From a virus, in IMG/VR virus record IMGVR_UViG_3300046028_001210, positions 1 through 37,621 of that record: 37,621 nucleotides of DNA. One strand, given 5' to 3'. Positions 1-37,621 of this stretch are shown one piece after another. A program made the position numbers and the translations under genes. The notes below the pieces were generated by a model. That model worked only from the letters and a program-made list of their open reading frames with translations. It had not been told where the DNA came from and made no database searches. How positions within the stretch are numbered: position 1 is the stretch's first letter; the number at the start of each line of letters is the position of its first letter.

Positions 1-770
1 ATAACCTCTGTTTGTGTTTTTAAAGCTAAAGTTTCTTTACCAAAACTCATTTTCCTATCGTACTCTGGGCGATTGGTACGGTATAGGGTAAGCAAATCTT
101 CGTGACTACCGTAAGTACCCATAGGGGCAACCAACTTAATATCTAGAAGTGCCATGTCTTCAGGTGAAGAAGTCTTTACTTTCTCTTTATCACTAAACCT
201 ATCTTTGACATAATTCATCTGTGCCCAACGGTCAGCACCAGATAAACCTGTTACCATACCTACGCGTTCACGAATCTTGTCTGACATGCCGGGAGTTTGT
301 GCAATTGCTTTCTTGGTTAGTGCATCAATGCGAGATACATACTCAGCATTAGACATACCACCCATAGATGCCTTCTTTAACCGATCTACTTCATTAGTAA
401 ACGCAGCCATTTGTGCATCACGTTGTACTTCACCCTCTGGCATTTGTGGGCCAGTGGATAGTGTTTGAAACCTATTTTGTTGTGCTTCTACTTGTGCAGC
501 TTGTTGACCAGCTACAGAAGCTGCTTGACCACTCATAAAGAATTCACCAGCAAGGCTAGTAGCCTCTTGTTCAGCAGACGCTACTTGGTAGTCTTGATAC
601 CCTTTGAATAGGGTTTCACCAACACCAGTTAGTGTCTTTGCAATTGAGGCATTACCCTCTGCAATTTGTCGAGATGCTTGAGCACTTGCCTCTGCTGCTT
701 TAATTAGTGGGTTAACACTAGCTGTGGCAGGTTCTAGGTTCTTAGTAATGTTTGCTTGATAGGTTGCCAT
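1..770 (-). CDS. Internal virion protein, gp15-like (partial, runs off the window)
   Basis: An open reading frame starts at an ATG at 770 and stays open for 256 codons to the window edge, so the C-terminus is missing. The visible part is Ala/Gln/Ser-rich and looks helical: an N-terminal stretch with many small residues (about 1-110), then a more mixed region (IDALTKKAI, MSDKIRERV, RTNRPEYDRK). It lies 1 nt past the stop of the 1968-residue virion protein, at the position where T7-like phages keep their ejected internal core proteins. By position and composition I assign it to the gp15-type core/ejection proteins, although in T7 gp15 precedes gp16 while here it follows the giant protein. There is no signal peptide or catalytic motif. 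Family membership is inference; the gene itself is clear. Confidence 0.7.
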   Translation of the reverse strand, partial: MATYQANITKNLEPATASVNPLIKAAEASAQASRQIAEGNASIAKTLTGVGETLFKGYQDYQVASAEQEATSLAGEFFMSGQAASVAGQQAAQVEAQQNRFQTLSTGPQMPEGEVQRDAQMAAFTNEVDRLKKASMGGMSNAEYVSRIDALTKKAIAQTPGMSDKIRERVGMVTGLSGADRWAQMNYVKDRFSDKEKVKTSSPEDMALLDIKLVAPMGTYGSHEDLLTLYRTNRPEYDRKMSFGKETLALKTQTEV

Positions 771-771
771 A

Positions 772-3700
772 TTAATTATTTACTCCAGTGTCTACCACAA
801 TATCTTTTACTGCCCAATCTTTAACAGCTTGGTCAGTTAACATTTTCTCATACTGAGTAAATGCTTCTACTTTGTAAGCTGCCTTATACAGCGTACGTAA
901 ATCTTCACCTGTATAACTATTTAAAATAGCTTGTACAATGGCTGCGTGTGTCTTGTGTCCTTCAGTGTCGTTATTACGCAGTGCAGTGAGGGCTAGCATA
1001 GCGTGCTTACCAACAGCCTTAGAAGCCTCTTTAATCTCTGCTGCTGCTGCCTTACGGCTAGAGAACAACACAGATAAGTCTTCCTGAGCAGCAGGAGGAA
1101 TACCAAACCCAATCATCCATGCTTCAGTGTCCGTTACACGGAACATAGCACCACCAGCACCACTCTGTACTTGGTTGTAGTTGCTCATTGCAATACGAGC
1201 TTTTTGAATGTTGTTAAAGAAAGAAAAACTACCTTTACCCATTTCACTCATTGCAATTTGTAAAGTGTCCATAGTCATTGGAGCCTTACTAATAATGCTG
1301 AATGCTTCACCAAAGCTACCTAAGATACGTAGTGCAGCAAAACCAGAAGGGCCAGCAGCTACTTCCATAAAACTCTTCTCAGGGTCTAGCATACCTTTAA
1401 CAATATCTTCGTAGTATTTGAAAGTATTGAACCGGCTACCAATGGCTAGCTTTGCTTCACCATCAGTGATGGCAGCAATCATACCTGCAACAACACCTTG
1501 TTGTACTGTGAGTCTACCTGTCTCAGACATATCTTCTGGGACAACTTCTGTGATTAAGTCACGGAAAGGCCACAAGAAGTTACCAGCAGTACCCATAACA
1601 ACAGCGTGTGTTACTAGTAATTGCAATGCTTCTTTTTGTGAGAACGCCCTAGTGTTGCCTAACAAACTCTGAATCACATTCATCATCAGCTTAACTTGAT
1701 ACTGAATAAACTGTGCTGGAATAGATTTCCAACCAGTTTGCCAAGTAGCTACGTTAGCCTTAGTCATGTTCTGTGTAAGGTCATCTTGACGCTTTAGAAT
1801 GGTACTAAGACTGTCATCAGTCCACCATGCAGCACCGGGATTTGCACCCATGAATTCCCTACGTGCAATATCAAAGCTAACTAGTCGTGAATACCCTTCA
1901 CCAGCATTGAATGGTGATGCAGACACAGCACCCACCTTGCGGCGTAGACCATTAAACAAACCATACTTACCTGTCTCTGCACCGTACAAGCTACTGCTAT
2001 TAATGCCATCCATTAAACCAGTACGCCGAATAGAACGCACCACTTCAACAAACTCATCTTCACTCATACCCAAGCCTAAGTTACTAAGTTTATTACCCTT
2101 AGCAACATTACGCCAAATATCTTCTTGGTCACTCATCAATGCTAGCGCGTACATGCTAGAACTCTTAGCACTCTTCAAGCCGTGTAGTGGGCTAATAGCA
2201 ACAGCATTGAACGCATTCATACCTTGCATGAAAAACTGCACTGGGTTGAATGCAAAGAAACTATGGAAAGCAATTGTACGTGCCCACACTGGATAGTCCT
2301 TAGTAGCACGTAGTGCAGCACCTAGTTTAGCTACACCCCTACCACCAGCTTTACCTTCAATACCCTCACTAACTAAACGCATAAACCCTAAATAAGATTT
2401 CTCTTCTTTAGTGGGAATATTCATTTGTGCAATGATGTAATCTTGTACTTTCTCAGCTACTTGTAAACGTTTGCTTTGACCAACGTACATACCCTTGTTA
2501 TTCAGCATATATGTAAATGCTGCCTCTGGGGTCATTGTACGAATGTTAGCTGGTAGATCATCTACGAAACTATTGAACCAACGTTGAATGTGCGACTCAC
2601 GCCACTCTGTAACGGCTGCTACATACGCAGTGTTACCAATCTCACTGGCAACAGAATCCATAGGGTTAATTGTGTTAACCGTATCTTCACCTCGTACAGA
2701 AATAACTTTATCACCACGCTTGCTAGAGAAGTTGGTAGACATACCAATTGTCTCTTTAACATAGTCATCATCAGTACGGTTATACTTAACTTCAATCTTA
2801 AAGTTGTCACCATACTTACCAGAGTTAAGTACGTCTAGTACATCTTCTGGCTTCCAACCAAACGGCTGCATAAGTCTACCAGCATCAGACAGAGTTAACT
2901 TACCTGCTGCATGTAGGCTAGCTGCTTCTTTAAATGCTTTAACGTATGCGTTTGCTTCTGACACTGTTGATGCTGTTCGATGAGTACTAGTAACAGACTC
3001 AATAGCACCATCAATCTCATAGTCTGAAGTAATCTTTACGAAATACTCATCACTATAGATGCGGCGATATTCACCAGCACGATAGGGGATAACATTTTCA
3101 ATCTTACTAGTAGCGTAACTACCTTCTTTAAAAGCAATTGTTTTACGAATCTTACCATCAATGGTTACTGGTTCAGCACTCTCGTAGAACGTATAACCCT
3201 TTTGGTTAGCCTCTTGAAGAAACTCATCACTAACACGCTGCATTGTACCCTCGTCAGCTAGGTACACATACTTACCAATAGCTGGAGTAGTTGGTTTAAC
3301 AAACAACGTAGATGAGCCATCCTCTAGTTTTAAACCAGTGGAAATCTGAACATAGCCACGGCGAATCATACTCTTGGTAGCTACATCGTTACGCATCTGA
3401 TACATAACATCACGTAGTGCCCTTACTTTGTAATAGGCAATACGGGCATTAAAAGACATACCGTTACCAGCAAGTTCTGCTTCGCTAAACACTTTACTAT
3501 CTTTATCACCTAACACTAGTGCGTCATTAAGTGCCACCATTTCAGATTTGTTTAACTTCTCAACGTGTGGGCGTACAAACTCAGTGAGTAACTTGATGTA
3601 GCGACTCTCTTGGTTGATACCTACTAAACGTTGTTCGTACAATTCTTTAGAGGTTGATAAGGCCCAATCACCTAACGAGAAGCGTGAAGCACTATTAATA

Positions 3701-6678
3701 TCAGCATCGGTATATTTACCAATGATGCTATAGTCTAGCTTTCTGTTAATTGGTTGCTCAACTAACCACCCTGTTTTCAAACCACGTTCAGCATCATCAA
3801 TTGCATTCAACTCATCAGAAACATTATCTAGTTCTTTTTGTAGAGCTTCAGTTGTAGGCTTAAGAGATTTACTTTCTTGAGTAAGGATAGATGCGTTTGT
3901 AACAGCTTGTGTAGCTTGTTCGTTAAGCAGTTTAATATGCTGGTTTAGCATAGCTGCAATGTTGGGGTCTACCCTACCTACTTCAGCTACAATACCTGCA
4001 CCCTTTAGATACTGTGTAATCTCCGCAGCAATGAGCTTAAAACCGTCTACAAGGCGTTTAAATGCCTGTCCCAATAGGTCGGTAGGTACTGCGTCACTAA
4101 ATGCCCATTTAGAGAAGTTCTCAGCAAAGAATTCAGAGTAACTAGTAGCCCAGCCGTGCATTTGTTTTTCGATGAGTTTATATGCGTTAACATCACCAGC
4201 GACATACTTGTCAATCCAAACAGACAAGTCTTCAACCATAGTAATACCACGGTATTCTATGAGTGCTTCAATGGGGAACATATCTGTAATGTTCTTCTTA
4301 ATACCCTCACCTTTATAAGCGATGTTCTTTAGTCGCAACCACTTGTTAAAGCTGCTATTCATAATGCCAAAGTATTTAGTGGCAAACTGAGCTTCAAACG
4401 CATGAGCATACTCGTGAGCAAATGTCTCCATATACTTACGTAGTGAGTTGTCTTTACCCACTGGCCTACGCATAACAATGAGACTTTGACCATTACCGTA
4501 GTCATAGTGTACAGCACCTGCACCTGCAAACTTACTTTTAAACTGTGCAGCAATGCCTTTAAGTGTAGCATCACCACTAGCAAGCATGTCATCATACTGA
4601 TAGACAACTACTTTACGATCACCCATGCCTAGTGCATTACCAACCTTATTAATAAACTCTAAAATAAACTTCTGTTGTGTATTAGCACTCACTGTAGCAT
4701 TACCAACAGTCATTGCACCCTTAGCACTAAGAATGTTTTGAAACTGTTGATCGAACGTAAGTTGAGCAGAAGATTGTGGGCGTGCATCTGGCACAAGTTT
4801 AGGAACGTTAATATTCCCTAACTCATCAACTTGTGTTTCGTTAGTTTTAATGAAGTCACGCACAACTTTAATGTGCGATCTAACCATGTCATCATTCCAA
4901 CCAGTTACGCTCTGTAACCACGCTGCAATTTCTGGGTCAGTTTTACTTGTTTTAGTAATACTTCCAAGTTGATATACAGCCTTATCAATGTCAGATTCAA
5001 AACTAAGAGTAGATGTTTTCCAACGAGGTTTAGCTGTGGTTAGGTTTTTAGGTACTGGTACAGTATCAACACCCACTAGTTCAGGTGTTACTTTAGCACG
5101 ACTCTTACGTTTGCTAGCAGCCACTACACTTAGTATCTCAGCCTCTAATGCAGCCTTACGTAGTAGCAAGTCTTTCTTAACACTCTCTTCAACTAAGAAA
5201 CCAGTGTTGGTAGTATCTGGTACTACCTTCATGTTTAACTTACCGTCTGTGTCGAATGCTTTAATGTAACTCTCAGCAGCTTCTTTAGTAATGAAACTAG
5301 TAGCATTCTCTGGCTTATACAACACCTTACCTGTAATGGATGTACCATCAGCAGACATAACAAAGTTGTCAACAGAGTGTACGTTTGGATTGCTAGCTCG
5401 TGAGTAGATACGTTGAATATCTTCCAACTCAGCAGCAGCTTCAGACGAACGAATACCCTTAGCTGCAATGGTGTTTTGCAGTTCTAAGATTAAACGTTCT
5501 ACTGGTTCTGTAATTATCTTTTGTAAATCACTAGCCGCAGTTGTAATTGACTCTGGCAATACTTTAGCAGCATTCATACTGACAAGTTTACCTAGGTCAA
5601 TAGCAGTACCAATACCAGTGAGTTCACCAGCTACAACACCTACAGCTTGTAGACGCTGCTTGTTAGCAATCTCTGAAGCTAGTTTAGCTGCATCAGCAGA
5701 TACAATAGCACCCTTACCGCCAGCGGCAGCAACAGATCGTTCAATGTTGTTTAAAGCCTTAGCACTCTTAAGTAGCTTAGTAGATTTAATTACAGCACCT
5801 GCACCAGACAGTGCAGCACCTACTACACCAATACGATCAAGCCAATCTTCCCAACCACCCCATGTTTGTTCTGCATTAGTAGCAACCTCTTGTACAACTA
5901 GGGCTGCTTGCCAATCAGTAATTACCCAACTACTTTTTAAATCGTTGTACAAACCTTCAAGCCACTCACCTTTTTTATCTTCGGCAATGGTGTTAAATAC
6001 AGCTTGTAAGTTGGTCTTTGTCTCACTTCGACCAGTGGTGCGACTAATAGCGTCCGCAGGGACACCATATTTAATTGCTACACGGTCAATAGCAGCACCT
6101 TGTTCTGCTGCAACTGGTGTAAGTTCATAAAATAATCCAGCAGCTATGTTTAATATTTTACCACCATCTACTGTAGCTCGTTCAAGCACAGCTTGTGCAG
6201 TGATGCGCCCACTAATGTTTTTAACAGCGTTACTAATATCAACAGGGCTATTGTTAAGTAGTACACCCGGATTACGTACTGCTGTATTCTCAACAGCTAA
6301 GTCTGTAAGTTCTTTAAGTTTAACTCTAACAACTTCTGCATTCTGTACAGACATTTGACCATACAAAGCATTACGTGCAGCTACGTTATTTAACGCCTCT
6401 TGTACCACACCTACTTGACCAACTTCAGCAGCTTTAGTAGCTGTGTTCATGTCTAGTTGGTTATTCTGAGGAACAGTTTTACGCCAGTTTTCGTCTACAA
6501 ACTGGTCAAAGTTTACTTCGTCACCTACATCTACTGTATCAGTAGCTGTAGTGACAATACCTTTAGCAATTGAATAATTACCAACGGATGTATTTGGTGC
6601 TTCTACTGTATCGTCAGCAGTGTATAGTGCAGTGGTTTCTTCTTGAACAGCATCACTATTCTCTTCGTATAATTGCAT
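772..6678 (-). CDS. Giant internal virion protein (gp16-like) with HExxH metallopeptidase motif
   Basis: This 1968-residue protein is the largest gene in the window and sits just after the gp14-like gene, where T7-like phages encode the core protein ejected with the DNA. Residues 755-759 read HEYAH in the context AHEYAHAFE, and about 90 residues later comes SYSEFFAENF (E849/E853). That is the spacing of zincin-type peptidases with a distal Glu ligand. I saw no obvious transglycosylase domain like the one at the N-terminus of T7 gp16. The N-terminal 600 residues are Ala/Val-rich and mostly helical. The C-terminal third contains the block FNPVQFFMQGMNAFNAVAIS (about residues 1470-1500), which resembles motifs in large virion proteins of marine podoviruses. 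Proteolysis of capsid, cell wall or host proteins during entry is possible but unproven. The start ATG lies 5 nt after the gp14-like stop. Confidence 0.8.
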   Translation of the reverse strand: MQLYEENSDAVQEETTALYTADDTVEAPNTSVGNYSIAKGIVTTATDTVDVGDEVNFDQFVDENWRKTVPQNNQLDMNTATKAAEVGQVGVVQEALNNVAARNALYGQMSVQNAEVVRVKLKELTDLAVENTAVRNPGVLLNNSPVDISNAVKNISGRITAQAVLERATVDGGKILNIAAGLFYELTPVAAEQGAAIDRVAIKYGVPADAISRTTGRSETKTNLQAVFNTIAEDKKGEWLEGLYNDLKSSWVITDWQAALVVQEVATNAEQTWGGWEDWLDRIGVVGAALSGAGAVIKSTKLLKSAKALNNIERSVAAAGGKGAIVSADAAKLASEIANKQRLQAVGVVAGELTGIGTAIDLGKLVSMNAAKVLPESITTAASDLQKIITEPVERLILELQNTIAAKGIRSSEAAAELEDIQRIYSRASNPNVHSVDNFVMSADGTSITGKVLYKPENATSFITKEAAESYIKAFDTDGKLNMKVVPDTTNTGFLVEESVKKDLLLRKAALEAEILSVVAASKRKSRAKVTPELVGVDTVPVPKNLTTAKPRWKTSTLSFESDIDKAVYQLGSITKTSKTDPEIAAWLQSVTGWNDDMVRSHIKVVRDFIKTNETQVDELGNINVPKLVPDARPQSSAQLTFDQQFQNILSAKGAMTVGNATVSANTQQKFILEFINKVGNALGMGDRKVVVYQYDDMLASGDATLKGIAAQFKSKFAGAGAVHYDYGNGQSLIVMRRPVGKDNSLRKYMETFAHEYAHAFEAQFATKYFGIMNSSFNKWLRLKNIAYKGEGIKKNITDMFPIEALIEYRGITMVEDLSVWIDKYVAGDVNAYKLIEKQMHGWATSYSEFFAENFSKWAFSDAVPTDLLGQAFKRLVDGFKLIAAEITQYLKGAGIVAEVGRVDPNIAAMLNQHIKLLNEQATQAVTNASILTQESKSLKPTTEALQKELDNVSDELNAIDDAERGLKTGWLVEQPINRKLDYSIIGKYTDADINSASRFSLGDWALSTSKELYEQRLVGINQESRYIKLLTEFVRPHVEKLNKSEMVALNDALVLGDKDSKVFSEAELAGNGMSFNARIAYYKVRALRDVMYQMRNDVATKSMIRRGYVQISTGLKLEDGSSTLFVKPTTPAIGKYVYLADEGTMQRVSDEFLQEANQKGYTFYESAEPVTIDGKIRKTIAFKEGSYATSKIENVIPYRAGEYRRIYSDEYFVKITSDYEIDGAIESVTSTHRTASTVSEANAYVKAFKEAASLHAAGKLTLSDAGRLMQPFGWKPEDVLDVLNSGKYGDNFKIEVKYNRTDDDYVKETIGMSTNFSSKRGDKVISVRGEDTVNTINPMDSVASEIGNTAYVAAVTEWRESHIQRWFNSFVDDLPANIRTMTPEAAFTYMLNNKGMYVGQSKRLQVAEKVQDYIIAQMNIPTKEEKSYLGFMRLVSEGIEGKAGGRGVAKLGAALRATKDYPVWARTIAFHSFFAFNPVQFFMQGMNAFNAVAISPLHGLKSAKSSSMYALALMSDQEDIWRNVAKGNKLSNLGLGMSEDEFVEVVRSIRRTGLMDGINSSSLYGAETGKYGLFNGLRRKVGAVSASPFNAGEGYSRLVSFDIARREFMGANPGAAWWTDDSLSTILKRQDDLTQNMTKANVATWQTGWKSIPAQFIQYQVKLMMNVIQSLLGNTRAFSQKEALQLLVTHAVVMGTAGNFLWPFRDLITEVVPEDMSETGRLTVQQGVVAGMIAAITDGEAKLAIGSRFNTFKYYEDIVKGMLDPEKSFMEVAAGPSGFAALRILGSFGEAFSIISKAPMTMDTLQIAMSEMGKGSFSFFNNIQKARIAMSNYNQVQSGAGGAMFRVTDTEAWMIGFGIPPAAQEDLSVLFSSRKAAAAEIKEASKAVGKHAMLALTALRNNDTEGHKTHAAIVQAILNSYTGEDLRTLYKAAYKVEAFTQYEKMLTDQAVKDWAVKDIVVDTGVNN

Positions 6679-6683
6679 TATTA

Positions 6684-7217
6684 TTACTTTCTAGTTGCTG
6701 AAAAAATAGTACCACTAAGCTGACCAACACTACCCCAAGCAGCAGCATTACTTTGAGCAACTGCAATCTTAGCAGCACCAGCACTTTGTGCCCTAGCACC
6801 TTCTAATTGTGCTCCACCAATGGCAGTGTTAGCTTCTGCAATTTCAGACATATACGAGAGGTTACTAGCTGCTTGACTACCTACACTACCTATACCTCCA
6901 GCAAGGGCACTACTGCCCACACCACCCGTTTGAGCAGCAATGTTAGTCATAGCTGCTTGTGCTGTACGTGCTTCTCTAATTTGTTGTCTAACTGTACGTA
7001 CATTCTGTACTTCTGCTTTTTGTGCTTCAGCAGCATATTGTTTTTCAGCAGCAACTTGTTGTTGTTGCGCTGAAGCAGCAGCAGCTTGCCCTGCTTTCTT
7101 AGTCTCTTGAATGCTTTGAACGGTACTAACGGCAGTAGCAGCAACAGCAACACCAGCTACTGTAGCTGCTGTACCTGCTAAACCCAAACCAACACCAATT
7201 GCTGTAAATACTGCCAT
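6684..7217 (-). CDS. Internal virion protein B, gp14-like
   Basis: The 177-residue protein opens with a Gly/Ala/Val hydrophobic stretch (about residues 3-32) that could insert in a membrane. A Gln/Ala/Lys-rich helical stretch follows (38-85), then a Gly/Ser/Ala-rich second half ending in ATRK. This layout of an N-terminal hydrophobic helix plus a low-complexity helical region is typical of gp14-type virion proteins, which are ejected and help form the channel across the outer membrane. The gene sits between the GNAT-like gp13 homologue and the giant gp16-like protein, the same order as T7 genes 13-14-16, with a 2-nt gap to its upstream neighbour. No sequence motif fixes the function, so the call rests on order, length and composition. 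Confidence 0.72.
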   Translation of the reverse strand: MAVFTAIGVGLGLAGTAATVAGVAVAATAVSTVQSIQETKKAGQAAAASAQQQQVAAEKQYAAEAQKAEVQNVRTVRQQIREARTAQAAMTNIAAQTGGVGSSALAGGIGSVGSQAASNLSYMSEIAEANTAIGGAQLEGARAQSAGAAKIAVAQSNAAAWGSVGQLSGTIFSATRK

Positions 7218-7219
7218 AA

Positions 7220-7648
7220 TTAAACCTTTGTAAATGCTAGTTCAGCAGGTTCATAACCTAGCTTACTTAATGTTGATGTTTTAATATTACTCTTAGGTAA
7301 TAATGATAATGCAATTTTAGAACCTACTGGTGCTATACTTTCAAATTGTTTTAATAATCTAACTGATACAGAAGATTCTCTGTACTCTTCTTCTACCCAC
7401 CAGAAAAGTTCTTGACATATAGTTTCATTTTTATTCCACATATTAGGAACAACTACACCGCCAATTACTCCAATAATTACACTATCTTTTTCTGCTACGT
7501 ATATAAAACCTGTTTTTAAAAGTTGTTGCAGTGTTTCTTTTACACTATCTTCATCCCATTTAAAGTGGTTAAAATATTCTACAAAACTTTTAGCTATGTT
7601 AGTTAAAGCAACTAAATCAAGTTCGGTTGCTAAACGTATGTTAGACAT
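7220..7648 (-). CDS. GNAT-fold protein, gp13-like
   Basis: This 142-residue protein begins with a GNAT-type first strand and helix (IRLATELDLVALTNIAKSF). It continues with the central beta hairpin (FIYVAEKDSVIIGVIGGVVV, about 50-70) and a WWVEEEYRESSVSVRLL segment (about 85-100) at the position of the acetyl-CoA-binding P-loop and helix, then a C-terminal strand ending in LGYEP. The classical RxxGxG/A loop is degenerate (YRESSVS), so cofactor binding is uncertain. The T7 gp13 family has the same fold and maps to the same place, between tail tube gene 12 and gene 14. It is needed for virion morphogenesis. The start overlaps the end of the tail tubular B gene by 8 nt. Acetyltransferase activity is possible but unproven. 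Confidence 0.72.
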   Translation of the reverse strand: MSNIRLATELDLVALTNIAKSFVEYFNHFKWDEDSVKETLQQLLKTGFIYVAEKDSVIIGVIGGVVVPNMWNKNETICQELFWWVEEEYRESSVSVRLLKQFESIAPVGSKIALSLLPKSNIKTSTLSKLGYEPAELAFTKV

Positions 7649-9824
7649 TAGTATTACCTACAAATGTCCCTGTCCAACCTACAATCTTCATATCTTTACC
7701 TGCTTCACTAGCGAACTTAAACTGAACAGCTTTACCTCTACCACGTAGTTTGTTCTTAGTAATGACTAGCGGATAACCATCATCAAAGGGGCCAGCACCA
7801 ACAGTGAAGAATGCACGTAGTTGACGGTATACTTGTACTTCATCTGCCCACTTTCCCGGATATGCGTTGTCAGTAAAGTCCCATCGACTTTGCATCAAGC
7901 AACTACTTTGGTTAAGTGGATTAGAGTTAACATCAAACTCAGTTTCTGTACGTTTCATAAACACCGTCAGATATTGTCCTGTCTTAGCACGAGAGGGGCC
8001 ATTGCCACCCATGTTGTACCCAGTGATGAAATAAGAGTCTTCTTCAACAGAAGCTGTGTTAGCTGCATACCAATCTTTAAATTTAGTTGCGCTATCACGT
8101 TGGTTTGTCATGTCACTAAATGTTAATGAGTAAACACTACCAGTGTAGTGTAGTGTCAGAAACTTAAACAACTTCTTAGTGCCGTTAATAACTGCTAAGT
8201 CTGCTTGTACATTATCAACCCCTGCAATAACGTCATCGACACCTGCAATAATTTCGTACGTAAGTTCTGCCTCGTTAGTCTCACGAGTAATCTCAATAGA
8301 CACAGGGATGGAACCAACAGCAGTGTTGTAACTAAACCAATACCAGCTATTAAGACGTAAGTCTAATGCTAGTACGTGATCTTTATTAAACTTACCTGTA
8401 CTAGTAGTTGTACTAGTGCTACTAGTATACAACCAATAAATAGTTTTATCTGTTGCGTTATAACTGCCTTCAGCATACAGTTTACTTAGTACAGGAATTT
8501 CTTCAAAGAATGATTTAATGTTTTGATCGCTAACGTTCTTACTTACGAACTCAGCACCAGATGCACCGGGGGAGATTGCATAAATACCACTGGTAGACCA
8601 ATAGATAAGAGTGTCTTCAACAACAACAATGCTTTTACCTGCGTTACAACCAACAGTTGATACGCGCTCAACAGAGTAGGAGCCAGCAGTGAAGCCTACG
8701 TTAATACCGCTGATAAACCAAACACCGTTGGTTGCCAACACCATAATACCACGACCTAGTGGCTGTAGTGATAAGATTTCACCAGCTTCAGGAATCTGTA
8801 CTGTGCCACCATCATCATCTTCTAAATCACTAAACACTTCAGATGTAGGGTCATTAGTTTGGTAGCACATACCAATCTTGTCGAATGTATCTAACACTTG
8901 ACTAAAGTAAATGCTACCTAGTTCATTAGTACTAGGAAGACCAGCATACCAAACACGACCAGCAAAGAATGCACAACTCTTAGGGCGGTAGGATGTAGTT
9001 GGGAATGCGTCAATAATAAAGTGCCCTTTAGGGGCAGGGGAGTTACCAAAGTCTTGTTTGTTTAAGAATGCTGGTTGAAAGTCATCATTAGTATCCTTAC
9101 CATAAATCCACTGTTTAGTGTTGGCAGGATACTTATTACTGTTAGCAGACAAGTAGGATGAAATCTTACTATCTGTCCAACCTTGGTTATACAAGTTGTA
9201 TTTTACATTAGCTAGTGTTTGACCTCGTGCAATCCACTCTGCCTCGGTATACTCTGCGTCAATTAGCGCACCTGTATCTACACCTTTAAAATCACGATTT
9301 TGTAAACTAATTACAGCAGTTGTGATTGTATCTGTTGCACTGTCGTATGTGATAACAATGGGATTAGTATTCTTACTAGTAACAATGAGTTTACCGTAAG
9401 TAGATGCAAAGCTGCAAATACCAGTGCCAGATATTTCAGTATTACCAAATGCCTTGTAAGTATCTAGATCAATTGTGAATGACTTTTTAGTACCACTCAC
9501 TACACCAGTAGCACCGTTATAGAAATGCAGTGTAGGCCCTGTCTGAGCCACAATAAAGTCTAGGTTACCATTACCCCCTACGGTAGTCCAAATACCCGTT
9601 GTAAAGGCCCACAAGTCTTTCTGATCGGGTGTAATAGCAGACGCAAACAGTGTGTAGTTCTCTTCGTAGTCTAAACCATTACGGCGCTCCACACTACCGT
9701 CAGGGCTAGGCACAACATTGACACCCTCTTTCCAAGAGTTGTCTGGAGTAATGAAAAAGCCGCCTTCAGTATTAAGGCCACCTACAAAGGTAAAACTATC
9801 TTTTACAGCGGCTTGTACTGCCAT
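7641..9824 (-). CDS. Tail tubular protein B (gp12-like)
   Basis: The 727-residue protein is beta-rich and starts with the signature region of tail tubular protein B homologues: SFTFVGGLNTEG near the N-terminus, then NVVPSPDGSVERRNGLDYE. Further on come typical blocks such as FFAGRVWYAGLP and GIMVLATNGVWFISG, features of the beta-propeller-like nozzle. It should form the distal nozzle of the short tail that contacts fibres and the cell surface. Upstream lie tail tubular A and three small conserved genes, downstream the gp13-like gene, as in T7-like virion blocks. The start ATG is 1 nt past the preceding stop. Length is near that of T7 gp12 (794 residues). This is one of the safest calls in the left arm. 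Confidence 0.88.
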   Translation of the reverse strand: MAVQAAVKDSFTFVGGLNTEGGFFITPDNSWKEGVNVVPSPDGSVERRNGLDYEENYTLFASAITPDQKDLWAFTTGIWTTVGGNGNLDFIVAQTGPTLHFYNGATGVVSGTKKSFTIDLDTYKAFGNTEISGTGICSFASTYGKLIVTSKNTNPIVITYDSATDTITTAVISLQNRDFKGVDTGALIDAEYTEAEWIARGQTLANVKYNLYNQGWTDSKISSYLSANSNKYPANTKQWIYGKDTNDDFQPAFLNKQDFGNSPAPKGHFIIDAFPTTSYRPKSCAFFAGRVWYAGLPSTNELGSIYFSQVLDTFDKIGMCYQTNDPTSEVFSDLEDDDGGTVQIPEAGEILSLQPLGRGIMVLATNGVWFISGINVGFTAGSYSVERVSTVGCNAGKSIVVVEDTLIYWSTSGIYAISPGASGAEFVSKNVSDQNIKSFFEEIPVLSKLYAEGSYNATDKTIYWLYTSSTSTTTSTGKFNKDHVLALDLRLNSWYWFSYNTAVGSIPVSIEITRETNEAELTYEIIAGVDDVIAGVDNVQADLAVINGTKKLFKFLTLHYTGSVYSLTFSDMTNQRDSATKFKDWYAANTASVEEDSYFITGYNMGGNGPSRAKTGQYLTVFMKRTETEFDVNSNPLNQSSCLMQSRWDFTDNAYPGKWADEVQVYRQLRAFFTVGAGPFDDGYPLVITKNKLRGRGKAVQFKFASEAGKDMKIVGWTGTFVGNTNV

Positions 9825-9825
9825 A

Positions 9826-10011
9826 TTACATTACACCTTTCCACTTACTTTTGTTTACGTCTTTGGGTTGCTCTTCAACAATACCAAGTTCTTTCTTAGC
9901 TCTATCTCCTGCTACAGCAAGTTTCTCTAATCGAGTTTTACGTTGCTGTGCATCTTCTTTAAGAATTGGTTTCTGTTTCAATTTCAATACCCCTACGTTC
10001 AGCAATTGCAA
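9826..10011 (-). CDS. Small basic protein with KDVNxxKxKGVM C-terminus
   Basis: A frame of about 61 codons lies between two tail tube genes and ends 1 nt before the tail tubular B start. It is Lys/Glu-rich and helical (KEDAQQRKTRLEKLAVAG) and ends PKDVNKSKWKGVM. The first start available is a TTG at 10011, well inside the upstream gene. A later in-frame TTG near 9981 is preceded by AGGGG and may be the real start, so the 5' end is uncertain. The C-terminal KDVN..K.KGVM motif is shared with the small protein at 10221-10388. I recognise no function. Position suggests a minor virion or assembly factor. Confidence 0.6.
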   Translation of the reverse strand: MQLLNVGVLKLKQKPILKEDAQQRKTRLEKLAVAGDRAKKELGIVEEQPKDVNKSKWKGVM

Positions 10012-10228
10012 GAATACGATCTTTACGAGTAAACAAACCTTTTAACTCATCTGGAACACTACCACGCATTGAATAGCGTGTGGAGTAAAGACCAGCAGGG
10101 CCACGTTCAATGATTAGCTTATTAATAATGCCCTGTTCTTCTCGTTCTTCTTTACGCTCTTTAGCTGCTGCTTTCTTCTCTAAACTACGTTCCATTACTC
10201 GATCATACGAAGTTTTAACATCATTCAT
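9959..10228 (-). CDS. Hypothetical charged protein between tail tube genes
   Basis: This 89-residue, highly charged protein has a long KE-rich helix (MERSLEKKAAAKERKEEREEQ, about residues 12-32). A more globular second half follows (GPAGLYSTRYSMRGSVPDELKGLF) and the end is acidic. Its ATG at 10228 overlaps the stop of the upstream small gene (stop at 10221-10223), which suggests translational coupling. It belongs to a run of three small genes between tail tubular A and B that has no counterpart in T7. No domain recognised; a coiled-coil assembly or tail-completion factor is only a guess. Confidence 0.65.
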   Translation of the reverse strand: MNDVKTSYDRVMERSLEKKAAAKERKEEREEQGIINKLIIERGPAGLYSTRYSMRGSVPDELKGLFTRKDRILAIAERRGIEIETETNS

Positions 10229-10388
10229 ACATTACGCCTTTTCCTTTGTGTTCATTTACATCTTTAAGTTTGTTTGCTTCTTCAGGCATCTTATACTTAA
10301 GAGTAACTTCTACTTCTTCAACTTCAGGAGATTGTGCTAGTACTTTTTTAACTTGTTTGTTAATAGAAGATTGTTTATTTGTAGCCAT
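10221..10388 (-). CDS. Small conserved protein (55 aa) with KDVNxxKxKGVM motif
   Basis: The ATG at 10388 overlaps the TAA of tail tubular protein A (TAATG), and the TGA at 10221-10223 overlaps the start of the next gene. That places it firmly in the translationally coupled run. The 55-residue product starts MATNKQSSINKQVKKVLAQS, has an alternating acidic/hydrophobic strand (EVEEVEVTLKYKM) and ends in LKDVNEHKGKGVMYE. The end matches the C-terminus of the protein at 9826-10011. It is probably a short structural or regulatory protein of the tail region. Function unknown. Confidence 0.72.
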   Translation of the reverse strand: MATNKQSSINKQVKKVLAQSPEVEEVEVTLKYKMPEEANKLKDVNEHKGKGVMYE

Positions 10389-11095
10389 TATTTTCTTCCG
10401 TAGTTTACTTTATTGTTATACTTAGCTTCACCATTCTCATTACGCCAAGCATCGTTACGCATAGCCATACGACCTCGTGTAGCCTTACGCTCTTCACGAG
10501 CATTAGCTTGCTGCTTTAAGTTAACAAAGGATTGACTCTTTGCTTCAGCTAATAGTGTTGGAAAGAACTTCTCTGGGATGTTAGGAACAAAACTATCTAC
10601 GTGTGTCCAATCAGCTTGGGCTGTGCCATACACAACACACTTAGAAGATTGTAACGTACTCTCTACAGCTTTGTTAATACCATCAAAGAAAATGTATGTA
10701 TCATCATAACTTGTCCAGTAGATAGGGTCTGCATTAATTACATACCCACTACTGTTAACTACACCAGTTTCTACAACACGAGTATCAATGAGTGTTTGAA
10801 ACTCTTCTGGTGGAATGTACGTAATATCTTTTTTATTATATTTAATCCATTTAAGTTTATTCCATGTATCTGGAATCTTCATTTTAGTTGGATTATTAGT
10901 ATCGCCTAGTGGGTTAAGTGTGCCTAATACAAATGAAAAAGGCCAATCACGTTGGCTAATAAGTTCAAAGTAAGCTTCCTTAACTAGTTCTGCAACTTGT
11001 ACAGCTTCTACAGTTTCGTCAATAGAGTCTACAGGGTCACTATCAAGTGCAGAAAGAATGTTCTGCGTCATGTCTAGTAGTGATAGTTTAGCCAT
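10388..11095 (-). CDS. Tail tubular protein A (gp11-like)
   Basis: I start this gene at the ATG at 11095 (MAKLSLLDMTQNIL), 235 residues, because it is preceded by GGAG at good spacing and lies 1 nt past the upstream stop. The frame is open for 24 nt further upstream. The N-terminal LSLLDMTQNILSAL and the following DxVDSIDETVEAVQVAELVKEAYFEL match the helical start of gatekeeper/tail tubular A proteins. The QRDWPFS motif (about 48-54) is a known hallmark of that family. It should form the ring between portal and nozzle. Length is close to T7 gp11 (196 residues), slightly longer. It is followed by three small genes and then its partner, tail tubular B. Confidence 0.85.
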   Translation of the reverse strand: MAKLSLLDMTQNILSALDSDPVDSIDETVEAVQVAELVKEAYFELISQRDWPFSFVLGTLNPLGDTNNPTKMKIPDTWNKLKWIKYNKKDITYIPPEEFQTLIDTRVVETGVVNSSGYVINADPIYWTSYDDTYIFFDGINKAVESTLQSSKCVVYGTAQADWTHVDSFVPNIPEKFFPTLLAEAKSQSFVNLKQQANAREERKATRGRMAMRNDAWRNENGEAKYNNKVNYGRK

Positions 11096-11096
11096 A

Positions 11097-11750
11097 TTAT
11101 GCTCCAGAAGTGGAAGCAAATAAACTCATTGTATATACACGAAGATTACCTGAGCCACCGTTATTTTTAGCCCACACTTCAACGTAATCACCGCTATCTA
11201 GTGCTACATCTGAGTGACAAGATACAGAATGTTTAATACCAGATTCAGTTGTTACAATCATATTACTACCGTTAATTTGTGTAGTTCCATTTTTGTATAG
11301 TGCAAATTCTAAATCACGAGCAGAACCACTCGTTTGGTCAACACTAAGATTAAACACAATGTCTAACTTAGCCGGGCCAGTGTTGCTATACGTTAGTCGT
11401 GCATTAGTACCTTCAATAACATCTCGTGCAAGACCATTAGCTGTAGTAGTAGGTGCAACTTTAGTAAATACAGATGGGTAGGTTAATGTGTAAGGAGATG
11501 CAATGTTGTAAAAGTAAATGCTACCATGTGCAGCAGTTGCAAATACAAAGTTACCACTACCGTCTACAGCAAGGAATTGACCTGCTGTACCGTTAGTAGT
11601 TAAATTAGAAAGGCTTTGAGGGCCTAGTTTAACCCATGAACCACTACCAGCACCATCGGCAACATATACCTTTTTGGCAGTAGCAGAATCAGCACCCTTT
11701 GGTTCATGCAAGTTAGAGCCAGTCAAGGCAGAATGTTGTACGTTTGCTAT
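11097..11750 (-). CDS. Structural appendage protein with C1q/TNF-like C-terminus, probable AUA start
   Basis: The frame ends at 11097. The first conventional start is a TTG at 11726, which has no Shine-Dalgarno sequence. Upstream in frame the translation reads ANVQHSALTGSNLHEPKG, the conserved N-terminus of a common phage structural family (HSxLTGxxLHEPKG). It begins at an ATA codon at 11748-11750 placed 7 nt after GGAG. I therefore propose initiation at AUA (217 residues). Residues about 20-75 form a Gly/Ser-rich linker (NLTTNGTAGQFLAVDGSGNF). The rest is beta-rich (FALYKNGTTQINGS, DSGDYVEVWAKNNGG, YTMSLF), as in C1q/TNF-like head fibres or tail appendages. It lies between the terminator after the capsid operon and tail tubular A. 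A virion surface role is likely. Confidence 0.72.
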   Translation of the reverse strand: MANVQHSALTGSNLHEPKGADSATAKKVYVADGAGSGSWVKLGPQSLSNLTTNGTAGQFLAVDGSGNFVFATAAHGSIYFYNIASPYTLTYPSVFTKVAPTTTANGLARDVIEGTNARLTYSNTGPAKLDIVFNLSVDQTSGSARDLEFALYKNGTTQINGSNMIVTTESGIKHSVSCHSDVALDSGDYVEVWAKNNGGSGNLRVYTMSLFASTSGA

Positions 11751-11782
11751 GATAGTTCTCCAAAAGGAAAAGGAGGGAGCAT
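11747..11782 (-). CDS. Possible 11-codon leader ORF inside the terminator
   Basis: A GGAGG sequence 7 nt before an ATG at 11782 opens an 11-residue frame (MLPPFPFGELS) whose TAG (11747-11749) overlaps the ATA proposed as start of the next gene. Its ribosome site and start are part of the terminator stem, so translation could compete with hairpin formation or feed ribosomes to the AUA start. It is too short to judge as a protein and may be fortuitous. Confidence 0.3.
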   Translation of the reverse strand: MLPPFPFGELS

Positions 11783-11794
11783 TGCGCCCCCTCC
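11761..11794 (-). terminator. Rho-independent terminator after the capsid operon
   Basis: On the minus strand GGAGGGGGC (11794-11786) pairs with GCTCCCTCC (11780-11772), a 9-bp stem with one G-U pair, around a 5-nt loop. TTTTCCTTTT follows. It lies just after the decoration gene that follows the major capsid protein, the same position as the T7 late terminator after gene 10. It should lower transcription into the tail genes relative to capsid. A mini-ORF with its own GGAGG runs through the stem. Confidence 0.85.
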
Positions 11795-11807
11795 AATTTA
11801 GTTACAA

Positions 11808-12266
11808 TTAGATGTAACGGACAAAAATGTCAGCAGTACCGGCAGTGAACGTGCCAGTGAAAGCAACATCTAGAGTGTCAGCAGCAGCGTACACTTTGCC
11901 TAGACCACGGTTGGATGCAGCATCGCCAATGGCGTATGCACCAGCAGCACGGATAGTTGCACCAATGGTTAGGTTAGCAACAGCACCTTGAGTAGCTGAA
12001 ATCCAGCCATCAGGGTCAGTACCATCACCTAGTTGTACGTCAGTACCACCAACCCAAGCAGTGCCTACTTTCACAACCACATCCTGTACAACAGAACCTG
12101 CGGGAAGGTCAATGTTTGCACCAGAGCTTTGGAAAGTAATTGCTAGGCGAGCCTCTTTTACAACGCCGTCAGTTTCAAGTACGCCAGAGACATTACGTTC
12201 TGCGAAGTTAGGGCCAAAGCCCACAACTAGACCATCAGCGTTTGTCCAAGTAGATTTACGAGTCAT
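11808..12266 (-). CDS. Probable capsid decoration/head protein
   Basis: This 152-residue protein follows the major capsid gene by 18 nt and is the last gene before the terminator. It is Gly/Ala/Val/Thr-rich and beta-rich with almost no Cys or His. Segments such as LPAGSVVQDVVVKVGTAWVGG and GTFTAGTADIFVRYI are typical of outer-capsid or fibre-like beta sandwiches. A small protein at this place, downstream of the major capsid gene, is common in podoviruses and often decorates or stabilises the head. The start ATG (MTRKSTWTNADG) has AAAGGA upstream. I do not recognise the family with certainty, so the decoration role is inferred from position, length and expected strong expression. Confidence 0.65.
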   Translation of the reverse strand: MTRKSTWTNADGLVVGFGPNFAERNVSGVLETDGVVKEARLAITFQSSGANIDLPAGSVVQDVVVKVGTAWVGGTDVQLGDGTDPDGWISATQGAVANLTIGATIRAAGAYAIGDAASNRGLGKVYAAADTLDVAFTGTFTAGTADIFVRYI

Positions 12267-12284
12267 TTCAGTATCCTTTCAATA

Positions 12285-13241
12285 TTAGATGGTTGATTTA
12301 GAAATGACTGACACTAGGCACTCTGGGCGATAGAGCTTGAGGCCAAAACGTGCATTCATAACATATTCATCACGGCGCAAATCTTTGTTACGCTCGTATT
12401 CGACACGAGGCATCTGACGATAAGCACCCACGAATGGGGTTAGATCACCACCAACAGACATGAAGATGTTGGTAACTGGAGTAGCAGGAACTGAAACACT
12501 GTTAATAGTGGTGTCAGTAGGAGTTGCTAGGAAGTTAGAAACATACACATCAAAACCAAAGAAGCTGCGAATGAAACGCATACCAGTAACTTCATTAACG
12601 AAACCACCATTCACAATACCTTGGAACTGTGGGTTGTTGATGAAGGCTTGAGCGCCAACTAGGGTGTTGAACACATACTCTTGTGAAGCATCGATGATGG
12701 CAACACGAGTACCGCCAGCCTGTGCTTTATCTAGAGCATACTTAGCCTTAGCGAAGTCATCTAGAGATAGAACAGTGTTAGAGCTACCAGAGGCAACAAA
12801 GCGGTGTGAAGCACCGTTAATGCTGTTTAGGTCGTTAACAGTTTGGGTGTTAGCTAGTGAGAAGACAGAAGACTCTAGATTCTCATCTAGGGCACGGCGC
12901 ATCTTAGAAGGGAACATACCAATCAGTTGACCAGCGTAGTAGCTGTCTTGTTTAGCTTTGTCCGTAATGAACGTAGCACTTTCAACGTAACGGTCAATAG
13001 AGAAGGTGAACTCACCAGTATCCATTGCATCGTACGTTACAGGGGTATTCTCAGCAACTTCCCGCATTGGTAGTTCACCAATAGAGGGGATAGTAAACTG
13101 ATTACCATCGGGGAAACCATTGAGCATACGGACATATTTAGTGCCCATTAGTTGCTCTTGTAGAATATCTTTTAGTTCTGAAGACCAGAGTTCTGTGCGA
13201 ACAAGATGTTCATTAACTTTTGAATAGTCAATACCAGCCAT
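12285..13241 (-). CDS. Major capsid protein (HK97 fold)
   Basis: The 318-residue protein shows features of podovirus major capsid proteins: an N-terminal arm (HLVRTELWSSELKDILQEQL), the P-domain/E-loop-like section (TIPSIGELPMREVAENTPVTYD), a spine helix region (FAKAKYALDKAQAGGTRVAIID) and a C-terminal VNARFGL-like end (YVMNARFGLKLYRPECLV). It is preceded by a scaffold-like gene with a 10-nt gap and followed by a small head protein and a strong terminator, as expected for the most highly expressed gene. A good ribosome site (AAGGAG) precedes the ATG at 13241. It should form the icosahedral shell. Codon and base use fit its neighbours. High confidence on role; assignment to a particular capsid family would need a profile search. 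Confidence 0.9.
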   Translation of the reverse strand: MAGIDYSKVNEHLVRTELWSSELKDILQEQLMGTKYVRMLNGFPDGNQFTIPSIGELPMREVAENTPVTYDAMDTGEFTFSIDRYVESATFITDKAKQDSYYAGQLIGMFPSKMRRALDENLESSVFSLANTQTVNDLNSINGASHRFVASGSSNTVLSLDDFAKAKYALDKAQAGGTRVAIIDASQEYVFNTLVGAQAFINNPQFQGIVNGGFVNEVTGMRFIRSFFGFDVYVSNFLATPTDTTINSVSVPATPVTNIFMSVGGDLTPFVGAYRQMPRVEYERNKDLRRDEYVMNARFGLKLYRPECLVSVISKSTI

Positions 13242-13251
13242 TTAATTCTCC

Positions 13252-13977
13252 TTATTGCCCAAAGTATAGGGCGGGGTTTTTAGTAACAGTTTGTTGTAAC
13301 TTATGCTGGAACTCTTGTGACCAATATTGATTAGGATTCTCTTTGCGAACCTTAGCGGCCCACTCTTTAGTTCCTTCAATAGTAGCACGATTTCCTGCGT
13401 TAGAAGCTACAGAAGTAGTATTCACTGAACCATTGTCCATGTTGTTTGTAGGCAACGAAGTACCACTAAACATTGACACAAATTCAGCCGGGTCAGTAGC
13501 TGCCAATTCCATTAAGATACGTGCTTTCTCTGGGTTAGCAGCACGTTGTTTGAACATCTCTTCTGCTTTCTCTCCAAACTTATCTTTCATAAGTTTATCA
13601 GCTAGCAATAGATTATCTGTCTTGGTCTTAGCGACTTCTCGCCCTAGTAACGTCTTCTCCACAAGCTGTTGCACATCTTCAGAGCTAAAACCCTGAACAG
13701 GAGGATTGTCATCCACTGGCGCGACATTTTGTTTTGACATACGCTCAAGAACCTCGTCAATAGTTTTGGCTTGTGTCACTTGCTCACGTAGCTTACGATT
13801 GTCTTCTTTCAAAGTCTCGATAAACTGGTCAGCATTAGAATAAGCCTTAGCTAAATCCTCTGGTGTCTTGTATTTTTGATTCTCTCCAACTAGTGAAGTG
13901 AATAGTTCCACAACAGGTGTCTCTGTCGTAGGGGTGGCATTGTGGTCTTCATTGCCAAAAATGGTTGCATTGGTCAT
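13252..13977 (-). CDS. Capsid assembly (scaffolding) protein
   Basis: This 241-residue protein is acidic to neutral and mostly helical, with a predicted coiled coil near residues 40-80 (NADQFIETLKEDNRKLREQV). A long charged helix follows (EVAKTKTDNLLLADKLMKDKFGEKAEEMF), then a polar Asn/Ser/Thr linker and a C-terminal basic helix ending FQHKLQQTVTKNPALYFGQ. That C-terminal region fits the part of scaffolds that binds the coat protein. It sits directly before the major capsid gene, as in T7 (gene 9 before gene 10). The ATG is preceded by TTAGGAGATAACTTAAGC, a strong ribosome site, and by the repeated promoter-like element at 14007-14040. It should guide procapsid assembly and leave before maturation. 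Confidence 0.85.
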   Translation of the reverse strand: MTNATIFGNEDHNATPTTETPVVELFTSLVGENQKYKTPEDLAKAYSNADQFIETLKEDNRKLREQVTQAKTIDEVLERMSKQNVAPVDDNPPVQGFSSEDVQQLVEKTLLGREVAKTKTDNLLLADKLMKDKFGEKAEEMFKQRAANPEKARILMELAATDPAEFVSMFSGTSLPTNNMDNGSVNTTSVASNAGNRATIEGTKEWAAKVRKENPNQYWSQEFQHKLQQTVTKNPALYFGQ

Positions 13978-14006
13978 GCTTAAGTTATCTCCTAAAAAGT
14001 AGCAGT

Positions 14007-14040
14007 CTTAGAGTAGGTATTTTAAAAAACGTTACCTCTT
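14007..14040 (-). promoter_or_regulatory. Two-block repeated element, copy B (candidate late promoter)
   Basis: Reading the minus strand from 14040, AAGAGGTAACGTTTTT is followed after 11 nt by CTCTAAG, about 30 nt before the scaffold start codon at 13977. The same two blocks at exactly the same spacing occur at 26316-26349 before the fibre operon. The two sites agree at 24 of 34 positions, with the differences mostly in the 11-nt spacer. Location upstream of the scaffold/capsid genes parallels the strong T7 promoter before genes 9-10. A phage polymerase promoter or an activator site is likely; no polymerase gene is visible here. Confidence 0.6.
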
Positions 14041-14283
14041 AACTCCGTCAGGTAACATTGTAACAATTTGCTCAATAATCTTAGATTGCCCTAAGTTGAA
14101 TGCAAGTTTAGCATAATGGTTAGGACAATCAAAATCATCTTTCTTAGTTGAAGTAAGTTCTTTATTTAATACTAGTAAAGTATTATATAATGTTTCTAAT
14201 ACATAAGTACTATTATTCCATAACTTAGTAAACTCTTCATTACTAATATCTTTAGGTTTATTATTTAATAGTAGTTTATTCAT
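14032..14283 (-). CDS. AT-rich orphan gene between portal and scaffold
   Basis: This 83-residue frame encodes an Asn/Leu/Lys-rich, mostly helical protein (ISNEEFTKLWNNSTYVLETLYNTLLVLNKELTS) with one Cys-Pro pair near the middle. Its DNA is clearly more AT-rich than the flanking portal and scaffold genes. No Shine-Dalgarno sequence precedes the ATG; the upstream stretch is TATATATATATT. The stop lies inside promoter-like element B. I recognise no family. It may be a recently acquired cargo gene. Expression is uncertain given the missing ribosome site. Confidence 0.55.
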   Translation of the reverse strand: MNKLLLNNKPKDISNEEFTKLWNNSTYVLETLYNTLLVLNKELTSTKKDDFDCPNHYAKLAFNLGQSKIIEQIVTMLPDGVKR

Positions 14284-14317
14284 AATATATATATATAATA
14301 GTTAATATATAACTAGT

Positions 14318-16084
14318 TTACACTATTTGATTAGGATTGTCAATAGCTGGCCCTTCAGGGCTAATAGTTGCTTCAGTTTGAATATCTTCAGACACTTGGT
14401 TCATAAGTCGTTGTGTCTCAGCTTGTTCAAAGATGAGTGCATTATCCTGTACAATTTTGTAATTCTGCCAGCCTAGATTCTCTTCCAATGCTTTGGCAAT
14501 AGCCTTACCACTAATGTGGGCAGCTACAGAAGGGATAGCAGCCACTGCTTGCATTGTCTGTGCCAACTCTTGAATGAACCTAGCTTGGTCAGCAAAGTGC
14601 CTTGCACCGATTGGGTAGATTTTACCAGCAGCAGTTAAATCTTCTTTACTCACTTCAACAAACACTTCTGTGTTGTAGTCTTCATCAATTGTACGGATAC
14701 GTTCAACACCTTCAAAGTTACGGATAGACTCAGCCAACATACCGTTCAGGAGAGGTTCTAGGATGTTTCGCTCAAACCAGCTCACCTTGCTCTGGAAAAT
14801 GCGTCCTGCGGCGTTCTCAAGGCTCTGTACCTCGTATTTAGTCTTCTCACCCGGTGTACGAATACCCATTGCTTGCTTAGGTGCTCCAGCAAGCTCTTCC
14901 ATACGATTCATCAACTCGTTAATCTGCATGTCTGCTTGTAGTGCAGTGGCATCAGGACGTAAAAATTCAACGCTACCTTCATCACCAGCAAAGATAGTGG
15001 CTCCGGGTTCGTATTCAAACTCTTCAACCGTAGAACCCTTAACTACCATTACGGGGTAGGCAATAAGGTCAAATACGTCTGCCTTCAAGTTCTCTAGGTG
15101 GTCAATGCGATATTGCATACCAACCAACTGATCTAAAGGCCCTTGTGCCCATAGGTTGTCTGTGCGTAGACGCCAACCGCAATGGAACATAGGTTTGTTG
15201 CCTGTCCACAACGGATTAGGTTGTTTACGTAGTATCCACTTACGATCTACAATGGTTACCAACTGGTTACGAAGAAGTTTTTTGGTATCTGGGTCATAAA
15301 TGTCACCCCAAAACTCTAGCAGTTCTACCATATCGCTATCAAGATATTCGTCAGCACTACCAAAACCGTCAATAGCCATATTGACTTCCTTCTTAAACTC
15401 AGGGTCATCCCTGTAGTTTTGACGGAAAGACAACACTTTTTCAATCACTGCTTTATCGTAATTGAGTGCAGGTTTAGTTTCTACATCAGTTAGCAAGTCG
15501 CCAATAGACTTAAGCATACGGCGAACAAGAGGTGTCTTACTAAAGTCTTCAGCTAGTGGATTAAAAACAACATCTGTTGGATTAATGCGATAGGCTTTAG
15601 GGCCTACATAGCGGCTAACAACATTGCCAGTGTCATCACTAATAATGTCTCGTACGTAGTCATAAGTAACAACTACGTTACCAAAGTCTACATAGTCATA
15701 GATGAGTTGAGAAACAAGAAGCTGGAAGTTAGACGCCTTTAGCTTCTGCTTCATGTAGTTAGTAATGGCATAACGCTTTTTAGTTAAATCCTTATCCTTA
15801 TCAGTTGCTTCCCAAAAGAACCAGTTGTCGGATGGAAACAACGCTGCCATATAGTTGGCATGTAAGTTATCTCGAATCTGAGTTAGTTTAGGAGTAACTG
15901 TAGAGTTCTTCCACGGTAGTTTGTTATTGCTAGTCTTACGTGTATTTGTTGCAAAAATGTAACTACGTAATTCTTGCTGCTCATCTTTCCATGACGCACG
16001 GGCACTATCCCACCGTACCCACATATCAGAAATTTTAACAGCCAACACATCATCAGTGAAACTTACTTGAATATTATCGTTCAT
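14318..16084 (-). CDS. Portal protein (head-tail connector)
   Basis: The 588-residue protein has the podovirus portal layout: an N-terminal WDSARASWKDEQQELRSYIFATNTRKT, then LPWKNSTVTPKLTQIRDNLHANYMAALFPSDNWFFWE (about 58-95), and an acidic wing region (residues about 200-260). In the C-terminal half, LAGAPKQAMGIRTPGEKTKYEVQSLENAAGRIF and SWFERNILEPLLNGML form the stem/crown signature of T7-like connectors. It should form the dodecameric ring through which DNA is packaged and ejected. The terminase large subunit is immediately upstream (9-nt gap). T7 gp8 is 536 residues, so the length fits. The C-terminal tail is acidic and disordered (SPEGPAIDNPNQIV). High confidence. Confidence 0.93.
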   Translation of the reverse strand: MNDNIQVSFTDDVLAVKISDMWVRWDSARASWKDEQQELRSYIFATNTRKTSNNKLPWKNSTVTPKLTQIRDNLHANYMAALFPSDNWFFWEATDKDKDLTKKRYAITNYMKQKLKASNFQLLVSQLIYDYVDFGNVVVTYDYVRDIISDDTGNVVSRYVGPKAYRINPTDVVFNPLAEDFSKTPLVRRMLKSIGDLLTDVETKPALNYDKAVIEKVLSFRQNYRDDPEFKKEVNMAIDGFGSADEYLDSDMVELLEFWGDIYDPDTKKLLRNQLVTIVDRKWILRKQPNPLWTGNKPMFHCGWRLRTDNLWAQGPLDQLVGMQYRIDHLENLKADVFDLIAYPVMVVKGSTVEEFEYEPGATIFAGDEGSVEFLRPDATALQADMQINELMNRMEELAGAPKQAMGIRTPGEKTKYEVQSLENAAGRIFQSKVSWFERNILEPLLNGMLAESIRNFEGVERIRTIDEDYNTEVFVEVSKEDLTAAGKIYPIGARHFADQARFIQELAQTMQAVAAIPSVAAHISGKAIAKALEENLGWQNYKIVQDNALIFEQAETQRLMNQVSEDIQTEATISPEGPAIDNPNQIV

Positions 16085-16093
16085 ATATTACGG

Positions 16094-17617
16094 TCAGATT
16101 GACACGCCTCCAAACTTAGAATTAAATGCAATTACATTAGTACGTTTACCCCAACTACGTTGATTAACAGGGGCCTTACAAATCTCTACACAAGCAGCTA
16201 ACGCATCCTTAACGTCATCATGCTCTGGGTTATTCATCATTAATTCTTCTTCTAGAATTTGACAGTTACCACCTTTATAATGCCAGATTTGATTGTTGCT
16301 ATACCTAGGTTCTAGGATAGCTGCAATACGTTCTGCCTTACTCATGGTCTTAGGTGGGTTATACTCATCAATAGTAAACACAATGTTTTGGCTACGCATG
16401 TAGTCCCTAAACTGACTAACAATAAGTCGCTGTGCAGCTACCACTTCACAACGCATCTTCTTAAACCGCCACTTACGAAACACTGTTTCTGCTTTGTCAT
16501 ACATTACAGAAATCTTGTTAGTTTTAAAACGATCAATGTCTAATACATAATAGTTGTTATCAGAGTCAATACCCACAACTGCAATTACGGTGTAATCAGA
16601 GTTATTGCTAACAGAGTAAGCAAAGTCCATTGCGGCATAAACATGAAGTAGTTTGTCCCCAAAATACCAAGCACCACTAAAGTTTTCAATCTTATCGCGC
16701 TCGTAGTAGTTAAATCTGCTACGGTCAATAAGCTGTGTTTCCACAGCGTTCGGGTTGTTATAATATTGTGCATAAAATTGAGTAATATCTAGATACTTTG
16801 CTTTTTTACGAGCAAGTTCACGTTCATCAAAGCCGAATGTCTTACCATCAGTGCGCCGTTGTTTAGGCCAAAGGAACTCACCACCACGTTCAACTACACG
16901 TTCGAAAACCTCATACACTTCGTTTTCAATTTCATTCTCATCATTGTCATCCATGTACAACTCAACCATTTCCATCATGTCTTTGTACAAATCTCCGGGA
17001 TGATAGCGAGTACCTACAGCCCACTCTTGTGCCCCTGTAGATTCAATTGAAGATAGTTGTGAGTAGAAAGACCGAACTTGGTCTCTACCTGTTTGTGTAT
17101 AAGCATTGTCTGGTACAACTACGTCATCTAAAACAGCTACGTTACAATGTAAACCTGTTACGTTGGCCGTAATACCAGATGCTTTAATTGTTGCATCACG
17201 AATACCTTCAAGTTTACGTTTAGGGTGGTCAACACTAATCTCGTCAACTGCCCAACGCTCTCGTTTACCCTCATTCTCATTAACCATCTCAGGCCAATAG
17301 AAACGATAGATATCTGACAATAGAATATCTTTAACTGCTTTAAGTTGCTTTTCAGCCAAGTTAGCTGTAGCAGATACGTATAGAACAGTTGTTTCTGGAT
17401 TCTTAGTAACCCACCACGCTACACGGTAGGCAATCATTGCACTCTTTTGGTGATCGCGTGGAAGAAGAACCAGTTGGTTATCCTTAGCATCTTGTCTACC
17501 CCACCAAGCACACAACTCCTCATGCACAACACCCAACATACGATGGGGTGCAATGAGGCGAATAAATGTTAGTAGGTCTGCTTCTGCTGCTTGCTTAACT
17601 AGTTCTTTTTCTGACAT
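16094..17617 (-). CDS. terL: Terminase large subunit (packaging ATPase and nuclease)
   Basis: I start at the ATG at 17617, which overlaps the upstream stop (TAATG). A GTG two codons earlier is less likely. In the 507-residue product, LPRDHQKS (52-59) is the Walker A variant found in T7-like terminases, NVAVLDDVV (159-167) the Walker B, and VSATANLAEKQ (81-91) the coupling motif region. The C-terminal RNase H-like nuclease is marked by AAMDFAYS (D331), VLDIDRF (D361) and HDDVKDAL (D467/D468/D471). It drives DNA into the prohead and cuts concatemers together with TerS and the portal. The portal gene follows directly and the small subunit lies three genes upstream. T7 gp19 is 586 residues; this one is somewhat shorter but has both domains. 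Confidence 0.93.
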   Translation of the reverse strand: MSEKELVKQAAEADLLTFIRLIAPHRMLGVVHEELCAWWGRQDAKDNQLVLLPRDHQKSAMIAYRVAWWVTKNPETTVLYVSATANLAEKQLKAVKDILLSDIYRFYWPEMVNENEGKRERWAVDEISVDHPKRKLEGIRDATIKASGITANVTGLHCNVAVLDDVVVPDNAYTQTGRDQVRSFYSQLSSIESTGAQEWAVGTRYHPGDLYKDMMEMVELYMDDNDENEIENEVYEVFERVVERGGEFLWPKQRRTDGKTFGFDERELARKKAKYLDITQFYAQYYNNPNAVETQLIDRSRFNYYERDKIENFSGAWYFGDKLLHVYAAMDFAYSVSNNSDYTVIAVVGIDSDNNYYVLDIDRFKTNKISVMYDKAETVFRKWRFKKMRCEVVAAQRLIVSQFRDYMRSQNIVFTIDEYNPPKTMSKAERIAAILEPRYSNNQIWHYKGGNCQILEEELMMNNPEHDDVKDALAACVEICKAPVNQRSWGKRTNVIAFNSKFGGVSI

Positions 17618-17877
17618 TACCACTTAACCTTATTTGCCCAATATGCAGCACTCATTTTACCCTTAGCAATGTTTTTAGCATGTCGTGCTTTAAAGGAGGC
17701 TTGTCGTGCAGTTGGTTCTTTATCACCAGAAACACCTTGTTGACCAAACCGAATAGTTTTAACTTGATCGCCTTCTTTAGCTACAACAACATGGCTCTTA
17801 GTAGCATGACTAGGTGTACGCTTAGGTTTGTTAAATCCAGAAACTCCTGCTCGTTCTAACCGACTATCTTTTGGCAT
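17617..17877 (-). CDS. Conserved small basic phage protein upstream of terL
   Basis: The 86-residue, Lys/Arg/Gly-rich protein begins MPKDSRLERAGVSGFNKPKRTPSH. It contains the block VVAKEGDQVKTIRFGQQG and ends AKNIAKGKMSAAYWANKVKW. I recognise this pattern as a widespread uncharacterised family found near terminase genes in environmental podoviruses; no activity is known to me. Its start overlaps the preceding stop (TAATG-type) and its own stop overlaps the terL start, so it is made together with the packaging proteins. The high positive charge and Trp/Tyr-rich end suggest nucleic-acid or terminase contact, but that is inference. Confidence 0.75.
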   Translation of the reverse strand: MPKDSRLERAGVSGFNKPKRTPSHATKSHVVVAKEGDQVKTIRFGQQGVSGDKEPTARQASFKARHAKNIAKGKMSAAYWANKVKW

Positions 17878-18146
17878 TATTTAACCTTACTAGATTTAGT
17901 GCGAGGAAAGCTACGATTATTAGTAGCACTTTGTACACGTAAATTACTACGAGATTTACCACCACCTTTACTCAGTGGCTTCTTGTGATCTACATCCTTA
18001 CCATCACCTTTGGTAACTAAACCCTCTTTAGTTAGGGTTCTACGTGCGCCATTTCTAGCTGCTCTATCTTTCTTTACAGAATCCTTACCATCATACTTCT
18101 CGTATTGTTTCTTATAATCACGCTTACCGTTAGTCATATATGGCAT
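17877..18146 (-). CDS. HNH-like small protein in the packaging operon
   Basis: The 89-residue protein is very basic. Its centre reads GDGKDVDHKKPLSKGGGKSRSNLRVQSATNNRS (about 46-78), which fits a compact HNH fold: DH in the first strand, GG turn, Asn at the second motif position and a later Asn. Many phages carry a small HNH protein beside the terminase, and in some of them it is needed for specific DNA cleavage during packaging. No zinc-binding Cys pairs are present. The gene overlaps both neighbours by 1 nt at TAATG junctions, between terS and the gene preceding terL. Nuclease activity is plausible, not proven. Confidence 0.7.
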   Translation of the reverse strand: MPYMTNGKRDYKKQYEKYDGKDSVKKDRAARNGARRTLTKEGLVTKGDGKDVDHKKPLSKGGGKSRSNLRVQSATNNRSFPRTKSSKVK

Positions 18147-18625
18147 TATTTCTTACCTCCAACAACAATACCTAAACGAGCCATATCACCAGCGATACGA
18201 CCCATAGAAGGGGGTAGTACCACCTCCTCCTTTTTAGGGCGTCCTATGGCCTTTTTAGAGCCTTCTAGGGCATATCCCTTATCAGCAAGCCACTTGGCTG
18301 CTGCTGTTCCACCTTGTTGCTTGGCATGACTACGCATTTGAACAATTGCCTCACTACGAAGTTTAACTTCCAACTCATCTTGCCACTTGTCTACGTGTGG
18401 CTTAATCAAGGCATGTGATCGTACCTCTTGCCAGTGTTCCCAATCACCTAGTAGTGTCATAGCAACACTATACTCAGAGGGGTCACGAGCTTCTAGAAAC
18501 GTTTGTTTCATTTCAGCAAGAGTGTACACAGGTTTAAACTTAACGTCAGGACGAGAGAACTCTTTAAACAATCCTAAGATTACTCGTTTACCACTGCCAT
18601 CTAAAAACTTGGTTCGGTCAACCAT
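18146..18625 (-). CDS. terS: Terminase small subunit
   Basis: This 159-residue protein lies upstream of terL in the packaging block. It contains FKPVYTLAEMKQTFLEARDPSEYSVAMTLLGDWEHWQEV (about 31-69), a pattern I associate with small subunits of marine T7-like phages. A central amphipathic helix follows (ELEVKLRSEAIVQMRSHAKQQGGTAAAKWLADKGYA), with a basic AIGRPKKE stretch (126-133) that could contact DNA. It should form the ring that recognises the packaging start and loads the large subunit. The start overlaps the end of the preceding hypothetical gene by about 25 nt; an ATG is used. Role confident from order and motif resemblance, not from a search. Confidence 0.78.
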   Translation of the reverse strand: MVDRTKFLDGSGKRVILGLFKEFSRPDVKFKPVYTLAEMKQTFLEARDPSEYSVAMTLLGDWEHWQEVRSHALIKPHVDKWQDELEVKLRSEAIVQMRSHAKQQGGTAAAKWLADKGYALEGSKKAIGRPKKEEVVLPPSMGRIAGDMARLGIVVGGKK

Positions 18626-18846
18626 TCTACTCTCCTAATCATACCGCGAGGTATTTGGTTACGTCTTGCTACACAATTGTCAACAATGACTCCATTTGTT
18701 ATAACAATACCTTCTGGGCCGTCATATAAGACAAACCCCACTTGTTTGCACAAAACAGGGATGTATACAAAATCCTCTTCATGTTCTGTCCAAGCTGTTA
18801 CGTCAAGTTCGGTAGCATCTTCCCAAACAACGTAAGCAAGTTTCAT
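18601..18846 (-). CDS. Hypothetical protein upstream of terS
   Basis: The 81-residue protein starts MKLAYVVWEDATELDVTAWTEHEEDF and continues with short strands (VYIPVLCKQVGFVLYDGPEGIVI), suggesting a small SH3- or beta-barrel-like fold. Its end is basic (ARRNQIPRGMIRRVEWL). The ATG overlaps the TGA of the upstream small gene (ATGA), and its C-terminal codons overlap terS. I have seen similar short proteins with this MKLAYVxW start near packaging genes of other phages but know no function. Confidence 0.65.
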   Translation of the reverse strand: MKLAYVVWEDATELDVTAWTEHEEDFVYIPVLCKQVGFVLYDGPEGIVITNGVIVDNCVARRNQIPRGMIRRVEWLTEPSF

Positions 18847-19013
18847 TTTTTATTTGCTTTATTCTTAGCTGTACGCTCACCACGTTTAGGTAGGGGTTTA
18901 CCAGCAGAACGTAGTGCCATAGCAATGGCTTGTTTTTGAGGAACCCCTTGTGCCATTTCCTTTTTAATATTCTTACTAATAGTTTTTTGAGACTTACCTT
19001 TAGATAGCGGCAT
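18843..19013 (-). CDS. Small conserved basic protein (56 aa)
   Basis: An ATG at 19013 opens a 56-codon frame ending in a TGA (18843-18845) that overlaps the next start. The product begins MPLSKGKSQKTISKNIKKEM, then AQGVPQKQAIAMALRSAGK, and ends in a Lys/Arg-rich tail. The pattern of a charged helix followed by G.PQKQA.A.AL..AGK is a recurring small phage family in packaging regions. No function is known to me. High positive charge suggests DNA or RNA contact. The gene sits between the endolysin and the gene before terS. Confidence 0.72.
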   Translation of the reverse strand: MPLSKGKSQKTISKNIKKEMAQGVPQKQAIAMALRSAGKPLPKRGERTAKNKANKK

Positions 19014-19014
19014 A

Positions 19015-19470
19015 TTAAATTCCTTTTAAATAAACAGTTTTACCATTTTGTTTAACAGCGCGTAAGCACTGACATTTTAAATCGTTAGGGTCAAAACTAA
19101 CATGCACCCAACCACTAGAGGGTTGTCCATCTTCATAAAACTCTAAAATAAGTTGTGTAAACTTAAAGTTTTGTTCAATGAACTTTGCTAACATTTTATT
19201 GTCGTAACCAGCAATTTCAATGTCTGCTGCCATACCTAAGCAGTGATCGCTAGTAGGACTACCACCTACAGCTACGTTGACAGCAGGAGAACGATAACCA
19301 CTATTAATAGTAATTGGGCCAAGGCTATTACGAATAGGTTGTAAAACATTCAGTACTAACGCTTGTAAGTTACTAATAATAGTTTCAGTAGGAGTGTTGT
19401 CAATAGAACGGCGAATAGCCACTTCAGACTTACACAACTCATCTACAGTAAAGTTTGCTGACAGTTTCAT
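19015..19470 (-). CDS. Endolysin, M15-type zinc peptidase
   Basis: The 151-residue protein carries the M15 (D-Ala-D-Ala carboxypeptidase-like, M15_3) zinc site: SDHCLGMAADIE (H76 and D83) and SGWVHVSF (H123). NFTVDELCKSEVA near the start and LGPITINSGYRSPAVN (51-66) match other conserved blocks of the family. It should cut peptidoglycan cross-links at the end of infection. The full length equals that of compact phage M15 endolysins. No signal peptide is visible, so it depends on a holin, and the neighbouring gene (start overlap with its stop at 19467-19470) encodes a membrane protein of the holin type. High confidence. Confidence 0.88.
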   Translation of the reverse strand: MKLSANFTVDELCKSEVAIRRSIDNTPTETIISNLQALVLNVLQPIRNSLGPITINSGYRSPAVNVAVGGSPTSDHCLGMAADIEIAGYDNKMLAKFIEQNFKFTQLILEFYEDGQPSSGWVHVSFDPNDLKCQCLRAVKQNGKTVYLKGI

Positions 19471-19877
19471 TTGTTATTCTTCATTTCAATAATCTTTTCT
19501 AAAGTACGACCACCAAAGTAGGCAGACATAATGAGCATTCCCCATTGACCTAGAAGTTGTACATAACTTTCTTTGGCGTCATAACCAAAGGCACTCATAA
19601 GTGCAAATAAAAAGTATCCGGCAAAAATAGCAACCAGTGACATTGGCCGAATATTTTTAGACAACCAACTATCGCTATTCATATCAGCGTCCCAACGACC
19701 ACTGACATTTGTTTGTTCTGTTTTGTAAAGCTCTGTATCGTTAGCCATTTTAGCTAACTCACCATCTTGTGCCATCTTAGCTAAGTCAAGTTGTGCTTTA
19801 GCTTTAGCTTCAGGGTCTGGAATGAGTTTGTCGATGAGTTTACCACCAACTTCTAATAGTGCAGTTAAAGGAAACAT
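19467..19877 (-). CDS. Holin-like membrane protein (3TM/GTA-holin type)
   Basis: The 136-residue protein begins with a short amphipathic segment (MFPLTALLEVGGKLIDKLIPDPEAKAKAQ), then a helical soluble part with a KTEQTNVSGRWDADMNSDSWLSKNIRP block (about 52-78). That WxADMxSDSWLSKNIRP pattern is characteristic of the holin_3TM/GTA-holin family. Two hydrophobic segments follow (MSLVAIFAGYFLFALMSAFGY, about 78-98, and LLGQWGMLIMSAYFGG, about 108-123). It should form membrane lesions that release the endolysin, whose gene overlaps its stop. The lysine/asparagine-rich C-terminus is probably cytoplasmic. Confidence good for family, moderate for being the main holin because two other membrane proteins lie upstream. 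Confidence 0.8.
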   Translation of the reverse strand: MFPLTALLEVGGKLIDKLIPDPEAKAKAQLDLAKMAQDGELAKMANDTELYKTEQTNVSGRWDADMNSDSWLSKNIRPMSLVAIFAGYFLFALMSAFGYDAKESYVQLLGQWGMLIMSAYFGGRTLEKIIEMKNNK

Positions 19878-19880
19878 ATG

Positions 19881-20381
19881 TTACTTATTAATAGCGCAGT
19901 TTCCTGCACATTGTTCAAGGGCTTCGTACACAAACCAACCTGTAGCGCCAAGCACTACAACAACAGTGAGTATCAACAAAAACAAAGTGATGGCTTCATC
20001 AACTTCTTTATCGTGTCTCTTCTTAGCTTCTTTCTCTCTACGTGCATTATGTGCAGCTTCTTTATCAATAGATGCAGCACGAGCAATGATTTTAGCCCAT
20101 ACATCCATTTTATTACTTTGGAAGAACAACATCTTAATTTCTTCTTCAAAAGCTCTAGCTTGTTCAATCGCAAGTTCTAGTTCAATAGCTTTACCCATTG
20201 AACTGCCTTTGAAGCCAGATGTTTTAGATTGACTAACAACAGCAATGGCATCTGCCTTAGCTGAGAAGAACTTACCAAGAACAGGGCCAAGACTTTCAAC
20301 ATCCTTCACCGTTTGGGCAGCAGTCTTCACCAGCTTCACGGCTGTCTGTATTGCTGCTAACGCCATGAAGGGGTCAATCAT
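19881..20381 (-). CDS. Helical protein with C-terminal membrane anchor (lysis region)
   Basis: The 166-residue protein has a long helical part, including an acidic/basic coiled stretch (ELELAIEQARAFEEEIKMLFFQ and IDKEAAHNARREKEAKKRHDKEV). One strong transmembrane segment (ITLFLLILTVVVVLGATGWFVYEAL, about 130-155) follows, with a short tail containing two Cys. The opening MIDPFMALAAIQTAVKLVK resembles a family I remember from marine podoviruses, placed next to lysis or capsid genes and still uncharacterised. The start overlaps the stop of a 39-codon gene (ATGA). It could be a spanin-like or holin-regulating protein, but the orientation (long N-terminal domain, C-terminal anchor) is opposite to a classical i-spanin. 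Function unresolved. Confidence 0.65.
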   Translation of the reverse strand: MIDPFMALAAIQTAVKLVKTAAQTVKDVESLGPVLGKFFSAKADAIAVVSQSKTSGFKGSSMGKAIELELAIEQARAFEEEIKMLFFQSNKMDVWAKIIARAASIDKEAAHNARREKEAKKRHDKEVDEAITLFLLILTVVVVLGATGWFVYEALEQCAGNCAINK

Positions 20382-20497
20382 TTATTATCCTTAGTTACCC
20401 AAGTAAGACACCACACTTGTTTCCTATCAGAAGACCAACTCCACCTTTTACATACAGGAGCAGGAGCAACGTAAGCAGGAGGAGGAAGAGCATCCAT
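20378..20497 (-). CDS. 39-residue Pro/Trp/Cys-rich lysis-region peptide
   Basis: A 40-codon frame starts with ATG at 20497, overlapping the upstream stop (TAATG), and ends with TGA (20378-20380) overlapping the next start (ATGA). The peptide starts MDALPPPAYVAPAPVCKRW and ends in a Trp-rich, positively charged region with a second Cys (VWCLTWVTKDNK). The double coupling argues it is translated. A Pro-rich stretch recalls Rz1-type spanins, yet no lipobox or signal sequence is present, so I leave the function open. Confidence 0.6.
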   Translation of the reverse strand: MDALPPPAYVAPAPVCKRWSWSSDRKQVWCLTWVTKDNK

Positions 20498-20727
20498 TAG
20501 TGGCTCTTGAAATCTTGTACAAAGATACCAATAGCTGCTAGTAGTCCACCAATCCACAGGAGGGGCTTCACTAGCTTGCTAATGGTTTCTAGCACTGTGA
20601 AGGCTCCCTGAGCCGCGTCAAAGGCTTTAACAACCCCGTCTGTGCTAGTAGATAGATTATCCACCTTGCTTTCAACAGCAACTAGCCTGTCGTAGATTTC
20701 TCTGTGCGTTACATCGTGGTCGCTCAT
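20497..20727 (-). CDS. Single-pass membrane protein, possible XhlA-like holin partner
   Basis: The 76-residue protein has an N-terminal amphipathic coiled coil (HREIYDRLVAVESKVDNLSTSTDGVVKAFDAA, about 8-40). One transmembrane helix follows near the C-terminus (LVKPLLWIGGLLAAIGIFVQDF, about 51-72) with a short basic end. This coil-then-anchor layout is that of XhlA/hemolysin-type lysis accessory proteins. It opens the lysis cassette, upstream of the 39-residue peptide, a second membrane protein, the GTA-type holin and the endolysin. The start ATG lies just downstream of the HNH gene. Assignment to lysis is from architecture and position. Confidence 0.65.
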   Translation of the reverse strand: MSDHDVTHREIYDRLVAVESKVDNLSTSTDGVVKAFDAAQGAFTVLETISKLVKPLLWIGGLLAAIGIFVQDFKSH

Positions 20728-20736
20728 GGAGATTCC

Positions 20737-21306
20737 TCAGCAGGTTTCAAGTTGTTTAAGTTGACGAACTTTAGCCCACTGAGCCAAAGACGCTTGTCTA
20801 ATCTTTTCGCGTGTTTCATTTGACCAAATCCTTTTCTTTCCTGCTTCAGAAATCTTTGCTTTTGTTTCTTCAGATAGTTTCTTACCTGTTAACGCAGCAG
20901 ATACAAGGGGATTCTTTTTACCTTTAAAATGAGCAGATAGTTTTGCTCTTTTTTCAACGGAACATTCTCTCCCTTTATTAATACCTTTTAAAGATATCCT
21001 ATAAGTTGCCACTAATTCAGAATACTCTCTAGAACAATATCTTTTAACTGTTGCCATTCTATGCCAAGCACAAGCCATGCTTAATTTATACTTACCCTCA
21101 GTACATTTAAATAAAAGCAAATGACATAAAAAATGTTCTTTAGGTGTAAGTAAAATAAGATTTTCTTTTTTGTTAGTGCCGCCCATACTTTTGGGAAGAA
21201 TGTGGTGACTATCAAATTGACCATTTCCTGTTTTACTTCTTTTCTCCATCCGTGCTTTTTCAATAATAGCTAAATACCAACGATAATATTTATTATGAAG
21301 AAACAT
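20737..21306 (-). CDS. Free-standing HNH homing endonuclease with NUMOD repeats
   Basis: The 189-residue protein has an HNH core: GQFDSHHILPKSMGGTNKKENL (H34/H35, N49) and TPKEHFLCHLLL (H58, H62). In the C-terminal third, FKGKKNPLVSAALTGKKLSEETKAKISEAGKKR and WSNETREKIRQAS (about 128-175) are NUMOD3-like DNA-binding repeats typical of phage-borne homing endonucleases. The gene sits between the tail fibre block and the lysis cassette. Its ATG overlaps the end of the small tail gene at 21293-21460 by 14 nt. Its DNA is markedly more AT-rich than the fibre genes just upstream, supporting independent entry. It probably cuts related phages that lack the insertion. No intron structure was seen. Confidence 0.85.
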   Translation of the reverse strand: MFLHNKYYRWYLAIIEKARMEKRSKTGNGQFDSHHILPKSMGGTNKKENLILLTPKEHFLCHLLLFKCTEGKYKLSMACAWHRMATVKRYCSREYSELVATYRISLKGINKGRECSVEKRAKLSAHFKGKKNPLVSAALTGKKLSEETKAKISEAGKKRIWSNETREKIRQASLAQWAKVRQLKQLETC

Positions 21307-21460
21307 CGGCAGGTTCCGGAATCCCGCCCTCGGCCAGCCAGAGAAGGTAGGCTTGGTAGTCGGTGTTGGCTGGGTCGAATGGGATACTTATTTGCTTACC
21401 GATAATAGTAATGGCGCAAATTTCCCCTCTTTCATTTGCTTGCAGTTTGTATTCAACCAT
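21293..21460 (-). CDS. Small tail-fibre-associated protein (55 aa)
   Basis: An ATG at 21460, 2 nt after the upstream fibre stop, opens a 55-codon frame ending in TAA at 21293-21295. The product reads MVEYKLQANERGEICAITI, then IPFDPANTDYQAYLLWLAEGG and ends PEPADVSS. The DYQxYLxWLAEGGxPEPAD pattern is common in short proteins at the end of tail-fibre modules, where they are annotated as assembly or chaperone-like proteins. That function is inferred. The gene is G+C-rich like the fibre genes, unlike the HNH gene overlapping its end. Confidence 0.7.
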   Translation of the reverse strand: MVEYKLQANERGEICAITIIGKQISIPFDPANTDYQAYLLWLAEGGIPEPADVSS

Positions 21461-21462
21461 GT

Positions 21463-22266
21463 TTATAGCTCCGAACTAAAAATTAAACGACCTGCTGTAT
21501 TGTTATTAGAGTCTAGTTTTACTGGGCGATAAGTGGTCAATCCTGAGGACGTAACTGAAAGGGATGCTCCTGTTGATGTAACGTCTTCAATACTTCCACT
21601 AATAGCAGTCACGTTATACCCTGCTTGCCCATCATCTAGTCGCGGAGTTCCAACATAAGAAATAGTTGGAGATGATCGCATAGGGACTGGGACGGGCACT
21701 CTTATAGTGGCATTAATAGTTGAATTGCATTGACCAAGGTTTCCACCATAAGAAGAAAAAGCAGAACTTCCACCCCACTGAACGTAATACCGCTGACAAA
21801 GCGCCAACTCAGTGCCATAAGGCCGGTAGTCAAACGCCGTGGCTGTGCTGCCTTTTTCAAGCTGCACCAGTGAGAGCGTGCCGGTGTTGAACTCGATGGT
21901 CATGTTCGTGCCGCCAGTGGCTGTACCAGTGACACCAGACGCAGAAAAAGAACCGCCGTTAATCTTGCCTTGCGCCGTGCCTGAGAACGACAGCGTGTAA
22001 GTGCCAGACTGTAGGTTCAAACCTTCAACAACCTGCACCAGCGAACCGGCTGAAATCGTCAGGGTAGTGACATTTGCAACAGTTGCAAAGGTGTATGTGC
22101 AACCAGACGCGCCGCCCTTCCAGCGATCATGCCCGTAAGCGCCAGCAGCCAGCGTCACAGTGCCAGAAACACCGCGCTGGTTTACATTGAAGTTGCCATC
22201 AATGATGACGTTCTTTGTACCAATAGCACCGCCATTGATTGTGGAAATTACAAGATCACCTGCCAT
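21463..22266 (-). CDS. Tail fibre protein with carbohydrate-binding-like beta domain
   Basis: The 267-residue protein starts MAGDLVISTINGGAIGTKNVIIDGNFNVNQRGV, a recurrent start of phage fibre tips. It continues with beta-rich segments (YGHDRWKGGASGCTYTFA, LNLQSGTYTLSFSGTAQGKING) and the block VQLEKGSTATAFDYRPYGTELALCQRYYVQWGG (about 150-185). This XXLEKGxxATxFexRPxxxELALCQRYY signature is common in receptor-binding tail proteins. The C-terminal 80 residues are Ser/Thr-rich beta strands, likely the variable tip. The start overlaps the stop of the fibre/HNH fusion gene at TAATG. It is probably the outermost fibre subunit that contacts the host surface. Confidence 0.8.
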   Translation of the reverse strand: MAGDLVISTINGGAIGTKNVIIDGNFNVNQRGVSGTVTLAAGAYGHDRWKGGASGCTYTFATVANVTTLTISAGSLVQVVEGLNLQSGTYTLSFSGTAQGKINGGSFSASGVTGTATGGTNMTIEFNTGTLSLVQLEKGSTATAFDYRPYGTELALCQRYYVQWGGSSAFSSYGGNLGQCNSTINATIRVPVPVPMRSSPTISYVGTPRLDDGQAGYNVTAISGSIEDVTSTGASLSVTSSGLTTYRPVKLDSNNNTAGRLIFSSEL

Positions 22267-22832
22267 TACATTGCCCCTTTAAGTCCGTGATTGGCAAACG
22301 TGCCGTGGTACTTCTCACGCGCCATCGTTGCAACCAAATCAGCCAAGTCCAAGTCATCAAAAAACTTGGACACAACTCGCTTGCCTTTAACTGATACCTG
22401 TACAAACCACTTCTTGTTTTGTTTGCTCCAACAAACATTCTTGATTCCGAGCTTGTTGTTACTTTGAGCGCCTTTGTTCAAGCAGTTCAATGCGTTTGTG
22501 GCTGGCCTGAGATTTTCAATTACATTGTTTTTGCGGTTGCCATCAATGTGGTCAACCTGCTCCGGCAAGTAGCCGTGGTGCATACAGAAAATCACACGAT
22601 GAGCGCAATGCGAAACACCGTCCACCGTAACGGAGCCATAAGTGTTTGTAGATTGGCAGCCAGCAACCTTGCCAGCTTGAGCAACATTGCTCAGCGTTAC
22701 TTTCCAGTGCAGCACACCATCACGCAGCTCAAGCACTTCGTTGAATCGCTTCGACAAGCCTGTAGCCGCAGTGGCTTGCACGCTGTTGTCGGGGAAGGTG
22801 ACGCCACCTGTTCCGCTGATTGATACGGTCAT
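22266..22832 (-). CDS. Fibre-leader/HNH/AP2 fusion protein
   Basis: Residues 1-25 (MTVSISGTGGVTFPDNSVQAT...) are the standard N-terminus of tail fibre proteins. From about residue 30 the protein becomes an HNH endonuclease: HCAHRVIFCMHHGYLP (75-90), VDHIDGNRKNN (93-103, catalytic H95) and ENLRPATNALNCLN (106-119, N107). An AP2-like DNA-binding domain follows (GIKNVCWSKQNKKWFVQV ... FFDDLDLADLVATMAREKYHG, about 129-177). The frame is intact through the junction, so the endonuclease seems to have inserted in frame after the fibre leader. Neighbours on both sides are fibre genes joined by ATGA and TAATG overlaps. Either the leader merely supplies expression, or the fusion is tethered to virions. 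The fibre part alone is too short to trimerise. Confidence 0.85.
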   Translation of the reverse strand: MTVSISGTGGVTFPDNSVQATAATGLSKRFNEVLELRDGVLHWKVTLSNVAQAGKVAGCQSTNTYGSVTVDGVSHCAHRVIFCMHHGYLPEQVDHIDGNRKNNVIENLRPATNALNCLNKGAQSNNKLGIKNVCWSKQNKKWFVQVSVKGKRVVSKFFDDLDLADLVATMAREKYHGTFANHGLKGAM

Positions 22833-22990
22833 GCCAGTTGCTCCTCAGTTGGTCGTGCAAGCGTTGGGTGTTCCCAAGCTGCGATGTAGTCACCCTTGCC
22901 GTCAGAATCGTTCTGCAAGCGGATGGTGGTGGTGAAGTCGCTGTCGGTAAGCTCTGGGTACAGCGCTTTGATTTTGTCGTAGAGGGTCAT
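22829..22990 (-). CDS. XkdW-like small tail protein (53 aa)
   Basis: An ATG at 22990 overlapping the upstream TGA opens 53 codons, ending in a TGA (22829-22831) that overlaps the next ATG. The product starts MTLYDKIKALYPELTDSDF, continues TTTIRLQNDSDGKGDYIAAW and ends EHPTLARPTEEQLA. The YDKIKxLYPxLTDxDF and WxHPxLxRPTxEQL pattern matches XkdW-like phage tail proteins, which sit in fibre modules with no proven role. Overlaps at both ends indicate coupled translation. Confidence 0.8.
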   Translation of the reverse strand: MTLYDKIKALYPELTDSDFTTTIRLQNDSDGKGDYIAAWEHPTLARPTEEQLA

Positions 22991-23553
22991 GTTGCGCTCC
23001 TTACCATTGCGCCTGTAAATTTTACTGTTGATGCCGCTGAACCAATATTCATGGCAGAAACAGTAGTTTGAAAACCATAAACTTCAACATAATCAGTTGA
23101 ACCATTAAAATAAATAATTCCTGAAGCGTTGGCAAATGTAGTGTTGGTTGCGTTTAGTATAGAAAGCGAGCCATCTAAAAATCTTGATCCATTTTTATAA
23201 AAAGTAACTATGCTAATGCCTGTTGCTGTGTTTGCGCTATATGATATAGTGGCATTTAATTGATAATAACCAGCAACAGTTGGCGTAAAACGGCTAGAGG
23301 CAAAATTACTATTTGTATCAAAATCTTCTGTATCATAAGTAATTTTAGTAAATGTTGATGCCGCTGCACTAACTAATGCCGTAGATGAAACACTAAACGC
23401 TGGCCCGTTCACAGGCACACCAGCCGTAACCGTGGTCAGCACAGTGCCATTGGAGTCGGGCAGGTTGATGGTGCGGTTTGTGTTCGTGACAGGGGCCACC
23501 AGCGATACCACGCCAGTGCCCGTAGCCGAAGCCGTTACTGCAATCGAACTCAT
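22987..23553 (-). CDS. Tail fibre protein with C1q/TNF-like tip
   Basis: The 188-residue protein has a short leader (MSSIAVTASATGTGVVSLVAP, then TNRTINLPDSNGTVLTT) typical of fibre connectors. A C1q-like jelly-roll follows from about residue 55: AFSVSSTALVSAAASTFTKITYDTEDFDTNSNF, RFTPTVAGYYQLNATISYS, FYKNGSRFLDGS and STDYVEVYGFQTT. Trimeric C1q folds occur at tips of several phage fibres and bind surface glycans or proteins. Both ends overlap neighbouring fibre genes by ATGA. Role in host recognition is likely, receptor unknown. Confidence 0.8.
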   Translation of the reverse strand: MSSIAVTASATGTGVVSLVAPVTNTNRTINLPDSNGTVLTTVTAGVPVNGPAFSVSSTALVSAAASTFTKITYDTEDFDTNSNFASSRFTPTVAGYYQLNATISYSANTATGISIVTFYKNGSRFLDGSLSILNATNTTFANASGIIYFNGSTDYVEVYGFQTTVSAMNIGSAASTVKFTGAMVRSAT

Positions 23554-24521
23554 GCTGCTGCTCCTTCAAGGGCTGTGATGCGGGTTGTCAAGGAAGCAAT
23601 GCTAGCTTGCTGTACTGTGATGATGGCTTGCTGCTCTTGGATTGCTGCTGTCAGCGTAGCCACCAAGAAACTGGTGTCGATGCCTTGGTAGACAGGGCGT
23701 GTAGCCTCGTTGCCGTCTTCGTCTGTGTAGGTTTCTACAGCGTCTTTCTCGCCAGCAACGCAGTCAGGAACAACCGACTGCAATTCGTGAGCGATAAAGC
23801 CCTGACCGCTAGAGCCGTCCACCTTCCAGCTATAGGTCACAGGATTAAGAGCCTGAACCTTTGCAAGAGCGCCCAACATGGGCTGGACATTCTCTTTAAG
23901 TCGGTAGTCAGATGATGTGAGATAGGAAGTGCTTGTGCCATTGATCTGAATACGACCAACCTGACCATTGCCATTTTCAAGAGAAACAATGTTTACAGCG
24001 CCTGCTCCCAAATTAAAACAAGTAAGCGCTGCCTGTCCTCCATTTGCAGTACGGATTACTACACGGCCATTAGACCCAGCACCGCTTGGGTCAGCAAAAG
24101 TAGTCCCCACCAGCAAGTTGCCGCTGGAGTCGAGGGTCATGCGAGAAGCAAAAGTTATCGCTGCACCCGCCGTACCTGACGGTGCGTTTTGCCAATTGAA
24201 CGAACCATCTGTATCTTGGTAAAACCGACTTGCACTAAACCCTGTTGCAATATATTTATATCCGCTGTTGTAGTACGCATTTGCAAAAAGATATAAATCT
24301 GAACCACTTGAAGCTAGTGTTGCATTTTTATTCTGTAATGCTTTGAATACGCCATCCCAAGAACTAGGAACAACACCAACCCCAACATTCCCGCTGGCAT
24401 CCTTGTACACCTGCCCAGAGCCGATGTTGATAACACCCGTGCTGCCGGTCAATGTGCCGATGTAGGAGAGGTTAGTAGCATCATTGACGATGCCGCTTGT
24501 ACCATTTAACGTAATTGTCAT
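23550..24521 (-). CDS. Tail fibre protein with S74 self-cleaving chaperone
   Basis: I choose the ATG at 24521 (MTITLNGTSGIVND), which overlaps the upstream TGA, giving 323 residues; a frame 12 nt longer is open. The middle has fibre repeats (MTLDSSGNLLVGTT). From about residue 198 comes the intramolecular chaperone: SSDYRLKENV with a Ser/Lys pair (S204, K209) at the expected auto-cleavage site, then LNPVTYSWKVDGSSGQGFIAHELQSVVPD and a C-terminal coiled coil (ITVQQASIASLTTRITALEG). In endosialidase and similar tail spikes this domain drives trimer folding and then cuts itself off. The gene is G+C-rich and sits within the coupled fibre cassette. Confidence 0.85.
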   Translation of the reverse strand: MTITLNGTSGIVNDATNLSYIGTLTGSTGVINIGSGQVYKDASGNVGVGVVPSSWDGVFKALQNKNATLASSGSDLYLFANAYYNSGYKYIATGFSASRFYQDTDGSFNWQNAPSGTAGAAITFASRMTLDSSGNLLVGTTFADPSGAGSNGRVVIRTANGGQAALTCFNLGAGAVNIVSLENGNGQVGRIQINGTSTSYLTSSDYRLKENVQPMLGALAKVQALNPVTYSWKVDGSSGQGFIAHELQSVVPDCVAGEKDAVETYTDEDGNEATRPVYQGIDTSFLVATLTAAIQEQQAIITVQQASIASLTTRITALEGAAA

Positions 24522-25006
24522 AGAACTACCCACCTTGCACCCGTAGGCACTGTTACTATTACACCTGAAGCCACACTAATGGGGCCTGTAGACATAGCGT
24601 TACGAGAAGCACCAATTGAATAACTGGTATTCACTGTTTGACCATTCTCGATGAAAATTTCATCTGAGCCACCACCAGTTGCACCACCACCGACACTCCC
24701 CCATGCGGAGCCATTATAAACTTCTGGCTTACCTAGTGAGGTGTTAAAACGAAACCTACCAGTGACACCCGTAGGGCGCTCTGCTGTAGTACCTGCCGGA
24801 GTGTTAATAGCACCCGTAGTTGCTGTTTGGTTAGTTGTTGTAACTCCTAGGCTACTCTCTTTAACAAGTGGATGACCACCTGCTAGAGTGCCGTCATGGA
24901 CAACAACCGTATCCTTAGTTGTATCGACAGTGATTTCACCTACAACACCCGTAAACGTAGCGTGTTCTGTAGTTGTTCCACGCCGAAGCTGTACCGCTGT
25001 ACTCAT
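24518..25006 (-). CDS. Tail fibre/tropism-like protein
   Basis: The 162-residue protein starts MSTAVQLRRGTTTEHATFTG, followed by EITVDTTKDTVVVHDGTLAGGHPLVKE. This is the RRGT...HxxFxGxxGExTxDxxxxTxxVHDG pattern found at the N-termini of many phage fibre and tropism proteins. Later come TGRFRFNTSLGKPEVYNGSAW, a second typical fibre element, and a Gly-rich hinge (GGGATGGGSDE). The C-terminal end is a short beta region. It is coupled to the genes on both sides by ATGA overlaps. Function in fibre assembly or receptor binding is inferred. Confidence 0.78.
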   Translation of the reverse strand: MSTAVQLRRGTTTEHATFTGVVGEITVDTTKDTVVVHDGTLAGGHPLVKESSLGVTTTNQTATTGAINTPAGTTAERPTGVTGRFRFNTSLGKPEVYNGSAWGSVGGGATGGGSDEIFIENGQTVNTSYSIGASRNAMSTGPISVASGVIVTVPTGARWVVL

Positions 25007-26280
25007 ACAATGCTCCCGTAGTCAAGTGTAGCTGCCAGCTTATCCACTGTTACAGCATTATTAGTAATGTAAATTGTTCCCACCGTATCTAGCAAAGCTA
25101 AATCTCCCAAATCTTCTGGTTGTGTAGCACTATCTGCCAAAACCCCTTGTGCTGCTGTAGCATAGGCAGTGGCATTAGTTGTAGCTGCTGTACCCAACCC
25201 TAGGTTGGTACGTGCTGTTGCTTTGTTAGGTAGGTCAGATAAATTCTCTGCTTTAGCTAAGAATGTAGTTCCTTCAGCATAAGCATCTACCCAGATAGTT
25301 CCTGTATACACCTTCATAAAACCAGACACACTATTGAAATATAGTTGTCCAGCTACTAAAGGATTACCATCGTTGTCTAGAGTGGGGTCAGATGTTTTAG
25401 CACCTAAGTAGCGATCATCAAAACTATCAAAGGCTAGTAGTGTAGAGGCTAGTGCAGCTTCTGCTGCTAGTTGTGCATCAACTGCCAAGCCCCTAGCTGT
25501 CTCTGCATTTACTTCAGCCAACTCTGCGTTAGTCTCTGCAAGTTCAGCGGCTATCTCGCTAGCAGAGGCTGCATCAGCACTACCATCTGCCGCTGTTGCA
25601 CTAATTGCTGCTGCATCTGAACTTACATCAGCAGCGGTAGCTGACGCTAAGGCGGCTGCTGCATAAGTGTCAGCTAATAGCAACTCTGTCAAATTATCTG
25701 CTAAATCTATTACGTCTGCAATGTTAGTAGCTACTAACACAACACTGTCAATGTCATCTGCAACTTTTACAATTGAACTGGTAGTGGGTGTAGCTGGCCC
25801 TATGGCTGGGTCAGTGATTGCGCCGAAGTCATAAATAACACCTTGCTCAAACGCCCCATTCAAATCTAAACCAACAAGCTGTACACTACCAATGTTATTG
25901 GCAACTCCGATGATTTCGGTAATTGCATTACCTGTATTCTCAATTGCACCAATGTTGTCAACAATGACATCAATGTTATCAGCTACCTTAACAACATCAG
26001 CAATGTTATTAGAAACAATTGCAATTTCATCTAAGTAGGAGGTTACAATGGCTGTAGCTGTATCAACATAAAGTTTAGTGGCGGCATCACTACCATCCAC
26101 CGGAACCGGGAGGTTGATGATGCGCTGACTGTTGGCATCTAAAGAGGCCCCTAGTGAGTTAGGTACTGTACCGTCTAGTGATAGGGTGTTATCAAAGGCA
26201 TCTTGAATGGCTTCAAAATTCGCATTGAGAGCATCAATCGAACCGTAGCGACTCCCAATTGTATTTAAAACCAGTTTCAT
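25003..26280 (-). CDS. Tail fibre stalk protein, first gene of the left arm
   Basis: The 425-residue protein begins MKLVLNTIGSRYGSIDALNANFEAI, a common fibre start, followed by RIINLPVPVDGSDAATKLYVDT, the N-terminal fibre motif. Residues about 90-215 contain repeated NIxDVVxVADNI-like heptads (IADVVKVADNIDVIVDNIG, IVKVADDIDSVVLVATNIADVIDLADNL). An Ala-rich region of over 80 residues follows, probably a coiled coil or stalk. NLSDLPNKATARTNLGLGTAA (about 350-370) is the well-known fibre repeat. It should join the fibre to the tail and form its shaft. Being first downstream of promoter element A, it heads the fibre operon. SD AGGA lies 8 nt before the ATG. Confidence 0.85.
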   Translation of the reverse strand: MKLVLNTIGSRYGSIDALNANFEAIQDAFDNTLSLDGTVPNSLGASLDANSQRIINLPVPVDGSDAATKLYVDTATAIVTSYLDEIAIVSNNIADVVKVADNIDVIVDNIGAIENTGNAITEIIGVANNIGSVQLVGLDLNGAFEQGVIYDFGAITDPAIGPATPTTSSIVKVADDIDSVVLVATNIADVIDLADNLTELLLADTYAAAALASATAADVSSDAAAISATAADGSADAASASEIAAELAETNAELAEVNAETARGLAVDAQLAAEAALASTLLAFDSFDDRYLGAKTSDPTLDNDGNPLVAGQLYFNSVSGFMKVYTGTIWVDAYAEGTTFLAKAENLSDLPNKATARTNLGLGTAATTNATAYATAAQGVLADSATQPEDLGDLALLDTVGTIYITNNAVTVDKLAATLDYGSIV

Positions 26281-26315
26281 TATCTATTCCTGTGTGTTAT
26301 TTAAAACAAGTATGG

Positions 26316-26349
26316 CTTAGAGGGATTAGGCGTAAAAACGTTACCTTTT
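26316..26349 (-). promoter_or_regulatory. Two-block repeated element, copy A (candidate late promoter)
   Basis: Read on the minus strand from 26349: AAAAGGTAACGTTTTT, 11 nt, CTCTAAG. It lies 36 nt before the first left-arm start codon (26280). Copy B at 14007-14040 has the same blocks at the same spacing. Placement before two operon heads on the same strand supports a promoter. No good sigma-70 -35/-10 pair overlaps it, which suggests a phage or modified polymerase, though this is inference. Confidence 0.6.
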
Positions 26350-26364
26350 GCTGTATGGATTTAA

Positions 26365-26378
26365 GGGGTTTTAACCCC
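26365..26378. repeat. Short inverted repeat GGGGTT/AACCCC
   Basis: GGGGTT, TT, AACCCC form a near-perfect palindrome just upstream (with respect to leftward transcription) of promoter element A. There is no U-run on either strand, so an operator or a hairpin is more likely than a terminator. Low confidence in function. Confidence 0.4.
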
Positions 26379-26479
26379 ACTTGGCTACCACCCTACCAGC
26401 CCCTGTTTAAAAACCCCTACAACCCCCCTTAAAACGTCTAGAAACCACATGTTCACCTATCAGCAACAACCATACAAGA

Positions 26480-26493
26480 GGTGGGTGGGTGGG
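26480..26493 (+). other. Potential G-quadruplex (GG-T-GGG-T-GGG-T-GGG)
   Basis: Four G-tracts are separated by single T residues, the most stable loop length for parallel quadruplexes, although the first tract has only two G. On the opposite strand, 26389-26426 also has four G-runs with longer loops. The position between the arms suggests a role in strand separation or transcription control, not shown. Confidence 0.4.
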
Positions 26494-26545
26494 AAACACT
26501 CCAATATTTATAAAATAATAGATGTTATTAGTAGCTACCCCCATA

Positions 26546-26573
26546 GAGATAATTTTATGGAGATAATTTTACG
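26546..26573. repeat. Tandem 14-bp direct repeat GAGATAATTTTAYG
   Basis: Copies at 26546-26559 (GAGATAATTTTATG) and 26560-26573 (GAGATAATTTTACG) abut directly and differ at one base. Adjacent half-sites of this size are typical of dimeric or cooperative binding proteins. No second pair was found elsewhere in the window. Confidence 0.6.
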
Positions 26574-26709
26574 CGTCATTGCAACATAAAACCAACCCCC
26601 CTACCCCCCTTATCGATTAAGTTGAAAGAATTACATGAGTTTAAAACATTATAACTTTAGTATTACAGAATATAATTGTTACTAATAATATTAATAAGGG
26701 TTTACCCTA

Positions 26710-26738
26710 TTGACAAATAGATTAAACTGTGATACCCT
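26710..26738 (+). promoter_or_regulatory. Candidate host sigma-70 promoter toward the early arm
   Basis: A perfect TTGACA (26710-26715) is followed after 17 nt by TACCCT (26733-26738), a weak -10 match, at the edge of a long TATA-rich tract that offers further -10-like hexamers. It could drive rightward early transcription, giving an untranslated leader of about 0.85 kb. Moderate to low confidence. Confidence 0.35.
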
Positions 26739-26739
26739 A

Positions 26740-27070
26740 TATATATATACTATATATAACTACTATATATACTATATTATATATATACTATAGTATAGTT
26801 ATATATATACTATAATATATACTATTATATATATATATACTATTACTAGTATACTATTGATAGTATATAACTATCTTACAATTATATATATATCTATAGC
26901 CCCTAGTATATATACTATTACTGTTATATATTACTATTATTGTTATATATATCAACTATCTATTACTATTTACTAGTATTGCCATATACATCAACTAATT
27001 AGTATAGCTGTTATAATTACTAATATACAGACACTACTACGTACCTACTACAATTCCCCTAATTATATAT
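26740..27070. repeat. AT-rich low-complexity tract with TATACTAT-like repeats
   Basis: About 330 bp are almost pure A/T, with irregular repeats of TATACTAT, ACTATATA and ATTACTAT words. Many short palindromes and two ACTAGT sites (26845, 26972) lie in it. Such a tract melts easily and is typical of origin unwinding elements. It contains no open frame of interest. Confidence 0.7.
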
Positions 27071-27139
27071 ACATGCGCGCCTACGTGCGAAGAGCAAGGT
27101 TTGTGCCACAATGTCATACTATTTTGTAAGGGCATTAAA

Positions 27140-27327
27140 GTTGTAAGGTTCATGTAAGGAAGTGCAGTTACATTAGGGGCTGATTAGTTGATCGGGACTG
27201 ATCTAGGTGCTCTACTTATGTAGCGTTACTAATAACCCTGCAAGTTGTAGGGTTGTAAGTTTCACGTAAGGTTAGCAGGTTACATTAGTGGCTTAGGTTG
27301 ATTGATCGTGATTAACCCGCTAGCTCT
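27140..27327. repeat. Duplicated two-block leader repeat with TGTAAGG words
   Basis: Copies start at 27140 and 27252, a 112-bp period. Block one (GTTGTAAGGTTCATGTAAGG and its copy) matches at 18 of 20 positions. Block two (GTTACATTAG-n-GGCT) matches at 14 of 15, with the same 7-nt unconserved spacer between them. Weaker similarity (TTGATCG and GCTCT) continues to the end of each copy. NTGTAAGG-type words also occur at 27124 and 27585, just before the first early gene. Iteron-type origin, operator pair or duplicated promoter are the options. Confidence 0.65.
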
Positions 27328-27336
27328 TTAAAAATT
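27323..27336 (+). promoter_or_regulatory. boxA-like antitermination sequence
   Basis: GCTCTTTAAAAATT closely resembles the bacterial rrn boxA core (TGCTCTTTAACA) bound by NusB/S10. It lies at the end of the second leader repeat, about 265 nt before the first early gene and ahead of several hairpins, where antitermination would be useful. The match is short and may be chance. Confidence 0.4.
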
Positions 27337-27420
27337 CATTGTGTTATTAGATAGAATATGTACATACAATACATACTAGTAACACGCCAGTAAAATGCCA
27401 ATGTATAGGTAGAGAATCAG

Positions 27421-27450
27421 CCCGCTAGCGTCTGCAAGAGTAGCGGGTTT
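27421..27450 (+). terminator. Hairpin with short U-run in the early leader
   Basis: CCCGCTA (27421-27427) pairs with TAGCGGG (27441-27447) around a 13-nt loop, followed by TTT. It resembles a weak intrinsic terminator or attenuator 150 nt before the first early gene. A second copy of CCCGCTAGC lies at 27318-27326 and could pair alternatively. Confidence 0.4.
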
Positions 27451-27513
27451 ACATACGGTAGAGACGTTATGTAGCAGGGTTTAACTGCGAGCAAGCTACT
27501 TTCCTACATTGTC

Positions 27514-27562
27514 TGGCAAAACCTAGGGTTTTGAGATATTATTAATACTAGTAATATCTTTT
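27514..27562 (+). other. Two AT-rich hairpins before the first early gene
   Basis: CAAAACC-TAG-GGTTTTG is followed at once by AGATATTA, a 10-nt loop and TAATATCT with TTTT overlapping the end of the stem. The second looks like a weak terminator. Together with the hairpin at 27421 they form a structured leader that could regulate early expression. Confidence 0.35.
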
Positions 27563-27599
27563 AAACCTAGTAAATCAATTTAACTTGTAAGGGTAAATT

Positions 27600-28106
27600 A
27601 TGCTGTTCAATAGTCAACTTCGCTCCGCTCTTTCCTCCGCTAAAGAGGGCAAAGATATCAGCCGGGAAGCCGGGCAAGGTGTCTGGGCTAACTACGTTCG
27701 CTCAACCTGCTATCCTGATACACCTAGTAACGTAGAACAACTGGACGCACGGAATAAAGCGCTCATCGTAGAACTCGACAGTATCAAAGAATTGTCGAAA
27801 GAGGAAAAGAATTCGCTGCGCTCTGCTAAATCTGTGATTGCTAAAGCCATTACTAATAACATCGTTGTGTGGCAACTTGATGACATGGGGGATATCCTCA
27901 AGGAAGACGGCCAGCCTATGCCTAAAGGTAAGAGCGAATTGTCAGACGTAAAATCAGACTTTGATCGTATGCTTGGATTCATCGATGCGGCTCAAAAGAA
28001 ATATGACAGCGAGACATGCGAGGTGTTCACTGCTGAAGAGTTGCGTACACTGAGCGACAAGTACGCTGCTCTGGCCTATGCTATGATCGAGGCCGCTAAA
28101 CAATAA
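27600..28106 (+). CDS. Early protein of unknown function (168 aa)
   Basis: This is the first gene of the right arm, with AAGGG 7 nt before its ATG. The 168-residue product is helical and charged: MLFNSQLRSALSSAKEGKDISREAGQGVW, a central coiled region (ARNKALIVELDSIKELSKEEKNSLRSAKSVIAKAI, about 50-84) and an acidic second half ending YAALAYAMIEAAKQ. Two Cys are present but no recognisable domain. Codon and base use are more G+C-rich than the leader before it. First-position genes in phages often block host functions, but nothing in the sequence shows which. A UUCG hairpin follows the stop. Confidence 0.75.
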   Translation: MLFNSQLRSALSSAKEGKDISREAGQGVWANYVRSTCYPDTPSNVEQLDARNKALIVELDSIKELSKEEKNSLRSAKSVIAKAITNNIVVWQLDDMGDILKEDGQPMPKGKSELSDVKSDFDRMLGFIDAAQKKYDSETCEVFTAEELRTLSDKYAALAYAMIEAAKQ

Positions 28107-28109
28107 GGG

Positions 28110-28129
28110 AACGGGGCTTCGGCCCTGTT
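28110..28129 (+). other. UUCG-tetraloop hairpin after the first early gene
   Basis: AACGGGGC, loop TTCG, GCCCTGTT gives an 8-bp stem with one G-U pair and the very stable C(UUCG)G closing loop, 4 nt after the stop codon. No U-run follows, so a 3'-end protecting or processing element is more likely than a full terminator. The next ribosome site follows within 10 nt. Confidence 0.6.
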
Positions 28130-28138
28130 ATTAGTAAC

Positions 28139-28306
28139 ATGGAAAAAACTATGTCATATGCTGAAGCTCAGGAACTCTTTACAGAGTTGTACGGTGTTGT
28201 AAAGATAGGTAACTTGACGTTTGATACGGGTGTTATAGTGGCAGAGCTTGACCCTGTAGCATTCCAACAATTTAAGAATGATGTAGAAAATCAAGGGGAG
28301 GAATAA
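28139..28306 (+). CDS. Small early protein (55 aa)
   Basis: ATG at 28139 (an internal ATG at 28151 is an alternative) opens 55 codons ending in a TAA that overlaps the next start (TAATG). The product is acidic: MSYAEAQELFTELYGVVKIG, then LTFDTGVIVAELDPVAFQQF and ends ENQGEE. Unknown function. The coupling to the next gene supports translation. Confidence 0.65.
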   Translation: MEKTMSYAEAQELFTELYGVVKIGNLTFDTGVIVAELDPVAFQQFKNDVENQGEE

Positions 28307-28557
28307 TGGATTATGTTTTTCATTCTGATAGCGGTCATGGTTGGTTGCAGGTGGGTATGGACGAAATACATTTGCTCAAATTGAGGAATGTTATTAGTAA
28401 CTATTCATATAAGCTAGGCAATAAGGTATACCTAGAAGAAGATTGCGATGCGTCTCTGTTCATTAATGCTATGGAAAACATGGGATATAAATTGACGTAT
28501 AAACATGTCGATTATGAGGGTGATTGTTTCATCCGTAATTTAAACCGCTACGAATAA
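28306..28557 (+). CDS. Conserved phage protein, DSGHGWL family
   Basis: The 83-residue protein begins MDYVFHSDSGHGWLQVGMDE and later has NYSYKLGNKVYLEEDCDASLF. Both blocks, DSGHGWLxV and SYSYxxGxxVYLEEDCD, are hallmarks of a widespread but uncharacterised family found in early regions of many phages and some plasmids. No activity is known to me. Its ATG overlaps the preceding stop, with GGGGAGG as ribosome site inside the upstream gene. Confidence 0.8.
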   Translation: MDYVFHSDSGHGWLQVGMDEIHLLKLRNVISNYSYKLGNKVYLEEDCDASLFINAMENMGYKLTYKHVDYEGDCFIRNLNRYE

Positions 28558-28572
28558 AGAGGTCTGTCATCA

Positions 28573-28656
28573 ATGGATTATGTTGCAATGGGTGCAGTAG
28601 CAGTAACAGTAGTTTACGTTATCTGTCTGTTATGGGGCTTATATGAGGATAAATAG
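28573..28656 (+). CDS. 27-residue single-pass membrane peptide
   Basis: The frame starts ATG GAT TAT after AGAGG and encodes MDYVAMGAVAVTVVYVICLL followed by WGLYEDK. Almost the whole length is one transmembrane helix with a short charged end. Its stop overlaps the start of the next gene (frame shared at ATGAGGATAAATAG). Tiny membrane peptides in early regions often modulate host membrane proteins, but that is a guess. Confidence 0.5.
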   Translation: MDYVAMGAVAVTVVYVICLLWGLYEDK

Positions 28657-28822
28657 TCGCTATATTGCGTTTGAAGACGATAAAGATATTGAAGACACTA
28701 TGAACGCAGTGGTTAATAACCTACCTAAAAAGGTAGATGCAAGTATAGAGCTGTGGTTAGATAATGAATTCAATAGGATTTTTGTAACGTATGCTTACCC
28801 AGATGTTACTAATATGCAATAG
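28643..28822 (+). CDS. Small hypothetical protein (59 aa)
   Basis: ATG at 28643 lies inside the end of the membrane peptide gene. The 59-residue product starts MRINSRYIAFEDDKDIEDTM, has a helix VVNNLPKKVDAS and a strand-rich end (SIELWLDNEFNRIFVTYAYP). Composition is protein-like and the overlap suggests coupling. No family recognised. Confidence 0.55.
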   Translation: MRINSRYIAFEDDKDIEDTMNAVVNNLPKKVDASIELWLDNEFNRIFVTYAYPDVTNMQ

Positions 28823-28829
28823 GAATAAT

Positions 28830-28907
28830 ATGGATAAACTACCTATCTGGCCTTTCCCTGCTAAACTACCAACAAAGGAAGAGAATGAAATACCTAGACG
28901 TAGTTAA
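28830..28907 (+). CDS. Possible 25-residue leader peptide overlapping the VWA gene
   Basis: After GGAATAAT, an ATG at 28830 encodes MDKLPIWPFPAKLPTKEENE followed by IPRRS, and the frame runs 23 nt into the VWA gene. It could couple translation to the VWA start or be fortuitous. Weak evidence. Confidence 0.3.
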   Translation: MDKLPIWPFPAKLPTKEENEIPRRS

Positions 28908-30585
28908 CTTTGAATCTTATGTTGCCGGTTGCGCCGGTAGTAGCGGTGTGTCCGTATCGTGGGACAAGCCAGATAGTACGCCACGCACAGACGGTAAGCG
29001 TATGTGGTTACCTGCTATTACTAGTAGCACTAGTGAAGAATGGATGACACGTATTCGCTATTACGTTAAGCATGAGACAAGCCACGTAGTACATAGCGAC
29101 TTCGAATATCTCAATAAGGTGCGGCCTACTGGTATCTTAGCGTTAGTTAATAATCTGATTGAAGATCACCGAGTAGACTATCTAAACGATACATGCTATA
29201 GCGGCGATATTAATATTAGTAACAACTTTTGGGAGTTGTATACAGAAGATATTGAGAAGCGTATTAAGTCTAAGGATGAGGAATTGTCTAAAGAACAATT
29301 GTTGTTGTTACCCGTATTCGTATGGGATAGCAGCATTCGCAATTGGATTCCTAATGCGGCTGAAACGTGCGCTGCTATGCACAAAAGCCTAGATGCAGAT
29401 GGTCTTATGCGCCTAGACAAACTCGACAAGTACATCAGCGAGTTACTAGTAATACGTGAGAGTGGTGATGCTGCTGCTGTTATGGACTTGTCAGAGCGTA
29501 TCATCAAGGACTTGTATGATGCTAACCCTGAAGAGTACAAGGGTAAGGCTAAAGCAGAGGGCGGCAAGGGTAAGGGTAGCGAGGGTAAGGGTGAGGATAA
29601 ATCCGATGCCGATGGTCTGTCATCAGATGGTGTTGACCGTTTGATTACATGCGAGAAACTAATGGACGCCATTGGTCACGAGCATAGTGTTAGTCGCACA
29701 GGTATGCACTTGATGCCTAGTAAAAGTAGGGGTGGCTCGTATGTATTGCCTAAAGCTAGTGATTATGTAGTGGTTAGGTTTCCTGAGTTGCACAAAGAAG
29801 TATTAGGACATAGTAGTACATACACTAACAAGCATGTAATCGAGAACTACATTACTAATAACGGTAAGCCTATGGCTAACAAGTTACGTATCAAACTACA
29901 GACAGCTAGTAAAGATAGGTACGAGTATGGTCTGAAGAAAGGTAAGCTGCACAATGGCAGCTTGCATAGATTGTTACAGGGTGACGCACCTAGTGCTAGC
30001 CGTGTGTTCAGACAGCGTAAGGTTAGCGATACACTTGACACGGCTGTTAGTTTGCTGGTAGACTGTAGTGGTAGCATGTCAGGCACTAAGTTTGAGATGG
30101 CATGTGCTGGTGCTGGTGCATTAGCTGAAGCACTGCGCCCCTTGAACATTAGCTTTAACGTGCTAGGGTTCACTAATACACAAACAAGTAAGGAAGACCC
30201 GATTATCTGGGTGTTCAATGACTTTGGTGAGCGTGTACCAACTTCTACGCTAGTTGACAGGTTCTATCGTGCTAGCTGTTGCCTATGGGAAAATAGTGAC
30301 GGTGATGGTATTGCGTACGCTGCTCATACACTGAGCAAACGCAAAGAACATCGTAAGGTGTTACTAGTATTGTCTGATGGTAGCCCACAAGGTAGGGGCT
30401 GGGCTGGTGATATTGAAGACTACACTAGGTTAGTTGTTAAAGATGTAGAAGCTAGCGGTATTGATGTATATGGTGTAGGTATACAGGATACTAATGTAAC
30501 TAGATTCTATAAAAAGAATGTAGTAGTTAACAACTTAGAGAATTTATCCCCGACAATATTGTCGATAATCGAACGGAGTATTTAA
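28885..30585 (+). CDS. VWA-domain protein (CobT-like) with N-terminal HExxH motif
   Basis: The 566-residue protein has three parts. Residues 55-100 contain KHETSHVVH (H63, E64, H67) followed by NNLIEDHRVDYL (E93), the HExxH...ED.R pattern seen in zincin-like domains fused to VWA proteins. Residues 218-245 are a Lys/Gly/Glu-rich linker. The C-terminal VWA domain has a MIDAS motif LVDCSGSMSG (D393, S395, S397) and VLLVLSDGSP (D498), and ends with a CobT-like DVYGVGIQD. CobT works with the MoxR-type ATPase CobS in cobalt chelation, and similar pairs occur in phages (N4-type, cobaviruses) with unknown role. The ATPase gene follows after 1 nt. Ribosome site GGAAGAG. Whether the protein is a protease, an adaptor for the ATPase, or both, is open. 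Confidence 0.85.
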   Translation: MKYLDVVNFESYVAGCAGSSGVSVSWDKPDSTPRTDGKRMWLPAITSSTSEEWMTRIRYYVKHETSHVVHSDFEYLNKVRPTGILALVNNLIEDHRVDYLNDTCYSGDINISNNFWELYTEDIEKRIKSKDEELSKEQLLLLPVFVWDSSIRNWIPNAAETCAAMHKSLDADGLMRLDKLDKYISELLVIRESGDAAAVMDLSERIIKDLYDANPEEYKGKAKAEGGKGKGSEGKGEDKSDADGLSSDGVDRLITCEKLMDAIGHEHSVSRTGMHLMPSKSRGGSYVLPKASDYVVVRFPELHKEVLGHSSTYTNKHVIENYITNNGKPMANKLRIKLQTASKDRYEYGLKKGKLHNGSLHRLLQGDAPSASRVFRQRKVSDTLDTAVSLLVDCSGSMSGTKFEMACAGAGALAEALRPLNISFNVLGFTNTQTSKEDPIIWVFNDFGERVPTSTLVDRFYRASCCLWENSDGDGIAYAAHTLSKRKEHRKVLLVLSDGSPQGRGWAGDIEDYTRLVVKDVEASGIDVYGVGIQDTNVTRFYKKNVVVNNLENLSPTILSIIERSI

Positions 30586-30586
30586 T

Positions 30587-31630
30587 ATGGCTATCATTGC
30601 TGATGACAAAGTTGCTAAGGCAATTGCTGCTCACTTGGGTAAGGCAACTGTAGCACCTGCTCCTGCTATTACTACGGCCTTTACTGAGACTAAGGAAGTA
30701 GTGCTTAAAGATGGTCAGGTCTTGTTCAGTACGGTATTTGGTTATGTGCCTAACTTCGGTGACTTCGGTATCACTGTAGCTGGTACGCCTACTGATGGTG
30801 CTATTGCACGACTAGTACCTAAAGCAGATGCTGACTACGTTATCCAGAAGAATGAAGCAGCGTTACTAGTAGCAGGTATGGAAGACGGTGACAAGTCTCT
30901 TATCACTGGCCCTACGGGTAGCGGTAAATCTTCACTAGTTAAGTATGTCTGCGCTAAACTTAACAAGCCCTTCATCCGCATCAATATGTCAGGTGACGTA
31001 GAGAGTGCTAGTCTGTTCGGTACGCTGGTTGTACGTGGTGGCGCTACTGTGTGGGAAGATGGTGCTATCACTGAAGCCGTTAAGTATGGCGCTGTGTGTC
31101 TGGTAGACGAGTGGGAACTGATGCCCTCAGAGATTGCTATGGGTATGCAGAATCTGTTGGAAGAAGACGGTTACCTTTACCTTAAGGAAAAACCCGGAAC
31201 CTCTGATGACCGTACTATGATTCCTGCTGATGGTTTTCGCCTAGTGTTCGCTGGTAATACAGTGGGTCAGGGTGACGTTACTGGTGCATTCAGCGGTGTA
31301 GGTGTACAGAATACAGCTACTATTGACCGATTCACCAATACGCTCCGCCTCAACTACTTGTCGCAAGAGCACGAGATTAACATCATTACTAGTAAGAGTG
31401 ATGTTAAAAAGCCAGTAGCTAAGAACATGGTTAGGTTCGCTGGTCTTATTCGTGCAGCCTACGAGCAGGGTAAGATGGGCCTCACTATGTCGCCACGTAC
31501 ACTCATCAACTGGTCACGTAAGTGCAGCCGGTATGATGTGCAGTATGCCTTGCAAGTGTCATTCACTGAGAAACTTAATCCTGATGATGCTAAGACAGCA
31601 CAAGAGTTTTACACTAAGGTGTTTGCCTAA
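30587..31630 (+). CDS. MoxR-family AAA+ ATPase (CobS-like)
   Basis: The 347-residue protein carries all ATPase motifs: Walker A GPTGSGKS (108-115), Walker B CLVDEWEL (D174/E175), sensor 1 FAGNT (N224) and a probable arginine finger in TIDRF (R248). The Glu-Trp after DE and the sequence ASLFGTLVVRGGATVWEDGAI are typical of the CobS/MoxR branch. The N-terminal 90 residues are Ala/Thr-rich and less conserved. MoxR ATPases act as hexameric chaperones together with VWA partners, and such a gene lies 1 nt upstream. A CobS annotation should not be read as vitamin B12 synthesis: no other cobalamin gene is here. A substrate in replication or in the host is unknown. Confidence 0.9.
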   Translation: MAIIADDKVAKAIAAHLGKATVAPAPAITTAFTETKEVVLKDGQVLFSTVFGYVPNFGDFGITVAGTPTDGAIARLVPKADADYVIQKNEAALLVAGMEDGDKSLITGPTGSGKSSLVKYVCAKLNKPFIRINMSGDVESASLFGTLVVRGGATVWEDGAITEAVKYGAVCLVDEWELMPSEIAMGMQNLLEEDGYLYLKEKPGTSDDRTMIPADGFRLVFAGNTVGQGDVTGAFSGVGVQNTATIDRFTNTLRLNYLSQEHEINIITSKSDVKKPVAKNMVRFAGLIRAAYEQGKMGLTMSPRTLINWSRKCSRYDVQYALQVSFTEKLNPDDAKTAQEFYTKVFA

Positions 31631-31933
31631 GTGTGTAAGCAGGACATTAGTGCGTTTGTGTACGATAAACGTGGGAGGCTGTTGGCAACGGGCCAGAACT
31701 CCTACGTTAAGACGCATCCACTGATGGCAAAGACTGCTCTATCAATGGGTGAGCCACACAAGATATACCTACATGCAGAGGTTGCAGCATTGGTTAAATG
31801 TGATTGGAGTAAAGCATATAGAATATTAGTAACACGTTATGGTAAAGATGGTAGGCCACTGCTGGCAAAGCCATGCAAGGTCTGTCATCAAGTTATATCC
31901 ATGACTTCTATTAAGGTTATAGAATATACATGA
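31631..31933 (+). CDS. Small zinc-dependent deaminase
   Basis: The 100-residue protein uses a GTG start immediately after the ATPase stop. It has the cytidine deaminase zinc site HAEVAAL (H48, E50) and PCKVC (C82, C85), with ITSIKV-type final strand. It is shorter than typical dCMP deaminases (150-180 residues) and lacks extra insertions, so it may be a minimal CDA-fold enzyme acting on free nucleotides or on nucleic acid. Phage dCMP deaminases feed dUMP/dTTP synthesis; no thymidylate synthase is in the window. The end overlaps the primase start by 4 nt, putting it in the replication operon. Substrate cannot be told from sequence. Confidence 0.78.
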   Translation: MCKQDISAFVYDKRGRLLATGQNSYVKTHPLMAKTALSMGEPHKIYLHAEVAALVKCDWSKAYRILVTRYGKDGRPLLAKPCKVCHQVISMTSIKVIEYT

Positions 31934-32751
31934 CCACTTATTATGGTAGGGATGCACTTCATGTGCTTACTAGTAACGCCAGCGACTATGAGGAAATTGC
32001 TGAAGGCGGTCAGATGAAATACAATCACGCTGATTGCCCTATGGGTGTAGACCATAAGCGTAGGTTGTTTGTTAAAAATGTAGACGGTGCTTATTTATGG
32101 CACTGCCACAATTGCTCAGACAGTGGTTACTACAGGCCAGTAGAGAGTTTAAGAAAGATTAAAGAAGATAAAGATAGTGTACACAAACTAGTAGAGAGGC
32201 TTGACTACCAACATCAGGTAAACAGAATGGCCCACCAATCATATGCAGACTTTGATTTACGTGGGCAGATGTGGCTTAATGATTATGACTTTGATGAAGA
32301 GTTATGCAACGAGTACGGTATTGTAGAAGATGTTGACGGTGTTGTATTACCCGTATGGAATCAGAACAAGATTTGCGGATACCAGAAAAGGCGCTATGAC
32401 CGTAATCCTAAGTACATGACGTACACAAACAACGGTTGTTCTTACCTTAAGGGCGACCCTAAAAAGCCGCTAGTACTTGTAGAAGACTTGTTAAGCAGCT
32501 ATAAGTTACATAGTGTAGGGTACAGTACTCTATGTCTACTTGGGACTAAGTTAGACCTAAACATTCTGATGACCTTGAAACTTGACAAGGTAGAAAGGGT
32601 TGTGCTATGGTTAGACTCAGACCCAGCAGGGCACGCAGGTACAATGAAGATATACAAAGAAATATCACCAGTAGTAAATCACGTTACTAGTATTCATATG
32701 CAGCAGCCTAAAGAAATTCCGCTAAAAGAATTAGCATCAATGGATATGTAA
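31930..32751 (+). CDS. DNA primase (zinc finger + TOPRIM)
   Basis: The 273-residue protein has an N-terminal zinc-binding region with C36, H42, C59 and C62 (CPMGVDH...WHCHNC). A TOPRIM domain follows, with LVLVEDLLSSYK (E185) and VVLWLDSDPAGHAG (D229, D231). The middle (GYQKRRYDRNPKYMTY) is the RNAP-like basic site. It should make RNA primers for lagging-strand synthesis with the separate helicase encoded 14 nt downstream, in contrast to T7 gp4, where both are fused. The start ATG overlaps the deaminase stop by ATGA. Length fits split primases of marine podoviruses. Confidence 0.88.
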   Translation: MTTYYGRDALHVLTSNASDYEEIAEGGQMKYNHADCPMGVDHKRRLFVKNVDGAYLWHCHNCSDSGYYRPVESLRKIKEDKDSVHKLVERLDYQHQVNRMAHQSYADFDLRGQMWLNDYDFDEELCNEYGIVEDVDGVVLPVWNQNKICGYQKRRYDRNPKYMTYTNNGCSYLKGDPKKPLVLVEDLLSSYKLHSVGYSTLCLLGTKLDLNILMTLKLDKVERVVLWLDSDPAGHAGTMKIYKEISPVVNHVTSIHMQQPKEIPLKELASMDM

Positions 32752-32765
32752 ATAAAGGAAATAAA

Positions 32766-34031
32766 TTGTCTTATGATATTGATCTGTTAGTTGTTGTATA
32801 CGATAAGGATGTATACAACAGATTCAAAGAGCATGTAAAGAAACACACTGTGTCTTCTATTACATTGGATTTGTTTAGTGTTATGGGGGAGTATTGGGAC
32901 AACTACCCTGAGCGTACACGAGTAGACTTCGATGAATTCAAAACCTTCTACTACATTGTGCGAGGTAAGAAAATTAAAGACCCTGCACTGTATGAGATGG
33001 CATTCGATAACTTGCAGGATGCGTTAGATAAACCTAGGGCAATCGCTAAGGACATTCTAGCCAAACTAATTGAGACAGATTACGCTACTAAGATTTATGA
33101 TGTGTGTCTTAAGATTGGTACAGGGCACGGTGGTGACCTTACTAGTATTGAGCCTATGCTTAAAGACTATAAGAAAGAGATTGGTGCTAGTGTAGAGAAG
33201 ACAGATGTGTTTGTAACACCTAGCCTATCCTACCTAAGCAGCACAGTTGCAAGTGGTGGACTTAGGTGGCGACTGAAAGAGTTAAACATATCACTAGGCC
33301 CGTTACGTAAGGGTGATTTCGTTATTGTGGCAGCTAGACCAGAGACAGGTAAGACAACGTTTACAGCTAGTGAGGCAAGCTACATGATGCCACAGCTTAT
33401 GCCTGACGAGCATGTTATTTGGATTAACAATGAGGAAGCAAGTAACAAGGTTATGATGCGTGTGATTCAAGCATTCAACGGCGTTACTACAGGCGACCTA
33501 ATGGCAGAGCCTGAAAAATATGAGGAAAAGTTTATTAGTAATGGTGGTGCTAGGTTTCTTGTACTCGATGACGATAGTGGTATCAAAAGCGTTAACAAAA
33601 TCTCAACACTATTTGCTGAATTCAAGCCGGGACTAATTATCTTTGACCAACTAGATAAGGTACATGGTTTCAGTAATGAGTCTAGAGATGACCTACGTAT
33701 CGGTAAGTTGTACGAGTGGGCACGAGATGTTGCTAAAGACTATTGCCCAGTGATTGCCATTAGCCAAGTAGACGGCACAGGTGAGGGTGAAAAATGGATT
33801 CAGATGAATCAACTACGAGGGAGCAAGACAGACAAGATTGGTGAGGCTGATGCTATCATTACAATCGGTAAGAGTAATGAGCCAGCTATGGACTTGCAAC
33901 GTTACATCCATGTACCTAAGAACAAGTTGTTCGGTGGTGATGAGACACTAGAGGCGCATCGACATGGTTGTTTTGAGGTAGAGATTGAACCATCAAAAGC
34001 AAGGTATACAAGCAAATGGAAAACAAGGTAA
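32766..34031 (+). CDS. Replicative DNA helicase (DnaB/RecA fold)
   Basis: Translation probably starts at TTG (32766) preceded by AAAGGAA. The 421-residue product has an N-terminal helical domain (1-170) and a RecA-like ATPase: Walker A ARPETGKT (190-197), Walker B LIIFDQLD (D294), motif H3 AISQVDG (Q334) and the DNA-binding/arginine-finger region QLRGSKTDKIGEADAII (349-366). It should form a hexamer that unwinds DNA ahead of the polymerase, loaded with the primase encoded upstream. The TTG start may lower its level relative to neighbours. The final codons overlap the start of the next gene by 16 nt. Confidence 0.9.
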   Translation: MSYDIDLLVVVYDKDVYNRFKEHVKKHTVSSITLDLFSVMGEYWDNYPERTRVDFDEFKTFYYIVRGKKIKDPALYEMAFDNLQDALDKPRAIAKDILAKLIETDYATKIYDVCLKIGTGHGGDLTSIEPMLKDYKKEIGASVEKTDVFVTPSLSYLSSTVASGGLRWRLKELNISLGPLRKGDFVIVAARPETGKTTFTASEASYMMPQLMPDEHVIWINNEEASNKVMMRVIQAFNGVTTGDLMAEPEKYEEKFISNGGARFLVLDDDSGIKSVNKISTLFAEFKPGLIIFDQLDKVHGFSNESRDDLRIGKLYEWARDVAKDYCPVIAISQVDGTGEGEKWIQMNQLRGSKTDKIGEADAIITIGKSNEPAMDLQRYIHVPKNKLFGGDETLEAHRHGCFEVEIEPSKARYTSKWKTR

Positions 34032-34255
34032 AACCTAAGATTGGTGATGTGTTTTGGAATACAAAAGGTAACTATGGTAAAATTTACATAGAAGTATCTG
34101 GTGATAGCAAAACAACTGACCATGTAATGTTTAGTAAAACTGGTTTGTGGGCAGGATATTCTCCTACTAGCACATTACGTGTAGCTGATGATTTTGTGCT
34201 GCTGTTTAACTTACATGACTTACTTAAGGATTGTATAAATGAATCTGGTACTTGA
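34016..34255 (+). CDS. Hypothetical small protein between helicase and polymerase
   Basis: The 79-residue protein starts MENKVKPKIGDVFWNTKGNYG and looks like a small beta barrel (KIYIEVSGDSKTTDHVMFS, LWAGYSPTSTLRVADDFVLLF). It overlaps both the helicase end and the polymerase start (17 nt), so it is translated in the same coupled message. GDVFW..KG resembles SH3-like or KOW-like openings, but this is weak. Replication accessory function possible; unknown. Confidence 0.65.
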   Translation: MENKVKPKIGDVFWNTKGNYGKIYIEVSGDSKTTDHVMFSKTGLWAGYSPTSTLRVADDFVLLFNLHDLLKDCINESGT

Positions 34256-36137
34256 CTTAGAGACTTCTATTAAATGCCCCGTAGGTAACAACAAAGCTAA
34301 TCCTATGTGGCACGGTAATAACATTGTTGCGTCTGGTTGGAAGATTGATACTAATAATGTTCAGACAATGTACGTTAAGACAGGTGTTTCACCTAGCTAC
34401 CTTAAGGCTATCTGCGACAAGGCTACGCTAGTCATTGGGCATAACATTAAGTTTGATCTGTTGTACTTGTATAGGGGTACATTGTTTAAGTTGCCACATA
34501 TCTGGTGTACTCAGCTTGCAGCCTACATTCTTTCTGGTCAGCGTCATATGTACGCCAGCTTAGATGAGTTGACACTAGAGTATGTTGGTGTACATGCCAT
34601 TAAAGATGACAAGATTAAAACCTATTGGAAGAATGGTGTTAACACTGAAGACATTCCAGAGGAAGAACTTATCCCCTATCTGGAAGCAGACGTAGAGAAT
34701 ACAGCAGCTATTTTCAATGCTCAGTTTAATGAGTGTGTAGAGTTGGATATCTTACCGCTAATGTTTACTCAGATGGATGCATTACGTGCCACTATCCAGA
34801 TGAACATAAACGGTATGAAGATTGATAAAGAGTATGTGGACGAACAGCGTATCTATTACGGCAATGTTTTGAGGATGGCACAAGATGAAGCAAAGCGTAT
34901 TGCACCTGACTTAGATACAGCTAGCCCTAAGCAATTGTCTCTGTATTATTTCGGTGGTACTTCTAAGGAGATGGTTAGGGAGAGTGTTGGCTTCTACAAG
35001 AATGGTAAGGAAAAATTTAAACTTATAGAACACACAGTTGTACTTGACCAGAGATACGCGCCAATTGGTGAGGTTGGTAAGAATGGTTATTACAGCGTAG
35101 ATGATGCAGTGTTACAACACCTGTCCAAAAGTGGCAACAGGTTAGCAGATGCGTTACTAGTAATCAGAGAGACTACTAAGATTAAGGAAACCTACTACGA
35201 GGGATTGAACACACTGCTATTCCCTACAGATTGTATCTATCCTAACCTTAATCACTGCGCTACAAAGACGGGAAGACTGTCATCAACTAATCCCAACTTA
35301 CAGAACCAAACTGATACTGGTGATGTTAAGCGATCTTACATTAGCCGTTACGGTAGTGAGGGTAGGATTGTGGAGCTTGATTACTCTCAGCTTGAGATGG
35401 TTGCACTGGCCTATCTAGCAGATGATAAGCAACTCATTGAGGATATTAATGCTGGTCGTGATATGCACAGGGAACTTTATAAAGGAATGTATGGTCGGTA
35501 TCCAACTGACAAAGAACGGAAGCCCTTTAAACGATTTAGTTTCCTGCTCGTTTACGGAGGTGGAGCTACTACACTTATGGCGCAAAGTGGTTGTGATAGA
35601 GCTACAGCTACGAAATTCATTAAAACATTCTACACACGATACAAAGGAGTTAAGACCTACCATGAAGAAATAGTTAAGAAAGCTAACGACAACGCAGTTG
35701 TGTTGTATGACCCTGCTAAGAGTGGGCCGCAATACACCTACTACCACAGCAGCCCTACAGGGCGACATTACTTGTTCAACAAGTACCCCAACGAATACAA
35801 AGGTGACTTATCTTTTAGCCCCACAGAACTTAAGAACTGGCCCATTCAAGGGTTTGCTACAGGCGATGTTGTACCTATGATGGTTGGTATTCTTCTACGT
35901 AAATTAGAAGAGGCTAATCTATCTTCTAGTGCATTACTAGTAATGACTGTGCATGATAGTGTGGTGCTTGACGTACCTAATTATTTAGTATATGATACGG
36001 CTGCTTTAGCAAAGAAGACATTGGAAGATGCACCAATGTATATGAAACAATATTTCGGTATTGATTTCCCATGTAAACTCGGTGTCGGCGTAGAGGTCGG
36101 CATTAATTGGCAAGATAAAACTGAATATTCATTCTAA
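34239..36137 (+). CDS. DNA polymerase, family A (T7-like) with 3'-5' exonuclease
   Basis: The 632-residue enzyme has an intact proofreading domain: exo I DLET (D6, E8), exo II GHNIKFD (D73), exo III YLEAD (Y147, D151). The polymerase domain has TGRLSSTNPNLQN (344-356), motif A VELDYSQLE (D381), motif B with R427, K431, F435, Y439 in RKPFKRFSFLLVYG, and motif C VHDSV (H572, D573). F435 is at the position of E. coli Phe762, which governs dNTP/ddNTP discrimination; T7 has Tyr there. There is no 5' nuclease domain. It should replicate the phage genome with the adjacent helicase and primase. A ribosome site AAGGA is 8 nt upstream of the ATG. Length is near T7 gp5 (704). Confidence 0.95.
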   Translation: MNLVLDLETSIKCPVGNNKANPMWHGNNIVASGWKIDTNNVQTMYVKTGVSPSYLKAICDKATLVIGHNIKFDLLYLYRGTLFKLPHIWCTQLAAYILSGQRHMYASLDELTLEYVGVHAIKDDKIKTYWKNGVNTEDIPEEELIPYLEADVENTAAIFNAQFNECVELDILPLMFTQMDALRATIQMNINGMKIDKEYVDEQRIYYGNVLRMAQDEAKRIAPDLDTASPKQLSLYYFGGTSKEMVRESVGFYKNGKEKFKLIEHTVVLDQRYAPIGEVGKNGYYSVDDAVLQHLSKSGNRLADALLVIRETTKIKETYYEGLNTLLFPTDCIYPNLNHCATKTGRLSSTNPNLQNQTDTGDVKRSYISRYGSEGRIVELDYSQLEMVALAYLADDKQLIEDINAGRDMHRELYKGMYGRYPTDKERKPFKRFSFLLVYGGGATTLMAQSGCDRATATKFIKTFYTRYKGVKTYHEEIVKKANDNAVVLYDPAKSGPQYTYYHSSPTGRHYLFNKYPNEYKGDLSFSPTELKNWPIQGFATGDVVPMMVGILLRKLEEANLSSSALLVMTVHDSVVLDVPNYLVYDTAALAKKTLEDAPMYMKQYFGIDFPCKLGVGVEVGINWQDKTEYSF

Positions 36138-36144
36138 GGAAACT

Positions 36145-36645
36145 ATGAGCTACATTATTGAAAACATCACGAACAAAGAAGTTAACACTAAGTTTGGCCC
36201 TAAGCCAGCTTACACCATTGTGTGTGGCGGTGAACGCTACAGCTACGGTTTTAAGAAGCCTACGTTTAACATTGGTGATGAGGTTGACTTTCAATTCACT
36301 GAGAATACGTATGGTAAGAACGTTGATCTAACGTCTGTTCAGATGCTTAAGAAGGGGGTAGGCGCAACTACTGTTGGTAGCACTGCTACAGCCCCGTCTA
36401 AGCCCTCCTACAGCCCTCCTAGCAAGGTGTTCCCTATCCCTGCTCTACATGGTGATCGTGCCATTGTCCGGCAGAACAGTATCACTAACGCTACTAAGGC
36501 AGTGTGTGATTTTATGGAAGGTAATCCAGAGTCACTAACTGAGTATGCTCAAATGATTATCGAAACTGCACGTATGTTTGAAGCCTACTCATGCGGTGAC
36601 TTAGATGCTGCGGCAGCAGAAGAGTTGATGACTGACAAGGGCTAA
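36145..36645 (+). CDS. Possible ssDNA-binding or replication accessory protein
   Basis: The 166-residue protein lies 7 nt after the polymerase and 1 nt before the nuclease. Residues 1-70 are beta-rich (YTIVCGGERYSYGFKKPTFNIGDEVDFQFTEN) and could be an OB fold. A Pro/Ser/Thr-rich linker follows (SKPSYSPPSKVFPIP, about 84-100), then a helical C-terminal part ending DAAAAEELMTDKG. The acidic aromatic tail of bacterial SSB is absent. Position between polymerase and exonuclease, and the small OB-like barrel plus flexible linker, suggest ssDNA binding. The call remains tentative; a recombination mediator is an alternative. Confidence 0.55.
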   Translation: MSYIIENITNKEVNTKFGPKPAYTIVCGGERYSYGFKKPTFNIGDEVDFQFTENTYGKNVDLTSVQMLKKGVGATTVGSTATAPSKPSYSPPSKVFPIPALHGDRAIVRQNSITNATKAVCDFMEGNPESLTEYAQMIIETARMFEAYSCGDLDAAAAEELMTDKG

Positions 36646-36646
36646 T

Positions 36647-37471
36647 ATGAAATCCATCCACACACTAGTGGATGACATTTACAGTGTGGTTGCGGGAGGC
36701 TTGCCTCCTGCTACTAGTAACAACAAGGTAGAGGTCAGCTACGATAAATGGTTTAATCCACGAGGGCATGAGCGAGATAAGAATGTGTTATACTTCAGTG
36801 AAGTTGGAGCACAGTGTTTTCGTAGCCTTTGGTACAAGTACAACAAGCCTGAGCTAGCACAGAAACCAGATGGTAACTTGCTACTCAAATTCTTTTACGG
36901 AGATATTCTAGAAGAGTTGGTGCTGAATGTAGCTGAAGATGCAGGGCACACAGTAGAGAAGAAGCAAGAGCGAGTTATTTATGACGTTGGTAATGGTTGG
37001 ATTGTCAGGGGCCGCATTGACGCAGTGATTGACAACGTGATGGTAGACGTTAAGAGCACCACTAAGTTTGGTGTTGAGAAGTTTAAGAACGGACTACAGG
37101 ATGACCCATTTGGATATTACCAACAACTTAACGGCTATGCTTCTGCTCTTAATTATGATAATGCTGGCTTTCTCACTATACAAAAAGAGCTAGGACACGT
37201 AGCTTATTTCCCAATTACGGTAGATAAGAGTATGTTCCAGATGCAAGCTGTAAGTGCTGTAGATGCTGTTACCTCTGACATTACTAGTATTCCACGGCTT
37301 GACCCCGTACCTGCTAGTAAGACCAGTAAGAATAAGAAGTTATGCACTGCTTGTTCTTATTGTAGTTTTAAGAAAGAGTGCTTCCCTGAGTTGCGTACTT
37401 TTATGTATGCTTCTGGCCCAGAGTTTTTAGTTGATGTTGTAGACCTACCACGAGTAATGGAGATAGTATGA
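36647..37471 (+). CDS. Cas4/RecB-like PD-(D/E)XK nuclease with Fe-S cluster motif
   Basis: The 274-residue protein has the nuclease core RGRIDAVIDN (D125), VMVDVKST (D134, K136) and QLNGYA (Q160, Y164), i.e. motifs II, III and QxxxY of the RecB/Cas4 family. C57 (GAQCFRSLWY) together with C236, C239 and C245 (CTACSYCSFKKEC) gives the four-Cys pattern of Fe-S nucleases such as Cas4 and AddB. In this place it probably takes the role of T7 gp6 exonuclease, trimming DNA ends, recycling host DNA or helping recombination. No CRISPR array or cas1/cas2 is in the window. The stop overlaps the next start (ATGA). Confidence 0.88.
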   Translation: MKSIHTLVDDIYSVVAGGLPPATSNNKVEVSYDKWFNPRGHERDKNVLYFSEVGAQCFRSLWYKYNKPELAQKPDGNLLLKFFYGDILEELVLNVAEDAGHTVEKKQERVIYDVGNGWIVRGRIDAVIDNVMVDVKSTTKFGVEKFKNGLQDDPFGYYQQLNGYASALNYDNAGFLTIQKELGHVAYFPITVDKSMFQMQAVSAVDAVTSDITSIPRLDPVPASKTSKNKKLCTACSYCSFKKECFPELRTFMYASGPEFLVDVVDLPRVMEIV

Positions 37472-37621
37472 AATATAATTCACGTTCTTTTTTAAATAAA
37501 TCTACTGGCCTTGCAGCCATTGAGATTAGTGTTGTAACTACCACTACATACGTTGATGCTAATTTAGCTATCAGCGATTGTAATAAGGTTGTTAACATTG
37601 ACCTTAGTAGTTCTAGCAAGG
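37468..37621 (+). CDS. Truncated gene at the right window edge, unknown function
   Basis: An ATG at 37468 overlapping the nuclease TGA opens a frame that continues past the window end (51 codons seen). The visible part begins MKYNSRSFLNKSTGLAAIEI and is rich in Val/Thr/Ser strands (SVVTTTTYVDANLAIS). Too little is present to assign a family. The coupling suggests another replication or recombination gene. Confidence 0.6.
   Translation, partial: MKYNSRSFLNKSTGLAAIEISVVTTTTYVDANLAISDCNKVVNIDLSSSSK

Follow-up and report, generated by a model that had tools for sequence, protein, structure and literature searches.

A predicted homing endonuclease gene fused to a tail-fibre leader probably reshuffles fibre genes between freshwater phages

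The window analysed here is an IMG/VR virus record taken in full (37,621 bases), whose terminase is 56% identical to those of the Methylophilales phages MEP401 and MEP402, the latter listed in the family Zobellviridae. Its minus strand carries a fibre cassette in which the N-terminal leader of a tail fibre runs in frame into an endonuclease, directly ahead of a fibre gene that has a leader of its own. The features of this locus are as follows, with related contigs and loci designated by L numbers throughout.

22829-22990, minus strand: XkdW-like (tail fibre assembly) ORF of 53 aa (PF09636, E = 5e-7), overlapping the endonuclease gene by ATGA
22841-22846, minus strand: GAGGAG, a Shine-Dalgarno-like stretch of presumed use, within the end of the XkdW-like ORF
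22266-22832, minus strand: leader-HNH endonuclease fusion ORF, a single open frame of 188 aa with an ATG start
22756-22832, minus strand: captured fibre leader, 77 nt, 100% identical to positions 4001-4077 of L041
22269-22748, minus strand: HNH-AP2 core, starting at RFNE and conserved with the leaderless relatives L154 and L155
21786-22748, minus strand: conserved block of HNH core, second leader and proximal fibre half, ending at the YGTELALCQRYY motif
21463-22266, minus strand: downstream fibre with its own leader, MAGDLVISTINGGAIGTKNVIIDGNFNVNQRG... (phrog_4492, tail fiber, E = 9.2e-37), overlapping the endonuclease gene by TAATG
21463-21785, minus strand: distal fibre part, not conserved with L041 or L002
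21293-21460, minus strand: small ORF of the downstream fibre (phrog_20370, unknown function, E = 1.1e-7)

Judging from its position, the small ORF likely encodes the assembly protein of the downstream fibre. A second endonuclease ORF (20737-21306, minus strand; NUMOD3, E = 4.4e-10; phrog_655, E = 5.4e-38) starts over the end of this small ORF, so that the fibre cassette of the window has an endonuclease on each side. The same cassette includes a fibre with a peptidase S74 chaperone (23550-24533, minus strand; E = 4.1e-12) and an ORF with an Mtd N-terminal domain (24518-25006, minus strand; E = 3.8e-14), the ORF next upstream of the XkdW-like one (22987-23553) gave no Pfam match at E<=0.1, and an 89-aa ORF with a weak HNH match (17877-18146, minus strand; E = 0.01, below the cutoff) lies among small ORFs just upstream of the terminase gene. 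A first-pass annotation had described residues 1-25 of the fusion ORF as a fibre leader with a continuous frame into an HNH endonuclease, which the single 188-aa frame bears out. It had also reported coupling to fibre genes on both sides; the ATGA and TAATG overlaps agree with coupling, but the gene directly upstream is XkdW-like and not a fibre. Nor is the location as unusual for a homing endonuclease as was then suggested, given that the gene still lies between genes, namely the XkdW-like ORF and the fibre.

The protein matches HNH_3 (PF13392) at residues 77-114 (E = 2.4e-14; 53.1 bits versus a cutoff of 24.8) and the HNH endonuclease family phrog_99 at residues 28-185 (E = 8.3e-59), and the conserved HNH Asp-His pair and Asn (D94, H95, and N107) are invariant in 32 sequences. 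Moreover, a profile built from 32 relatives hits I-HmuI, a homing endonuclease (1u3e; 1.2e-6). Pfam AP2 was not found in the 188-aa protein at E<=0.1; the top Foldseek matches of the fold model are AP2 domains (7et4, probability 0.98, with an E-value of only 0.33). The AlphaFold model has a mean pLDDT of 86.8 and is confident from about residue 21-30 on, with residues 1-20 poorly modelled; the model of the downstream fibre was too poor to use (mean pLDDT 45.7). The gene is best read as encoding a predicted free-standing HNH(-AP2) homing endonuclease of the phrog_99/HNH_3 kind. Two other arrangements were considered and rejected. For an intron-encoded endonuclease, there is no Rfam match in 19000-27000 at gathering thresholds, and the downstream fibre has its own ATG and leader; for an intein, the frame stops at TAA (22266-22268), and the fibre begins at a new ATG.

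Two protein scans of viral contigs delineated a distinct endonuclease clade of 16 contigs (the window, L002-L013, L154, L155, and L156), the cores of which begin with RFNE or RFNQ. In a tree of the core (8 distinct cores and 8 outgroup rows), the clade forms one side of a branch with support of 96/93. A fibre leader is present at the N-terminus in 14 of the 16 contigs; there are four kinds of leader, all in frame, and fibres in which the same leader continues into a fibre body, that is, empty sites, exist for each of the four. The leaders, their empty sites and the breakpoints, read from alignments that were anchored at the leader ATG and in which identity stops abruptly at the endonuclease, are the following.

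Window-type leader (type A), on the endonuclease of one contig, the window: empty sites in L083 and L085; break in window/L041 after 77/77 identical nt and in window/L083 after 66/77 nt, both 10 nt before the Asn codon
L002-type leader, MSQVRVNTIVDANSGNTAQINGMTPTADS, in L002: empty sites in L234 and L235; break in L002/L234 after 89/92 nt, 10 nt before the Asn codon
L009-type leader, MTYGTVQANAIQGSINTFSPNSAV, in L009: empty sites in L322, L325, L326, and L327; break in L009/L325 after 74/74 nt and in L009/L322 after 73/74 nt, both 4 nt before the Asn codon
MPITLDGT leader, in 11 contigs: empty sites in L248, L260, and L300; breaks in L005/L248 and L006/L300 after 24/24 nt each, 72 nt before the Asn codon

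Thus, in three of the four leader types, leader DNA of 74-92 nt breaks 4-10 nt before the conserved Asn codon of the fibre body; the MPITLDGT break, at 72 nt, departs from this distance and counts, like the absence of a leader from L154 and L155, against the reading that we prefer below. Short words common to leader and insert occur at two of the joints, AGCTTGCA in L002/L234 and, up to the break, GGCTT in window/L041, and may reflect joining at a short match. The starts of the two leaderless genes, L154 and L155 (GTG-TTA-GCT or ATG-ACA-CTA), lie just before RFN, which places the native start of the endonuclease at the fusion joint.

These comparisons establish the origin of the N-terminus of the window protein, which is a leader of the MTVSISGTGGVTFPDNSVQATAATG kind. 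In L083 and L085, a near-identical leader continues directly into a full fibre body, ATGFGFKNRIINGAMVIDQRNAG; these are the ancestral-type fibres that the first-pass annotation proposed to look for among relatives without the insertion, and its suggestion of a captured fibre start holds for all four leader types. In L041, L040, and L039, the same 77-nt leader is followed not by HNH but by FGFKNRMEAI and a stop, and then by the same fibre (MAGDLVISTINGQAIGTKNVIIDGNF...). Since FGFKNR is the usual start of the fibre body, L041 contains a severed leader without an endonuclease, so either leaders are also cut by other means or an endonuclease has been lost there. This severed leader (L041 4001-4105, 35 codons) overlaps the next fibre by TAATG and is a possible scar of endonuclease loss; among phage records, the 35-aa ORF matched a single protein, a tail fibre from MEP402 (E = 0.03). 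MEP402, for which there is a cultured host, shows the arrangement with a leaderless endonuclease.

That the leader could be a general feature of HNH genes was also considered and rejected: the best phage-record relatives are less than 60% identical, and in the two phage records checked, in which the match reaches residue 1 or 2, the annotated gene starts within the match, so the leader part of the alignment falls outside the gene. Leaders attached to HNH genes outside fibre cassettes had been named at the outset as evidence contrary to capture; when 2.9 million viral contigs were scanned for the exact patterns of three leaders, 10, 3, and 6 stretches were returned, and no HNH gene accompanied them outside a fibre cassette.

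The leaders changed repeatedly within the clade. The sister contigs window and L002 share 89% identity in the core yet differ in their leaders, L009 groups with the leaderless L154 and L155 (support 86/87), and the five N-terminal states require at least four changes. The gene that follows is of one kind: in 16 of 16 clade contigs it is a fibre with an N-R-I-I-N-G type motif, versus none of the 106 other HNH ORFs of the profile in HNH-fetched loci that have a downstream gene (near-copies included; 7 further ORFs have no downstream gene in the locus). Purifying selection on the endonuclease core is strong, with dN/dS of 0.05-0.15 in the 11 computable pairs out of 28 (dS is saturated or not computable in the other 17) and 0.071 for the window endonuclease versus L002. 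A single scan of 84,980 genomes for prophage relatives yielded one weak match, in a Flavobacteriaceae MAG.

Conceivably, the leader is not part of the nuclease at all, translation starting internally with the first leader left upstream as debris. Leu26 of the window protein is encoded by TTG at the place where the leaderless L154 has its GTG-TTA start, and in L090, L099, L103, L113, and L324 the leader is a separate mini-ORF ending over the endonuclease start. Nevertheless, each of the four leader types in the HNH clade is in frame, GAGGAG precedes the leader ATG with no such stretch seen before the TTG, and genes of the L003 type have no start codon at that place, so we regard an internal start as improbable. 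GAGGAG also precedes the leader in L041, and GATGAGGAG precedes that of L248. Far less probable still is a role of the leader in targeting the endonuclease to the virion for entry into the next cell with the DNA; the attachment of a structural-protein N-terminus is the single point in favour of this notion, whereas leader length ranges from 8 to about 30 residues, two clade members are leaderless, and residues 1-20 are modelled with low confidence.

The same fibre start has been entered by other endonucleases. In L324, the L009 leader (71/74 nt) is interrupted at the same base as by the HNH gene in L009, and the interrupting gene encodes a GIY-YIG endonuclease with NUMOD3 (PF01541, E = 7.1e-7; PF07460, E = 4.5e-21), the leader frame ending in the TGA of an ATGA over the endonuclease start. 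The leader of L113 (72/74 identical to that of L101) breaks at the same 10-nt distance, and the protein behind it matches the I-HmuI NUMOD-like family (1.9e-6, cutoff passed). The same layout, with a truncated leader ORF ending over the endonuclease start, recurs in L103 (NUMOD3, 6.9e-20), L090, and L099 (phrog_314, homing endonuclease; 6e-13 and 5.7e-4, respectively). The HNH clade thus exploits the fibre start by in-frame fusion, and the other families do so by stop-start overlap.

With respect to frequency, the available samples are both biased by the choice of query and by selection of the best 80 matches, and their endonuclease counts rest on relatives of the families in hand, such that others may be missed. 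In a leader-plus-body sample whose query contains no endonuclease (L074-L153, the best 80 of 559 relatives), an endonuclease lies directly upstream of an NRIING-type fibre in 9 loci, 8 of 80 fibre genes with at least 250 nt upstream are preceded by one, and there are 17 endonuclease ORFs in all, three more of which (L106, L122, and L148) stand before a fibre of another type. The third sample, fetched through a downstream gene from an endonuclease-bearing contig (the best 80 of 119, several of them near-copies), contains an NRIING-type fibre with 250 nt upstream in 24 of 79 newly fetched loci, and in 9 of these 24 an endonuclease lies directly upstream, five belonging to the HNH clade (four of the five being near-copies). 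Endonuclease ORFs also occur upstream of a different fibre type (MSxIxxGxTSGS...), in L012 (2365-3114), L106 (626-1207), L122 (1762-2292), L148 (185-919), L264 (343-1158), L267 (356-940), and L300 (190-762), so fibre starts in general may be homing targets. One short contig, L149, has two NRIING-type fibre starts (near 3000 and 2312) on opposite strands, by inversion or as an assembly artefact.

What moves along with the HNH gene is seen most directly in a pair of contigs from different metagenomes, L233 (the L002 contig, with the endonuclease) and L234 (without it). Identity between the two is 96.3% along 7.5 kb of upstream DNA and 96% in the leader. Behind the leader, L234 continues into its native proximal fibre half, where L233 instead has the HNH gene, a second leader and a different proximal half; beyond these, the distal fibre is again 97.6% identical over 127 nt, up to the end of the L234 contig, the translated distal part reading identically from inside ...ATPFERRPYGTELALCQRYF. 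About 100 bp just before the leader (7540-7638 of the reverse complement of L233), with a small ORF starting MTFDEWWADQVAKELMY, are missing from L234, and the matching pieces around this extra stretch overlap by 14 nt. Presence and absence at one site in otherwise similar genomes is also seen in L005/L248 and L006/L300.

The same unit recurs across backgrounds. A block of about 985 nt, which begins 3 nt ahead of the endonuclease ATG and reaches the same fibre motif, shows 97.5-99.3% identity in listed pairs among L003, L004, L005, L007, L010, L012, and L013 (the L004/L005 pair is lower, at 95.7%, and its match extends further out), while the flanks are 73-91% identical or unrelated and the upstream ORF varies between groups; global-alignment percentages of unrelated stretches were used only as related or unrelated (shuffled expectation 1.4). 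In the window, the corresponding block (21786-22748) is 79.7% identical to that of L002 over 967 columns, and leader and tip differ. Thus, endonuclease, new leader and proximal fibre half move as a block of about 1 kb. The exception is L006, which has upstream DNA and endonuclease in common with L012 (92.6%) and a different proximal fibre half, so that endonuclease and fibre half are not always linked. Because the endonuclease travels with a replacement front half of the fibre, this homing gene probably reshuffles fibre genes between freshwater phages. The proposal in the first-pass annotation that such genes move fibre modules is thereby upheld as regards sequence exchange; its extension to host range is not supported, since L233 and L234 exchange the proximal half and the distal tip is unchanged. 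Likewise, the downstream fibre does start from its own ATG, as described earlier, but it is not the remainder of the interrupted fibre: its leader is a separate one and its proximal half, in the best pair, differs.

All of this could be ordinary shuffling of fibre modules at short conserved stretches, with the HNH gene a passenger behind the leader and its activity not driving the exchange. Leaders and fibre halves indeed shuffle without endonucleases too, which counts against our preferred explanation: the same leaders occur on many bodies with no endonuclease, the L041 leader is cut with none present, and in L006 the proximal half changed with the endonuclease unchanged. Mere shuffling, however, sits poorly with the finding that endonucleases of unrelated families interrupt leaders at one and the same base or 10-nt distance, with all 16 clade members at this type of fibre junction, and with strong purifying selection on the nuclease; we consider it unlikely, albeit the most serious of the alternatives. 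A precise joint, its use by unrelated nucleases, presence and absence in near-identical genomes and a sharp-edged block are together what homing leaves behind.

We therefore favour, with a probability of roughly 70% and on the basis of sequence comparison, a free-standing homing endonuclease that exchanges the 5' end of the fibre gene it enters for another, in mirror image of the yeast WHO elements, at a homing hot spot. The enzyme would cleave fibre alleles close to the conserved F-(K/R)-N-R-I-I-N-G codons, and repair would copy in the donor endonuclease gene together with the donor fibre leader and proximal half. Homology at the conserved Y-G-T-E-L-A-L-C-Q-R-Y region would set the right edge, and a short match at or within the recipient leader the left one; the breakpoints themselves are seen in the alignments. 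The outcome would be leader1-endonuclease/leader2-fibre: translation of the endonuclease would begin in frame at the ATG of the old leader, from the ribosome-binding site of that leader, and the fibre would still have an intact 5' end, supplied by the insert. In the next transfer, the fused leader1 might double as the left homology arm, and the incoming fibre half would be resistant to cleavage.

With respect to resistance, the motif in fibres behind the HNH clade differs from that of most empty fibres, e.g., IIDGGFTINQRG versus the INGAMVIDQRNAG that 9 of the 15 fibres lacking an endonuclease in the third sample (the best 80 of 119) have exactly, suggesting that INGAMVIDQRNAG could be the signature of the sensitive allele. 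The difference is confined to this one clade: fibres behind other endonuclease families do not differ at the motif, and INGAMVIDQRNAG occurs in them too. More tentatively, and with somewhat less than even odds, endonuclease, resistant leader and proximal half might constitute a phage homing element, a unit of about 1 kb translated from the captured leader of the recipient, with the junction a general hot spot for several unrelated families and homing a main engine of exchange of proximal fibre halves.

The mosaic nature of tail fibres is well known, much less so what drives and positions their exchange. Here, endonucleases of at least two unrelated families use one base-precise junction, and the exchanged piece is cleanly bounded, which makes a specific, enzyme-driven explanation open to test. 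Such an explanation would provide a bacterial-virus parallel to WHO elements, which replace a host-gene end without splicing, and would show one way for enzymes to acquire structural leaders. Searches of open-access papers listed none in which a homing endonuclease captures the leader of a fibre gene.

Free-standing endonucleases of phage T4 split genes and overlap their neighbours, and gene-splitting insertions include mobE in nrdA of Aeh1 and mobA in T4 gene 60 (PMC2988022); in Xanthomonas phages, a role for HNH genes in the duplication of tail-fibre domains has been proposed, in a study that found no conserved flanks for HNN-AP2 genes and regarded their spread as sequence-independent (PMC2248197). 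Like the T4 mob genes and the HNH-AP2 genes of Xanthomonas oryzae phages, the window gene is free-standing, lies beside a conserved gene, and has start/stop overlaps (PMC2988022; PMC2248197). Unlike either, its product has as N-terminus the leader of the very gene that was split; furthermore, unlike in the T4 mob splits, the downstream fibre part has a new 5' end and is not a split half, and, unlike the HNN-AP2 genes of PMC2248197, the window clade has a precise insertion site. HEG islands larger than 10 kb are found at boundaries of phage exchange (Barth et al., 2023; PMC10448857), where, as here, endonuclease genes occupy the edges of exchanged DNA near essential genes. Those islands are flanked by endonuclease genes, whereas here a single gene and half a fibre make up about 1 kb; the term 'Tail fiber' is absent from the main text of that paper.

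A further parallel is with the WHO elements of yeast, which replace the 3' end of FBA1 at each homing (PMC7282813). In both cases, the element brings a replacement end for the host gene and leaves a fragment of the old one. The differences are that the 5' end would be replaced here and the 3' end of FBA1 is replaced by WHO, that the enzyme is of the HNH type as opposed to an intein-derived zinc-finger endonuclease, and that cleavage is shown for WHO (PMC7282813) and predicted for the window HNH protein. Given that the latter belongs to HNH_3/phrog_99 and is not of the HO type, the window gene would appear to work like a WHO element without being one.
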